Shown in pieces: positions 1-43,444 of a DNA stretch of 43,444 nt. The first letter of the stretch is position 1, and the number at the start of each line of letters is the position of its first letter. The stretch covers positions 1-43,444 of the forward strand of contig NCGC01000009.1 of assembly GCA_002281475.1 (NCBI GenBank), read 5' to 3'. A program made the translations under genes and the position numbers. Source of the DNA: Methylophilales bacterium 28-44-11 (GTDB lineage: Bacteria > Pseudomonadota > Gammaproteobacteria > Burkholderiales > Methylophilaceae). A model generated the notes under the pieces. It ran no database searches, was not told where the DNA came from, and worked only from the letters and a program-made list of their open reading frames with translations.

Positions 1-591
1 CAAGGTGGGCATTTATTTAGCCATGGCGACCCCTTCACTACCTTGTATGCCATTCGTACTGGTTACTTTAAAACCTGTGTGATGTCAGAAGATGGTCGCG
101 AGCAAGTCACTGGATTTCAAATGGCAGGAGAAATTATTGGCTTAGATGGTATTGTCAGCGACATGCATAATTGCAATGCAATCGCCTTGGAAGACGCAGA
201 AGTTTGCATCATGCCCTTCGAAAATATCGAAGAATTATCGCGTGAGTTTCCTGTGTTGCAACGCCATGTGCATAAGATCATGAGCCGTGAGATTGTGCGC
301 GAAAATGGCGTGATGATGTTGTTAGGCAATATGCGTGCAGAAGAGCGCTTAGCTGCCTTTTTACTCAATTTAGTACAACGCTTGCACGCCCGAGGCTTTT
401 CGCAATCAGAGTTTGTTTTACGTATGACGCGTGAAGAAATTGGTAGTTACTTAGGCATGAAGCTTGAAACGGTGAGTCGTACTTTTTCTAAATTTAGTGA
501 AGAAGGTATCATTGAAGTCAAGCAACGCAACGTCAAAATCATCAATCCAGACGGTCTCAAGAAAATCTTTAACCCTCAAACTTGCGCTTAA
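1..591 (+). CDS. fnr: FNR/ANR-type oxygen-responsive transcription regulator, 5' end missing
   Basis: Global regulator of the Crp/Fnr family that activates micro-aerobic and anaerobic genes through a [4Fe-4S] sensor. The frame is open from base 1, so the true start and the N-terminal cysteine cluster lie outside the window and oxygen sensing cannot be confirmed here. The visible part holds the end of the cyclic-nucleotide-binding-like barrel (LYAIRTGYFKT, TGFQMAGEIIGLD), the dimer helix with EERLAAFLLNL, and a C-terminal winged helix. The recognition helix reads LETVSRTF; its E-x2-S-R pattern is the one that in FNR proteins reads TTGAT half-sites. This fits the two TTGAT-N4-ATCAA-like boxes upstream of ccoN in this window. 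Family assignment is firm; the exact subtype (Fnr or Anr) is inferred. Confidence 0.9.
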   Translation, partial: QGGHLFSHGDPFTTLYAIRTGYFKTCVMSEDGREQVTGFQMAGEIIGLDGIVSDMHNCNAIALEDAEVCIMPFENIEELSREFPVLQRHVHKIMSREIVRENGVMMLLGNMRAEERLAAFLLNLVQRLHARGFSQSEFVLRMTREEIGSYLGMKLETVSRTFSKFSEEGIIEVKQRNVKIINPDGLKKIFNPQTCA

Positions 592-626
592 AGTTTTTTT
601 GCCAGTTTGTATGATCTAGCACTCAA

Positions 627-1475
627 ATGACGCATACGCAAACACTGACAGTCATTGACCATAACCGTGTATTTCACGGTTTTACCTACGTTTACCCTGT
701 TGTTTCAAGACGTGCTGGTGGTGTTTCAATTGGCATTAATTTAAATCCGAATAATGCCTGTAATTGGCAATGTGTGTATTGCCAAGTACCCAACTTAACA
801 CGCGGCATGGCCCCAACCCTAGATGCAGCGATGTTAGAACACGAGCTTGATCTCTTTCTTGCTGAGATACAACAGGGTGATTTCATGCAAACCTATGTCG
901 AGCATGATATGCGCGTAATAAAAGACATTGCATTTTCTGGCAACGGTGAGCCAACTAGTTCTAAGCAGTTTGATATCGCATTAGTCATCGTCGAAAAGTT
1001 GAGGTTGCGTTATCAGTTAGACCATGCGGTCAAAACAAGACTCATTACCAATGGCAGCTTAATGCACCGTCCATCCGTCATGAATAACATCTCGCAACTC
1101 AAACAATTAAACGGTGAGGTTTGGTTTAAGTTAGATGCGGGCACACGCGCAGATATTCAGCGCATCAACCAAGTTTACGTGAATCCACAACAGCATTTGG
1201 CACGATTAAAAACCTGTGCATCGTTGTGTCCAACCTATATCCAAACCTGCATGTTTGGCTGGCTTGGCGAAGCACCCACAGAAGATTATTTAAAGGCGTA
1301 TCTTAACTGCGTAGCGCAAGTGAGAAATGTGATTAAAGGGGTCTATTTGTATGGTGTCGCAAGGCCCTCATACCAGCCCGATGCAACATCCATCACGCGT
1401 TTATCGCTAGAACAATTAGAAACGATTGCTGAGCGCATCCGCGCTTTGGGGGTGACAGTTTCGGTCAGTGAGTAG
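627..1475 (+). CDS. radical SAM protein of unknown substrate
   Basis: A 282-residue radical S-adenosylmethionine protein. The cluster motif is C45-x3-C49-x2-C52 (NACNWQCVYCQ), which binds a [4Fe-4S] cluster and SAM. It is followed by a SAM-binding stretch with FSGNGEPTSS (the GGE-like motif) and LITNGSL, typical of the fold. It resembles the TYW1-like/COG0731-type radical SAM proteins often annotated as wyosine-synthetase-like, but bacteria do not make wyosine, so the substrate is unknown. It starts 35 nt after the fnr-type gene in the same direction with no terminator visible, so the two may be co-transcribed. Its stop codon abuts the stop of the convergent fixH gene with no base between. 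The ATG lacks a strong Shine-Dalgarno sequence. Confidence 0.8.
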   Translation: MTHTQTLTVIDHNRVFHGFTYVYPVVSRRAGGVSIGINLNPNNACNWQCVYCQVPNLTRGMAPTLDAAMLEHELDLFLAEIQQGDFMQTYVEHDMRVIKDIAFSGNGEPTSSKQFDIALVIVEKLRLRYQLDHAVKTRLITNGSLMHRPSVMNNISQLKQLNGEVWFKLDAGTRADIQRINQVYVNPQQHLARLKTCASLCPTYIQTCMFGWLGEAPTEDYLKAYLNCVAQVRNVIKGVYLYGVARPSYQPDATSITRLSLEQLETIAERIRALGVTVSVSE

Positions 1476-1739
1476 TTATGGCTTGCTGGTCTCAGAAGGT
1501 TTTAAGCCAGTTGCCGCATGATTACGACCTTGAAGCGCTGGTACTAAACCATCACGTTCGGCATCCAGCGTTTTATTGATTTCAATCCCTTTACGATAAT
1601 AGTCTTCAATCGCAGGGTCTGGATTGGTAATGGCCAAATAGGCTGTAATAAAAGAAGCAATAATGACCAAAATAGGCCCTGCCATTAAAAACCAGACATA
1701 CCCGAATTGCCACCAACGTTTTGATTCTTTTTGTTCCAT
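1476..1739 (-). CDS. ccoH: short FixH/CcoH-like cbb3 assembly protein
   Basis: An 87-residue membrane protein at the end of the cco operon. One membrane segment (about residues 13-36, FGYVWFLMAGPILVIIASF) is followed by DPAIEDYYRKGIEINKTLD, the hallmark of FixH/CcoH, a factor that helps stabilise and assemble cbb3 oxidase. Long FixH proteins carry a C-terminal beta-sandwich after this motif; here only about 30 polar residues remain, and the next gene's stop codon leaves no room for more. AGGA sits 6 nt before the ATG. The gene follows ccoG by 20 nt, so it is almost certainly in the same transcript. Identity rests on the motif and position; the short form may be normal in this lineage. Confidence 0.75.
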   Translation of the reverse strand: MEQKESKRWWQFGYVWFLMAGPILVIIASFITAYLAITNPDPAIEDYYRKGIEINKTLDAERDGLVPALQGRNHAATGLKPSETSKP

Positions 1740-1759
1740 GCAAATTCCTATGCGTCTAT

Positions 1760-3220
1760 TTATTGCGTAATAATGAAAACAGATTTTTCAGTGGTGGTTT
1801 CAAGCGTATCTAAAGATTTCACCTGAAACAAGACAGGATGTGATCCTCTAGCCAACACGCCATCAGGCACCTTAATTTCCATAACTACCGATTGATCTTT
1901 GCCAGGTGCAACTTTAATTTGATATTTTGCCGCCTCAATTGGCAATGTTTTAGCTTCATTGAACTCTGCCTCAAAAGCTTCGTTACCAAGCACTTTTACT
2001 TGATAGGTTTGAGCTTGTTCAGAATTATTCATGATTTTTAAACGGTAGACATTTTCTAATTTGTTGTCGTCAGACATACGTGACATGACGGCACGATCAC
2101 GTATTATGTCCACACGGAAAGAAGGTTTAAAGTACAAGCTAACACTCAATCCCACCACTAATAACAATAAAATCGCTGAGTAAATTAATACACGAGGTCT
2201 GAGAATACGCTGAATAATATGATGGCGTGACCAGTTGTTCTGCATGGCGTTTTCAGTGGAGTATTTAATCAGTCCACGTTCAAAGCCCATCTTATCCATG
2301 ACGGTATCACAAACATCGGCACATGCACCGCATCCAATACATTCATATTGCAAGCCGTTACGAATATCAATGCCAGTTGGGCATACTTGCACACACAAAC
2401 TACAGTCAATACAAGAACCCAGTGCTGCATTTTCTACGACAGACTTTTTGTTACGTCCGCCTCTTGGCTCACCACGTGCTTCATCATAGGTCACGATTAA
2501 AGTGTCACCATCAAACATTGCACTTTGAAAACGTGCATAAGGACACATATATTTACACACTTGCTCGCGCATAAAGCCTGCATTGCCATAAGTAGCAAAG
2601 CCGTAAAAAAACACCCAAAACGTTTCCCATGGGCCTAAGCTCAATTGCAAGGAGCTACTAAATAACTCACGAATAGGCGTGAAATAGCCTACGAAAGTAA
2701 ACCCAGTCCATAAAGCAAATGTAATCCAAGCAAGATGTTTCAGAAACTTTTTAGAGATTTTTTTGCTGCTGATGCTAGATTGGTCTAATTTAATGCGGGC
2801 AGCGCGGTCACCTTCAATTTTAGTTTCTATCCACAAGAAAATCTCTGTGTAAACAGTTTGCGGACAAGTGTAACCACACCATAATCGTCCTGCAATCGCA
2901 GTAAATAAAAACAATGAAAGCGCAGATATAATCAGCAAGAAGGTAAGATAAATTAAATCTTGCGGATTGAGTACTAACCCAAAGATAAAGAATCGTTTGG
3001 CTTCAAGATCGAACAACATGGCTTGGCGTTGACCCCATTCTAACCAAGGTACGCCATAAAAAAACAATTGGGTGAGCCATACCATGACCCACCGCCAATT
3101 GGTAAAAATGCCTGTCACACTGCGGGGATAAATCTTATCTTGCGATTGATACAGTGAATACACCACATCCTCTAAAGGAATATTGGTTTCTTTCACTGCC
3201 CGCGTGTTGGCATCATTCAT
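1760..3220 (-). CDS. ccoG: cbb3 oxidase assembly ferredoxin-like protein CcoG (copy 1)
   Basis: A 486-residue integral membrane iron-sulfur protein needed for copper handling and maturation of cbb3 oxidase (CcoG/FixG/RdxA family; reported to act as a Cu(II) reductase). It has several membrane segments in the first 200 residues, the conserved cysteine segments GYTCPQTVYTE and CKYMCPYARFQ, then two ferredoxin motifs: CIDCSLCVQVCP and CIGCGACADVC. The C-terminal third after the last membrane segment is an Ig-like periplasmic domain. The ATG overlaps the ccoP stop codon by 4 nt (ATGA), which implies translational coupling. A clear paralogue lies at 9011-10453. Length and motif order are normal for the family. 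Confidence 0.95.
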   Translation of the reverse strand: MNDANTRAVKETNIPLEDVVYSLYQSQDKIYPRSVTGIFTNWRWVMVWLTQLFFYGVPWLEWGQRQAMLFDLEAKRFFIFGLVLNPQDLIYLTFLLIISALSLFLFTAIAGRLWCGYTCPQTVYTEIFLWIETKIEGDRAARIKLDQSSISSKKISKKFLKHLAWITFALWTGFTFVGYFTPIRELFSSSLQLSLGPWETFWVFFYGFATYGNAGFMREQVCKYMCPYARFQSAMFDGDTLIVTYDEARGEPRGGRNKKSVVENAALGSCIDCSLCVQVCPTGIDIRNGLQYECIGCGACADVCDTVMDKMGFERGLIKYSTENAMQNNWSRHHIIQRILRPRVLIYSAILLLLVVGLSVSLYFKPSFRVDIIRDRAVMSRMSDDNKLENVYRLKIMNNSEQAQTYQVKVLGNEAFEAEFNEAKTLPIEAAKYQIKVAPGKDQSVVMEIKVPDGVLARGSHPVLFQVKSLDTLETTTEKSVFIITQ

Positions 3221-4119
3221 TTATTTGATAAGCCCCATACATATGCAGTTACGACATGAATCTGTTCAGGCGTAAATTTCTCTTGCCAAGCTGGCATTTG
3301 ATTCACTTTACCTTCATGAATACGTTTGATGATGGCTGATTCACCCGCGCCATGTAACCAAACATTGTCGGTTAAGTTAGGTGCACCAATCGCTTGATTC
3401 CCTTTACCATCTGCGCCATGACAAGCTGCACATACGCCAAACTTAGCTTTACCAGCGCCTGCGCGACCTGAATCGTGCATGCTACCTGAGATACTTAATA
3501 CATAGTTGGCGACATTTTTGACATCGTCGTCATTACCCAATGCAGCAGCCATAGGGGGCATCATGCCAATACGGCCATTCACCAATGTTTCTTTAATTTT
3601 TTCTGGACTGCCGCCATGCAACCAATCCTGATCAGTTAGATTAGGAAAACCACGGCTTCCACGGGCATCTGAACCATGGCACTGCGCACAGTTATTTAAG
3701 AATAAACGTTGACCGATACCTCTCGCGTCTTCATTTTTAGATAAATCTTCTACAGTCATTGCCGCATATTTAGCATAAAGCGGCGCAATCGTTTCATTGG
3801 TTTTGGTCACTTCTGCTTCATACTGTTTTACTCCTGACCAACCAAGTTTACCAGCGTAAGTGCCAAGCCCTGGGAACAAGAACAAGTAAGATAACCCAAA
3901 GATGACTGTGATGATAAATAAACCTACCCACCACATTGGCATTGGGTTATTCATTTCGCGCAGATCTTCATCCCATACATGACCGCTGGTATTGTCACCC
4001 TCGGTTGCATTGATCTTTACGTTACTTGCAAACCAAAGCACTAATACACAGCCAAAAATGCCTCCTAAGCTAATGACTGTAATGAATACAGGCCAAAATC
4101 CACTTACAAAATCACTCAT
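3217..4119 (-). CDS. ccoP: cbb3-type cytochrome c oxidase subunit III, di-heme (CcoP)
   Basis: Membrane-anchored di-heme cytochrome c that delivers electrons to the catalytic subunit of cbb3 oxidase on the periplasmic side. Two membrane segments lie in the N-terminal 85 residues, as in the long CcoP type. Heme-binding motifs are CAQCH at 144-148 and CAACH at 230-234, each followed by the repeated NLTDQDWLHGG / NLTDNVWLHGA segment and a Met ligand region (GMMPPM, NQMPAW). AAGGGA precedes the ATG. It follows ccoQ by 11 nt and overlaps ccoG by 4 nt, so it is an internal gene of the ccoNOQPGH transcript. Length (300) is normal. Confidence 0.96.
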   Translation of the reverse strand: MSDFVSGFWPVFITVISLGGIFGCVLVLWFASNVKINATEGDNTSGHVWDEDLREMNNPMPMWWVGLFIITVIFGLSYLFLFPGLGTYAGKLGWSGVKQYEAEVTKTNETIAPLYAKYAAMTVEDLSKNEDARGIGQRLFLNNCAQCHGSDARGSRGFPNLTDQDWLHGGSPEKIKETLVNGRIGMMPPMAAALGNDDDVKNVANYVLSISGSMHDSGRAGAGKAKFGVCAACHGADGKGNQAIGAPNLTDNVWLHGAGESAIIKRIHEGKVNQMPAWQEKFTPEQIHVVTAYVWGLSNK

Positions 4120-4130
4120 GATGAATTCCC

Positions 4131-4268
4131 TTAATCCTCTATAAACGGCAGTGACTCTGCCTCTTTAAAGCTTGATGAGTTTCGATTACGCCAAGCCCAT
4201 ACCGCTATCCCTACAAACACTACAAAGCTTGCAACAGTGGCTAACACTCTTAATGTAGTAATTTCCAT
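4131..4268 (-). CDS. ccoQ: cbb3 oxidase small subunit CcoQ
   Basis: A 45-codon gene between ccoO and ccoP. The protein begins MEITTLRVLATVASFVVFVG, has one membrane helix (about residues 7-26) followed by AWRNRNSSSF and an acidic tail ending PFIED. CcoQ is the small single-helix subunit that stabilises the cbb3 complex. A strong ribosome site lies upstream in the ccoO/ccoQ gap (AAGGAAATG-type sequence). Spacing is 12 nt after ccoO and 11 nt before ccoP. Identification rests on size, topology and its fixed place in the operon, since the family is poorly conserved in sequence. Confidence 0.85.
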   Translation of the reverse strand: MEITTLRVLATVASFVVFVGIAVWAWRNRNSSSFKEAESLPFIED

Positions 4269-4280
4269 AACATTTCCTTT

Positions 4281-4910
4281 TTATTTAAGGTGCGTACCCA
4301 GCACTTGCAAATAGGCAATCAAAGCTTCCATTTCTGTTTTGCCTTTCACTTCTTCAGCTGCTGCTGCGATTTCATCATCTGTGTATGGCACTCCTACTGT
4401 GCGTAAAGCACGCATTTTAGGCGCCATTTCAGATGGATTTACTTGTGCAGTATTTAACCAAGGATAAGCTGGCATGATAGATTCAGGTACCAAATCACGT
4501 GGATTATTTAAGTGAATTTGATGCCAATCATCGCTGTATTTACCACCCACACGATGCAAATCAGGACCAGTACGTTTACTACCCCATTGGAACGGGTGGT
4601 CATACACGTATTCTCCAGCAACAGAGTAGTGTCCGTAACGTAATGTCTCCGCATGAAAGGGTCGAATCATTTGTGAGTGGCAATTGTAACAACCTTCACG
4701 AATGTAGACATCACGCCCTGCCAATTGCACTGCCGTATATGGTTTCAATCCACGAATTGGCTCAGTTGTAGATTTTTGGAAAAACAACGGCACAATCTCC
4801 ACCAATCCACCAAATGCAATCGTAATCAGAATCAACACAATCATTAAGAAGTTGTTGGTTTCGATTTTATCGTGGCTAAAGCCACCTTTCTTTTGTTCGT
4901 TCGACATCAT
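4281..4910 (-). CDS. ccoO: cbb3-type cytochrome c oxidase subunit II, mono-heme (CcoO)
   Basis: Membrane-bound mono-heme cytochrome c subunit of cbb3 oxidase. One N-terminal membrane segment (about residues 20-44) anchors the protein; the heme motif is CYNCH at 74-78 followed by SQMIRPF, which is diagnostic for CcoO/FixO. Further signatures are [24 protein letters not shown] and the Met-ligand region SIMPAYPWL. Two adjacent ATG codons are possible starts after AGGAT; the first is used here. The gene begins 7 nt after the ccoN stop, so translation is probably coupled. Length 209 is typical. Confidence 0.96.
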
Positions 4911-4917
4911 TTAATCC

Positions 4918-6354
4918 TTAAGCGTGAGCAACAACTTGTGGGATTTGTACAACTGTAGCTTTCCCATTGATTGCTGTTTTATAGACATTCCATGTCATGA
5001 CAAGCATACCGCTGAGGTAAAGCGCGCCACCTAACAAACGTGTAAAGTAGTATGGGAATTTAGCTTTCACACTCTCTACAAAGGTATAAGCCAAAGTACC
5101 ATCAGCGTTCATTGCACGCCACATTAAGCCTTCCATCACACCAGAAATCCATAATGCTGAGATGTACAACACAATCCCAATGGTGGCTAACCAAAAGTGC
5201 AACTCAATCGCCTTGATACTGAACATTTGTTTTTGACCAAACAAACGTGGAATCATGTAATAGAGTGAACCCATTGAAATCAACCCAACCCAACCTAAGG
5301 CACCAGAATGCACGTGACCTACGGTCCAGTCTGTGTAATGTGAAAGCGCATTAACGGTTTTAATCGCCATCATTGGACCTTCAAACGTACTCATACCGTA
5401 GAAAGAAAGAGAAACAATTAAGAAGCGTAAGATAGGGTCAGTACGCAATTTGTGCCATGCGCCAGACAACGTCATGATGCCGTTGATCATACCGCCCCAG
5501 CTTGGTGCTAATAATATGAGGGAGAACACCATACCTAATGATTGTGTCCAGTCTGGTAAAGCGGTGTAATGTAAATGGTGCGGACCTGCCCACATGTAAG
5601 TAAAAATCAAAGCCCAAAAGTGTACAATAGACAAACTGTATGAATACACAGGACGTTCTGCTTGTTTAGGCACAAAGTAGTACATCATGCCCAAGAAACC
5701 AGCGGTTAAAAAGAAACCGACTGCGTTGTGACCATACCACCATTGCACCATTGCATCTTGTACGCCAGCGTAAGCAGAGTAAGACTTCATGTAACCGGCT
5801 GGAATAGCGGCACTGTTTACAATATGAAGCAAGGCTACCGCCAAAATGAATGCACCGTAAAACCAGTTAGCAACATAAATGTGTTTTACTTTACGTTGAG
5901 CAATCGTGCCAAAGAATACAATCGCGTAAGAAATCCAAACAATCGCAATCAAGATATCAATCGGCCACTCTAATTCCGCGTATTCTTTACCTTGCGTATA
6001 ACCTAACGGTAAAGAAATGGCGGCTGCCACAATCACCGCTTGCCAGCCCCAAAACGTGAAAGAGGCTAACTTTCCGGCAAATAAACGGGTTTGACAGGTA
6101 CGTTGCACTACATAAAAGGATGTTGCAAATAACGCACAACCACCAAATGCAAAAATGACTGCATTGGTGTGTAGTGGCCTTAAACGACCAAAACTTGTCC
6201 AAGGTAAGCCCAAGTTCAATTCTGGCCATACCAGTTGTGCAGCAATTATCACGCCCATGAGCATGCCGACCACACCCCAGACGACAGCCATGATGGAAAA
6301 TTGCCGCACCACCTTATCGTTGTAGGTGCTTAATTGCGAGTGTTCGAGTTGCAT
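4918..6354 (-). CDS. ccoN: cbb3-type cytochrome c oxidase catalytic subunit I (CcoN)
   Basis: The catalytic heme-copper subunit that reduces oxygen with high affinity and pumps protons. The 478-residue protein is almost wholly membrane-embedded (about 12 segments). Visible signatures include [14 protein letters not shown] (low-spin heme ligand region), [16 protein letters not shown] (Cu-B histidine region), [13 protein letters not shown] and [11 protein letters not shown] (heme ligands). The start chosen is the ATG at 6354 because GGAGA lies 6 nt before it; an in-frame TTG 12 nt upstream overlaps that ribosome site and is rejected. Two FNR-type boxes lie at 6401-6430, directly upstream, so the ccoNOQPGH transcript is probably induced at low oxygen by the FNR-type regulator encoded at the start of the window. 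Confidence 0.97.
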
Positions 6355-6400
6355 TAATTTCTCCAAATTTACTAAATAACTACAAAGCAGTTTGCCTCAG

Positions 6401-6430
6401 TTGATTGATATCAGACTTGATACAAATCAA
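6401..6430 (-). promoter_or_regulatory. tandem FNR-type boxes upstream of ccoN
   Basis: Bases 6417-6430 read TTGATACAAATCAA, a perfect TTGAT-N4-ATCAA box. Bases 6401-6414 read TTGATTGATATCAG, one mismatch from the same consensus. Centres are 16 bp apart. If the nearer box is the activator site at -41.5, transcription would start near 6366 and a TATTTA -10 element sits at 6373-6378 on the minus strand. If the perfect box is at -41.5 the start would be near 6382. The perfect box overlaps the ccoS stop codon (6427-6429). The match is seen directly; function is inferred from FNR family knowledge. Confidence 0.85.
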
Positions 6431-6564
6431 TCTTCATGCAAAATACGTTCACCTTCCGGTTCAATATCTTCAAATTGCCCCGTATAAATAGCCCACCATA
6501 GGCCGCCTAGTATAAAAAACACTAAGATGACCGACAGTGGAACCAATAAAAATAAAATATCCAT
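6427..6564 (-). CDS. ccoS: cbb3 oxidase maturation protein CcoS
   Basis: A 45-codon gene between ccoI and ccoN. The protein starts MDILFLLVPLSVILVFFILG, forming one membrane helix, followed by GLWWAIYTGQFEDIEPEGER. The W-x-[IV]-x-x-G-Q-[FY]-[DE]-D pattern after the helix is the CcoS/FixS signature. CcoS is required for insertion of heme and copper into cbb3 oxidase. It begins 2 nt after the ccoI stop codon, which implies coupled translation. An FNR box for the downstream ccoN gene overlaps its stop codon. Confidence 0.9.
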   Translation of the reverse strand: MDILFLLVPLSVILVFFILGGLWWAIYTGQFEDIEPEGERILHED

Positions 6565-6566
6565 GG

Positions 6567-8819
6567 TTAACCTTGCTCGCTAGCAAATATTTGCGAAGGA
6601 AAAGATGATAAGCGTAATGCATTGCCTACTACCAATAAAGAGCTAAGCGCCATGCCTAATCCAGCAAGCCATGCAGGCAACCACCCCATAATCGCTAAAG
6701 GCACACAAATCACGTTGTAGATCACTGCCCACATTAAATTCTGTTTCACTATACGCATGGTACGTTTTGCTTGATTCAACAATACAACGATCATGGATAC
6801 TTCATTATTCATTACCACAAAATCCGATTGCGCCTGCGCCAAAGGTACTGCTTGCCCCATAGCAATGGAAACATTAGCCAGTGCCAAAATCGGTCCATCA
6901 TTCAAACCATCGCCTATCATTGCAACTTGATGTCCTTGTTGCTGCAGTTGTTGCATATGCATTAATTTATCTTGTGGCGAGCACGCACCGATTGCGTGCT
7001 GAATACCTGCTTTTTTGGCAAAGGCCTCAACTGATTCAGCATTGTCACCTGATAATAATTGCACATGAATGCCCTGCTGTTGCAATGCTTCGATAGAAAC
7101 TCGCACCTCTTTTTTCATAGACTCTTCGAACATAAAACTGGCTATCCAGCCTTGCTCAGAAACGAGATGCACTGATGAGTTCGCCATTCTATCTAAATTT
7201 TCCAAACCACAAAACAATGATGAACCTAATTTTAGTGGTCCAATTGAAGAAAATGCAGAAATTCCAGCACCGGCCACCTCTTTCACTTCCCGAACATCAA
7301 AATCTGATGCACTCTGAGCTTGCGCTGTTCTTACTATAGCTTTTGAAAGCGGATGCAGAGAATAGTTTGCTAACTGCGCAGCAATATTTAATGCTTGTTC
7401 AGAGCTATATGACTCATGCGTTTGAATTGCAGAAATTGTGAGTTGGTCTTGCGTCAGTGTGCCCGTTTTATCGAACACAATTGTGTCTACCTTGGTCAGC
7501 GCTTCTAAAGCCTGCATTTTTCTAACTAGCACACCTTTTTGCGCTAAAGCGCCAGAAATAGTGAGCATCGCTGCAGGCGTAGCTAGAGATAAAGCACAGG
7601 GACAGGTCACGATCAAAACAGCTACGGCTGCCATGAGTGCGCGCCCATGATCGTCCGACCAAAGAATACTAGCAGCCAATGCGGCTGCAAATAGCACCCC
7701 AATTAAAAATGGCCTTGCAATACGGTCAGCCAGCAATGCTAACCGGGGTTTTTCGATAGATGCACGCTCCATGAGTGTCACGATTTGCGCATATCGCGTG
7801 GTGCTTCCCAATTTTTCGACGCGCATTTGCACTGCAGAAAGCAAATTAAAACTACCCGCAATCACTTCTTGACCCATCGTTTTCGCGACAGGGGTGGATT
7901 CACCTGTCAATAAAGCTTCATCAGCACTGGTGACTCCTTCAATCACCACACCATCGGCAGGAAACGCTTCCCCTGGCAATACTCGCACCACATCGCCCAC
8001 GATGAGTCGATTGACAGCAATTCGCTGAAATTCCCCGTGTTTATTTAAACACTCGATGGTACTGGGCAACCGACGCATCAACACATCTAATGCACCTGCT
8101 GTACGGTCGCGCATCCTTAACTCGAGCCAACGCCCGGTCAATAAGAAAAAAACAAACATGGTGAGCGAGTCAAAATAGACTTCAGTACCCCACCACCCGT
8201 TGGGTTGAAATGTACCGGCAGAACTTACCACAAATGTAATGACAATCCCAAGAGCCACCGGCAAATCCATACTGATTTGGCGATTTTTTAAATCATTGAG
8301 CGCATTGGTAAAAAAAGGACTGGCAGAAAAAAAAATGACAGGTAGCGTTAACACCCATGAAGCCCAGCGTAATAGATTTTTAACATCAGCCGTCATGTCA
8401 TTTGCATCTGCAATGTAGGCAGGATAAGCGTACATCATGACTTGCATCATGCAAAACCCTGCGACTACTAAGCGCCACAACATCAGGCGTTGTTGTTTGC
8501 GTCGCTCATCGACATTGAAAATCTCGCTGGCTGGTAGTGCCGCATAGCCAGCTCGCGTTAATGCATCCATCCACTCAGAAGGTTTGGTGAACTCTGCCGA
8601 CCATGTGACACGTGCGCGCTTACTGGTTGCATTCACTTCTGCCGACATCACACCTTGCACTGAACTCAGTGCTTTTTCAACATTATAAGCACAGGCAGCA
8701 CAATGCATCCCATCCACCACCACATGCGATTCCCAGACCTGCTGAGGCTGATTTAAGGCATGGCTGAACTTAGCCCATTCCTCGGTATCGTCAAGCCCTA
8801 TGTACGCAGTGTTGTTCAA
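6567..8819 (-). CDS. ccoI: copper-translocating P1B-type ATPase for cbb3 oxidase (CcoI/FixI)
   Basis: A 750-residue heavy-metal ATPase that exports copper for cbb3 oxidase maturation. Order of parts: HMA domain with C40-A-A-C43 (GMHCAACAYNVE); four membrane segments (about 115-230); actuator domain with LTGES (near 305); C406-P-C408 in the sixth membrane segment (VTCPCALSLATP); D450-KTGT phosphorylation site; GDGLNDGP hinge motif; two final membrane segments. The start is a TTG at 8819 with AGGA 6 nt upstream. Many CcoI proteins carry an extra N-terminal Cys-rich metal-binding domain before the HMA domain; only about 30 residues precede the HMA here. Its own promoter appears at 8874-8902, and ccoS follows after 2 nt. 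Confidence 0.94.
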   Translation of the reverse strand: MNNTAYIGLDDTEEWAKFSHALNQPQQVWESHVVVDGMHCAACAYNVEKALSSVQGVMSAEVNATSKRARVTWSAEFTKPSEWMDALTRAGYAALPASEIFNVDERRKQQRLMLWRLVVAGFCMMQVMMYAYPAYIADANDMTADVKNLLRWASWVLTLPVIFFSASPFFTNALNDLKNRQISMDLPVALGIVITFVVSSAGTFQPNGWWGTEVYFDSLTMFVFFLLTGRWLELRMRDRTAGALDVLMRRLPSTIECLNKHGEFQRIAVNRLIVGDVVRVLPGEAFPADGVVIEGVTSADEALLTGESTPVAKTMGQEVIAGSFNLLSAVQMRVEKLGSTTRYAQIVTLMERASIEKPRLALLADRIARPFLIGVLFAAALAASILWSDDHGRALMAAVAVLIVTCPCALSLATPAAMLTISGALAQKGVLVRKMQALEALTKVDTIVFDKTGTLTQDQLTISAIQTHESYSSEQALNIAAQLANYSLHPLSKAIVRTAQAQSASDFDVREVKEVAGAGISAFSSIGPLKLGSSLFCGLENLDRMANSSVHLVSEQGWIASFMFEESMKKEVRVSIEALQQQGIHVQLLSGDNAESVEAFAKKAGIQHAIGACSPQDKLMHMQQLQQQGHQVAMIGDGLNDGPILALANVSIAMGQAVPLAQAQSDFVVMNNEVSMIVVLLNQAKRTMRIVKQNLMWAVIYNVICVPLAIMGWLPAWLAGLGMALSSLLVVGNALRLSSFPSQIFASEQG

Positions 8820-8834
8820 GTTTTATCCTAATGG

Positions 8835-8854
8835 GTAAATAACGATATATTTAC
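8835..8854. promoter_or_regulatory. 7-bp inverted repeat in the ccoI leader
   Basis: The 20 bases read GTAAATA-N6-TATTTAC, a perfect 7-bp inverted repeat between the predicted ccoI transcription start (near 8867) and the AGGA ribosome site. It could be an operator or a weak AU-rich hairpin in the mRNA leader. Its position is seen directly; any function is unproven. Confidence 0.35.
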
Positions 8855-8873
8855 TCCAGAATTAATGCCATAC

Positions 8874-8902
8874 ATTATATAAATTTACATAATATATTTC
8901 AA
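8874..8902 (-). promoter_or_regulatory. near-consensus sigma70 promoter of ccoI with embedded palindrome
   Basis: On the minus strand a TTGAAA element (8897-8902, 5 of 6 matches) is followed by a 17-bp spacer and a perfect TATAAT (8874-8879), giving a start near 8867 and a leader of about 48 nt to the TTG codon of ccoI. Bases 8874-8893 form a 20-bp palindrome (ATTATATAAATTTACATAAT, 9 of 10 pairs) that covers the -10 element and most of the spacer, a position suited to repression. Confidence 0.65.
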
Positions 8903-8930
8903 TTAAATATTACTGTTTTGTGAGTGGTTT

Positions 8931-8970
8931 TTTAAAAATAAAATCCCCTAGCTTCCAATATACAAGGGGT
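8931..8970 (-). terminator. weak candidate terminator after the second ccoG
   Basis: Reading the minus strand, CCCCT (8965-8969 complement side) and AGGGG (8945-8949 side) form a 5-bp G/C stem with a loop of about 15 nt, followed by ATTTTATTTTT. It lies 41 nt past the ccoG stop codon at 9011. The stem is short and the loop long, so terminator efficiency is doubtful and read-through into ccoI is possible. Confidence 0.3.
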
Positions 8971-9010
8971 ATTCAATCAATCCTTTGATGTAGCGCAAAC
9001 GCTCGTCATT

Positions 9011-10453
9011 TTATTCAACAGGCATATAAAACACAGAGCTCTCTATTATGCTTTCTTGCGTGTCCAGCGCAGTGACTTCAAACTGTATTGCATGCATACC
9101 AGGGTTCACACTATCACCAAGCATTTGCACGCTAATCGGCACTAACTGTTCAGAAGTTGCATGCACTTTTACTAGCTTTTGATTCAACATGGACAACCCT
9201 TTTGGTCCAATCACATTGATTTGATAGCTACGCGCTGATTCAGTTGCATTGGTGATCTGCATTCGATAAACATTTTCTATATTGCCGCCTGCCTCCAAAC
9301 GCGCCATCACTCCTCGATCACGCATGATGTCTACTTTGAATGAGGCTCGATTTGCCAATGACACTACCAAGCCAATGGAAATAATCAAGAGTAAGCCTGC
9401 ATAAATCAATACACGTGGTCTCAGCATGTTGATGATTCGTTGTGAATGCGTGAGTTGTTGTGCCTCTCCATTTTTGGTTGAAAAACGTATCAAATCTTTT
9501 GGATAATCCATTTTATCCATCACGCTATTGCAAGCGTCTACACACAAGCCACAGCTGATACATTCGTATTGCAAGCCATCCCTTATATCAATGCCTACAG
9601 GACACACCTGCACACACAATCTACAGTCAATACAATCGCCTAAGCCTTTTGCATTGGCGTCGATATGACGCGAACGCCCACTTCTTGGCTCTCCGCGCTT
9701 AGTGTCATAACTGACAATTAATGTGTCATCATCAAACATTGCACTTTGAAAACGCGCATAGGGACACATATACTTACATACTTGCTCCCGTAAAAACCCT
9801 GCGTTGCCATACGTGGCAAACCCATAAAAACAAATCCAAAAGGTTTCCCATCCGCTCAAGTTAAACATCAAAATATGCTGCATTAAGTCGCGAATTGGTG
9901 AGAAGTAGCCGAGGAAAGTGAAGCCGGTCCACATCGAAAAAGTAATCCACACAGTATGCTTGATGAGTTTTTTCGACACTTTTTTTGCATGGATGGAAGC
10001 ATTATCTAAACGCATGCGGGCAAGACTGTCTCCTTCGACTTGACGCTCAATCCATAAAAATATTTCCGTGTAGACCGATTGAGGACAAGAAAACCCACAC
10101 CACAAGCGCCCTGCAACTGCCGTAAATAAAAATAGAGCAAGGGCTGAAATGATCAGAATAAACGCTAGGTAAATCAAATCTTGTGGAAATAGCACCAATC
10201 CGAAAATATAAAATTGATGCGCGCTGATATCAAACAGTACTGATTGGCGATCATTCCAAGTCAACCATGGAATGGTGTAGAACACAATTTGGGTGAGCCA
10301 AATCATCACCCAACGCCAATTTTTAAAATAGCCTCTGACGGCGCGTGGGTATACTTTATCTTGCGAGGCATACAATGAAATATATTGTGCCTCATCAGAC
10401 TGGCTGATAATCGGTATGATTTTTCTATTGCGTCCTGCTGCTAGCTTGCTCAT
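9011..10453 (-). CDS. ccoG: second CcoG-like iron-sulfur membrane protein (copy 2)
   Basis: A 480-residue paralogue of the CcoG at 1760-3220. It keeps all hallmark segments: QDKVYPRAVRGYFKNWRWVM at the N terminus, GFSCPQSVYTEIFLWIE, CKYMCPYARFQSAMFDDDTL, and the two ferredoxin motifs CIDCRLCVQVCPVGIDIR and CISCGLCVDAC, then a C-terminal Ig-like periplasmic domain. The two copies are clearly related along their whole length but differ at many positions and in the N-terminal tail, so this is not a recent duplication. GAGG lies 7 nt before the ATG. It stands upstream of ccoI, separated by the predicted ccoI promoter. It may be a redundant or specialised electron donor for copper reduction in cbb3 assembly. 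No FNR box is evident upstream of it. Confidence 0.92.
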   Translation of the reverse strand: MSKLAAGRNRKIIPIISQSDEAQYISLYASQDKVYPRAVRGYFKNWRWVMIWLTQIVFYTIPWLTWNDRQSVLFDISAHQFYIFGLVLFPQDLIYLAFILIISALALFLFTAVAGRLWCGFSCPQSVYTEIFLWIERQVEGDSLARMRLDNASIHAKKVSKKLIKHTVWITFSMWTGFTFLGYFSPIRDLMQHILMFNLSGWETFWICFYGFATYGNAGFLREQVCKYMCPYARFQSAMFDDDTLIVSYDTKRGEPRSGRSRHIDANAKGLGDCIDCRLCVQVCPVGIDIRDGLQYECISCGLCVDACNSVMDKMDYPKDLIRFSTKNGEAQQLTHSQRIINMLRPRVLIYAGLLLIISIGLVVSLANRASFKVDIMRDRGVMARLEAGGNIENVYRMQITNATESARSYQINVIGPKGLSMLNQKLVKVHATSEQLVPISVQMLGDSVNPGMHAIQFEVTALDTQESIIESSVFYMPVE

Positions 10454-10600
10454 TTCGTTAACCTCATCTGGCGAATCATTATTTTCAATTCCGCAGTATC
10501 AGATTAACGAAACACATCACAAAAAAACAGAAGCAGATTCACACATAAAAACCATATCAGATGAACCGGCGTGATGGTCCTATGGAAGCAAACCCTTTAA

Positions 10601-12046
10601 CTAAATGGATGTTTTAGATGCAACAAAAGCTTGCTGTTGAGTTGAAATCAACTGACCTAAAGTGGCCAGTGCATGTTCAATTTTACTATCCCAAACATGA
10701 CCGTAATTTAGTCGTATATAGTCCTGAAAACTTTGTTGTCCAGAAAAGATAGGGCCAGGCGCAATGCTAATCCCGAGATTTAATGATTGCCGATGTAATG
10801 CGAGCGCATTGACACCGTCTGGTAATTTTACCCATAAAAAGTATCCGCCTTGTGGCACCGTAAGATGGGTGCCTTTGGGAAAATACCGCTCCACAGCCTC
10901 AACAAATTTAATTTGATTTACCATCAATACATGCCTCAATGACTGTAAATGTTGATCGTATCCTCCTTTTTGTAAATACTTAGCTATAGCTAGCTGTGCA
11001 GGGACAGAGGCAGAAATCGTTGTAGTAAGTTTGAGACGTTCGACTTGTTTAGCAAACCTGCCCGCAACCACCCAACCTACTCGGTAACCAGGTGCTAAGC
11101 TTTTAGAAAAAGATCCGCAGTGCATCACCAACCCAGCGTGGTCAAAGGCTTTAGCTGGCATTGGGCGTTGCTCACCAAAATACAGCTCACCATATACATC
11201 ATCTTCGATTAAAGGGATGTTGTGCTCTGTTAATTTAGATACTAGCGCTTGCTTTTTTTCATTAGAAAGTAAGCTACCAAGAGGATTTTGAAAGTTGGTC
11301 ATCAACCAACACACTTTTGGCTTATGCGCTCGAATGGCTTGTTCCATTGCTACCAAATCAATCCCGTCTTTGGGATGACTGGGTACTTCGACTGCTTTTA
11401 ACCCAATACGCTCAATTGATTGTAATGCCGCATAAAATGTGGGAGATTCGATCAACACAGTATCACCAGGTCGGGTAGTAGCGGTTAAACATAGGTTCAA
11501 AGCCTCTAGCGCACCATTGGTGATGACAATCTCATCAGAAGTCACGTGTAAGCCATCGATTAAATAACGCAATGCAATTTGACGTCTTAACTCTGCATCG
11601 CCTGGACTGATATGATCAAGACTGCTCCATGGGTCCAAATCTTTCATGGCCGATGCCATCATGCGGCCAAGCCGCGCTAGAGGAAACAATAATGGACTAG
11701 GAAAAGCAGAACCCAATGGCACAACGGCTTTGCTACGAATAGATTCAAGCACCTCAAACACTAATTCACTCACATCTACATCCGTCAATGCTAAGGATGG
11801 ACTTGAAGCAGGTGCTGGAGTATTGGGCATATTAATAATACCTGCAGCAACATAATAACCAGAGCGTTCTCTAGCAACTATGAGCCCTCTGGCTTCTAAT
11901 AAATAATATGCTTGAAACACAGTGGCCTGACTAATTGTTCTATGCAAACTGGCTTGGCGAACTGAGGGCAATTTATCGCCACGCTTTAATACGCCACTTT
12001 GGATGGATGACGCTATCTCATTAGCAAGTTGTTCATACAGTTTCAT
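10601..12046 (-). CDS. MocR-type transcription regulator (GntR winged helix fused to class I aminotransferase)
   Basis: A 481-residue PLP-dependent regulator. Residues 1-68 form a GntR winged helix (LYEQLANEI, RGDKLPSVRQ, TVFQAYYLLEARGLI). Residues from about 105 form an aminotransferase I fold with NFQNPLG (PLP phosphate/pyridine region), DDVYGELYF and the Schiff-base lysine K315 in GSFSKSLAPGYRVGW. MocR proteins usually sense an amino compound or PLP and regulate a neighbouring or divergent gene. Here both neighbours lie on the same strand (a small exported protein upstream, ccoG copy 2 downstream), so no target is obvious. It does not look like a confirmed PdxR because no PLP-synthesis gene is adjacent. 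A strong terminator separates it from the upstream gene. Confidence 0.9.
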   Translation of the reverse strand: MKLYEQLANEIASSIQSGVLKRGDKLPSVRQASLHRTISQATVFQAYYLLEARGLIVARERSGYYVAAGIINMPNTPAPASSPSLALTDVDVSELVFEVLESIRSKAVVPLGSAFPSPLLFPLARLGRMMASAMKDLDPWSSLDHISPGDAELRRQIALRYLIDGLHVTSDEIVITNGALEALNLCLTATTRPGDTVLIESPTFYAALQSIERIGLKAVEVPSHPKDGIDLVAMEQAIRAHKPKVCWLMTNFQNPLGSLLSNEKKQALVSKLTEHNIPLIEDDVYGELYFGEQRPMPAKAFDHAGLVMHCGSFSKSLAPGYRVGWVVAGRFAKQVERLKLTTTISASVPAQLAIAKYLQKGGYDQHLQSLRHVLMVNQIKFVEAVERYFPKGTHLTVPQGGYFLWVKLPDGVNALALHRQSLNLGISIAPGPIFSGQQSFQDYIRLNYGHVWDSKIEHALATLGQLISTQQQAFVASKTSI

Positions 12047-12139
12047 GGATTTAGTTTATTTGAGAAAGACCTATTAGGGTATTTAAATTCTTCATTAGCG
12101 AAATAATAAGAACATATGCCTAACCATTTTAAAAATGAC

Positions 12140-12165
12140 AAAAGCCTGCTAACAAGCAGGCTTTT
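12140..12165 (-). terminator. strong intrinsic terminator
   Basis: An 11-bp perfect stem (AAAAGCCTGCT at 12140-12150, AGCAGGCTTTT at 12155-12165) with an AACA loop. It lies 20 nt past the stop of the small exported-protein gene and ends that transcript before the MocR-type gene. The stem's own U-rich arm lets it work in both directions. Confidence 0.9.
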
Positions 12166-12185
12166 TAGATTAGAGATAAAAGGAA

Positions 12186-12557
12186 CTATCGGTTATTGAA
12201 AAAACCAATGTTCATGACTCGATCATTTACAAAAGTGATTTCAGTTTCTTTGTAAGTACGTTTTGGATCATATTTCACAATATTTTTATAGTACCACATC
12301 TCTACTTTGACTGGTTTTTGCGATTTGTCTTCTACATTTTTCCCGATCACCGCACCGGCATTGGTAGGTTTTACAGCTTGTTGTTTTTTGGTAGGCTTTC
12401 CTAGTTTAGCTTCCACTACTTTTTTAGACTTACCGCTGAAAGCATTTAAAAACTCATCTTCTGAATACGTTTTACCTGCCGCAATACTTAAACATGAGAA
12501 AAACGCTAATGATAAGGCGATGACAAAATTAACAACTGTAAATGAAGTTTTTTGCAT
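12186..12557 (-). CDS. small exported protein of unknown function
   Basis: A 123-residue protein with a signal peptide: a basic start, hydrophobic core VVNFVIALSLAFFSCLSIAA and a probable cut near AAG at about residue 28. A lipobox is not clear (FSCLS lies inside the hydrophobic core). The mature part has FSGKSKKVVEAKLGKPTKK, then VEMWYYKNIVKYDPKRTYKE and TFVNDRVMNIGFFN. The lysine-rich helix followed by G-x-P and W-Y-Y resembles the BamE/SmpA-like outer-membrane fold, but I would not name it so. It is the last gene before the terminator at 12140 and starts 70 nt after the metallohydrolase stop, so it may share that transcript or have its own promoter. Confidence 0.7.
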   Translation of the reverse strand: MQKTSFTVVNFVIALSLAFFSCLSIAAGKTYSEDEFLNAFSGKSKKVVEAKLGKPTKKQQAVKPTNAGAVIGKNVEDKSQKPVKVEMWYYKNIVKYDPKRTYKETEITFVNDRVMNIGFFNNR

Positions 12558-12627
12558 AATACTGGTGGTTCCTATGATGTTTTATGGATAACGTTTTGAA
12601 TGAATTGATGTTGACAGACTAGACCTT

Positions 12628-13392
12628 CTAATTAAAATTTAGTTTTAAGCCATCATAGCCAACACATACATTGGGTGGCAGCAAATCACTCAGAGTCTCA
12701 TATTCTAATTCATGTGTCATATGAATCATAACACTTTGTTTTGCCCCTATTCGCTTCACCAATTCTAGACTTTGTGCCACGTTGATATGTGTTGGGTGCG
12801 ACTCATATCGTAGACAGTCAATGAGCAATACCTCCAAACCTTCTAATAATGCAAAAGAGTCTTCTGGAATCTCAGAAACATCAGTCAAATATGCCATATT
12901 GCCTATGCGGTAGCCCAAAATCATGATGCGCCCATGCACAACGGGTATTGGCGTAATAATCTGCCCAAATATTTCAAATGGTGCTTCAATCGCTTGTATA
13001 CCGAGCACAGGCAAATCCCAAAAATGACTGGGTTCACGTATGGTGTAACCAAATTTTGCCATAATGTGGTCAACTGCATCTTGTTTAGCATACAGTGGAA
13101 TTTGCTGACGATTGCGCTGACAAAACGCGCGCAAGTCGTCAATTCCATGCAAATGGTCTGCATGGGTATGGGTATAAAGGACCGCATCAACGCGTGTCAT
13201 TTTTTCGCGCAATGCCTGTATCCGAAGATCTGGGCCCGTGTCGATTAATATCGTCTGTCCACTGTCCAACGCAATCATACTGGAGCAACGTGTGCGGTAA
13301 TTTCTAGGATGTGATGATACACAGGTGGCACATTGACAACCGATGACAGGTGTACCCGCACTTGAGCCTGCACCCAATATGGTTAGTTGCAT
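12628..13392 (-). CDS. MBL-fold metallohydrolase, PhnP-like
   Basis: A 254-residue metallo-beta-lactamase-fold hydrolase. It shows the family start LTILGAGSSAGTPVIGC, the cysteine motif GCQCATC (residues 18-24, structural zinc site as in PhnP), and the metal-binding H75-T-H77-A-D79-H80-LHG motif, with further histidines in TPIPVVHG and MIHMTHE. PhnP-type proteins are cyclic phosphodiesterases; homologues in this operon position are usually annotated only as MBL-fold hydrolase, and no phosphonate genes are near. The start overlaps the end of the upstream TatD-family gene by 10 nt, so translation is coupled. Exact substrate unknown. Confidence 0.85.
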   Translation of the reverse strand: MQLTILGAGSSAGTPVIGCQCATCVSSHPRNYRTRCSSMIALDSGQTILIDTGPDLRIQALREKMTRVDAVLYTHTHADHLHGIDDLRAFCQRNRQQIPLYAKQDAVDHIMAKFGYTIREPSHFWDLPVLGIQAIEAPFEIFGQIITPIPVVHGRIMILGYRIGNMAYLTDVSEIPEDSFALLEGLEVLLIDCLRYESHPTHINVAQSLELVKRIGAKQSVMIHMTHELEYETLSDLLPPNVCVGYDGLKLNFN

Positions 13393-14162
13393 GGTTTTGC
13401 ATCTGAAAATAATCGAAAGAAATTAGTTGTCGTGGCTTCCATGACATCTTCTAATTGTATGCCACGCAAATTGGCAATTTCTTGCGCGGTATAACGCACA
13501 TAGGCAGGCTGGTTGGTTTTACCCCGAAAAGGGATAGGAGCCAAATATGGAGAGTCCGTTTCCACCAACATTCTATCAAGTGGAATCGCTTTGGCGACTT
13601 CTTTAAGTTGGACTGCATTTTTAAACGTCACGATGCCAGAAAATGAAATGTAAAAATTTAATTCAATTGCTTGCAACGCCACTTCAAGTGACTCAGTAAA
13701 ACAGTGCATCACGCCACCGACCAAGTGAGCACGCTCTTCTTGCATAATTTTAATGGTGTCTTCTGCTGCACTACGGGTATGAATAATCAGCGGTTTATTG
13801 GCAATAATCGCAGCGCGGATATGTGTGCGGAATCTTTCTCTTTGCCATGACAAATCTCCAGTGAGTCTAAAATAATCTAAGCCGGTTTCACCAATTGCCA
13901 CCACTTTGGAGTGATCCGCCAACTTGACCAAAGTCTCTACGCTCGGTTCTTCTATATTTTCATAATCCGGATGAACACCGACTGAAGCATAAAAATTGTC
14001 ATAAGATTCAGCAAGGGCTAATACCTCATGCACTTTGTCTAAGGTGACGGACACGCACAGCGCATGACCCACATGAGACTCCAGCATTAAAGCGCGTACA
14101 GCTTCAATATTGTCTGATAACTCTGGAAAATTTAAGTGGCAATGTGAATCAACAAGCATCAT
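13383..14162 (-). CDS. TatD-family metal-dependent deoxyribonuclease (YcfH-type)
   Basis: A 259-residue TatD/YcfH hydrolase with a TIM-barrel metal site. Signatures are VDSHCHLNFPEL at the N terminus, SVGVHPDYE, AIGETGLDYFR, LIIHTRSA, GGVMHCFTES and LVETDSPYLAP, all in the normal order. In E. coli the paralogue ycfH also lies next to holB, so this is best called YcfH-type. Two adjacent ATG codons (14162 and 14159) are both plausible starts; neither has a strong ribosome site. It follows the pilZ gene by 12 nt and overlaps the metallohydrolase gene by 10 nt. Confidence 0.92.
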   Translation of the reverse strand: MMLVDSHCHLNFPELSDNIEAVRALMLESHVGHALCVSVTLDKVHEVLALAESYDNFYASVGVHPDYENIEEPSVETLVKLADHSKVVAIGETGLDYFRLTGDLSWQRERFRTHIRAAIIANKPLIIHTRSAAEDTIKIMQEERAHLVGGVMHCFTESLEVALQAIELNFYISFSGIVTFKNAVQLKEVAKAIPLDRMLVETDSPYLAPIPFRGKTNQPAYVRYTAQEIANLRGIQLEDVMEATTTNFFRLFSDAKPCN

Positions 14163-14174
14163 GAACAACAAACT

Positions 14175-14543
14175 TTACATTGTGTGGGTTGGACGATTAG
14201 ATTTGAGAGCCCCACCAAGAATAGATTCAATTTTATTTTTCACTTCTAAACCACCGTCTTTTTCGCTAAATTGGACGCCTATCCCTTGTGGACGATTATT
14301 GACAGGCGATGGTGACAGCCAAATAACTTTACCGACCACTTTGAGTTTGACGGGATCTTCCACTAAACTGAGTAACATAAATACTTCTTCACCCATTTTA
14401 AATGTCTTGTTGGTGGGAATAAATAAGCCACCACCTTTAACATAAGGCATATAAGCAGCATACAAGGCTGCTTTTTCTTTAATAGCTAGTGATAATACGC
14501 CCGGTTTATTGGCGGCTTCTTTTTGTTCTGTATCAGGCTGCAT
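14175..14543 (-). CDS. pilZ: type IV pilus assembly protein PilZ
   Basis: A 122-residue PilZ-domain protein that closely follows the pattern of the Pseudomonas aeruginosa PilZ used in type IV pilus assembly: GVLSLAIKEKAALYAAYMPYVKGGGLFIPTNK (given here only as landmarks around residues 15-46), then EEVFMLLSL, KVIWLSP and GIGVQF. The c-di-GMP-binding motifs RxxxR and (D/N)xSxxG are absent, as in that PilZ, so it should not bind the nucleotide. It lies between holB and tatD as in Pseudomonas. Start is uncertain: the ATG at 14543 is chosen, and an in-frame GTG at 14555 is adjacent to AGAGAGA and would be spaced too close. No pilus structural gene is in the window. Confidence 0.88.
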   Translation of the reverse strand: MQPDTEQKEAANKPGVLSLAIKEKAALYAAYMPYVKGGGLFIPTNKTFKMGEEVFMLLSLVEDPVKLKVVGKVIWLSPSPVNNRPQGIGVQFSEKDGGLEVKNKIESILGGALKSNRPTHTM

Positions 14544-14582
14544 AAACGCTATCACTCTCTCTAGTTGGTAAATATCAACAAG

Positions 14583-15572
14583 TTAATGCTTGAAAACTTT
14601 CTTATAATTTAACAAAATCGCCTCTAGTTGCAACTCTTGGCTGAGTGGGTGATTCGCTGTCACTTTTGCCTGTACTAGCTCACGCTGGAAGTCCAATAGA
14701 GCACTTAAGTTTACGCTTTTCGCCAGCGCTTGCAAAGACTTGGCGAGTTTCATATGGTAATGGCTAGGTAATGCATGCGTGCTTAACTGCAAATCAAACA
14801 TCCATTTTTGCAATAAGGTAAGTGCAGCCTCCATGCCATGTTCTAATAGCAAACCTGCACATGCAGCCGTATCTAACTTACCTCCCTTGGCCAAATGCTG
14901 ATAGACCATAGATTGCGCTGTAAAATCACCTGAATTTTGCAAGGCAATCAGTGGAGCGCCTCCAGCATAATCCAATACACCATTGGGATCACCCACCTGT
15001 TGGGATTCTAACCAATCGATGGCTACCTTTCGTTGAGGTATAGGCATAGCTATCGCCTGACAGCGACTGATAATGGTCGGTAACAAACGATGTATCTGAT
15101 GCGCCACTAAAATGAATATTGTATTATTGGGAGGCTCCTCTAACACTTTTAGAAGTGCATTGGCAGAGGCAGTGTTCATGACTTCGGCAGGATGAATTAA
15201 CACCACACGCATAGCAGTGGTGCTATGGTTAGTTAAGCTTAGCAATTGTATAAGCTGACGTATTTGCTCAACAGAAATCTGTGTTTTCTTAGTCGCTTTC
15301 TTTTTAGGGGCATCTTCTGCGGTATCGGCCTCTTCTGGTTTGATGCATTTAAAATCAGGATGCGCACCCTCTTTAAACCAAATGCATTGTGGACAGACAT
15401 CGCACGCATGTCCATCTTTGGGCGATGCACAAAGTAATGATTGGCTAAGATGCATCGCAAAATCTAATTTACCCATGCCCGCCCGCCCGTGCAATAGCAA
15501 AGCATGGCTTAGACGTTGTTTTTGACTAGTAAGTCGTTGCCAAACCGATTGTTGCCATGGATATATTTTCAT
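14583..15572 (-). CDS. holB: DNA polymerase III delta' subunit
   Basis: A 329-residue clamp-loader subunit. It begins with the AAA+ Walker region LLHGRAGMGKLDFA, has the zinc-module cysteines C-x8-C-x2-C-x2-C in the CASPKDGHACDVCPQC segment, followed by HPDFKCIKPE, the conserved ALLKVLEEPP (sensor-like helix) and ISRCQAI. The delta' subunit holds the clamp-loader ring open so that the beta clamp can be placed on primed DNA. The gene begins 5 nt after the tmk stop and is followed by pilZ. Length and motifs are normal. An Ala/Lys-rich insert (DTAEDAPKKKATKK) lies after the zinc module. Confidence 0.94.
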   Translation of the reverse strand: MKIYPWQQSVWQRLTSQKQRLSHALLLHGRAGMGKLDFAMHLSQSLLCASPKDGHACDVCPQCIWFKEGAHPDFKCIKPEEADTAEDAPKKKATKKTQISVEQIRQLIQLLSLTNHSTTAMRVVLIHPAEVMNTASANALLKVLEEPPNNTIFILVAHQIHRLLPTIISRCQAIAMPIPQRKVAIDWLESQQVGDPNGVLDYAGGAPLIALQNSGDFTAQSMVYQHLAKGGKLDTAACAGLLLEHGMEAALTLLQKWMFDLQLSTHALPSHYHMKLAKSLQALAKSVNLSALLDFQRELVQAKVTANHPLSQELQLEAILLNYKKVFKH

Positions 15573-15577
15573 ATAAA

Positions 15578-16192
15578 TTAGATAGTTGCGATTATTTCTG
15601 AAACCAAAACTTTAACTTTTTCCAATGATTGGTTTGCATCAATTACACGAAAACGTTGAGGGAATTGCGCTGCACGCTCTAAATAACTGTGTCGTAATTT
15701 TTCAAAAAACACTACACCTTCTCGCTCAAATTTATCAGGTGATCTTGCGGTCGATAATCGTTGCAAACTGACTTGAGCCGGCACATCGAACAAAAGTGTC
15801 ACATCTGGTTGCAATCCTTCTTGCACCCACTCCTCCAACTGTAAGATTTTGTGACTTGACACCCCTTTGGCACCGCACTGATAAGCATAGGTTGCATCAG
15901 TAAAGCGATCTGTGAGTACATAAGCGCCACGCTTAAGTGCAGGCGCAATCACTTCTGCAATATGCTCGCGACGTGCTGCAAACATGAGCATGGCCTCTGT
16001 TTCAGGGTGCATAGGCGCATGTAACAATAAGTCACGCAACTGCTCACCCAATGGGGTTCCACCAGGCTCTCTGGTCGAGACCACTTCTACGCCACGCGCT
16101 TCCAACAAACCAATAATAGTCGGAATATGCGTACTTTTGCCTGCACCATCCATGCCTTCTAGGGATATCATTTTTCCAGAATATTGTGTCAT
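15578..16192 (-). CDS. tmk: thymidylate kinase
   Basis: A 204-residue kinase that phosphorylates dTMP to dTDP. The P-loop is GMDGAGKSTH near residue 14, followed by STREPGGTPLGEQLRDLLL (DR[EX] region), LTDRFTDATYAYQ and LLFDVPAQVSLQR; the lid carries arginines in STARSPDKFE. It starts 3 nt after the mltG stop and ends 5 nt before holB, so the three are in one transcript. Length and motifs are normal. Confidence 0.97.
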   Translation of the reverse strand: MTQYSGKMISLEGMDGAGKSTHIPTIIGLLEARGVEVVSTREPGGTPLGEQLRDLLLHAPMHPETEAMLMFAARREHIAEVIAPALKRGAYVLTDRFTDATYAYQCGAKGVSSHKILQLEEWVQEGLQPDVTLLFDVPAQVSLQRLSTARSPDKFEREGVVFFEKLRHSYLERAAQFPQRFRVIDANQSLEKVKVLVSEIIATI

Positions 16193-16195
16193 TTG

Positions 16196-17188
16196 TTATT
16201 TCAATTGATATTTCACGACTGCACGATTGTGCTCAGCCAAATTGTTAGAAAAAGCATGACTGCCATCCCCTTTGCCAACAAAATACAAAGCTTTAGTTGG
16301 CGCTGGGTGCAAAGCGGCTTGAATTGCTGCTAAACCAGGCATTGCAATAGGGGTTGGTGGCAAGCCGTTACGCGTGTAAGTGTTGTAAGCAGTATCTTTA
16401 AGAAGATCTTTGCGACGAATATTGCCATGATAGTCATCGCCCATGCCATAAATAATGGTGGGATCGGTTTGCAGGCGCATCCCTATCCTAAGGCGATTAA
16501 TAAACACACCTGCAATCATCGCACGCTCACTGGCTTGGCCCGTTTCTTTCTCAATAATGGAGGCCATAATCAACGCCTGATAAGGCGATTTGTAGGGCAA
16601 GTTTGCATCTCGTGTTTCCCATGCTTTCATTAGTTTAGTTTGCATATTTTCATATGAGCGTTTTAGGATAACTGTATCAAGAGTGTTGCGGTCGAAATAA
16701 AAAGTATCAGGGAAAAACAAACCTTCCGCATGCGGTTCGCCTTTACCAACGATTTGCATGACCTCAGCATCGGATAACAAGTGAATCGTGTGCTTAATCG
16801 CCTGATTATTCGCCATGCGTTGACGCATCTGCTTGAAGGTTCGGCCTTCGATAAAAGTGATACTACCCTGCGTGGATTTTCCATTATTGAGAGAAAGCAA
16901 TAACTGGTAAGGATTGATATTTTTATTGAGCGTGTAGTCGCCAGCTTGCAAATATGGTTCTTTACGTAATATTTTTGCTAACAAGATAAATGGCCACTCT
17001 CTTTTCAGCACACCTTGATTGACCAGTTGTTTTGCAATACTAGTTAAGCTGCTATTCGCTTGAATGGTAATGTCTTGGGCATCTGGCCGTATATTTAAAG
17101 GTGTTTTAGCGTAATACACCATCCAAGAGGACAACCCAATCACACCGATGATGACTAGCCAAAACAGCTTCTTAATTTTCTTGATCAT
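16196..17188 (-). CDS. mltG: endolytic murein transglycosylase MltG (YceG-like)
   Basis: A 330-residue inner-membrane enzyme that cuts nascent glycan strands and helps set peptidoglycan strand length. A short basic start (MIKKIKKLFW) leads to one membrane segment (about 8-27). A LysM-like part follows, then the YceG domain with FIEGRTFKQMRQR, EGLFFPDTFYF, and the catalytic segment ASIIEKETG. NRL, LQTDPTIIYG and NTYTRNGLPPTPIAMPG are further signatures. The ATG at 17188 overlaps the pabC stop codon by 4 nt (ATGA); a longer in-frame extension upstream would run inside pabC and is rejected. Confidence 0.95.
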   Translation of the reverse strand: MIKKIKKLFWLVIIGVIGLSSWMVYYAKTPLNIRPDAQDITIQANSSLTSIAKQLVNQGVLKREWPFILLAKILRKEPYLQAGDYTLNKNINPYQLLLSLNNGKSTQGSITFIEGRTFKQMRQRMANNQAIKHTIHLLSDAEVMQIVGKGEPHAEGLFFPDTFYFDRNTLDTVILKRSYENMQTKLMKAWETRDANLPYKSPYQALIMASIIEKETGQASERAMIAGVFINRLRIGMRLQTDPTIIYGMGDDYHGNIRRKDLLKDTAYNTYTRNGLPPTPIAMPGLAAIQAALHPAPTKALYFVGKGDGSHAFSNNLAEHNRAVVKYQLK

Positions 17189-18003
17189 AAACGCAATAAC
17201 TCTCTTAGTTCGCTCGCTAACTTCCCTATCGGCCATACCTGTTCGGCAATGCGTCTCACTTGCCAAACACCGTATAAGCTATTACAAATTACTACTTCAT
17301 CGCCAGACAACACCTCTTGCAACTCTAACACTTTGATTTCAGATGAAAGATGCAGGTAGTGTGCAATATCCAGAATACGCTGCCTTGTGACACCCGCTAC
17401 GCCTGCCTTAGATAAATCTGGTGTATATAAATGACTGCCAATGCGCACAAATAAGTTAGCACTTGTACATTCAATTACATGACCATCAATATCCATCATC
17501 ACACCATCGATAAACGAAGGATCGCGGCATTCCGCTCTTGCTAACACATTTTCCAAGCGATTTAAGTGCTTGATTCCTGCCAGCATAGGTTGATGGGCTA
17601 CTGGAGTACGGCAGGTATATAGCGCAACCCCATCTTGAAAATGACTTGCTGGATAGACTGGCATCTGTGACTTTATCAGAATACGTGTAGGCGCAGTCAC
17701 CGCAGGCGGGGCATAACCACGCTCACCTAGACCGCGAGTAATAATGATTTTTGCTACAGCAGTTTCATCCAAATCAAATAGCATTTGTATTTCTGCCATT
17801 AATAATTCAGCGCTGGGACAAACAATGCCAATTGCCCCACAATCAGACACTAGCTTTTGATATTGAATTGGCCAATTGACGGGCAAACAATCCACCACTT
17901 TGAACGTACGGAAAACTCCATCGCCGTAACTGAGGCCACGATCAAGCGGACTAATTGCATCGTCAACGCCACCATTGATCAAATAAGTATGTTGCCTATT
18001 CAT
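17185..18003 (-). CDS. pabC: aminodeoxychorismate lyase
   Basis: A 272-residue PLP enzyme of fold type IV that turns 4-amino-4-deoxychorismate into p-aminobenzoate for folate. Signatures are DRGLSYGDGVFRTFKV at residues 21-36, ITRGLGERGY, the Schiff-base lysine K145 in GIKHLNRLENVLA, and ECTSANLFVRIG. It sits after a strong terminator that follows fabF, so it needs its own promoter or read-through. It overlaps mltG by 4 nt. A branched-chain aminotransferase is the main alternative in this fold; position between fabF and mltG supports PabC. Confidence 0.92.
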   Translation of the reverse strand: MNRQHTYLINGGVDDAISPLDRGLSYGDGVFRTFKVVDCLPVNWPIQYQKLVSDCGAIGIVCPSAELLMAEIQMLFDLDETAVAKIIITRGLGERGYAPPAVTAPTRILIKSQMPVYPASHFQDGVALYTCRTPVAHQPMLAGIKHLNRLENVLARAECRDPSFIDGVMMDIDGHVIECTSANLFVRIGSHLYTPDLSKAGVAGVTRQRILDIAHYLHLSSEIKVLELQEVLSGDEVVICNSLYGVWQVRRIAEQVWPIGKLASELRELLRL

Positions 18004-18032
18004 CCCGCAATTAAACCATAGCCACTACAAAC

Positions 18033-18068
18033 AAAAAAGCCTGTGTTGCAAATGACACAGGCTTTTTT
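18033..18068 (-). terminator. strong intrinsic terminator between fabF and pabC
   Basis: A 14-bp perfect stem (18033-18046 with 18055-18068; core AGCCTGTGT / ACACAGGCT) with an 8-nt loop and flanking A and T runs. It lies 27 nt past the fabF stop codon on the minus strand and probably ends the fab transcript, with partial read-through into pabC-mltG-tmk-holB possible. Confidence 0.9.
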
Positions 18069-18095
18069 AGTCATGCTATAAACTCCGCTTGGGTA

Positions 18096-19328
18096 CTACA
18101 CTTTTTTAAATAAAAGACTACCGTTGGTGCCACCAAAACCAAAATTATTTTTCAAGGCATAGGTAATCTTTAAGTCGCGCGCTGTATTGGCGCAATAATC
18201 TAAATCACATTCTGGATCTTGGTTAAATAAATTAATGGTTGGTGGGGATACTTGATGATAGATAGAAAGCACCGTAAATACTGACTCTAAACCTCCTGCA
18301 CCACCCAACAAATGCCCTGTCATTGACTTGGTAGAGTTCACCACTAACTTATAAGCATGCTCTCCAAACGTTGCTTTAATCGCATTGGTTTCATTAGCAT
18401 CACCTAAAGGTGTAGAGGTGCCATGCGCATTCATAAATTGAACATCACTTGGATTTACACCTGCATTCTTCAACGCATTCACCATCGAACGTCTTGGACC
18501 ATCCATATTTGGCGCGGTCATATGATATGCATCAGCACTCATGCCATAACCAGAGAGTTCTGCATAAATTTTTGCACCTCTAGCTTTAGCATGTTCGTAT
18601 TCTTCTAGAACCAATACCCCAGCACCTTCGCCAATGACAAAACCATCACGGTCTTTATCCCAAGGACGGCTAGCAGTGGCTGGATCATCATTACGACTAG
18701 ACAAGGCACGTGCAGAAGCAAACCCTGCCACACTTAATTCCGTAATCGCCGCTTCAGCCCCACCTGCTACCATCACGTCAGCATCGCCATATTCAATCAT
18801 GCGTGCTGCGTCACCAATACAATGCGTGCCGGTAGTACAGGCAGTGACAATGGCTACGTTAGGTCCTTTTAGACCAAACATAATCGATAAGTTACCTGAA
18901 ATCATGTTAATGATGGTCCCAGGAATAAAGAACGGCGACACTTTCCGTGGGCCACCTTCATCATAGGTATCATTGGTAGATTCGATTAATCCTAACCCAC
19001 CAATGCCAGAACCAATCGCCACACCAATACGTTCAGCGTTTTGCTCCGTCACTTCAATACCAGCATCTTTAAATGCTTCAATACCAGCAGCTAAACCATA
19101 CTGAATAAAAGTATCCATACGCCTTGCCTCTTTCGCAGAGAGAAAGTCTTCGACATTAAAGTCTTTCACTTCCCCAGCGACTTGAGATGCAAAATTACTT
19201 GGATCAAATTTAGTAATGCGGGTGATGCCAGATTGACCGGCAATTAGGTTTTTCCAAGCGTTATTCACTCCAATTCCCACTGGAGATATAACGCCTAAAC
19301 CGGTTACAACAACTCTGCGTTTAGTCAT
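18096..19328 (-). CDS. fabF: beta-ketoacyl-ACP synthase II
   Basis: A 410-residue condensing enzyme that elongates acyl-ACP with malonyl-ACP and carries out the temperature-sensitive step to unsaturated chains. The catalytic triad is visible as C164 (VTACTTGTH), H302 ([11 protein letters not shown]) and H339 ([12 protein letters not shown]), and the protein opens with [15 protein letters not shown]. It follows acpP by 42 nt and is followed by a strong terminator. Length and motifs are normal for FabF. Confidence 0.97.
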
Positions 19329-19370
19329 ATGAGATATCAGCTCTTTCTCAAGAGCTGATGTACATGGAAT

Positions 19371-19607
19371 TTATTTGAGGTTTGAGTTGACGTAGTCAAT
19401 CGCTTGTTGCACTGTAGTGATTTTTTCTGCTTCTTCGTCTGGGATTTCGCAGTCAAATTCTTCTTCTAGCGCCATGACCAACTCAACTGTATCGAGTGAA
19501 TCAGCACCAAGATCATCTACAAAAGATGAGTTGTTTTTTACGTCAGCTTCGTTTGCACCTAATTGTTCACAAACGATTTTTTTTACGCGTTGTTCGATGT
19601 CAGACAT
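19371..19607 (-). CDS. acpP: acyl carrier protein
   Basis: A 78-residue acidic acyl carrier protein. The phosphopantetheine attachment serine is S37 in [20 protein letters not shown]. It carries growing acyl chains for fatty-acid, lipid A and phospholipid synthesis, so it serves the fab enzymes here and LpxA, LpxD and PlsX encoded elsewhere in the window. AAGGGG precedes the ATG. A 103-nt gap with a candidate promoter separates it from fabG, consistent with high separate expression. Confidence 0.98.
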
Positions 19608-19654
19608 CTAAATACCCCTTTAGTTAAAAATTAGCGTTATTTTGCTAAGCGCAC

Positions 19655-19682
19655 ATTCTAACAAAACTGTGCAATAAAACAA
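19655..19682 (-). promoter_or_regulatory. candidate acpP promoter
   Basis: On the minus strand TTGTTT (19677-19682) is followed by a 16-bp spacer and TAGAAT (19655-19660, 5 of 6 matches to TATAAT). Transcription would start near 19648, about 40 nt before acpP. The -35 match is only moderate. Confidence 0.4.
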
Positions 19683-19710
19683 AAAATACTTCATAAATTA
19701 GCGAATAATA

Positions 19711-20451
19711 TTAAGCGCAGTACATGCCACCATTGACGTGTATCGTCTCACCCGTGATATAAGCAGCACTAGGTGAAGCTAAAAATGCAACTGTGGCTGC
19801 GATTTCATCGACATTGCCAAGCCTTGCTAACGGTACTCTTGCCAACATCATGGCTTTGATCTCTTCCGACAATTCTGCTGTCATGTCAGTTTCAATAAAC
19901 CCTGGCGCCACACAGTTTACCGTAATACCGCGACTCCCAACTTCTGCCGCCAATGATTTAGTAAACCCCGTCATACCTGCTTTAGCCGCTGCATAATTGG
20001 TTTGTCCCGCGTTGCCCATATGCCCCACCACACTGGAAATATTGATAATACGCCCTACTCTAGCTTTCATCATGGGACGTAATACCGCTTGGCTCATACG
20101 GAACACTGATTTGAGATTAGTATTCAATACCGCGTCCCAATCCTCATCTTTCATGCGCATCAGCAAAGTATCTTTAGTGATACCGGCATTATTCACGAGT
20201 ATGCCCACATCCCCATACAATTCAGCGATCTGTTTCAAAACCGCGTCTACTTGTTCAGGCTGAGTAACATCTAATGCTAGTCCTATGCCCTTCACGTTTG
20301 CCGCTTTTAGCGCAGCAGTAATCGCATCTGCGCCATTGGCAGAAGTGGCTGTCCCAATGACGGTAGCTCCTTGTGTACCAAGTGTTTTGGCAATCGCCGC
20401 GCCAATGCCACGGCTGGCGCCTGTGACCAATGCTATTTGATTATTTAACAT
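19711..20451 (-). CDS. fabG: 3-oxoacyl-ACP reductase
   Basis: A 246-residue short-chain dehydrogenase that reduces beta-ketoacyl-ACP with NADPH. The cofactor motif is TGASRGIG (residues 10-17), with NNAG at 87-90; catalytic residues are S140, Y153 and K157 (INISSVVGHMGNAGQTNYAAAKAG region, given by position). The C-terminal part GETIHVNGGMYCA matches FabG. It lies between fabD (36 nt) and acpP, as expected in the cluster. Confidence 0.97.
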   Translation of the reverse strand: MLNNQIALVTGASRGIGAAIAKTLGTQGATVIGTATSANGADAITAALKAANVKGIGLALDVTQPEQVDAVLKQIAELYGDVGILVNNAGITKDTLLMRMKDEDWDAVLNTNLKSVFRMSQAVLRPMMKARVGRIINISSVVGHMGNAGQTNYAAAKAGMTGFTKSLAAEVGSRGITVNCVAPGFIETDMTAELSEEIKAMMLARVPLARLGNVDEIAATVAFLASPSAAYITGETIHVNGGMYCA

Positions 20452-20487
20452 TAAAATCCCCTTTTAAATTATTGATTTTAATTGGTA

Positions 20488-21411
20488 TTATTGATTTATA
20501 AATTCTTCTAATGCAGCTTGATTTGTGAGCGCTGTACATGCCATATCCGCAACAATACGCTTAGTCAATCCTGCCAATACTTTACCCGGGCCGCACTCTG
20601 CCGCAATTAGCACCTGTTGAAGTCGAACGGCATTCACTGTTTCGACCCAACGTACAGAGCTAAATAATTGTTTCACTAGGGCTGCTTTGATGGCGTCGCC
20701 GCCTTCATGACTTGCCACATCCGCATTATGTAATACTTTGATTTTTGGTGTCTGCACGGACACATTAGTTAAATATTCAGCCAGCTGTTTTGCTGCAGGT
20801 TGCATCAATGCGCAATGAGATGGCACGCTGACTGGTAAAGATAATGCGCGTTTGGCCCCTTTTGCTTTTGCCAACTCCATGCCACGTTCCACCGCGGCTT
20901 TATTCCCTGCAATGACGACCTGACCTGGAGAATTAAAGTTTACAGCTTCGAGCACTTCATTGCCTGCTGCTTCTACACATACCGCTTTGACTACTTCATC
21001 ATCCAACCCTAGGATTGCTGCCATTGCACCCACGCCTTCTGGGACAGCTTCTTGCATGACCTCCGCGCGATACTTTACCAGTGGTAACGCATCTTCAAAA
21101 CGAATGGACTCTGCCGCCACCAGTGCACTATATTCACCTAAACTATGGCCAGCCATCACAACAGGTAGTTCACCACCTAGTTGAAGATATGCGCGCCAAG
21201 TGGCAATGCCTGCCGTCAACATTAACGGTTGCGTATGTTGAGTTTGATTGAGCAATTCATTTGGTGCGGTGACCATCTCCCAAAAATCGGTATTTAAGAT
21301 GTCTGATGCTTGCTGAAAAGTGTCACGCACAACTGGCATGCTATCAAAACCCGCCATCATGCCAACTGATTGAGAACCTTGTCCTGGAAAGAAAAATGCA
21401 AAGGGTTGCAT
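20488..21411 (-). CDS. fabD: malonyl-CoA:ACP transacylase
   Basis: A 307-residue acyltransferase that loads malonyl groups onto ACP. It opens with FFFPGQGSQSVGM, and the catalytic serine is S90 in MAGHSLGEYSALVAA; the partner histidine is H199 in SVPSHCALM. The conserved arginine lies in VKYRAEVMQ. It follows fabH by 24 nt and precedes fabG by 36 nt. Length and motifs are normal. Confidence 0.97.
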   Translation of the reverse strand: MQPFAFFFPGQGSQSVGMMAGFDSMPVVRDTFQQASDILNTDFWEMVTAPNELLNQTQHTQPLMLTAGIATWRAYLQLGGELPVVMAGHSLGEYSALVAAESIRFEDALPLVKYRAEVMQEAVPEGVGAMAAILGLDDEVVKAVCVEAAGNEVLEAVNFNSPGQVVIAGNKAAVERGMELAKAKGAKRALSLPVSVPSHCALMQPAAKQLAEYLTNVSVQTPKIKVLHNADVASHEGGDAIKAALVKQLFSSVRWVETVNAVRLQQVLIAAECGPGKVLAGLTKRIVADMACTALTNQAALEEFINQ

Positions 21412-21435
21412 AGACGATAATCCTTTTAAACTTAT

Positions 21436-22377
21436 TTAATACTTAACGAGCGCTGAGCCCCATGTGAAGCCCCCACCGAACGCTTCCATTAATATCATAT
21501 GCCCACGTTGTATTCTGCCATCACGCACTGCTGTATCAAGGGCTAAGGGAATAGAGGCGGCTGAGGTGTTGCCATGTTTGTCTACGGTAACCACTACTCT
21601 ATCCATGGACATATCCAGCTTTTTAGCAGTAGCCTGCAAAATACGAATATTGGCTTGATGTGGCACTAACCAATCAATATCAGATTTTTGCATACCGTTG
21701 GCTTCTAATGTTTCATCAACAATTTTATCGAGCGTGTTTACTGCGACTTTAAACACAGGGTTGCCTTCCATCGCCACAAAGTCTCTTTGACCTTCAACTC
21801 TTGGCACATGCAGCATTTTTTCATACTGACCATCCGCATGAAGGTGGGTAGAAAGAATACCTGGCTCAACACTCGCCTGGATGATGACCGCACCAGCGCC
21901 ATCACCCCACAAAATGCAATTACTTCGATCTGTGTAATCTGTAATGCGTGAGAATGTTTCCGCCCCAATCACTAACGCACATCGACTTGTGCCCGTTTTA
22001 ACAAAGTTGTTGGCTACAGCTAGCGCATACACAAACCCACTACATACTGCTTGCACGTCAAATGCGGGACATCCGGCAATACCCAATTTACGCTGCACCA
22101 TGGTAGCAACACTTGGAAACACCTTATCTGGTGTAGTGGTTGCTACAATAATCAAATCAATATCTGACGCATGAATTTCAGCAGCCAAAATCGCTTGCTT
22201 TGCAGCTTCGAAGGCTAAATCGCTCGTCATCTCATCAACCACGATGTGACGTTGTCGAATACCTGTTCTCGAAAAAATCCACTCATCGGTGGTATCCACC
22301 ATTTTTTCTAAATCTTGATTCGTCAGTACTTTGGGGGGGAGGTAACTACCTGTACCAGCTATTTTTGAATAAATCAT
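21436..22377 (-). CDS. fabH: beta-ketoacyl-ACP synthase III
   Basis: A 313-residue enzyme that starts fatty-acid synthesis by condensing acetyl-CoA with malonyl-ACP. The catalytic triad is C112 ([13 protein letters not shown]), H240 ([10 protein letters not shown]) and N270 ([14 protein letters not shown]). The N terminus [15 protein letters not shown] is typical. It follows plsX by 41 nt in the order plsX-fabH-fabD-fabG-acpP-fabF. Confidence 0.97.
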
Positions 22378-22418
22378 AGCGTGTGATTATGCCTTAAAAG
22401 TGACGCAAAACTAAGCGC

Positions 22419-23507
22419 TTATTGCACTTCAACAGAAGGAGTAACTAAAATTTGCGCGTGTTCAAGTTCTAATTGTTCAGTAATTCGTTTTAATACTCCG
22501 CTACGGGCTTCATCAATCGCAACATGCAAAGCATTGCAAAACGCAACGCTATCCGCCCCACCATGACTTTTGACCACAATACCTTTGAGGCCCAAAAAGC
22601 TGGCGCCGTTATATCGCCTTGGATCCAAACGTTTCTTAAATGCTTTTAAAACTGGCATTGCACCCAATGCCATCAACTTAGTAAGCCAATTCTTTTTGAA
22701 CTCTTGCGTCAAAAACTTACCCATCATATGGGCCAAACCTTCAGTGGTCTTCAGTGAGACGTTACCAACAAATCCATCACAGACGACAATATCGGTTGTA
22801 CCCTTAAAGATATCATCACCTTCAATATTGCCATAAAAATTTAGGTGACTATTGCGCAATAGTTCACCAGCTTGCTTGACCACTTCATTGCCCTTTATTT
22901 CTTCAGACCCAATATTGAGCAATCCAATACTTGGATTAGGCTTATTTTCAACGCTAGCGACTAGCATCGCACCCATAATGGCAAACTGGTATAAGTGCTC
23001 AGGCGTACAATCAGCATTTGCCCCTAAGTCCAGCATAAAGGTAGTCCCTTTCTCAGAGGGCAATGAGGAAGCAATAGCTGGGCGATCAATCCCTGGTAAC
23101 ATTTTCAATACAAATCTAGCTGTAGCCATGAGCGCACCTGTATTGCCCGCACTCACACAGGCGTGAGCCTCCCCTGTTTTCACCATATTTATGGCTACAC
23201 GCATAGAAGAATCTTTCTTGTTTTTCAGCGCACTTTGTGGCGATTCATCCATTTGCACGACTTCTGTTGCATGATGAATACGTAAGCGTGGACTCGGACT
23301 CACCTTGTGCGCTTGTAATTCAGCGGAAATAGCATCTTGCAACCCTACCAATATGATATTGACACGTGGGTTATCTTTAACAGTTTGAATCGCGGCTGGA
23401 ACCGTTACATGCGGTCCGTGATCACCCCCCATGGCATCGATTGCAATTGTGATATCCATGTTTGGGTGAGACGTATTTGGGTGTGTCAAGTAATGCGATG
23501 TGGTCAT
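22419..23507 (-). CDS. plsX: phosphate acyltransferase PlsX
   Basis: Makes acyl-phosphate from acyl-ACP for phospholipid synthesis. The domain begins [13 protein letters not shown], with [59 protein letters not shown] and [16 protein letters not shown] further along. The start is uncertain. The ATG at 23507 has GGAA 7 nt upstream and gives a 16-residue extension ([16 protein letters not shown]) before the usual [12 protein letters not shown]. The ATG at 23459 gives the family-standard N terminus but has no visible ribosome site. The first is listed on ribosome-site grounds. It is preceded by a long hairpin after rpmF. Confidence 0.93.
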
Positions 23508-23586
23508 ATGAAATTCCAAGCCTGCGCTTTATTTATTCTGAATTCTTGATTTGTATTATCAATTCTAGCCATCACAGATATGCAAA

Positions 23587-23610
23587 CGCCGCACTTGTGA
23601 CAGTGCGGCG
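23587..23610. terminator. GC-rich hairpin between rpmF and plsX
   Basis: A perfect 9-bp stem (CGCCGCACT at 23587-23595, AGTGCGGCG at 23602-23610) with a TGTGAC loop. In the minus-strand direction it is followed only by TTTGCATATC, so the U tract is weak. It may be an attenuator or processing signal that lowers plsX-fab expression relative to rpmF rather than a full terminator. Confidence 0.5.
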
Positions 23611-23661
23611 CGTGCGTCTAATCTTAAATGCGTATCAAAATTGACCGCAAATATCTAACAA

Positions 23662-23841
23662 TTACTCACCTTTTGCAGGCAACACTTTACGACCACGGTA
23701 GTAACCGCTAGGGCTAATGTGGTGACGTAAATGTGTTTCACCCGTTGTTGGCTCAACTGCCAAAGGCGGATTTGTTAAGAAATCGTGCGAACGATGCATG
23801 CCACGTTTTGAAGGTGACTTTTTATTTTGTTGAACTGCCAT
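23662..23841 (-). CDS. rpmF: 50S ribosomal protein L32
   Basis: A 59-residue basic ribosomal protein, [20 protein letters not shown] at the N terminus with the TGE[15 protein letters not shown] pattern after it. The ATG at 23841 is chosen because GGAG lies just upstream and the protein then has the standard L32 N terminus; a longer frame upstream is not L32-like. The usual four zinc cysteines seen in some L32 proteins are absent, so this is the zinc-free (C-minus) form. It lies between yceD and plsX as in many proteobacteria. Confidence 0.97.
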
Positions 23842-23932
23842 GATGTACTCCAGTAAAAACTGCCAATTAATAACCTTAATGGCAATCATGTAAAATATGC
23901 GATAAATAGCTAATCCATAATAATAATCTATT

Positions 23933-23960
23933 TTGTGTTCATGTGTAAATCAAAACACAA
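23933..23960. promoter_or_regulatory. 7-bp inverted repeat upstream of rpmF
   Basis: TTGTGTT (23933-23939) and AACACAA (23954-23960) form a perfect inverted repeat with a 14-nt spacer in the 144-nt gap between yceD and rpmF. It could be an mRNA hairpin or a protein site. I see no convincing promoter in this gap. Confidence 0.25.
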
Positions 23961-23985
23961 CATATTGACTTAATTAAGCGCAAAT

Positions 23986-24474
23986 TCAGTCTTTTTTTAA
24001 GCTCTTCAACACCGAAAAAGGATTCACCTTCTCACCAGTCTCAAATTTAAGTTGTTTACAAAGAGAAGCGTGTACAGGTGCTATGGGTAACGCTATCAAC
24101 AATTCATCTTCGATTAATGCTTGTAAGTCCATATCCACCGAAGCTTCCACCCAGTCCATATCATCAATTGCATCCAAAGATTCAGGCATTTCAGCACTGA
24201 TCACATAATCAAACTGTAACTTAATAGGTATTTGCATACTTTCCAAGCAACGTTGGCATAACATTGGCAGTGAGGCATCTATATATAAGTGTAAGCTTGG
24301 CAATTGATACTTTTGTATCTGCCCTACTAACTGATATTTAATTTTAGACTGCGCATTTACCCCATCCATCGCTAACAAAGCATTGAGACGTTGTAATGCA
24401 TCGAATGGAACCTCACCTTCAAGCGTTTGTAAACGCTTTGCAAAATCAATATTATTGATATGATTCATTTCCAT
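23986..24474 (-). CDS. yceD: YceD/DUF177 family protein (23S rRNA accumulation)
   Basis: A 162-residue protein of the DUF177/YceD family, encoded next to rpmF in most bacteria and linked to 23S rRNA accumulation. The family core C-x2-C is present in LPMLCQRCLESMQI, with an acidic DxxDDMDWVEASVDMDLQALIEDELLIALP region and a C-terminal PFSVLKSLKKD. Starts at ATG 24474 or at a second in-frame ATG two codons later. It is the first gene of the lipid cluster and is transcribed away from pycA; a palindrome and a TAGAAT element lie just upstream. Confidence 0.9.
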   Translation of the reverse strand: MEMNHINNIDFAKRLQTLEGEVPFDALQRLNALLAMDGVNAQSKIKYQLVGQIQKYQLPSLHLYIDASLPMLCQRCLESMQIPIKLQFDYVISAEMPESLDAIDDMDWVEASVDMDLQALIEDELLIALPIAPVHASLCKQLKFETGEKVNPFSVLKSLKKD

Positions 24475-24504
24475 ATTTTTCTTTCATTTGCACACATAAT
24501 TAAG

Positions 24505-24524
24505 AGCGCTATTCTAATGGCGCT
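24505..24524. promoter_or_regulatory. 20-bp imperfect palindrome upstream of yceD
   Basis: AGCGCTATTCTAATGGCGCT pairs at 8 of 10 positions around its centre. On the minus strand its middle contains TAGAAT (24511-24516), a 5-of-6 match to a -10 element that would start yceD-rpmF-plsX transcription about 30 nt before the gene. A regulator bound here would block that promoter. No good -35 hexamer was found, so the promoter call is weak. Confidence 0.4.
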
Positions 24525-24609
24525 GGGAAATTGTTGCCAGCCTGTTCTTTATAAGCCTTGGAGCCCGTGTTACAATTGAACGGTTTGTTAGTTAAATATT
24601 AGGTGCCTT

Positions 24610-26028
24610 GTGTTTAAAAAAATATTGGTTGCTAATCGCGGAGAAATTGCGGTACGCATTGTGCGTGCGTGCTCTGAGATGGGGATTAAATCTGTCGCTA
24701 TTTATGCTGAGGCCGATAGACATGCCTTGCACGTTAAAAAAGCGGATGAAGCCTACAATATTGGAACCGATCCAGTGGCAGGTTATTTAAATGCGCACAA
24801 TATCGTCAATGTGGCAGTTGCAGCTGGATGCGATGCATTACACCCTGGTTATGGTTTTTTATCTGAAAATCCAGAGCTTGCTGAAATCTGTGCTCGCCGA
24901 GGTATCAAATTTATTGGGCCTAATGCTGAAGTGATTCGTCAAATGGGCGACAAAATTCAAGCGCGCAATGCCATGACAAGTGCTGGCATACCGTGCACAC
25001 CAGGCAGTGATGGCAACTTAGAAAACCTCGAAGAAGCGGTTAAATTAGCCAATTCAATTGGCTACCCTGTGATGTTGAAAGCCACGAATGGTGGCGGTGG
25101 TCGAGGTATCAGACGTTGCGATTCAGAAAAAGAATTACTTACCAATTACGATCGTGTAATTTCAGAAGCCAGCAAAGCGTTTGGCAAACCCGAGGTCTTT
25201 TTAGAAAAATGCGTGGTCAAACCACGACATATTGAAGTGCAAGTTCTAGGAGATAGTCACGGCAATGTGATTCATCTATTTGAACGTGACTGTTCGATTC
25301 AACGCCGCAACCAAAAACTCATTGAAATTGCGCCATCGCCTCAATTAAGCCAAGCACAACGCGAATATATTGGCGGTTTAGCAGTAAAAGCAGCTAAAGC
25401 AGTAGGTTATGAGAACGCAGGAACCGTCGAGTTTTTACTTGATTCTGATAATACGTTCTATTTCATGGAAATGAACACCCGCTTGCAGGTGGAACACACC
25501 GTGACTGAGACCATCACTGGTGTTGATATCGTCCAAGAGCAAATTCGTATTGCCTTTGGGTTACCGTTGCAATATAAACAAAGTGAAATTCATTTCCGTG
25601 GATTTGCTATGGAATACCGGATCAATGCAGAAGATCCAAAAAATGACTTTCTGCCTAGCTTTGGCAAAATTACGCGTTATTATGCGCCAGGTGGTCCTGG
25701 GGTGCGTATGGATGCAGCGATATACAGTGGTTACGTCATCCCACCCTACTACGACTCCATGTGTGCCAAACTCACGGTATGGGCACTGGATTGGGAAGGC
25801 GTAATTGAACGTGGTCGGCGTGCCCTTGGTGACATGGTGGTGTATGGGGTGAAAACGACCATACCTTACTATCAAGAAATTATGAAGCACCCAGATTTCA
25901 GATCGGCCAATTTTAATACTAGTTTTGTAGAAACCCATCCAGAACTGATTAACTATGCAACGGAATTTCCACCTGAGTTAATTGCGGCTGCGATTTCTGC
26001 AGCAATTGCAGCACATGAAGGCATTTAA
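24610..26028 (+). CDS. pycA: pyruvate carboxylase subunit A (biotin carboxylase)
   Basis: A 472-residue biotin carboxylase that uses ATP and bicarbonate to carboxylate the biotin carried by the next gene's product. It starts FKKILVANRGEIAVRIVRAC, with the ATP-grasp Gly-rich loop KATNGGGGRGIR, EKCVVKPRHIEVQVLGD, ERDCSIQRRNQKLIE and the catalytic MEMNTRLQVEHTVTE. The GTG start has AGGTG 5 nt upstream. Being next to a carboxyltransferase with a biotin domain, rather than accB, argues for a two-subunit pyruvate carboxylase rather than acetyl-CoA carboxylase. In ribulose-monophosphate methylotrophs such an enzyme refills oxaloacetate. Confidence 0.88.
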   Translation: MFKKILVANRGEIAVRIVRACSEMGIKSVAIYAEADRHALHVKKADEAYNIGTDPVAGYLNAHNIVNVAVAAGCDALHPGYGFLSENPELAEICARRGIKFIGPNAEVIRQMGDKIQARNAMTSAGIPCTPGSDGNLENLEEAVKLANSIGYPVMLKATNGGGGRGIRRCDSEKELLTNYDRVISEASKAFGKPEVFLEKCVVKPRHIEVQVLGDSHGNVIHLFERDCSIQRRNQKLIEIAPSPQLSQAQREYIGGLAVKAAKAVGYENAGTVEFLLDSDNTFYFMEMNTRLQVEHTVTETITGVDIVQEQIRIAFGLPLQYKQSEIHFRGFAMEYRINAEDPKNDFLPSFGKITRYYAPGGPGVRMDAAIYSGYVIPPYYDSMCAKLTVWALDWEGVIERGRRALGDMVVYGVKTTIPYYQEIMKHPDFRSANFNTSFVETHPELINYATEFPPELIAAAISAAIAAHEGI

Positions 26029-26054
26029 TCATTAACGTTTTAGACTAAAAAATT

Positions 26055-27893
26055 ATGAGCAAAATACATATCACCGAATTGGTTTTACGCGACGGACATC
26101 AATCTCTCATCGCAACGCGTATGCGCACTGCAGACATGCTACCCATTTGCCCACAATTAGACGCTGTTGGCTTTTGGTCTCTTGAAGCATGGGGCGGTGC
26201 CACGTTTGATGCTTGCGTAAGGTTTTTAAAGGAAGATCCTTGGGAGCGCTTAAGAAAGTTGCGCAAAGCATTGCCTAACAGCCAAATTAATATGTTACTA
26301 CGTGGTCAGAACTTGCTGGGCTATCGTCATTACTCTGATGATGTAGTGCATGCATTTGTAAAACAAGCAGCTAATGCGGGTGTGGACGTGTTTCGAATTT
26401 TCGATGCAATGAACGATACTCGGAATATTAGAGAAGCTATTAAAGCTGTAAAAAACGTTAAAAAACATGCAATTGGTACATTGTCATACACTACAAGCCC
26501 TGTACATGACATAGCCTATTTTGTAAGCATGGCCAAAGAACTGCAAGAAATGGGTGCCGACAGTATAGGTATTAAAGATATGGCTGGTATTCTGGCTCCT
26601 CATATTGCTGGGGAGTTAGTGAAAGCAATCAAATCGGAAGTAGATTTACCAATTCATGTTCATAGTCATGCCACATCAGGTTTTGCAAACATATCCTTAA
26701 TGAAAGCGGTTGAAAATGGTGCCAGTGTCATTGATACTTGCAACTCATCTTTTGGTGATGGAGCTAGCCATCCATCAACAGAGAGTATGGTCGCTGCTTT
26801 TAAAGGCACAGAATATGATACGGGTATAGATCTTGTAAAATTACAAGAAATTACCGCTTATTTTAAAGAAGTACGCCAAAAATATTGGCAATATGAAAGT
26901 GCGTTTACTGGCGTAGACACTCGAGTATTGGTGAATCAAGTGCCTGGTGGCATGATTTCCAATCTGTCCAATCAATTAAAAGAACAAGGCGCATTGGATA
27001 AAATGGATGCGGTATTGGCAGAGATTCCGCGCGTACGTGAAGATTTAGGCTTCCCGCCATTGGTGACGCCTACTTCGCAAATTGTGGGGACGCAAGCAGT
27101 ACTCAATGTAATGACAGGTGAGCGCTATAAGTCCATTACCAATGAAGTGAAAAATTATTTCTTGGGTCAGTACGGCAAAGCGCCATCCACTGTCAATGAT
27201 ACTGTTAAAAAGTTGGCTGTAGGTAACGGTGAAGTCATCACTTGTCGTCCCGCTGATTTGCTTGAGCCTGAAATGGCGAAATTGCAAGCCGAAGCTGAGC
27301 GTATTGCGCAAAACGATGAAGATGTGCTGACCTACGCCATGTTCCCTGATATTGGTCAAACATTTTTACAAGAGCGAAATGCTGGTTCGCTTAAGCCTGA
27401 AGCATTATTAACAAAAGAAGCTGTAAATACCTCGGCTGCACGTTACGCACCCAATGAGTTTAAAGTTACATTACACGGTGAGACATTCCATATTAAACTC
27501 ACTGGCAGCGGCCATGCGGGTGAGGAGCAACGACCATTCTATGTTTCAGTCGATGGCATTGCAGAAGAAGTCATCGTTGAAACATTAAGTGAAATTGAAG
27601 TGTCAGGTGGCAAATCTACCACCAAGAAAAAAACAGCCTCCGTGACGTCTAGTGGTCGACCACGTCCACATCATGCAGGTTGCGTTACTACTGCCATGCC
27701 AGGCACCATTGTGGCTGTCAAAGTCAAAATTGGCGACAAAGTTAAAGCTGGTGATGGCGTGTTAGTGATTGAAGCCATGAAAATGGAAAACGAAATTCAA
27801 GCCTCCAAAACTGGTACTGTGGTCGCAGTCCATGTCACCAAAGGTGATAACGTCACACCAGATGAATCACTTCTTGAAATCCAACCTGATTGA
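26055..27893 (+). CDS. pycB: pyruvate carboxylase subunit B (carboxyltransferase plus biotin carrier)
   Basis: A 612-residue protein with a carboxyltransferase TIM barrel (about 1-470) and a C-terminal biotinyl domain. The barrel has LVLRDGHQSLIATRMRT, FWSLEAWGGATFD, LLRGQNLLGYRHY, DVFRIFDAMND and HVHSHATSG (metal and substrate site). The biotin lysine is K576 in EAMKMEN. Oxaloacetate decarboxylase alpha has the same plan, but no membrane OadB or OadG gene is near and a biotin carboxylase gene is 26 nt upstream, so pyruvate carboxylase is favoured. No strong ribosome site is seen before the ATG. A good terminator follows. Confidence 0.87.
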   Translation: MSKIHITELVLRDGHQSLIATRMRTADMLPICPQLDAVGFWSLEAWGGATFDACVRFLKEDPWERLRKLRKALPNSQINMLLRGQNLLGYRHYSDDVVHAFVKQAANAGVDVFRIFDAMNDTRNIREAIKAVKNVKKHAIGTLSYTTSPVHDIAYFVSMAKELQEMGADSIGIKDMAGILAPHIAGELVKAIKSEVDLPIHVHSHATSGFANISLMKAVENGASVIDTCNSSFGDGASHPSTESMVAAFKGTEYDTGIDLVKLQEITAYFKEVRQKYWQYESAFTGVDTRVLVNQVPGGMISNLSNQLKEQGALDKMDAVLAEIPRVREDLGFPPLVTPTSQIVGTQAVLNVMTGERYKSITNEVKNYFLGQYGKAPSTVNDTVKKLAVGNGEVITCRPADLLEPEMAKLQAEAERIAQNDEDVLTYAMFPDIGQTFLQERNAGSLKPEALLTKEAVNTSAARYAPNEFKVTLHGETFHIKLTGSGHAGEEQRPFYVSVDGIAEEVIVETLSEIEVSGGKSTTKKKTASVTSSGRPRPHHAGCVTTAMPGTIVAVKVKIGDKVKAGDGVLVIEAMKMENEIQASKTGTVVAVHVTKGDNVTPDESLLEIQPD

Positions 27894-27901
27894 TGTAATT
27901 G

Positions 27902-27929
27902 GCCTACTTGCAAGTGCAAGTAGGCTTTT
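27902..27929 (+). terminator. intrinsic terminator after pycB
   Basis: A perfect 10-bp stem (GCCTACTTGC at 27902-27911, GCAAGTAGGC at 27916-27925) with an AAGT loop and TTTT immediately after. It lies 8 nt past the pycB stop and 12 nt before the maf start, so maf needs its own promoter or read-through. Confidence 0.88.
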
Positions 27930-27941
27930 CAACCACCCATC

Positions 27942-28523
27942 ATGAAACAAACCATTATCCTTGCTTCGTCTTCAGTTTACAGACGTGAGTTATTACAAAA
28001 ACTACTCATTCAATTTAGCTGTGTCTCGCCAAAAGTAGATGAATCAGTACTGCCCGAAGAAAAGCCACATCAAACTGCCTTGCGATTAGCACAGGAAAAA
28101 GCAAAAAAAGTCGCTGAAGAATATCCGCATGCCTTAGTCATTGGCTGCGATCAAGTAGCAACATTGGACCATACTCCCATTGGAAAACCGCTTAACCATC
28201 AAAACGCGACTAAGCAATTACAACTCATGCGTGGACGTGAGGTAACGTTTTACAGTGCGCTTTGTTTGCTTAATGCGGCATCAGGCAATATACAGTCTGA
28301 AGTGGTCCCTACGCTGGTAAAGTTTAGAGATTACTCAGACCAACAGATAGAAAGCTACTTAGCTAAAGATCAACCTTATCAATGTGCTGGAAGCGCCAAA
28401 TCCGAAGGCTTGGGGATTGTATTGATCGAACGCATGATAGGGGAAGACCCAAACGCATTGGTTGGCTTGCCGCTCATTAAGCTAGTTGGTATGTTATCTA
28501 ACGAAGGCGTAAAGATTATTTAA
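27942..28523 (+). CDS. Maf-family nucleotide pyrophosphatase (YceF-type)
   Basis: A 193-residue Maf protein. It begins [17 protein letters not shown] (phosphate-binding SxxR), then [34 protein letters not shown] (catalytic Asp), [24 protein letters not shown] and [11 protein letters not shown]. These details, especially the FKSEG-like KSEG and [10 protein letters not shown], fit the YceF subgroup, which hydrolyses 7-methyl-GTP. In Pseudomonas this gene stands next to yceD; here the pycAB pair stands between them. The ATG is close to the pycB terminator. Confidence 0.9.
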
Positions 28524-28529
28524 AATAAA

Positions 28530-28559
28530 TTTACAATATATAGATGTCGAGGCTATAAA
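28530..28559 (+). promoter_or_regulatory. candidate sigma70 promoter upstream of the repeat-protein gene
   Basis: TTTACA (28530-28535, 5 of 6) is followed by an 18-bp spacer and TATAAA (28554-28559, 5 of 6). Transcription would start near 28566, about 60 nt before the ATG at 28627. It would drive the unknown protein, the DUF4139 gene and the methyltransferase gene. Confidence 0.5.
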
Positions 28560-28626
28560 AAATTCTATATGTAGCGTATTATGCGATTTATGTTTTATTC
28601 TTAGCCACCGATAAAAAGCTAACTAT

Positions 28627-29400
28627 ATGCCAGATAAAAAGAAGACAATTAAAGTATTGATGTTTTTACTTCCCGCAATTGTCAGTTTATTGGCATACAC
28701 CGCATTCCATGAAATGCTCTTTAGAAAACCACCCTGTATAATAAATTGTGATCAGCCAACTGTATTTTCTGACAATGAACAATTAAAAAAATGGCTCGCT
28801 TTTCTTAATTCCCTCCGTGATAACCCTTTTAAAGCCAAATCAAGCGACAAACGTTCCTTGCCATCGCCTCTAGACCAAGCTTTCTTGCAAGAAAAAATCA
28901 ACACTGCCAGTAACGATAGTGATTACTTATCACGTTACCAGAAAACCATCAGCGACCTGACAAGCCCAAATGTGATTGAAAAGAGCACTAATAATAACGT
29001 TGGAGAAGTGAGCCTTCAAGATCAAGTTGCTCCATTAACTTATTTAGATCAAGACCAAAACCCTATTAATCAAGTAATTTCAGAGCCTTCAATTGAAGGA
29101 GAAACGAATATCAGCCCCTTTACCAATCCAAGGAATGGACCATATTTTATCCCTACTGGAACCCCTAATGTTGTAAGTAACGGCAATCCTTTCATTGTTG
29201 GTGGTCCAGGTGTTGGTGGTCCAGGTGTTGGTGGTCCAGGTGATGGTGGTCCAGGTGATGGTGGTCCAGGTGATGGAACCAACAATCCAATTTCAAGTGT
29301 TCCAACACCTCGCTCCGATTACTTAATCTTAGGTTTAGTTTTTGCTTTTGGTTTAATCAGATTTAAATTATTACAACGTGCGTACGACTTTAGGTTTTGA
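28627..29400 (+). CDS. unrecognised membrane or sorted protein with Gly-Pro-Gly repeats
   Basis: I do not recognise this 257-residue protein. A basic start (MPDKKKTIK) leads into a hydrophobic segment (about 9-28). The middle is polar and rich in Asn, Ser, Asp, Gln and Pro. Residues 192-216 are five perfect copies of GGPG(V/D), encoded by five 15-bp repeats at 29200-29274. The end has VPTPRSDY, a hydrophobic stretch (LILGLVFAFGLIRF) and basic residues KLLQR. This order resembles a PEP-CTERM sorting tail, where the motif is usually VPEP, so cell-surface processing by an exosortase is possible but unproven. The other reading is a two-helix inner-membrane protein with a periplasmic loop. It is 5 nt ahead of the DUF4139 gene. 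Confidence 0.7.
   Translation: MPDKKKTIKVLMFLLPAIVSLLAYTAFHEMLFRKPPCIINCDQPTVFSDNEQLKKWLAFLNSLRDNPFKAKSSDKRSLPSPLDQAFLQEKINTASNDSDYLSRYQKTISDLTSPNVIEKSTNNNVGEVSLQDQVAPLTYLDQDQNPINQVISEPSIEGETNISPFTNPRNGPYFIPTGTPNVVSNGNPFIVGGPGVGGPGVGGPGDGGPGDGGPGDGTNNPISSVPTPRSDYLILGLVFAFGLIRFKLLQRAYDFRF
29200..29274 (+). repeat. five tandem 15-bp coding repeats
   Basis: Five in-frame copies of GGTGGTCCAGGTG(T/A)T. The first two end in GTT (Val) and the last three in GAT (Asp); all other bases are identical. The near-identity of codons suggests recent expansion by slippage, and copy number may vary between strains without shifting the frame. Confidence 0.97.
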
Positions 29401-29405
29401 TTGCG

Positions 29406-30887
29406 ATGCGTTTAAAATTCAAACGTAATTCAATATGTGTACTGTGTTGCGTATTCTTTAACATCTATATTGCTTCAGCATTAGCTCAAGAAAACTCACC
29501 TTCTGAGTTACTCAGTTTAGCAAAAGACCAACAATCACTTGCAATCACCATTTACAACAGCAATTTGGCATTGGTTAAAGATACCCGTAGCCTCCAACTC
29601 TCCAAAGGCATTCAATTAGTGGCATTACGCGACGTCAGTGCGCAAATTCGCCCTGAGACAGCTTTATTTAAAAGCATCAGTGCTGCAGGTGGTTTTAATG
29701 TGTTAGAACAAAATTTTGACTTTGATTTACTCTCCCCTGAAAAGTTATTGGAAAAATATGTAGGCAAAACAGTGAGCCTATTAAAAACCAATCCCGTCAC
29801 AGGGGTCGAGACGAGTGAGCAAGCCACTGTGCTTTCAGTCAATAACGGCACGGTGCTCAAAATTGGCAATCGGATCGAAACGGGCCCATTTAATGGCAGC
29901 GCAAACAGTCGCATCGTCTTCGACAGCATACCAGCCAACCTGCGTGACCGCCCTACTCTGACCAATCTTGTCAACAATACCGTTACACAACAACAGACTG
30001 TTGAACTAAGCTATTTGACCGGTGGCTTAAGTTGGAAAGCTGATTATGTGGCTGAACTGAATGCTAAAGAAGACAGCATTGATTTGTCTGGCTGGGTGAC
30101 TTTAACCAACACCAGCGGCACCAGTTATGAACATGCAAAATTACAGTTAGTGGCTGGTGACGTCAATCGCGTGCAAGAGCAACTTAGACCCATGGTTAAA
30201 AATATGCGTAGCGATATGGTCATGGCGGAAGCAGCTATGCCGATGCAAGAAGAGTCTCTGCTTGAGTATCATCTGTATACGCTCAATCGCGCCACGACTA
30301 TTCAGGATAATCAAACCAAACAAGTAGCCCTATTATCTGCCCAGCATATTCCAGTAAAAAAAGAACTGATACTCAAAGGTGCTAATTATTATTACCAAGG
30401 CCAATATGGTGAAATTGGGACGAAAATGAAGGTGGGCGTGTTTGTTGAATTTGCAAATACTGAACGTGCACAGCTTGGCATTCCACTGCCCAAAGGCGTT
30501 CTGCGTGTGTATAAAAAAGATAATGCAGGTAATACTCAGTTTGTAGGCGAAGATCTTATAGATCACACTCCAAAAAATGAGACCGTGCGCCTTAAATTGG
30601 GGGATGCCTTTGACGTGACTGCAGACAAAAAGCAAACAGATTTCAAGGTGTTGCCTAAACCGACCAAAGGCATCAATACCTTTGAAAGTGCTTATGAAAT
30701 CACTCTTAAAAATGCAAAAAAAGAAAAAGTTACGGTGACAGTGCAGGAACCTATTTCAGGTGATTGGTCAATTGTGAGTGAAAATATACCGCATCGTAAA
30801 CTCAACAGCCAGCTTGCCGGTTGGCAGGTAGATATTCCAGCGGAAAGTAGCACCAGTCTGACTTACCGTGCCCGCGTAAAATTCTGA
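29406..30887 (+). CDS. exported DUF4139 domain protein
   Basis: A 493-residue protein with a signal peptide (MRLKFKRNSICVLCCVFFNI, then YIASALAQE with a likely cut after ALA). The mature part starts ITIYNSNLALVKDTRSLQL, with VGKTVSLL, NGTVLKIGNRIETG, YLTGGLSWKADYVAEL and GWVTLTNTSGTSYEHAKLQLVAGDVNRV, which are landmarks of the DUF4139 family. Its function is not known; family members are beta-rich periplasmic or outer-membrane-facing proteins. The ATG at 29406 is preferred because AGG lies 11 nt upstream; an in-frame TTG at 29397 overlaps the previous stop codon and is too close to AGG. The gene is 5 nt after the repeat protein, so they are likely co-expressed. Confidence 0.82.
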   Translation: MRLKFKRNSICVLCCVFFNIYIASALAQENSPSELLSLAKDQQSLAITIYNSNLALVKDTRSLQLSKGIQLVALRDVSAQIRPETALFKSISAAGGFNVLEQNFDFDLLSPEKLLEKYVGKTVSLLKTNPVTGVETSEQATVLSVNNGTVLKIGNRIETGPFNGSANSRIVFDSIPANLRDRPTLTNLVNNTVTQQQTVELSYLTGGLSWKADYVAELNAKEDSIDLSGWVTLTNTSGTSYEHAKLQLVAGDVNRVQEQLRPMVKNMRSDMVMAEAAMPMQEESLLEYHLYTLNRATTIQDNQTKQVALLSAQHIPVKKELILKGANYYYQGQYGEIGTKMKVGVFVEFANTERAQLGIPLPKGVLRVYKKDNAGNTQFVGEDLIDHTPKNETVRLKLGDAFDVTADKKQTDFKVLPKPTKGINTFESAYEITLKNAKKEKVTVTVQEPISGDWSIVSENIPHRKLNSQLAGWQVDIPAESSTSLTYRARVKF

Positions 30888-30901
30888 AAGCGGGTAATGT
30901 T

Positions 30902-31612
30902 GTGCGTTTAGGAACACTGTATTTTATTCCGGTCACACTTGGTGATGATCACATCACGCATGTGTTACCTGCAGACGTCATCAACATTACCCATAGCTTA
31001 GATACTTTTATTGTTGAAAATGAAAAAACAGCGCGTCATTTTTTATCACTCATCCATCACCCCAAACCTATTAGAGAAATTGCATTCAAAACACTCAATA
31101 CCAATACTCCTGACCAAGAACTTCCTACCTTATTCTCTGAGTTAATCAATGGAAAAAATGTAGGCCTGATGAGTGAGGCAGGCTGCCCTGGTATTGCGGA
31201 CCCAGGTGCAAAGTTAGCGTGGCTGGCCCATCAAAAAGGCATTCGCGTTGCGCCTTTGGTAGGTCCAAGTTCTATATTGCTGGCGTTAATGGGTAGTGGT
31301 CTGAATGGACAACGCTTTGCTTTTTTGGGGTATATCCCTAGTGATAAAGCTGCACGGGTGCAACAATTACGCGAGATTGAAAAACGCGCCAAGTTGATGA
31401 ATGAGACACAGATTTTGATTGAAACACCTTACCGCAATCAACATATGCTTGAAGACATTTTAGCGACTTGCAACGGTATGACCAAGTTATGTATTGCTTG
31501 TCATGTGAGTTTACCTGATGAATACATTATCACTAAAACGATTGCACAGTGGAAACAAACATCACTGCCTGACCTGCATAAAAAGCCCACAGTATTCTTA
31601 ATACTCGCTTAA
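30902..31612 (+). CDS. RsmI-like SAM-dependent methyltransferase (tetrapyrrole methylase family)
   Basis: A 236-residue methyltransferase with the RsmI/tetrapyrrole-methylase fold. LYFIPVTLGDD is the family start, then NEKTARHFLSL, GKNVGLMSEAGCPGIADPGAKL, APLVGPSSILLALMGSG and the IETPYRNQHML region. RsmI methylates 16S rRNA C1402, but RsmI is about 280 residues with a C-terminal domain that this protein lacks, and Methylophilales also carry a separate rsmI, so I leave the symbol blank. The start is GTG 14 nt after the DUF4139 stop. It ends 14 nt from the convergent rnhB gene. Confidence 0.82.
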   Translation: MRLGTLYFIPVTLGDDHITHVLPADVINITHSLDTFIVENEKTARHFLSLIHHPKPIREIAFKTLNTNTPDQELPTLFSELINGKNVGLMSEAGCPGIADPGAKLAWLAHQKGIRVAPLVGPSSILLALMGSGLNGQRFAFLGYIPSDKAARVQQLREIEKRAKLMNETQILIETPYRNQHMLEDILATCNGMTKLCIACHVSLPDEYIITKTIAQWKQTSLPDLHKKPTVFLILA

Positions 31613-31626
31613 AAATTAATTAACAC

Positions 31627-32232
31627 TTAATAAATTACTTCAACTGCAATCAATGCTTTGACAGGAGCGTAGCTGCGCCGGTGAATCGCCGAAACGCCAT
31701 GTTGCTTTAACAATGCCATGTGCTCCGCTGTAGGGTAGCCTTTATGCTTTGCAAACCCATATGCGGGGTATAGTTGATCTAATTGATACAATTCAGCATC
31801 GCGCGCTGTTTTTGCCAAAATAGATGCAGCAGAAATTGCTTGCACTTTACTATCCCCTTTAACTATCGCTTCACATGGAAGCATCAATTTTGGCCTTTGA
31901 TTACCGTCCACTTGCACCAATACATCATGGCTGGATAATACATGTGAAAATTTCGCTTGCATCTGTTCCACCGCACGCTGCATGGCAAGCAAACTGGCTT
32001 GTAAGATGTTCATTTGATCAATTTCATCCACACTACTGCTGGCAACGGCCCAAGCAAGCGCATGCTGTTGAATCAGAATTGCAAGTGCATCACGCTTTTT
32101 TTCACTGAGCTTTTTTGAGTCTGCGAGCCCAAGGATGGGCATGTCGGGGTTAAGTACAACTGCAGCCGCGTAAACTGCACCTGCAAGTGGTCCACGACCT
32201 GCTTCATCCACACCGCAAATGAGCGTGGTCAT
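31627..32232 (-). CDS. rnhB: ribonuclease HII
   Basis: A 201-residue nuclease that removes ribonucleotides from DNA-RNA hybrids. The catalytic acidic residues are D9 and E10 in [13 protein letters not shown]; further signatures are [20 protein letters not shown] and [13 protein letters not shown], with a C-terminal AFAKHKGY-like [10 protein letters not shown]. It overlaps the lpxB stop codon by 4 nt (ATGA) and closes the envelope cluster, as in many betaproteobacteria. Confidence 0.96.
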
Positions 32233-33401
32233 AGATAACTGAGTACTGCTTTGGCTGCTTTGGCTGCGCTATTTTGTTTTAGACTCAAATGAATGTGCGT
32301 AAAGGCCTCTTTTAATGTTTGCAAATACGGCTTATCACTGAGCAATCTTAACGTGGCATCCGCTACATTTTGTGCAGTTGCTTCATTCTGCAATAACTCA
32401 GGCACTAAAAACTTACCGGCGAGAATATTGGGCAACCCTACATAGGGTAAATACTGCATCCGTTTCAGAATTTGCCAACTTAAGAAGGGCATGCGATAGG
32501 TAATCACCATGGGTTTTTTAAGTAAAGCGGCTTCTAAGGTTGCCGTGCCAGAAGCAACAATCACTACGTCTGCAGCCTCCATCGCATCATGGGCATGACC
32601 AAACATAATCTGCATATTTAGCACTAGGTCGGGCTGCGCATGATAAGTAGTATGCATAGCCATCTCGAAAATATCTCGGGTCTCACGTGTGATCAAGGGT
32701 ACTAGAAAAATCACTTCCGAGCTTTGAGACTCTGCATATTCCTGTTGAATCAATTTAGCGGTATCGACAAACAATTGCGCATGCTGTGACACTTCAGATT
32801 GTCGGCTGCCTGGTAACATGGCGATCACGATTGCATTGGCTGGTATTTTTAATAATTCACGCATCTGTTGAACGTCAGGTTCAATTGGTAACACATCAGC
32901 CAATGGATGTCCCACATAAGTCACTGGCACATTTACTTTTTCGTAAATGGGCGACTCAAATGGAAACAAGGTCAACATATGTGACACCGCGCGCTTGATT
33001 TTGTGAATGCGCCCTTTACGCCATGCCCAAATAGAAGGGCTTACATAATGAACGGTAGGAATCCCTTTTGATTTTAATTTGCGTTCTAACCAAAAGTTAA
33101 AATCGGGTGCATCAATGCCAATAAACATATCGGGATTAAGTGCTAACAACTGTTGAGACAGTTGCTTACGTAATTTCAATAACCCATATAAATGCTTGAT
33201 GACTTCCACATAACCACGTACAGATAATTTTTCAATCGGAAACAGTGATTTAACACCAAGGCTGATCATTTTGGGTCCAGCGATCCCCACAAAAGTAATA
33301 TCAGTGCGTTCAGCTTGCAACGCTTGAATCAGATGAAAGCCCAATAAATCCCCTGAGGCTTCCCCAGCCACAACGGCCACAACGGGTGCAGTTTTTGACA
33401 T
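32229..33401 (-). CDS. lpxB: lipid-A-disaccharide synthase
   Basis: A 390-residue glycosyltransferase that joins UDP-2,3-diacylglucosamine and lipid X to form the lipid A disaccharide. The N terminus has [18 protein letters not shown], then [52 protein letters not shown] and [13 protein letters not shown]. The ATG at 33401 is chosen with a weak GAAG site; an in-frame TTG at 33413 lies 4 nt after lpxA with no ribosome site. It overlaps rnhB by 4 nt. Confidence 0.96.
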
Positions 33402-33417
33402 AGATGACTTCAATGAA

Positions 33418-34197
33418 TTAACGAATAATGCCGCGGGTTGATGTTTCGAGAAAATCGGTTAATAAGCCAATTTCCGCACATCTGTTTTTCATTGTGGCTA
33501 ATTCAATTTTAGCTTCTTCAAGTGTCAGGCTATTGCGATATAGTACTTTATAAGCACGCTTAATTTCGAGTATAGATTCGGGACTAAAACCACGACGTTT
33601 TAACCCTTCTGCGTTAATGCCATGTGGCTTTGCATCATATCCTGCTGCCGTCACATAAGGAGGTATATCTTTAAAGACCACAGATCCTACCGCGGTAATA
33701 ATATGCGCGCCAATCTGACAAAATTGATGCACCAAAGTAAAACCACCTAAAATTGCAAAATCATGCACATCGACGTGACCCGCTAAGGACGAATTATTGG
33801 CCATGATGGTGTTGTTTCCAATCACACAGTCATGCGCAATATGCACATAGGCCATAATCCAGTTGTCGTTCCCAATTTTAGTAGTGCCTTTATCTTGCAC
33901 CGTACCACGATTAAACGTACAAAACTCACGGATGGTGTTGTTATCACCGATCTCTAATGTGGTGGGCTCATCACGATATTTTTTGTCTTGTGGTTGTTCA
34001 CCCAGTGAAGAAAACTGAAAAATATGATTGTTTTTGCCAATGGTAGTTGGGCCTTTAAGCACCACATGACTACCAATACGTGTATTGGCATCAATGCGTA
34101 CACCTGCACCTACTGTGGTGAAAGCGCCAATTTCAACGCTGGAATCAATCTCAGCATTGTTGTCCACTATTGCAGTGGGATGAATTTTGATTGTCAT
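33418..34197 (-). CDS. lpxA: UDP-N-acetylglucosamine acyltransferase
   Basis: A 259-residue left-handed beta-helix enzyme that adds the first fatty acid in lipid A synthesis. Hexapeptide repeats run through residues 5-190 (IHPTAIVDNNAEIDSSVEIG, IGAFTTVGAGVRI). The catalytic histidine region is MAYVHIAHDCVIGNN, followed by GGFTLVHQFCQIGAH and the family C-terminal AEGLKRRGFS. It follows the fused lpxD-fabZ frame by 42 nt. Confidence 0.97.
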   Translation of the reverse strand: MTIKIHPTAIVDNNAEIDSSVEIGAFTTVGAGVRIDANTRIGSHVVLKGPTTIGKNNHIFQFSSLGEQPQDKKYRDEPTTLEIGDNNTIREFCTFNRGTVQDKGTTKIGNDNWIMAYVHIAHDCVIGNNTIMANNSSLAGHVDVHDFAILGGFTLVHQFCQIGAHIITAVGSVVFKDIPPYVTAAGYDAKPHGINAEGLKRRGFSPESILEIKRAYKVLYRNSLTLEEAKIELATMKNRCAEIGLLTDFLETSTRGIIR

Positions 34198-34239
34198 ACC
34201 TTATACTTTATGAGAAATAATCAATGCAGTTACACTGAA

Positions 34240-35724
34240 TTAATTGTTTTTTTCAATGGCTTTTAAAATACACATCATGCTGGCTTCAGCAACCACCACC
34301 CCGTCCACAGTAGCCACGCCTGAATATTTCCAAATTCCTTTTAAAATACGGTCAATTTTGACATTTAGAATAATCTGATCCCCTGGCGACACAGGTTTTT
34401 TGAATCGAGCACTATCGATGCCTGCAAAATAATATACAGAGTCATTGTTGGGCTTGGTATCCATGGTTTTAAATGAAAGTACAGCAGCAGCTTGGGCCAT
34501 CGCTTCCACAATCAACACACCAGGCATTACAGGATGATATGGAAAATGTCCTGGAAAAAAAGGCTCATTGACTGTCACGTTTTTCAATGCGGTGATCTCT
34601 TTGCCAATCTCCATTGAGAGCACTCGATCTATCAACACAAATGGATACCGATGGGGTAAATGATCCAATATTTCGTGAATATCCATACTATTTGATACAT
34701 TTTCTGGGCTAAGTTGGTGTATTGCGTCTTCTAAGGCTTTTATTTTATCCGTTAATTGGTTTAAATGGCGAATATTTGCAGCGGTTTTCAACCAAGTTTC
34801 ATGTTCCTGAAATGGCATTAGCGCTGTATAGGTGCCTGATTGACGAATGGAACGCATAATCATACTGCCAGGGGAGATAGTGACATGATCTGCAATAGAA
34901 AGATGACCCAAAATCATAGCCGCACCACCAATTTTACAATGCTTGCCAATCTTCGCACTCCCGGCTATGCCCACACATCCTGCTATCACCGTATGCGCCC
35001 CAATGTGACAGTTGTGCGCGATTTGAATCAGGTTATCAAGCTTCACACCTTCTTCAATCACCGTATCATCAATGGCACCCCTGTCTATGGTAGTGTTCGC
35101 ACCAATATCGACATAATCACCAATCACCACGCGCCCTACTTGCGGAATTTTAACCCAACGGCCATTGTCTTCTGCATAACCAAAACCATCATTCCCAATC
35201 ACACAGCCAGAAAATAAATGACAACTTTTTCCAATCTGCGTGCCGTGCTTTACCGTCACATTAGGTTCTAATTGAGTGCTCTCTGCAATGATGACATCTT
35301 GCTCAATCACACAACCGGCACCTATGATGACACCGGCAGCCACTCTCACCCGATCTCCGATGACCGCATGGCAACCAATTGAAGCGCTAGGATCAATAGA
35401 GGAACCTTCACCAATGATTGCAGAAGCATGGATGCCCACAGCTGGCAGAATCACTGGGTTCAATAAAGCAGATATCTTGGCAAAGTAAGCATAAGGATTA
35501 TCCGTCAATATTTTGGGCAACGCTGTGAGATTAGCGTGCTGTGGTGTTAACACCACAGCACTGGCTTGCGTTTGAGCAAGCGCCGATGAATACTTGGTAT
35601 CCATAAAAAAGCTAATTGCGCCAGCTTGTGCGAAAGCTAAAGAACCAACGCGGTGGATATTGGTAGTAGCGTCACCAGAAATCTCACCACCCAAAGAATC
35701 AACGATAGTTGCAATTGTCAGCAT
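34240..35724 (-). CDS. lpxD-fabZ: LpxD-FabZ fusion frame: UDP-3-O-acylglucosamine N-acyltransferase plus 3-hydroxyacyl-ACP dehydratase
   Basis: One open frame of 494 codons holds two enzymes that are normally separate. Residues 1-346 are LpxD: an N-terminal uridine-binding domain ([12 protein letters not shown]), hexapeptide repeats, the catalytic region [13 protein letters not shown] and a C-terminal helix ([11 protein letters not shown]). Residues 347-494 are Fab[21 protein letters not shown], the catalytic histidine in HRYPF, and [21 protein letters not shown]. At the junction V-S-N-S-M-D-I-H runs in frame with no stop; the FabZ Met lies at 34686 and has no clear ribosome site. Both halves are full length. 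In another frame TAG falls one base before that ATG, so a single-base indel could have made the fusion, or an assembly error could mimic it. Confidence 0.88.
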
Positions 35725-35749
35725 AATCCGCCTATCAGCGCGTGATATG

Positions 35750-36253
35750 CTATTTCTTACCTAAAAGCTTTAACACTTTATCGGTAATATCAATCTTTTT
35801 ACTTGCATAAGCTACGCCACCATATACAACCAAATCAAAACTTTCAGATTCAGCCACACTGGTGACCGCTTTGTTAATACGGTCTTGCAACACTGCTAAC
35901 TCTTCATTTTTACGCAGGTTTATGTCTTCTCTCAACTCACGCTGTTTACGTTGAAACTCTAACTTAAGATTAGACGCATCACGTTCGCGATTTCTTCGTT
36001 CTGCATCGGTCGTTGTTAGTCGGTCTTTGTCCAATGCGGCTTCTAAATCACGGATCTGCTTTTGCAAACGGTCTAACTCTTGCGAGCGAGGACTGAATTC
36101 CTTTTCTAGTTTCTTTCCACTTTCAGCGGTTTGTGGGGCTTCTTGTAACAATTTGTCGACTTGCACATAGCCAATTTTGAGTTCTGCCGCTACGCTATTT
36201 ACCGCCAGCAACATACCCATTAACAAATACAGCCATACCAAAACTTGCTTCAA
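35750..36253 (-). CDS. skp: periplasmic chaperone Skp (OmpH family)
   Basis: A 167-residue chaperone that keeps outer-membrane proteins soluble in the periplasm. A signal peptide ([22 protein letters not shown], by position residues 2-23) precedes [19 protein letters not shown] long charged coiled coil follows ([20 protein letters not shown] region), then [18 protein letters not shown]. The start is a TTG at 36253 with GAGGAG 6 nt upstream; the longer TTG frame at 36271 overlaps that ribosome site. It lies between bamA and lpxD as is standard. Confidence 0.93.
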
Positions 36254-36300
36254 CGAAATCTCCTCTGCCAAGCAGCTATCTTATAGGATATATAGTTTAA

Positions 36301-38610
36301 TTAAAACTGTTGTCCTAATTGGAATTGTAACACTTGCGTATCATCGCCTTCTTTTTCATTCAGCGGCTGCGCTAGAATTAATTTTAGAGGTCCAAAAGGG
36401 GATACCCAAGTGATACCCACGCCTGCTGAGAATCGTAGCGAATCAGCATTGATCGACTCTGAGTCTGCGTACACGCCACCACCATCAATAAATGCGCTCA
36501 GTCTGAACTGTTTTGTATCTTTAATAAGTGGTACAGGCATAAATAACTCAACGTTGCCTAATACACGCTTGGTACCACCCACTGAGAATTCTTGCCCTGT
36601 GGTTGGATCAACATCTCGAGGACCTAGCGAACCGTTTTGGAAGCCGCGCAATGAGTTCACACCACCTAGGAAATAGTTTTTGAAGAACGGATATTTTTTA
36701 CCTCCATAGGTATCTGCATACCCAAGCTCACCGTTCAACATGAGCGTAAATGAATTCGTTAATTCTTTATACCAAGCATGTTGGTAATTGATTTTATAGT
36801 ATTGCAAATCTAAACCTGGCACTGCAATCTCACCAGATAACCTTTGCAACACTCCCCTATTTGGAAACAGGATGTTGTCTCTAGAGTCAAATGTCCAACC
36901 TGCTGACAATTGTATCGAGTTACTGTTACAGCCACTTCTATTGTCACAGAAGTTAATATACTGGATTGGACTACTGTCGGTTAACTCAATTTTGGTAAAG
37001 TCAGCAGTTAAACCTGCTGTCAGAAAATCACGCTCAGTCAATGGCAATCCGAAACGCACGCCAAAGCCATAAGAGGAACTCTGATAAGAGCCCAATTGAT
37101 CCGTATTACTTGTATCTGTATCGACATCACGGCGGTACAAATCGAAACCACGACTGATACCATCCGGCGTAAAGAAAGGGTCAGTAAATGACAATGAATA
37201 TACCGTGTTAACACGACTGGTGTTGATTTGAGTAGCGACTCGGTTACCTGTGCCCAAAAAGTTAGGTTGGTTTACGTTAAAACCTAATACCACACCTTCA
37301 TTACTAGATAAACCAGCGCCAAATTGCACACTGCCAGTGGATTTCTCAGCCACATTGACGTTTAAATCAACTTGGTCGTTTGTACCAGGTACAGCAGGCG
37401 TTTCAAATTCTACATTATCGAAGTACTGTAACCGTTCGATACGTTCTTTTGAGCGTTTTATTTGCTGTCCCGCATACCAGCCAGATTCTAATTGACGCAT
37501 TTCGCGACGAATCACCGAATCTCTTGTGCGCGTATTCCCTGTTAAATTGATACGTCTAACGTACACTTTTTTGCCAGGATCTACGAAAAACGTAAATGCA
37601 GCAGTATGGTTTTCTTTATTAATCTCAGGTATCGCATTGACGTTTGAGAACGCGTAGCCGTCATCACTGAGTCGATCACCTAACGCCTTGCTAGTTTCAG
37701 ATACCAGTTGACGATTAAATACATCGCCTTTTTGAATAGTAATCAGCTTGGTCAAATCCTCTTCGGGGACCTGTAAATCGCCGGCTAATTTCACATCACT
37801 AATCGTGTATTTTTCACCTTCTGTGATATTCACAGTAATGTAGATATCTTGCTTATCTGGAGAGATGGAGACTTGTGTAGAGTCTATAGCAAATTCAAGA
37901 TAGCCTTGATTCATGTAAAAAGATTTGAGCGTTTCTAAGTCTGCAGTCAGTTTTTGTTTGGAATATTGATCATCTTTATTCCACCAACTCATCCAGTTAG
38001 GTGTGGTGAGCAAAAACTCCGCTCTTAAATCTTCTGTAGTAAATGCTTGATTGCCAACAATATTAATATCACGAATTTTAGCGACGATACCTTCTTCGAT
38101 TTCAAACCTTACCGCTACACGGTTACGTTCTAACGGACTCACAATGGTTTTAACCGATGCACCATATTTACCTTGTGATAAATATTGACGCTTAATTTCT
38201 TGTTCTGCTCGATCTAATTGGGATTTATCAAAAATTTGCCCTTCAGCAATACCAATCTGTTGCAAACCTTCCTTCATCTTATCGGATGGGAATGATTTAT
38301 TGCCACTGAATTCAATTTGCGCCACCGAAGCACGCTCTTGCACAGTGATGACCAATACTTCGCCCTCTGCTTCAATACGTACATCTTTGAAAAAACCAGT
38401 GCCATATAGTGATTTAATGGCTTGGGTGGCTTTTTCGTCACTCATCTCGTCACCTACCTGCATAGGTAGATAATTAAAGACGGTACCAGCCTCAGTTCGT
38501 TGCAAACCTTCAACTCGGATATCTTTAATCACAAATGGCTCAGTGGCAAAAGCTGAATTATTAATTAAAGCGAGCACTAATGCGGATATGATTTTTTGTT
38601 TTAATTTCAT
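36301..38610 (-). CDS. bamA: outer-membrane protein assembly factor BamA
   Basis: A 769-residue outer-membrane protein that inserts beta-barrel proteins. A signal peptide (residues 1-22, ending NSAFA) precedes five POTRA domains: FVIKDIRVEGLQRTEAGTVF, AQIEFSGNKSFPSDKM, AKIRDINIVGNQAF, YTISDVKLAGDL and YVRRINLTGNTRTRDSVIRR. The barrel holds GVVLGFNVNQPNFLGTGN, the FLGGVNSLRGFQNGSLGPRD motif (VRGF-type loop) and a C-terminal FQLGQQF ending in Phe. The ATG at 38610 is chosen; it lies 13 nt after the rseP stop. Confidence 0.97.
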   Translation of the reverse strand: MKLKQKIISALVLALINNSAFATEPFVIKDIRVEGLQRTEAGTVFNYLPMQVGDEMSDEKATQAIKSLYGTGFFKDVRIEAEGEVLVITVQERASVAQIEFSGNKSFPSDKMKEGLQQIGIAEGQIFDKSQLDRAEQEIKRQYLSQGKYGASVKTIVSPLERNRVAVRFEIEEGIVAKIRDINIVGNQAFTTEDLRAEFLLTTPNWMSWWNKDDQYSKQKLTADLETLKSFYMNQGYLEFAIDSTQVSISPDKQDIYITVNITEGEKYTISDVKLAGDLQVPEEDLTKLITIQKGDVFNRQLVSETSKALGDRLSDDGYAFSNVNAIPEINKENHTAAFTFFVDPGKKVYVRRINLTGNTRTRDSVIRREMRQLESGWYAGQQIKRSKERIERLQYFDNVEFETPAVPGTNDQVDLNVNVAEKSTGSVQFGAGLSSNEGVVLGFNVNQPNFLGTGNRVATQINTSRVNTVYSLSFTDPFFTPDGISRGFDLYRRDVDTDTSNTDQLGSYQSSSYGFGVRFGLPLTERDFLTAGLTADFTKIELTDSSPIQYINFCDNRSGCNSNSIQLSAGWTFDSRDNILFPNRGVLQRLSGEIAVPGLDLQYYKINYQHAWYKELTNSFTLMLNGELGYADTYGGKKYPFFKNYFLGGVNSLRGFQNGSLGPRDVDPTTGQEFSVGGTKRVLGNVELFMPVPLIKDTKQFRLSAFIDGGGVYADSESINADSLRFSAGVGITWVSPFGPLKLILAQPLNEKEGDDTQVLQFQLGQQF

Positions 38611-38623
38611 TAATTTGCTTCTT

Positions 38624-40018
38624 TTAACCAATCATAAATCGATTGATATCATTAAATATTGCGACCATCATTAATAGGCCCAACACCCCAAGGCCAATTT
38701 TTTGACCTACCACCATCACCTGTTCAGATACGGGTGATCCTTTAATTATTTCTGCCATATAATACATCAAATGCCCACCATCTAGAACGGGTATTGGCAA
38801 AAGGTTCAGTACGCCAATACTTATACTGACCAGTGCCAAAAAGCCAATAAACACCTTTAAGCCAAGATTTGCGCTTTCTCCAGCAAAGCTTGCAATACTA
38901 ACAGGCCCACTAATACCCTTCCATGACACTTTGCCCGTAATCATATTACCCAGCATTTTGAGGCTAAATATGGATGTATCCCATGTTTTCTCAATGGCCT
39001 TTTGTAAGCTCTCTAAAGGAGTATAGTGAATGTCGAGAATCAAGCTTTGCATTTCTTCTCGATTGACTTTGACCCCTGCACCCAATCGACCAATGTGTTT
39101 GCCATTTTCTTGCATCGCTTCTGGCGTTACGTTGATCGAGATGCGCTGATTATCTCTAAGCAACTCAAATTGCATTTGTTTGTTGGGGCTGGCTTGAACA
39201 GCATTCACCACATGCTCCCAATTGCTCACCTCTACATTGTCGATGGAAAGTACGCGATCATTCACTTGAAAACCTGCAGCAGATGCCACTGAACCTGGTA
39301 GCAACTCGCCTATCACCGCAGGCATATTGGGCCTCAACATCTCTAATCCAAGTTTAGCTAACACGTCTTGTTCAGCATCATTATTAATGCCAGCAAAGCT
39401 CACGGTATTAATATGCAAGGTTTGGAAGGTATCTACAGTCTCAATTTCTACTTGCGGTTTTTCTAGTGAGGCGTTTAGCAATAACCAACGTGCGTCTTGC
39501 CAAGTTTTGACGGTTTTACCATCCACCTTTTGGATAACATCACCTTTTTTAAGATTGGCTTGGCTCGCCAGACTGTTTTCAAGCACTTCACCAATCACTG
39601 GTTTTAAGCCGGTCATTCCTAATGAAAATAATAGCCAATACAGCAATACAGCGAGCAAAAGATTAGCCATCGGACCAGCAATCACTACAGCCATACGTTG
39701 GTAAACGGACTTACGATTGAAGGCACGAGCAAGCTCTTCTTCTGTATATTGAACAACAGGCCCTTTAAAGTCTGGGTCGGCTTGCTCTTGCTTCATTTCT
39801 CTTTCATCCAACATTTTGACGAACCCACCCAATGGGATAGCAGCCAAAATAAATTCGGTACCGTCTTTACCTAATGTTTTTTTCCACAATGGTTTGCCGA
39901 ACCCGATAGAAAACCTAAGCACACGAATGCCACACCAACGGGCGACCTGATAATGCCCATATTCGTGGATGGTCACCAAAATACCGATGGTGACGATAAA
40001 TGCCAGAATCGTCATCAT
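38624..40018 (-). CDS. rseP: RIP-type zinc metalloprotease RseP
   Basis: A 464-residue membrane protease (site-2 type) of the sigma-E envelope stress pathway. The zinc site is H18-E-x2-H22 in VTIHEYGHYQVARW. The C-terminal zinc ligand motif is LNLLPIPVLDGGHLMYY. Two PDZ domains lie between, centred near LKKGDVIQKVDGK and GFQVNDRVLSIDNVE. The ATG at 40018 overlaps the dxr stop by 4 nt (ATGA). Confidence 0.96.
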   Translation of the reverse strand: MMTILAFIVTIGILVTIHEYGHYQVARWCGIRVLRFSIGFGKPLWKKTLGKDGTEFILAAIPLGGFVKMLDEREMKQEQADPDFKGPVVQYTEEELARAFNRKSVYQRMAVVIAGPMANLLLAVLLYWLLFSLGMTGLKPVIGEVLENSLASQANLKKGDVIQKVDGKTVKTWQDARWLLLNASLEKPQVEIETVDTFQTLHINTVSFAGINNDAEQDVLAKLGLEMLRPNMPAVIGELLPGSVASAAGFQVNDRVLSIDNVEVSNWEHVVNAVQASPNKQMQFELLRDNQRISINVTPEAMQENGKHIGRLGAGVKVNREEMQSLILDIHYTPLESLQKAIEKTWDTSIFSLKMLGNMITGKVSWKGISGPVSIASFAGESANLGLKVFIGFLALVSISIGVLNLLPIPVLDGGHLMYYMAEIIKGSPVSEQVMVVGQKIGLGVLGLLMMVAIFNDINRFMIG

Positions 40019-41214
40019 GCGCTTAACACCCTCATCGCAGGTGATTTAGATAACCAAGCTTGTGCATATAGTCTTGCCTGGCTATCCACGTCGGTTAAAT
40101 GTTCTAAATTCTCAACGGATTCGCTCGGAATAGCCAACAATGCATCCGAAATCAAATGTGGGATATCGAGGAAATGTACTTCTTTTTTCAAAAAGGCATT
40201 CACAGCCACTTCATTGGCAGCATTTAAGATGGTGGAGGCAGTACCCCCAAGCTTGAGTGCATCATAAGCAAGTTGCAAACAAGGAAAGCGATCCGTATCA
40301 GGTTGTTCAAATTGCAAGGTGGCTATTTCTATTAAATTCAACGATTGTACGCCCGCCTCAATTCGCTCAGGATAACCTAATCCATAGGCGATGGGTGTAC
40401 GCATATCAGGATTGCCTAATTGCGCAAGTACGCTTCCATCCACATATTCCACCATCGAATGCACCACGCTTTGCGGATGTACGACCACTTCAATTTGCTC
40501 GGGAGATGCATTAAACAGCCAATGTGCTTCGATGACTTCTAAACCTTTGTTCATTAACGTCGCTGAATCCACCGTGATTTTTGCCCCCATCACCCAATTA
40601 GGATGCTTCAGCGCTAATTCTGTGGTAACTTGTTTAAGTTGCGCATGGCTAAAATTTCTAAACGGCCCGCCTGAAGCGGTCAGAATAATTTTGCGCACCC
40701 CACCATCACCCAAATTGGCATATTGTTCAAGCGGCATGACTTGGAAAATCGCATTATGTTCGCTGTCAATCGGCAACAAGGTCGCACCACCCTGCTTAAC
40801 AGCTTCCATAAAAAGACTACCCGCCATGACTAGGGTTTCTTTATTGGCTAATAATATCCGTTTACCCGCTTTTGCTGCAGCCAATGCAGGCTTTAATCCT
40901 GCCGCACCGACGATTGCAGCCATGATGACATCCACTTCATCTGCACTTGAGATAAACTCTAGCCCTTGCATTCCCGATAACACTTGAGTAGCACTTTGAG
41001 CATCAGAAAGTAGTTGTTTTAATTGTTCTGCAGCTAGCTTATCCAGTAACACGGCAAAGTTTGGCTTATAGATAAGGCACTGTTTAAAAAGGCTTTCCAC
41101 ATTTTGATGGGCTGCCAATGCGTAAGCGTTAAAGCGCTCAGGGTGACGGGCAATCACATCCAATGTTTGCAAGCCAATGGTGCCTGTACTCCCTAAGATA
41201 GTGACATTTTGCAA
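40015..41214 (-). CDS. dxr: 1-deoxy-D-xylulose 5-phosphate reductoisomerase
   Basis: A 399-residue enzyme of the MEP isoprenoid pathway, making 2-C-methyl-D-erythritol 4-phosphate. The NADPH motif is ILGSTGTIGLQTLDV; other signatures are LLANKETLVMAGS, LLPIDSEHNAIFQ, LTASGGPFRNF, VMGAKITVDSATLMNKGLEVIEAHWLF and HPQSVVHSMVEY. The TTG at 41214 gives an N terminus (QNVTILGSTG) that aligns exactly with E. coli Dxr, and GGA lies 7 nt upstream. An in-frame TTG at 41226 overlaps that site. Isoprenoid made here feeds the neighbouring uppS product. Confidence 0.95.
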   Translation of the reverse strand: MQNVTILGSTGTIGLQTLDVIARHPERFNAYALAAHQNVESLFKQCLIYKPNFAVLLDKLAAEQLKQLLSDAQSATQVLSGMQGLEFISSADEVDVIMAAIVGAAGLKPALAAAKAGKRILLANKETLVMAGSLFMEAVKQGGATLLPIDSEHNAIFQVMPLEQYANLGDGGVRKIILTASGGPFRNFSHAQLKQVTTELALKHPNWVMGAKITVDSATLMNKGLEVIEAHWLFNASPEQIEVVVHPQSVVHSMVEYVDGSVLAQLGNPDMRTPIAYGLGYPERIEAGVQSLNLIEIATLQFEQPDTDRFPCLQLAYDALKLGGTASTILNAANEVAVNAFLKKEVHFLDIPHLISDALLAIPSESVENLEHLTDVDSQARLYAQAWLSKSPAMRVLSA

Positions 41215-41250
41215 TCTAATTTCCAAGGTGAAAAGTTAAACCAAACATAC

Positions 41251-42069
41251 TTATACCATTGCTTGAATAGAATAGTAAATGTACATCACAAAAATGGCGA
41301 CTGGCAGTGCAGGAATAACACCGTCAATTCGATCTAAGATGCCTCCATGTCCAGGTAAAATCTGGCCACTGTCTTTTAAATTGGCTTGTCTCTTAAAAAA
41401 AGATTCAAGCAAATCACCATAAATACCAAGCACAGAAACTAAACATAAGCCCGGAATAATGATCCAATCCTGATCAGGAATAAATAGACATAAGCCCAAG
41501 GCGAATAGGCTTACCGCAATGATGGCACCCATGACACCCTCCCAGGTTTTGCCTGGACTAATACTGGGGGCTAACTTATGTTTGCCGAATCGTTTTCCCG
41601 CAAAATAAGCGGCACTGTCAGCAATCCAAATGGTAGAAATAATGATGAGCAATAACCAAGGATCGATACGTTTTGCACACACTAATGCGAGCCACAGACT
41701 CCCTAACATAAGCCATCCCATGCCAATATTGATGAAAACATTGCGACAATGAAATCCTCGAGCTAACCATATGGGGACACACGCGATCCAAAACACACTT
41801 GCAACCGCAAACAACAATAGCGAGTTAAATAAAAATCCGTGAAAATTCAATGTCATTTGCCACATAAGAGCCACAGCAACAGCAAATGACACTATAAGAT
41901 AACCTTGTGTTTGCCGAGTAGACAAACCTATCAGATTCGACCATTCATACAGCGCGACCAATGAAAGTAATAGCATTACACCAGCCCACAGTTGATCGTT
42001 TAAGAAAAAAAGTGCAGGAATAAAGCACGCCAATAGGGCAATGGCAGTAAAAATGCGCGTTTTAAGCAT
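41251..42069 (-). CDS. cdsA: phosphatidate cytidylyltransferase
   Basis: A 272-residue integral membrane enzyme that makes CDP-diacylglycerol from phosphatidate and CTP. Membrane segments fill residues 5-170, and the signature [32 protein letters not shown] and the C-terminal [12 protein letters not shown] (with [10 protein letters not shown] before it) are clear. It overlaps the uppS stop by 8 nt, which implies coupled translation. Confidence 0.95.
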   Translation of the reverse strand: [272 protein letters not shown]

Positions 42070-42823
42070 CGGTAGGTGCTTTTATTTGTTCGCTGGTGCG
42101 TCCAAAGCGGCGTTCACGTTGCTGGAAAGACTGTATGGCTTTTGCAAAGGCTTGACCATCAAAGTCTGGCCACAGCACTTCAGTAAAATATAACTCTGTA
42201 TAAGCTAACTGCCATAATAAAAAGTTTGAAATCCGTGTCTCGCCCCCGGTACGAATAAACAGGTCCGGTTCAGGCGCATAATGCATCGATAAATATTGAT
42301 TGATATCCTGCTCTTCAAATTTTCCAGCTTTTGCTGGGTTCATTAGGTGCATTTTGTTGGTTGCCTGCATCACATCCCAACGACCACCATAATTTGCTGC
42401 AATGGTGAGCACTAAACCTGTGTTATTTGCAGTGAGTTGTTCAGCAGAGATGATTTGTTCATTTAACGCCGCCCCAAATTTTGATCGATCGCCAATGAGC
42501 ACTAAGCGAATATTGTTTTCATGTAACTTGAACACTTCGCGCTTTAATGCATCCATAAACAAGCCCATTAAAAATGTCACTTCTTCTTCTGGTCTGCGCC
42601 AATTTTCGCTACTAAAAGCAAATAAAGTCAGATATTTAACATTAATTTCTGCACACTTTTTGACCAAAGTTCGAACAGTTTCTACGCCACGTTTATGGCC
42701 TGCAACACGCGGCAAAAAACGCTTTCTGGCCCAACGGCCATTGCCATCCATGATCACCGCAATATGCGCAGGCACATCGCCTGTGATGGGGATTGTTTGC
42801 GTACTGCTTGAGAATAAACCCAA
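42062..42823 (-). CDS. uppS: undecaprenyl diphosphate synthase
   Basis: A 253-residue cis-prenyltransferase that builds the C55 lipid carrier for peptidoglycan and O-antigen. Signatures are HIAVIMDGNGRWARKRFLP, GHKRGVETVRTLV, LTLFAFSSENWRRP, and the C-terminal PEPDLFIRTGGETRISNFLLWQLAYTEL region (landmarks only). The start is a TTG at 42823 with AAGG 8 nt upstream; an in-frame TAA stands immediately before it, so no earlier start exists. The first five codons and the ribosome site are part of a perfect 30-bp tandem duplication. Confidence 0.95.
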   Translation of the reverse strand: MGLFSSSTQTIPITGDVPAHIAVIMDGNGRWARKRFLPRVAGHKRGVETVRTLVKKCAEINVKYLTLFAFSSENWRRPEEEVTFLMGLFMDALKREVFKLHENNIRLVLIGDRSKFGAALNEQIISAEQLTANNTGLVLTIAANYGGRWDVMQATNKMHLMNPAKAGKFEEQDINQYLSMHYAPEPDLFIRTGGETRISNFLLWQLAYTELYFTEVLWPDFDGQAFAKAIQSFQQRERRFGRTSEQIKAPTDA

Positions 42824-42868
42824 TTAATTGGCCTTAGGTGAGAATAAACCCAATTAATTGGCCTTAGG
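42809..42868. repeat. perfect 30-bp tandem duplication over the uppS start
   Basis: Bases 42809-42838 and 42839-42868 are identical. Each copy carries, on the minus strand, an AAGG ribosome site, a 12-bp palindrome (CCAATTAATTGG), a TTG start and the first five uppS codons. The true gene begins in the copy nearer uppS. Confidence 0.99.
42824..42853 (-). CDS. possible 9-codon upstream ORF ahead of uppS
   Basis: The outer copy of the 30-bp repeat has the same AAGG and TTG as uppS. From that TTG the frame reads nine codons (MGLFSPKAN when initiated) and stops at TAA, 42824-42826, directly against the uppS TTG. Ribosomes could translate it and restart on uppS. Translation is inferred from the duplicated ribosome site; no protein role is claimed. 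Confidence 0.4.
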   Translation of the reverse strand: MGLFSPKAN

Positions 42869-42906
42869 TAGCGTTAAAAATGTGGTGTGTGATGCGTTTA
42901 ATGGGA

Positions 42907-43444
42907 TTAAACAGCCATTAAATCTGTTTCTTTTTGTTGTAACAGTTTATCGACTTCTGTGACTGCTTTATCCGTCATTTTCTGCACCTCATCTTGCGCA
43001 CGACGCTCGTCATCTTCTGAAATAGCTTTATCTTTGATCAATTTCTTTAAGGCATCATTTGCGTCTCTGCGCACATTACGGATGGCAACCTTCGCATTTT
43101 CACCTTCAGTGCGTACAATTTTAGTCAAATCACGTCTACGTTCTTCCGTGAGCATCGGCATTGGCACTCGAATTAAGTCACCGTTAGTTGCTGGATTCAA
43201 ACCTAAGTCACTGTCACGAATGGCTTTTTCAATTTTAGCAATCATATTTTTTTCATAAGGTTGGACATTAATGGTCCTGGCATCGCCTAAGTTGACATTC
43301 GCCACCTGATTAACAGCCACCATCGATCCGTAATACTCAACCATGACATGGTCCAGTAAACCTGTATGCGCACGTCCAGTGCGCACTTTGGCCAAATCGT
43401 TTTTTAACGCCTCAATTGACTTGAGCATCTTTTGTTCAGCAGAT
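42907..43444 (-). CDS. frr: ribosome recycling factor, 5' end missing
   Basis: The protein that, with EF-G, splits the ribosome after termination. The visible 179 codons run open to the window edge ([20 protein letters not shown] in frame before and through the first internal Met at 43428), so the true start lies beyond base 43444, about 6 codons away by comparison with the usual 185-residue length. Signatures are [52 protein letters not shown] and [13 protein letters not shown]. It is the first gene of the envelope cluster in this window, 83 nt upstream of uppS. Confidence 0.96.

Follow-up and report, generated by a model that had tools for sequence, protein, structure and literature searches.

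Here, we identify an open frame in which LpxD runs without interruption into FabZ, and we consider it likely that this frame represents a genuine, recent and lineage-specific gene fusion that arose by a deletion of ~25 to 31 bases and is translated as one protein. The frame occupies 34240..35724 on the minus strand of the window (the whole stretch of 43,444 nucleotides that was analyzed); in the list of open reading frames, it starts with ATG and comprises 494 codons with zero internal stops, giving a protein of 494 residues with a calculated mass of 52.6 kDa. The predicted product consists of LpxD, a short flexible linker and FabZ. LpxD would perform the third step of lipid A synthesis, in which a 3-hydroxyacyl chain is moved from acyl carrier protein (ACP) to a sugar nucleotide, and FabZ would dehydrate 3-hydroxyacyl-ACP for fatty-acid elongation.

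Several lines of evidence bear on the two domains. First, the LpxD model TIGR01853 (NCBIfam) matches residues 7 to 327 with 351.9 bits against a cut-off of 242.5, placing this part in the LpxD family. Second, the FabZ models TIGR01750 (192.4 bits, cut-off 155.15, residues 347 to 486) and NF000582 (199.2 bits, cut-off 113, residues 348 to 486; both NCBIfam) place the second part in the FabZ family, and the Pfam FabA-like, Hexapep and LpxD domains each score above their own cut-off. Third, E. coli LpxD (PDB 3eh0) aligns across residues 3 to 333, and the FabZ chains 4h4g, 1u1z and 6n3p cover most of the FabZ part. Based on TIGR01853 and the 3eh0 alignment, the LpxD part spans residues 1 to 338 (34711..35724, minus strand), and in the structure model its C-terminal helix spans residues 308 to 338 (34711-34803, minus strand). 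The FabZ part, delimited by TIGR01750 and NF000582, the alignments to 4h4g, 1u1z and 6n3p and a Foldseek match to 6n3p, comprises residues 347 to 494 plus the stop codon (34240..34686, minus strand). In the alignments, H237 (codon 35014..35016, minus strand) and H274 occupy the positions of H239 and H276 in E. coli LpxD (3eh0); we take H239, located in the left-handed beta helix, to be the catalytic histidine and H237 to be its counterpart. The His-Glu pair expected of a FabZ with the hot dog fold is present as H393 (codon 34546..34548) and E407 (codon 34504..34506, both minus strand) by alignment to FabZ structures. Thus, the continuous frame, the complete domains and the conserved catalytic residues described in an earlier reading of the sequence alone are borne out by the frame, the profile scores and the alignments. 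Judged by sequence, two full-length enzyme domains within one frame exceed chance. E. coli LpxD (3eh0, 4ihf-4ihh) and FabZ (6n3p) share full-length homology and catalytic residues with the two parts; however, in E. coli LpxD (a trimer) and FabZ (a trimer of dimers) are separate proteins.

The sequence-only reading saw no linker, which is slightly wrong: eight residues, 339 to 346 (SPENVSNS; 34687..34710, minus strand), follow the LpxD helix, which ends at about residue 338. This segment is defined by comparison with relatives and by low model confidence at residues 338 to 344, and within it ENVSNS corresponds to the end of FabZ's own N-terminal extension.

Comparison with the two closest relatives, G020 and G009, indicates how the frame could have arisen. 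These unfused pairs have the same gene order and domains, with protein identities of 78-79% for LpxD and 98-99% for FabZ; however, their genes are split by 13 bases in G020 and 19 in G009, including a ribosome-binding site. In G020, lpxD ends with INQLSPKAE and a stop, followed by the 13 bases and the fabZ start (MSENVTNSMDIHE). In the window, IHQLSP of lpxD runs directly into residues of the FabZ N-terminal extension, and the junction is shorter by 31 bases than that of G020 and by 37 than that of G009. The missing stretch contains the lpxD tail and stop, the fabZ ribosome-binding site (Shine-Dalgarno) and the fabZ start codon. Because 31 and 37 are both 1 modulo 3, the +1 frame of the relatives becomes frame 0. 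Coding similarity to the relatives continues up to the break on either side, and the junction has barely diverged from their coding ends. With start codons chosen by script, on which all these gap lengths rest, an 8-base gap separates lpxD from fabZ in 15 of the 19 other genomes of the genus, and fabZ starts 8 to 9 residues (24 to 27 bases) upstream of the position of ATG 34686, at a site lost in the window. G013 (locus L005) has ambiguous bases inside lpxD, and its computed gap of 352 is not a real spacing.

We suggest that slippage between two short CAGAA repeats, one at the end of lpxD and one at the start of fabZ, is a probable route for the deletion. CAGAA occurs twice at the G020 junction, 25 bases apart, and if the LpxD of an ancestor ended in SPE, removal of one copy with the intervening bases would yield the window sequence exactly. 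The weak point of this route is that the repeat has 5 bases only and that two further 5-mers are likewise repeated at the G020 junction. The deletion would have taken the lpxD stop together with the ribosome-binding site and start codon of fabZ while keeping the frame. We infer that the deletion is present in the living cell and arose by this route, that one protein is made and that both activities are kept; in the simplest view, this would be a tolerated, near-neutral fusion of neighbors that fixes LpxD and FabZ at a 1:1 ratio.

The fused gene lies in a same-strand neighborhood of bamA, skp, the fused gene, lpxA, lpxB and rnhB, where the names bamA, skp, lpxB and rnhB are our assignments from the sequences. 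The upstream gene at 35750..36271 (minus strand) is presumably skp/ompH-like, and the next gene of the cluster, at 33418..34197 (minus strand), is presumably lpxA; it has an LpxA-like match, and such matches follow fabZ in relatives. Elsewhere in the window, two complete genes for the cytochrome c oxidase accessory protein CcoG (1760-3220 and 9011-10453, minus strand; 505.3 and 504.6 bits, cut-off 316.7) flank a heavy-metal ATPase gene and what we take to be ccoN, ccoO and ccoP. A predicted protein of 257 residues at 28627-29400 contains Gly-Gly-Pro-Gly repeats encoded by a 15-base tandem repeat (29199-29276, 5.2 copies) and had no NCBIfam match at E 1e-20. At 42809-42869, a perfect two-copy 30-base tandem duplication lies over the start of what is presumably uppS, between uppS and a gene we take to be frr; it is either another slippage-type change in the contig or a sign of assembly.

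The fusion is rare in the genomes surveyed. It was found in 1 of 20 genomes of the genus and 1 of 144 genomes of the family read at the junction; these 144 come from a family set of 187 genomes, 175 of them with a match. As the sequence-only reading had stated for related bacteria, lpxD and fabZ are adjacent and separate genes, here in 143/143 other family genomes read at the junction, including 19/19 of the genus; its suggestion to look for the joint frame in other Methylophilaceae thus returned 0/143. Among the 237 loci examined first, 235 had both domains (L193 and L225, with no FabZ match, were set aside), and the only fused ones were the window's own two. Of 80 named loci, some from the same genomes as the set above, 78 were read and all have separate genes, as do 24 further genomes from the order and phylum searches (L241-L264) and 14 additional ones. 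Among the matches listed for 938 genomes (G000-G937; 187 from the family, 399 from the order and 398 from the phylum, in overlapping groups), no second stop-free row spanned both domains. Some LpxD-only rows had open_frame values above 480 and thereby raised the candidate of fusions in other genera, which we reject: the family loci have an intervening stop, and all 34 counted order and phylum rows of this kind (20 + 14) have separate genes. Evidently, stops do not terminate the open_frame value. We also reject a Skp-LpxD fusion as the source of the long values, since skp has a stop before lpxD at 4/4 loci checked.

The lpxD-fabZ gap is ≤20 bases, overlaps included, in 76 of the 143 unfused family pairs, and in 37 of the 143 the two genes already share a frame. 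With close spacing so frequent and yet 0/143 fused, the fusion is not readily fixed: the chance for it is common, and fixation is not seen in the family genomes read. At L050 (G042), the fabZ ATG directly follows the lpxD TAG in the same frame with no further stop between the domains, placing this junction a single base change short of fusion. The sequence-only reading had also proposed that separate genes in all close relatives, together with two proteins in the organism, would speak against the fusion. The half on relatives holds; on the sequence evidence, however, separate genes in relatives mark the fusion as lineage-specific and do not disprove it.

The strongest competing explanation is that the fusion is an artefact or a minority strain variant, so that the population has separate lpxD and fabZ genes and the contig lost ~31 bases. 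We consider this unlikely, although it has several points in its favor. The source is one metagenome-type assembly (G000) of 234 contigs and 88% completeness, in which the window is contig 109, and it is the only genome of its species among those compared; thus, the fusion is known from one fragmented assembly, every other family genome read at the junction is unfused, and the duplication at 42809-42869 indicates that slippage-type differences, whether of biological origin or otherwise, occur in this contig. Against it, the flanking genes are intact. Ten flanking genes tested against G020 within the thirteen-gene neighborhood are each in one frame or gap-free: lpxA, lpxB, maf, rsmI and skp have zero gaps in the DNA alignment, and for maf, rsmI, rnhB, bamA, rseP, dxr, cdsA and uppS one reading frame holds along almost the entire gene. 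Moreover, the repeats flanking the missing piece in G020 have only 5 bases, and assemblers work with words longer than this. Finally, the deletion is in frame and spares both domains; of random artefacts, perhaps one in three would do so.

Two specific errors can also be set aside. The sequence-only reading had suspected a one-base indel at the AAAA run; L003 (G009), L004 (G020) and L005 (G013) carry the same CAGAAAATG with an identical run, which argues against a homopolymer error. Nor would its proposed one-base correction, which places TAG before the ATG at 34686, restore the layout of the relatives: in relatives with NS at this position, the TAG falls within the codons for Asn and Ser, inside the fabZ coding sequence (NS-MDIHE), so that a one-base fix cannot give their arrangement. 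The contrast in identity to G020 between FabZ (97%) and LpxD (77%) raised the candidate of a chimera or recombination breakpoint at the junction. This is rejected because DNA identity to both G020 and G009 is 0.78-0.87 in the 100-base bins adjoining the junction, without a step; the contrast reflects the greater conservation of FabZ. Altogether, the fusion probably is real, as far as the sequence of a single assembly can tell.

Both parts of the fused gene also appear to be the only copies in the assembly. TIGR01853 scores above its cut-off once, in the fused gene, and PF07977 twice, in the fused gene and in a protein on contig 100 that, from its sequence, we take to be FabA. A search for a second lpxD or fabZ in the 88% complete assembly found none, only fabA. 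Consistently, 8/8 genus relatives tested have one FabA-type and one FabZ-type match, G009 having a third, weak one. pN relative to G020 is 0.135 for lpxD and 0.009 for fabZ, and the corresponding values for G020 versus G009, both unfused, are 0.132 and 0.006, in a test that is coarse, with synonymous sites near or at saturation, and that covers mostly the time before the fusion. Both fused parts show divergence typical of unfused pairs. FabZ is essential in E. coli, according to the accessible part of PMC9842644; a broken fusion would therefore probably be lethal unless another copy lies in the unassembled part. Because E. coli FabZ accepts many substitutions of its His and Glu (same part of PMC9842644), the presence of these residues is weak proof of activity. 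Nevertheless, with no further lpxD or fabZ located in the assembly, activity has most likely been retained in both domains.

Whether the frame gives one protein or two depends on translation at the junction. Because no stop codon halts ribosomes at the end of LpxD, one product would be expected, most likely an enzyme of 52.6 kDa whose two domains are joined by a short flexible linker. A stronger lpxD start was considered as a candidate compensation for the lost fabZ signal; the anti-Shine-Dalgarno pairing energy there is −5.1 kcal/mol in the window, and start codons picked by script in the genus range from about +0.6 to −6.5. In a second alternative, the frame is real and a separate FabZ is still made, either because ribosomes also initiate at ATG 34686 or because the linker is cleaved. 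This ATG is in frame and lies at the FabZ start of some relatives (MDIHE was chosen by script in L171, L177 and L178), solved FabZ sequences align from its residue onward, and the structure model has low confidence in the linker. However, ATG 34686 has no Shine-Dalgarno sequence, with a pairing energy of +0.2 kcal/mol compared to −2.9 to −4.3 kcal/mol at the fabZ starts of 19/19 genus loci, and it lies inside a translated frame without a stop to free ribosomes, making this alternative very unlikely.

In the least probable explanation, the fusion is older, under selection and common to a clade, and serves to link LPS synthesis with phospholipid synthesis. This explanation would draw on the effect of FabZ activity on the LPS/phospholipid balance in E. 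coli (PMC13333357, from the part available), but G020, G009, G013 and all other genomes read lack the fusion and its junction has hardly diverged from the coding ends of relatives, leaving it a very remote prospect. The likelihoods given to these explanations overlap slightly, because a fusion of older date would be no less real.

Returning to a recent fusion translated as one protein, we modeled the product as a monomer with AlphaFold2, using 34 input rows of which 33 were relatives read through their normal gap (mean pLDDT 73.2, pTM 0.34). The model places the helix at 308 to 338, residues with pLDDT <50 at 338 to 344 and then the hot dog domain; pLDDT is also <50 at 172 to 197 in LpxD and at 390 to 397 around H393 of FabZ. 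By Foldseek, the modeled FabZ domain matches 6n3p_A with a TM of 0.90 and an rmsd of 2.1 Å. The LpxD part fits its own crystal structures loosely (TM ~0.5, rmsd ~14 Å), with a poor beta helix. The model thus supports the domain order and the linker, not the assembly.

The sequence-only reading had proposed that a fused pair would fix a 1:1 ratio, could channel or balance 3-hydroxyacyl-ACP between the two pathways and would assemble in an unusual way. As for assembly, the C-terminal helix bundle of P. aeruginosa and E. coli LpxD contacts ACP, and FabZ is a trimer of dimers, as reported in the sections at hand of PMC6820557 and PMC2698920, respectively. By symmetry, a three-fold LpxD end on each face of a FabZ hexamer would be compatible. 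One doubtful arrangement is a bifunctional LpxD-FabZ in a closed (LpxD3)(FabZ6)(LpxD3) particle, in which the FabZ trimer of dimers would show three N-termini per face, an LpxD trimer would sit on each, and a tether of ~8 residues would hold FabZ near the ACP-binding helix bundle of LpxD at a fixed ratio. If so, the two routes open to 3-hydroxyacyl-ACP, into lipid A or into elongation, would meet in one particle, and the LPS/phospholipid balance would be hard-wired by nature.

Fusions of FabZ to a lipid A enzyme have precedent. The sequence-only reading named LpxC as the known fusion partner, in agreement with the available portions of PMC516016 and PMC3087551, which describe LpxC-FabZ fusions as having arisen by joining of neighboring operon genes. 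In LpxC-FabZ (NF009667; Bacteroidetes, Chlorobi, Verrucomicrobia), FabZ likewise stands in frame behind a lipid A enzyme of the same cluster. By contrast, the partner here is LpxD, an acyltransferase that uses 3-hydroxyacyl-ACP, rather than the deacetylase LpxC, and LpxD-FabZ occurs in one Methylophilaceae genome while LpxC-FabZ extends across phyla. The fused protein falls outside NF009667, with 180.7 bits against a cut-off of 465 and a match to residues 316 to 487 only. Because the pair is adjacent and unfused in all 143 other family genomes read, it would have the character of a fusion of operon neighbors (a Rosetta protein). We met no LpxD-FabZ fusion in the literature searched, which included few subscription papers and in which, in the excerpts available, "lpxD-fabZ" names a gene cluster or gives its gene order.

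How LPS and phospholipid are kept in balance where their pathways part at 3-hydroxyacyl-ACP has long been asked, and FabZ is a known lever; its activity shifts this balance in E. coli (PMC13333357, as far as the text was available). Genus relatives provide FabZ with its own ribosome-binding site (19/19 loci), and here FabZ output would be tied to that of LpxD. Such tying could matter for the LPS/phospholipid balance; near-neutral tolerance is the simpler view, and a fusion that is merely tolerated would be a small evolutionary curiosity. The fusion appears to be seen near its birth, the deletion being still readable against close relatives, and if the organism lives with it, independent dosage of LpxD and FabZ would not be required.
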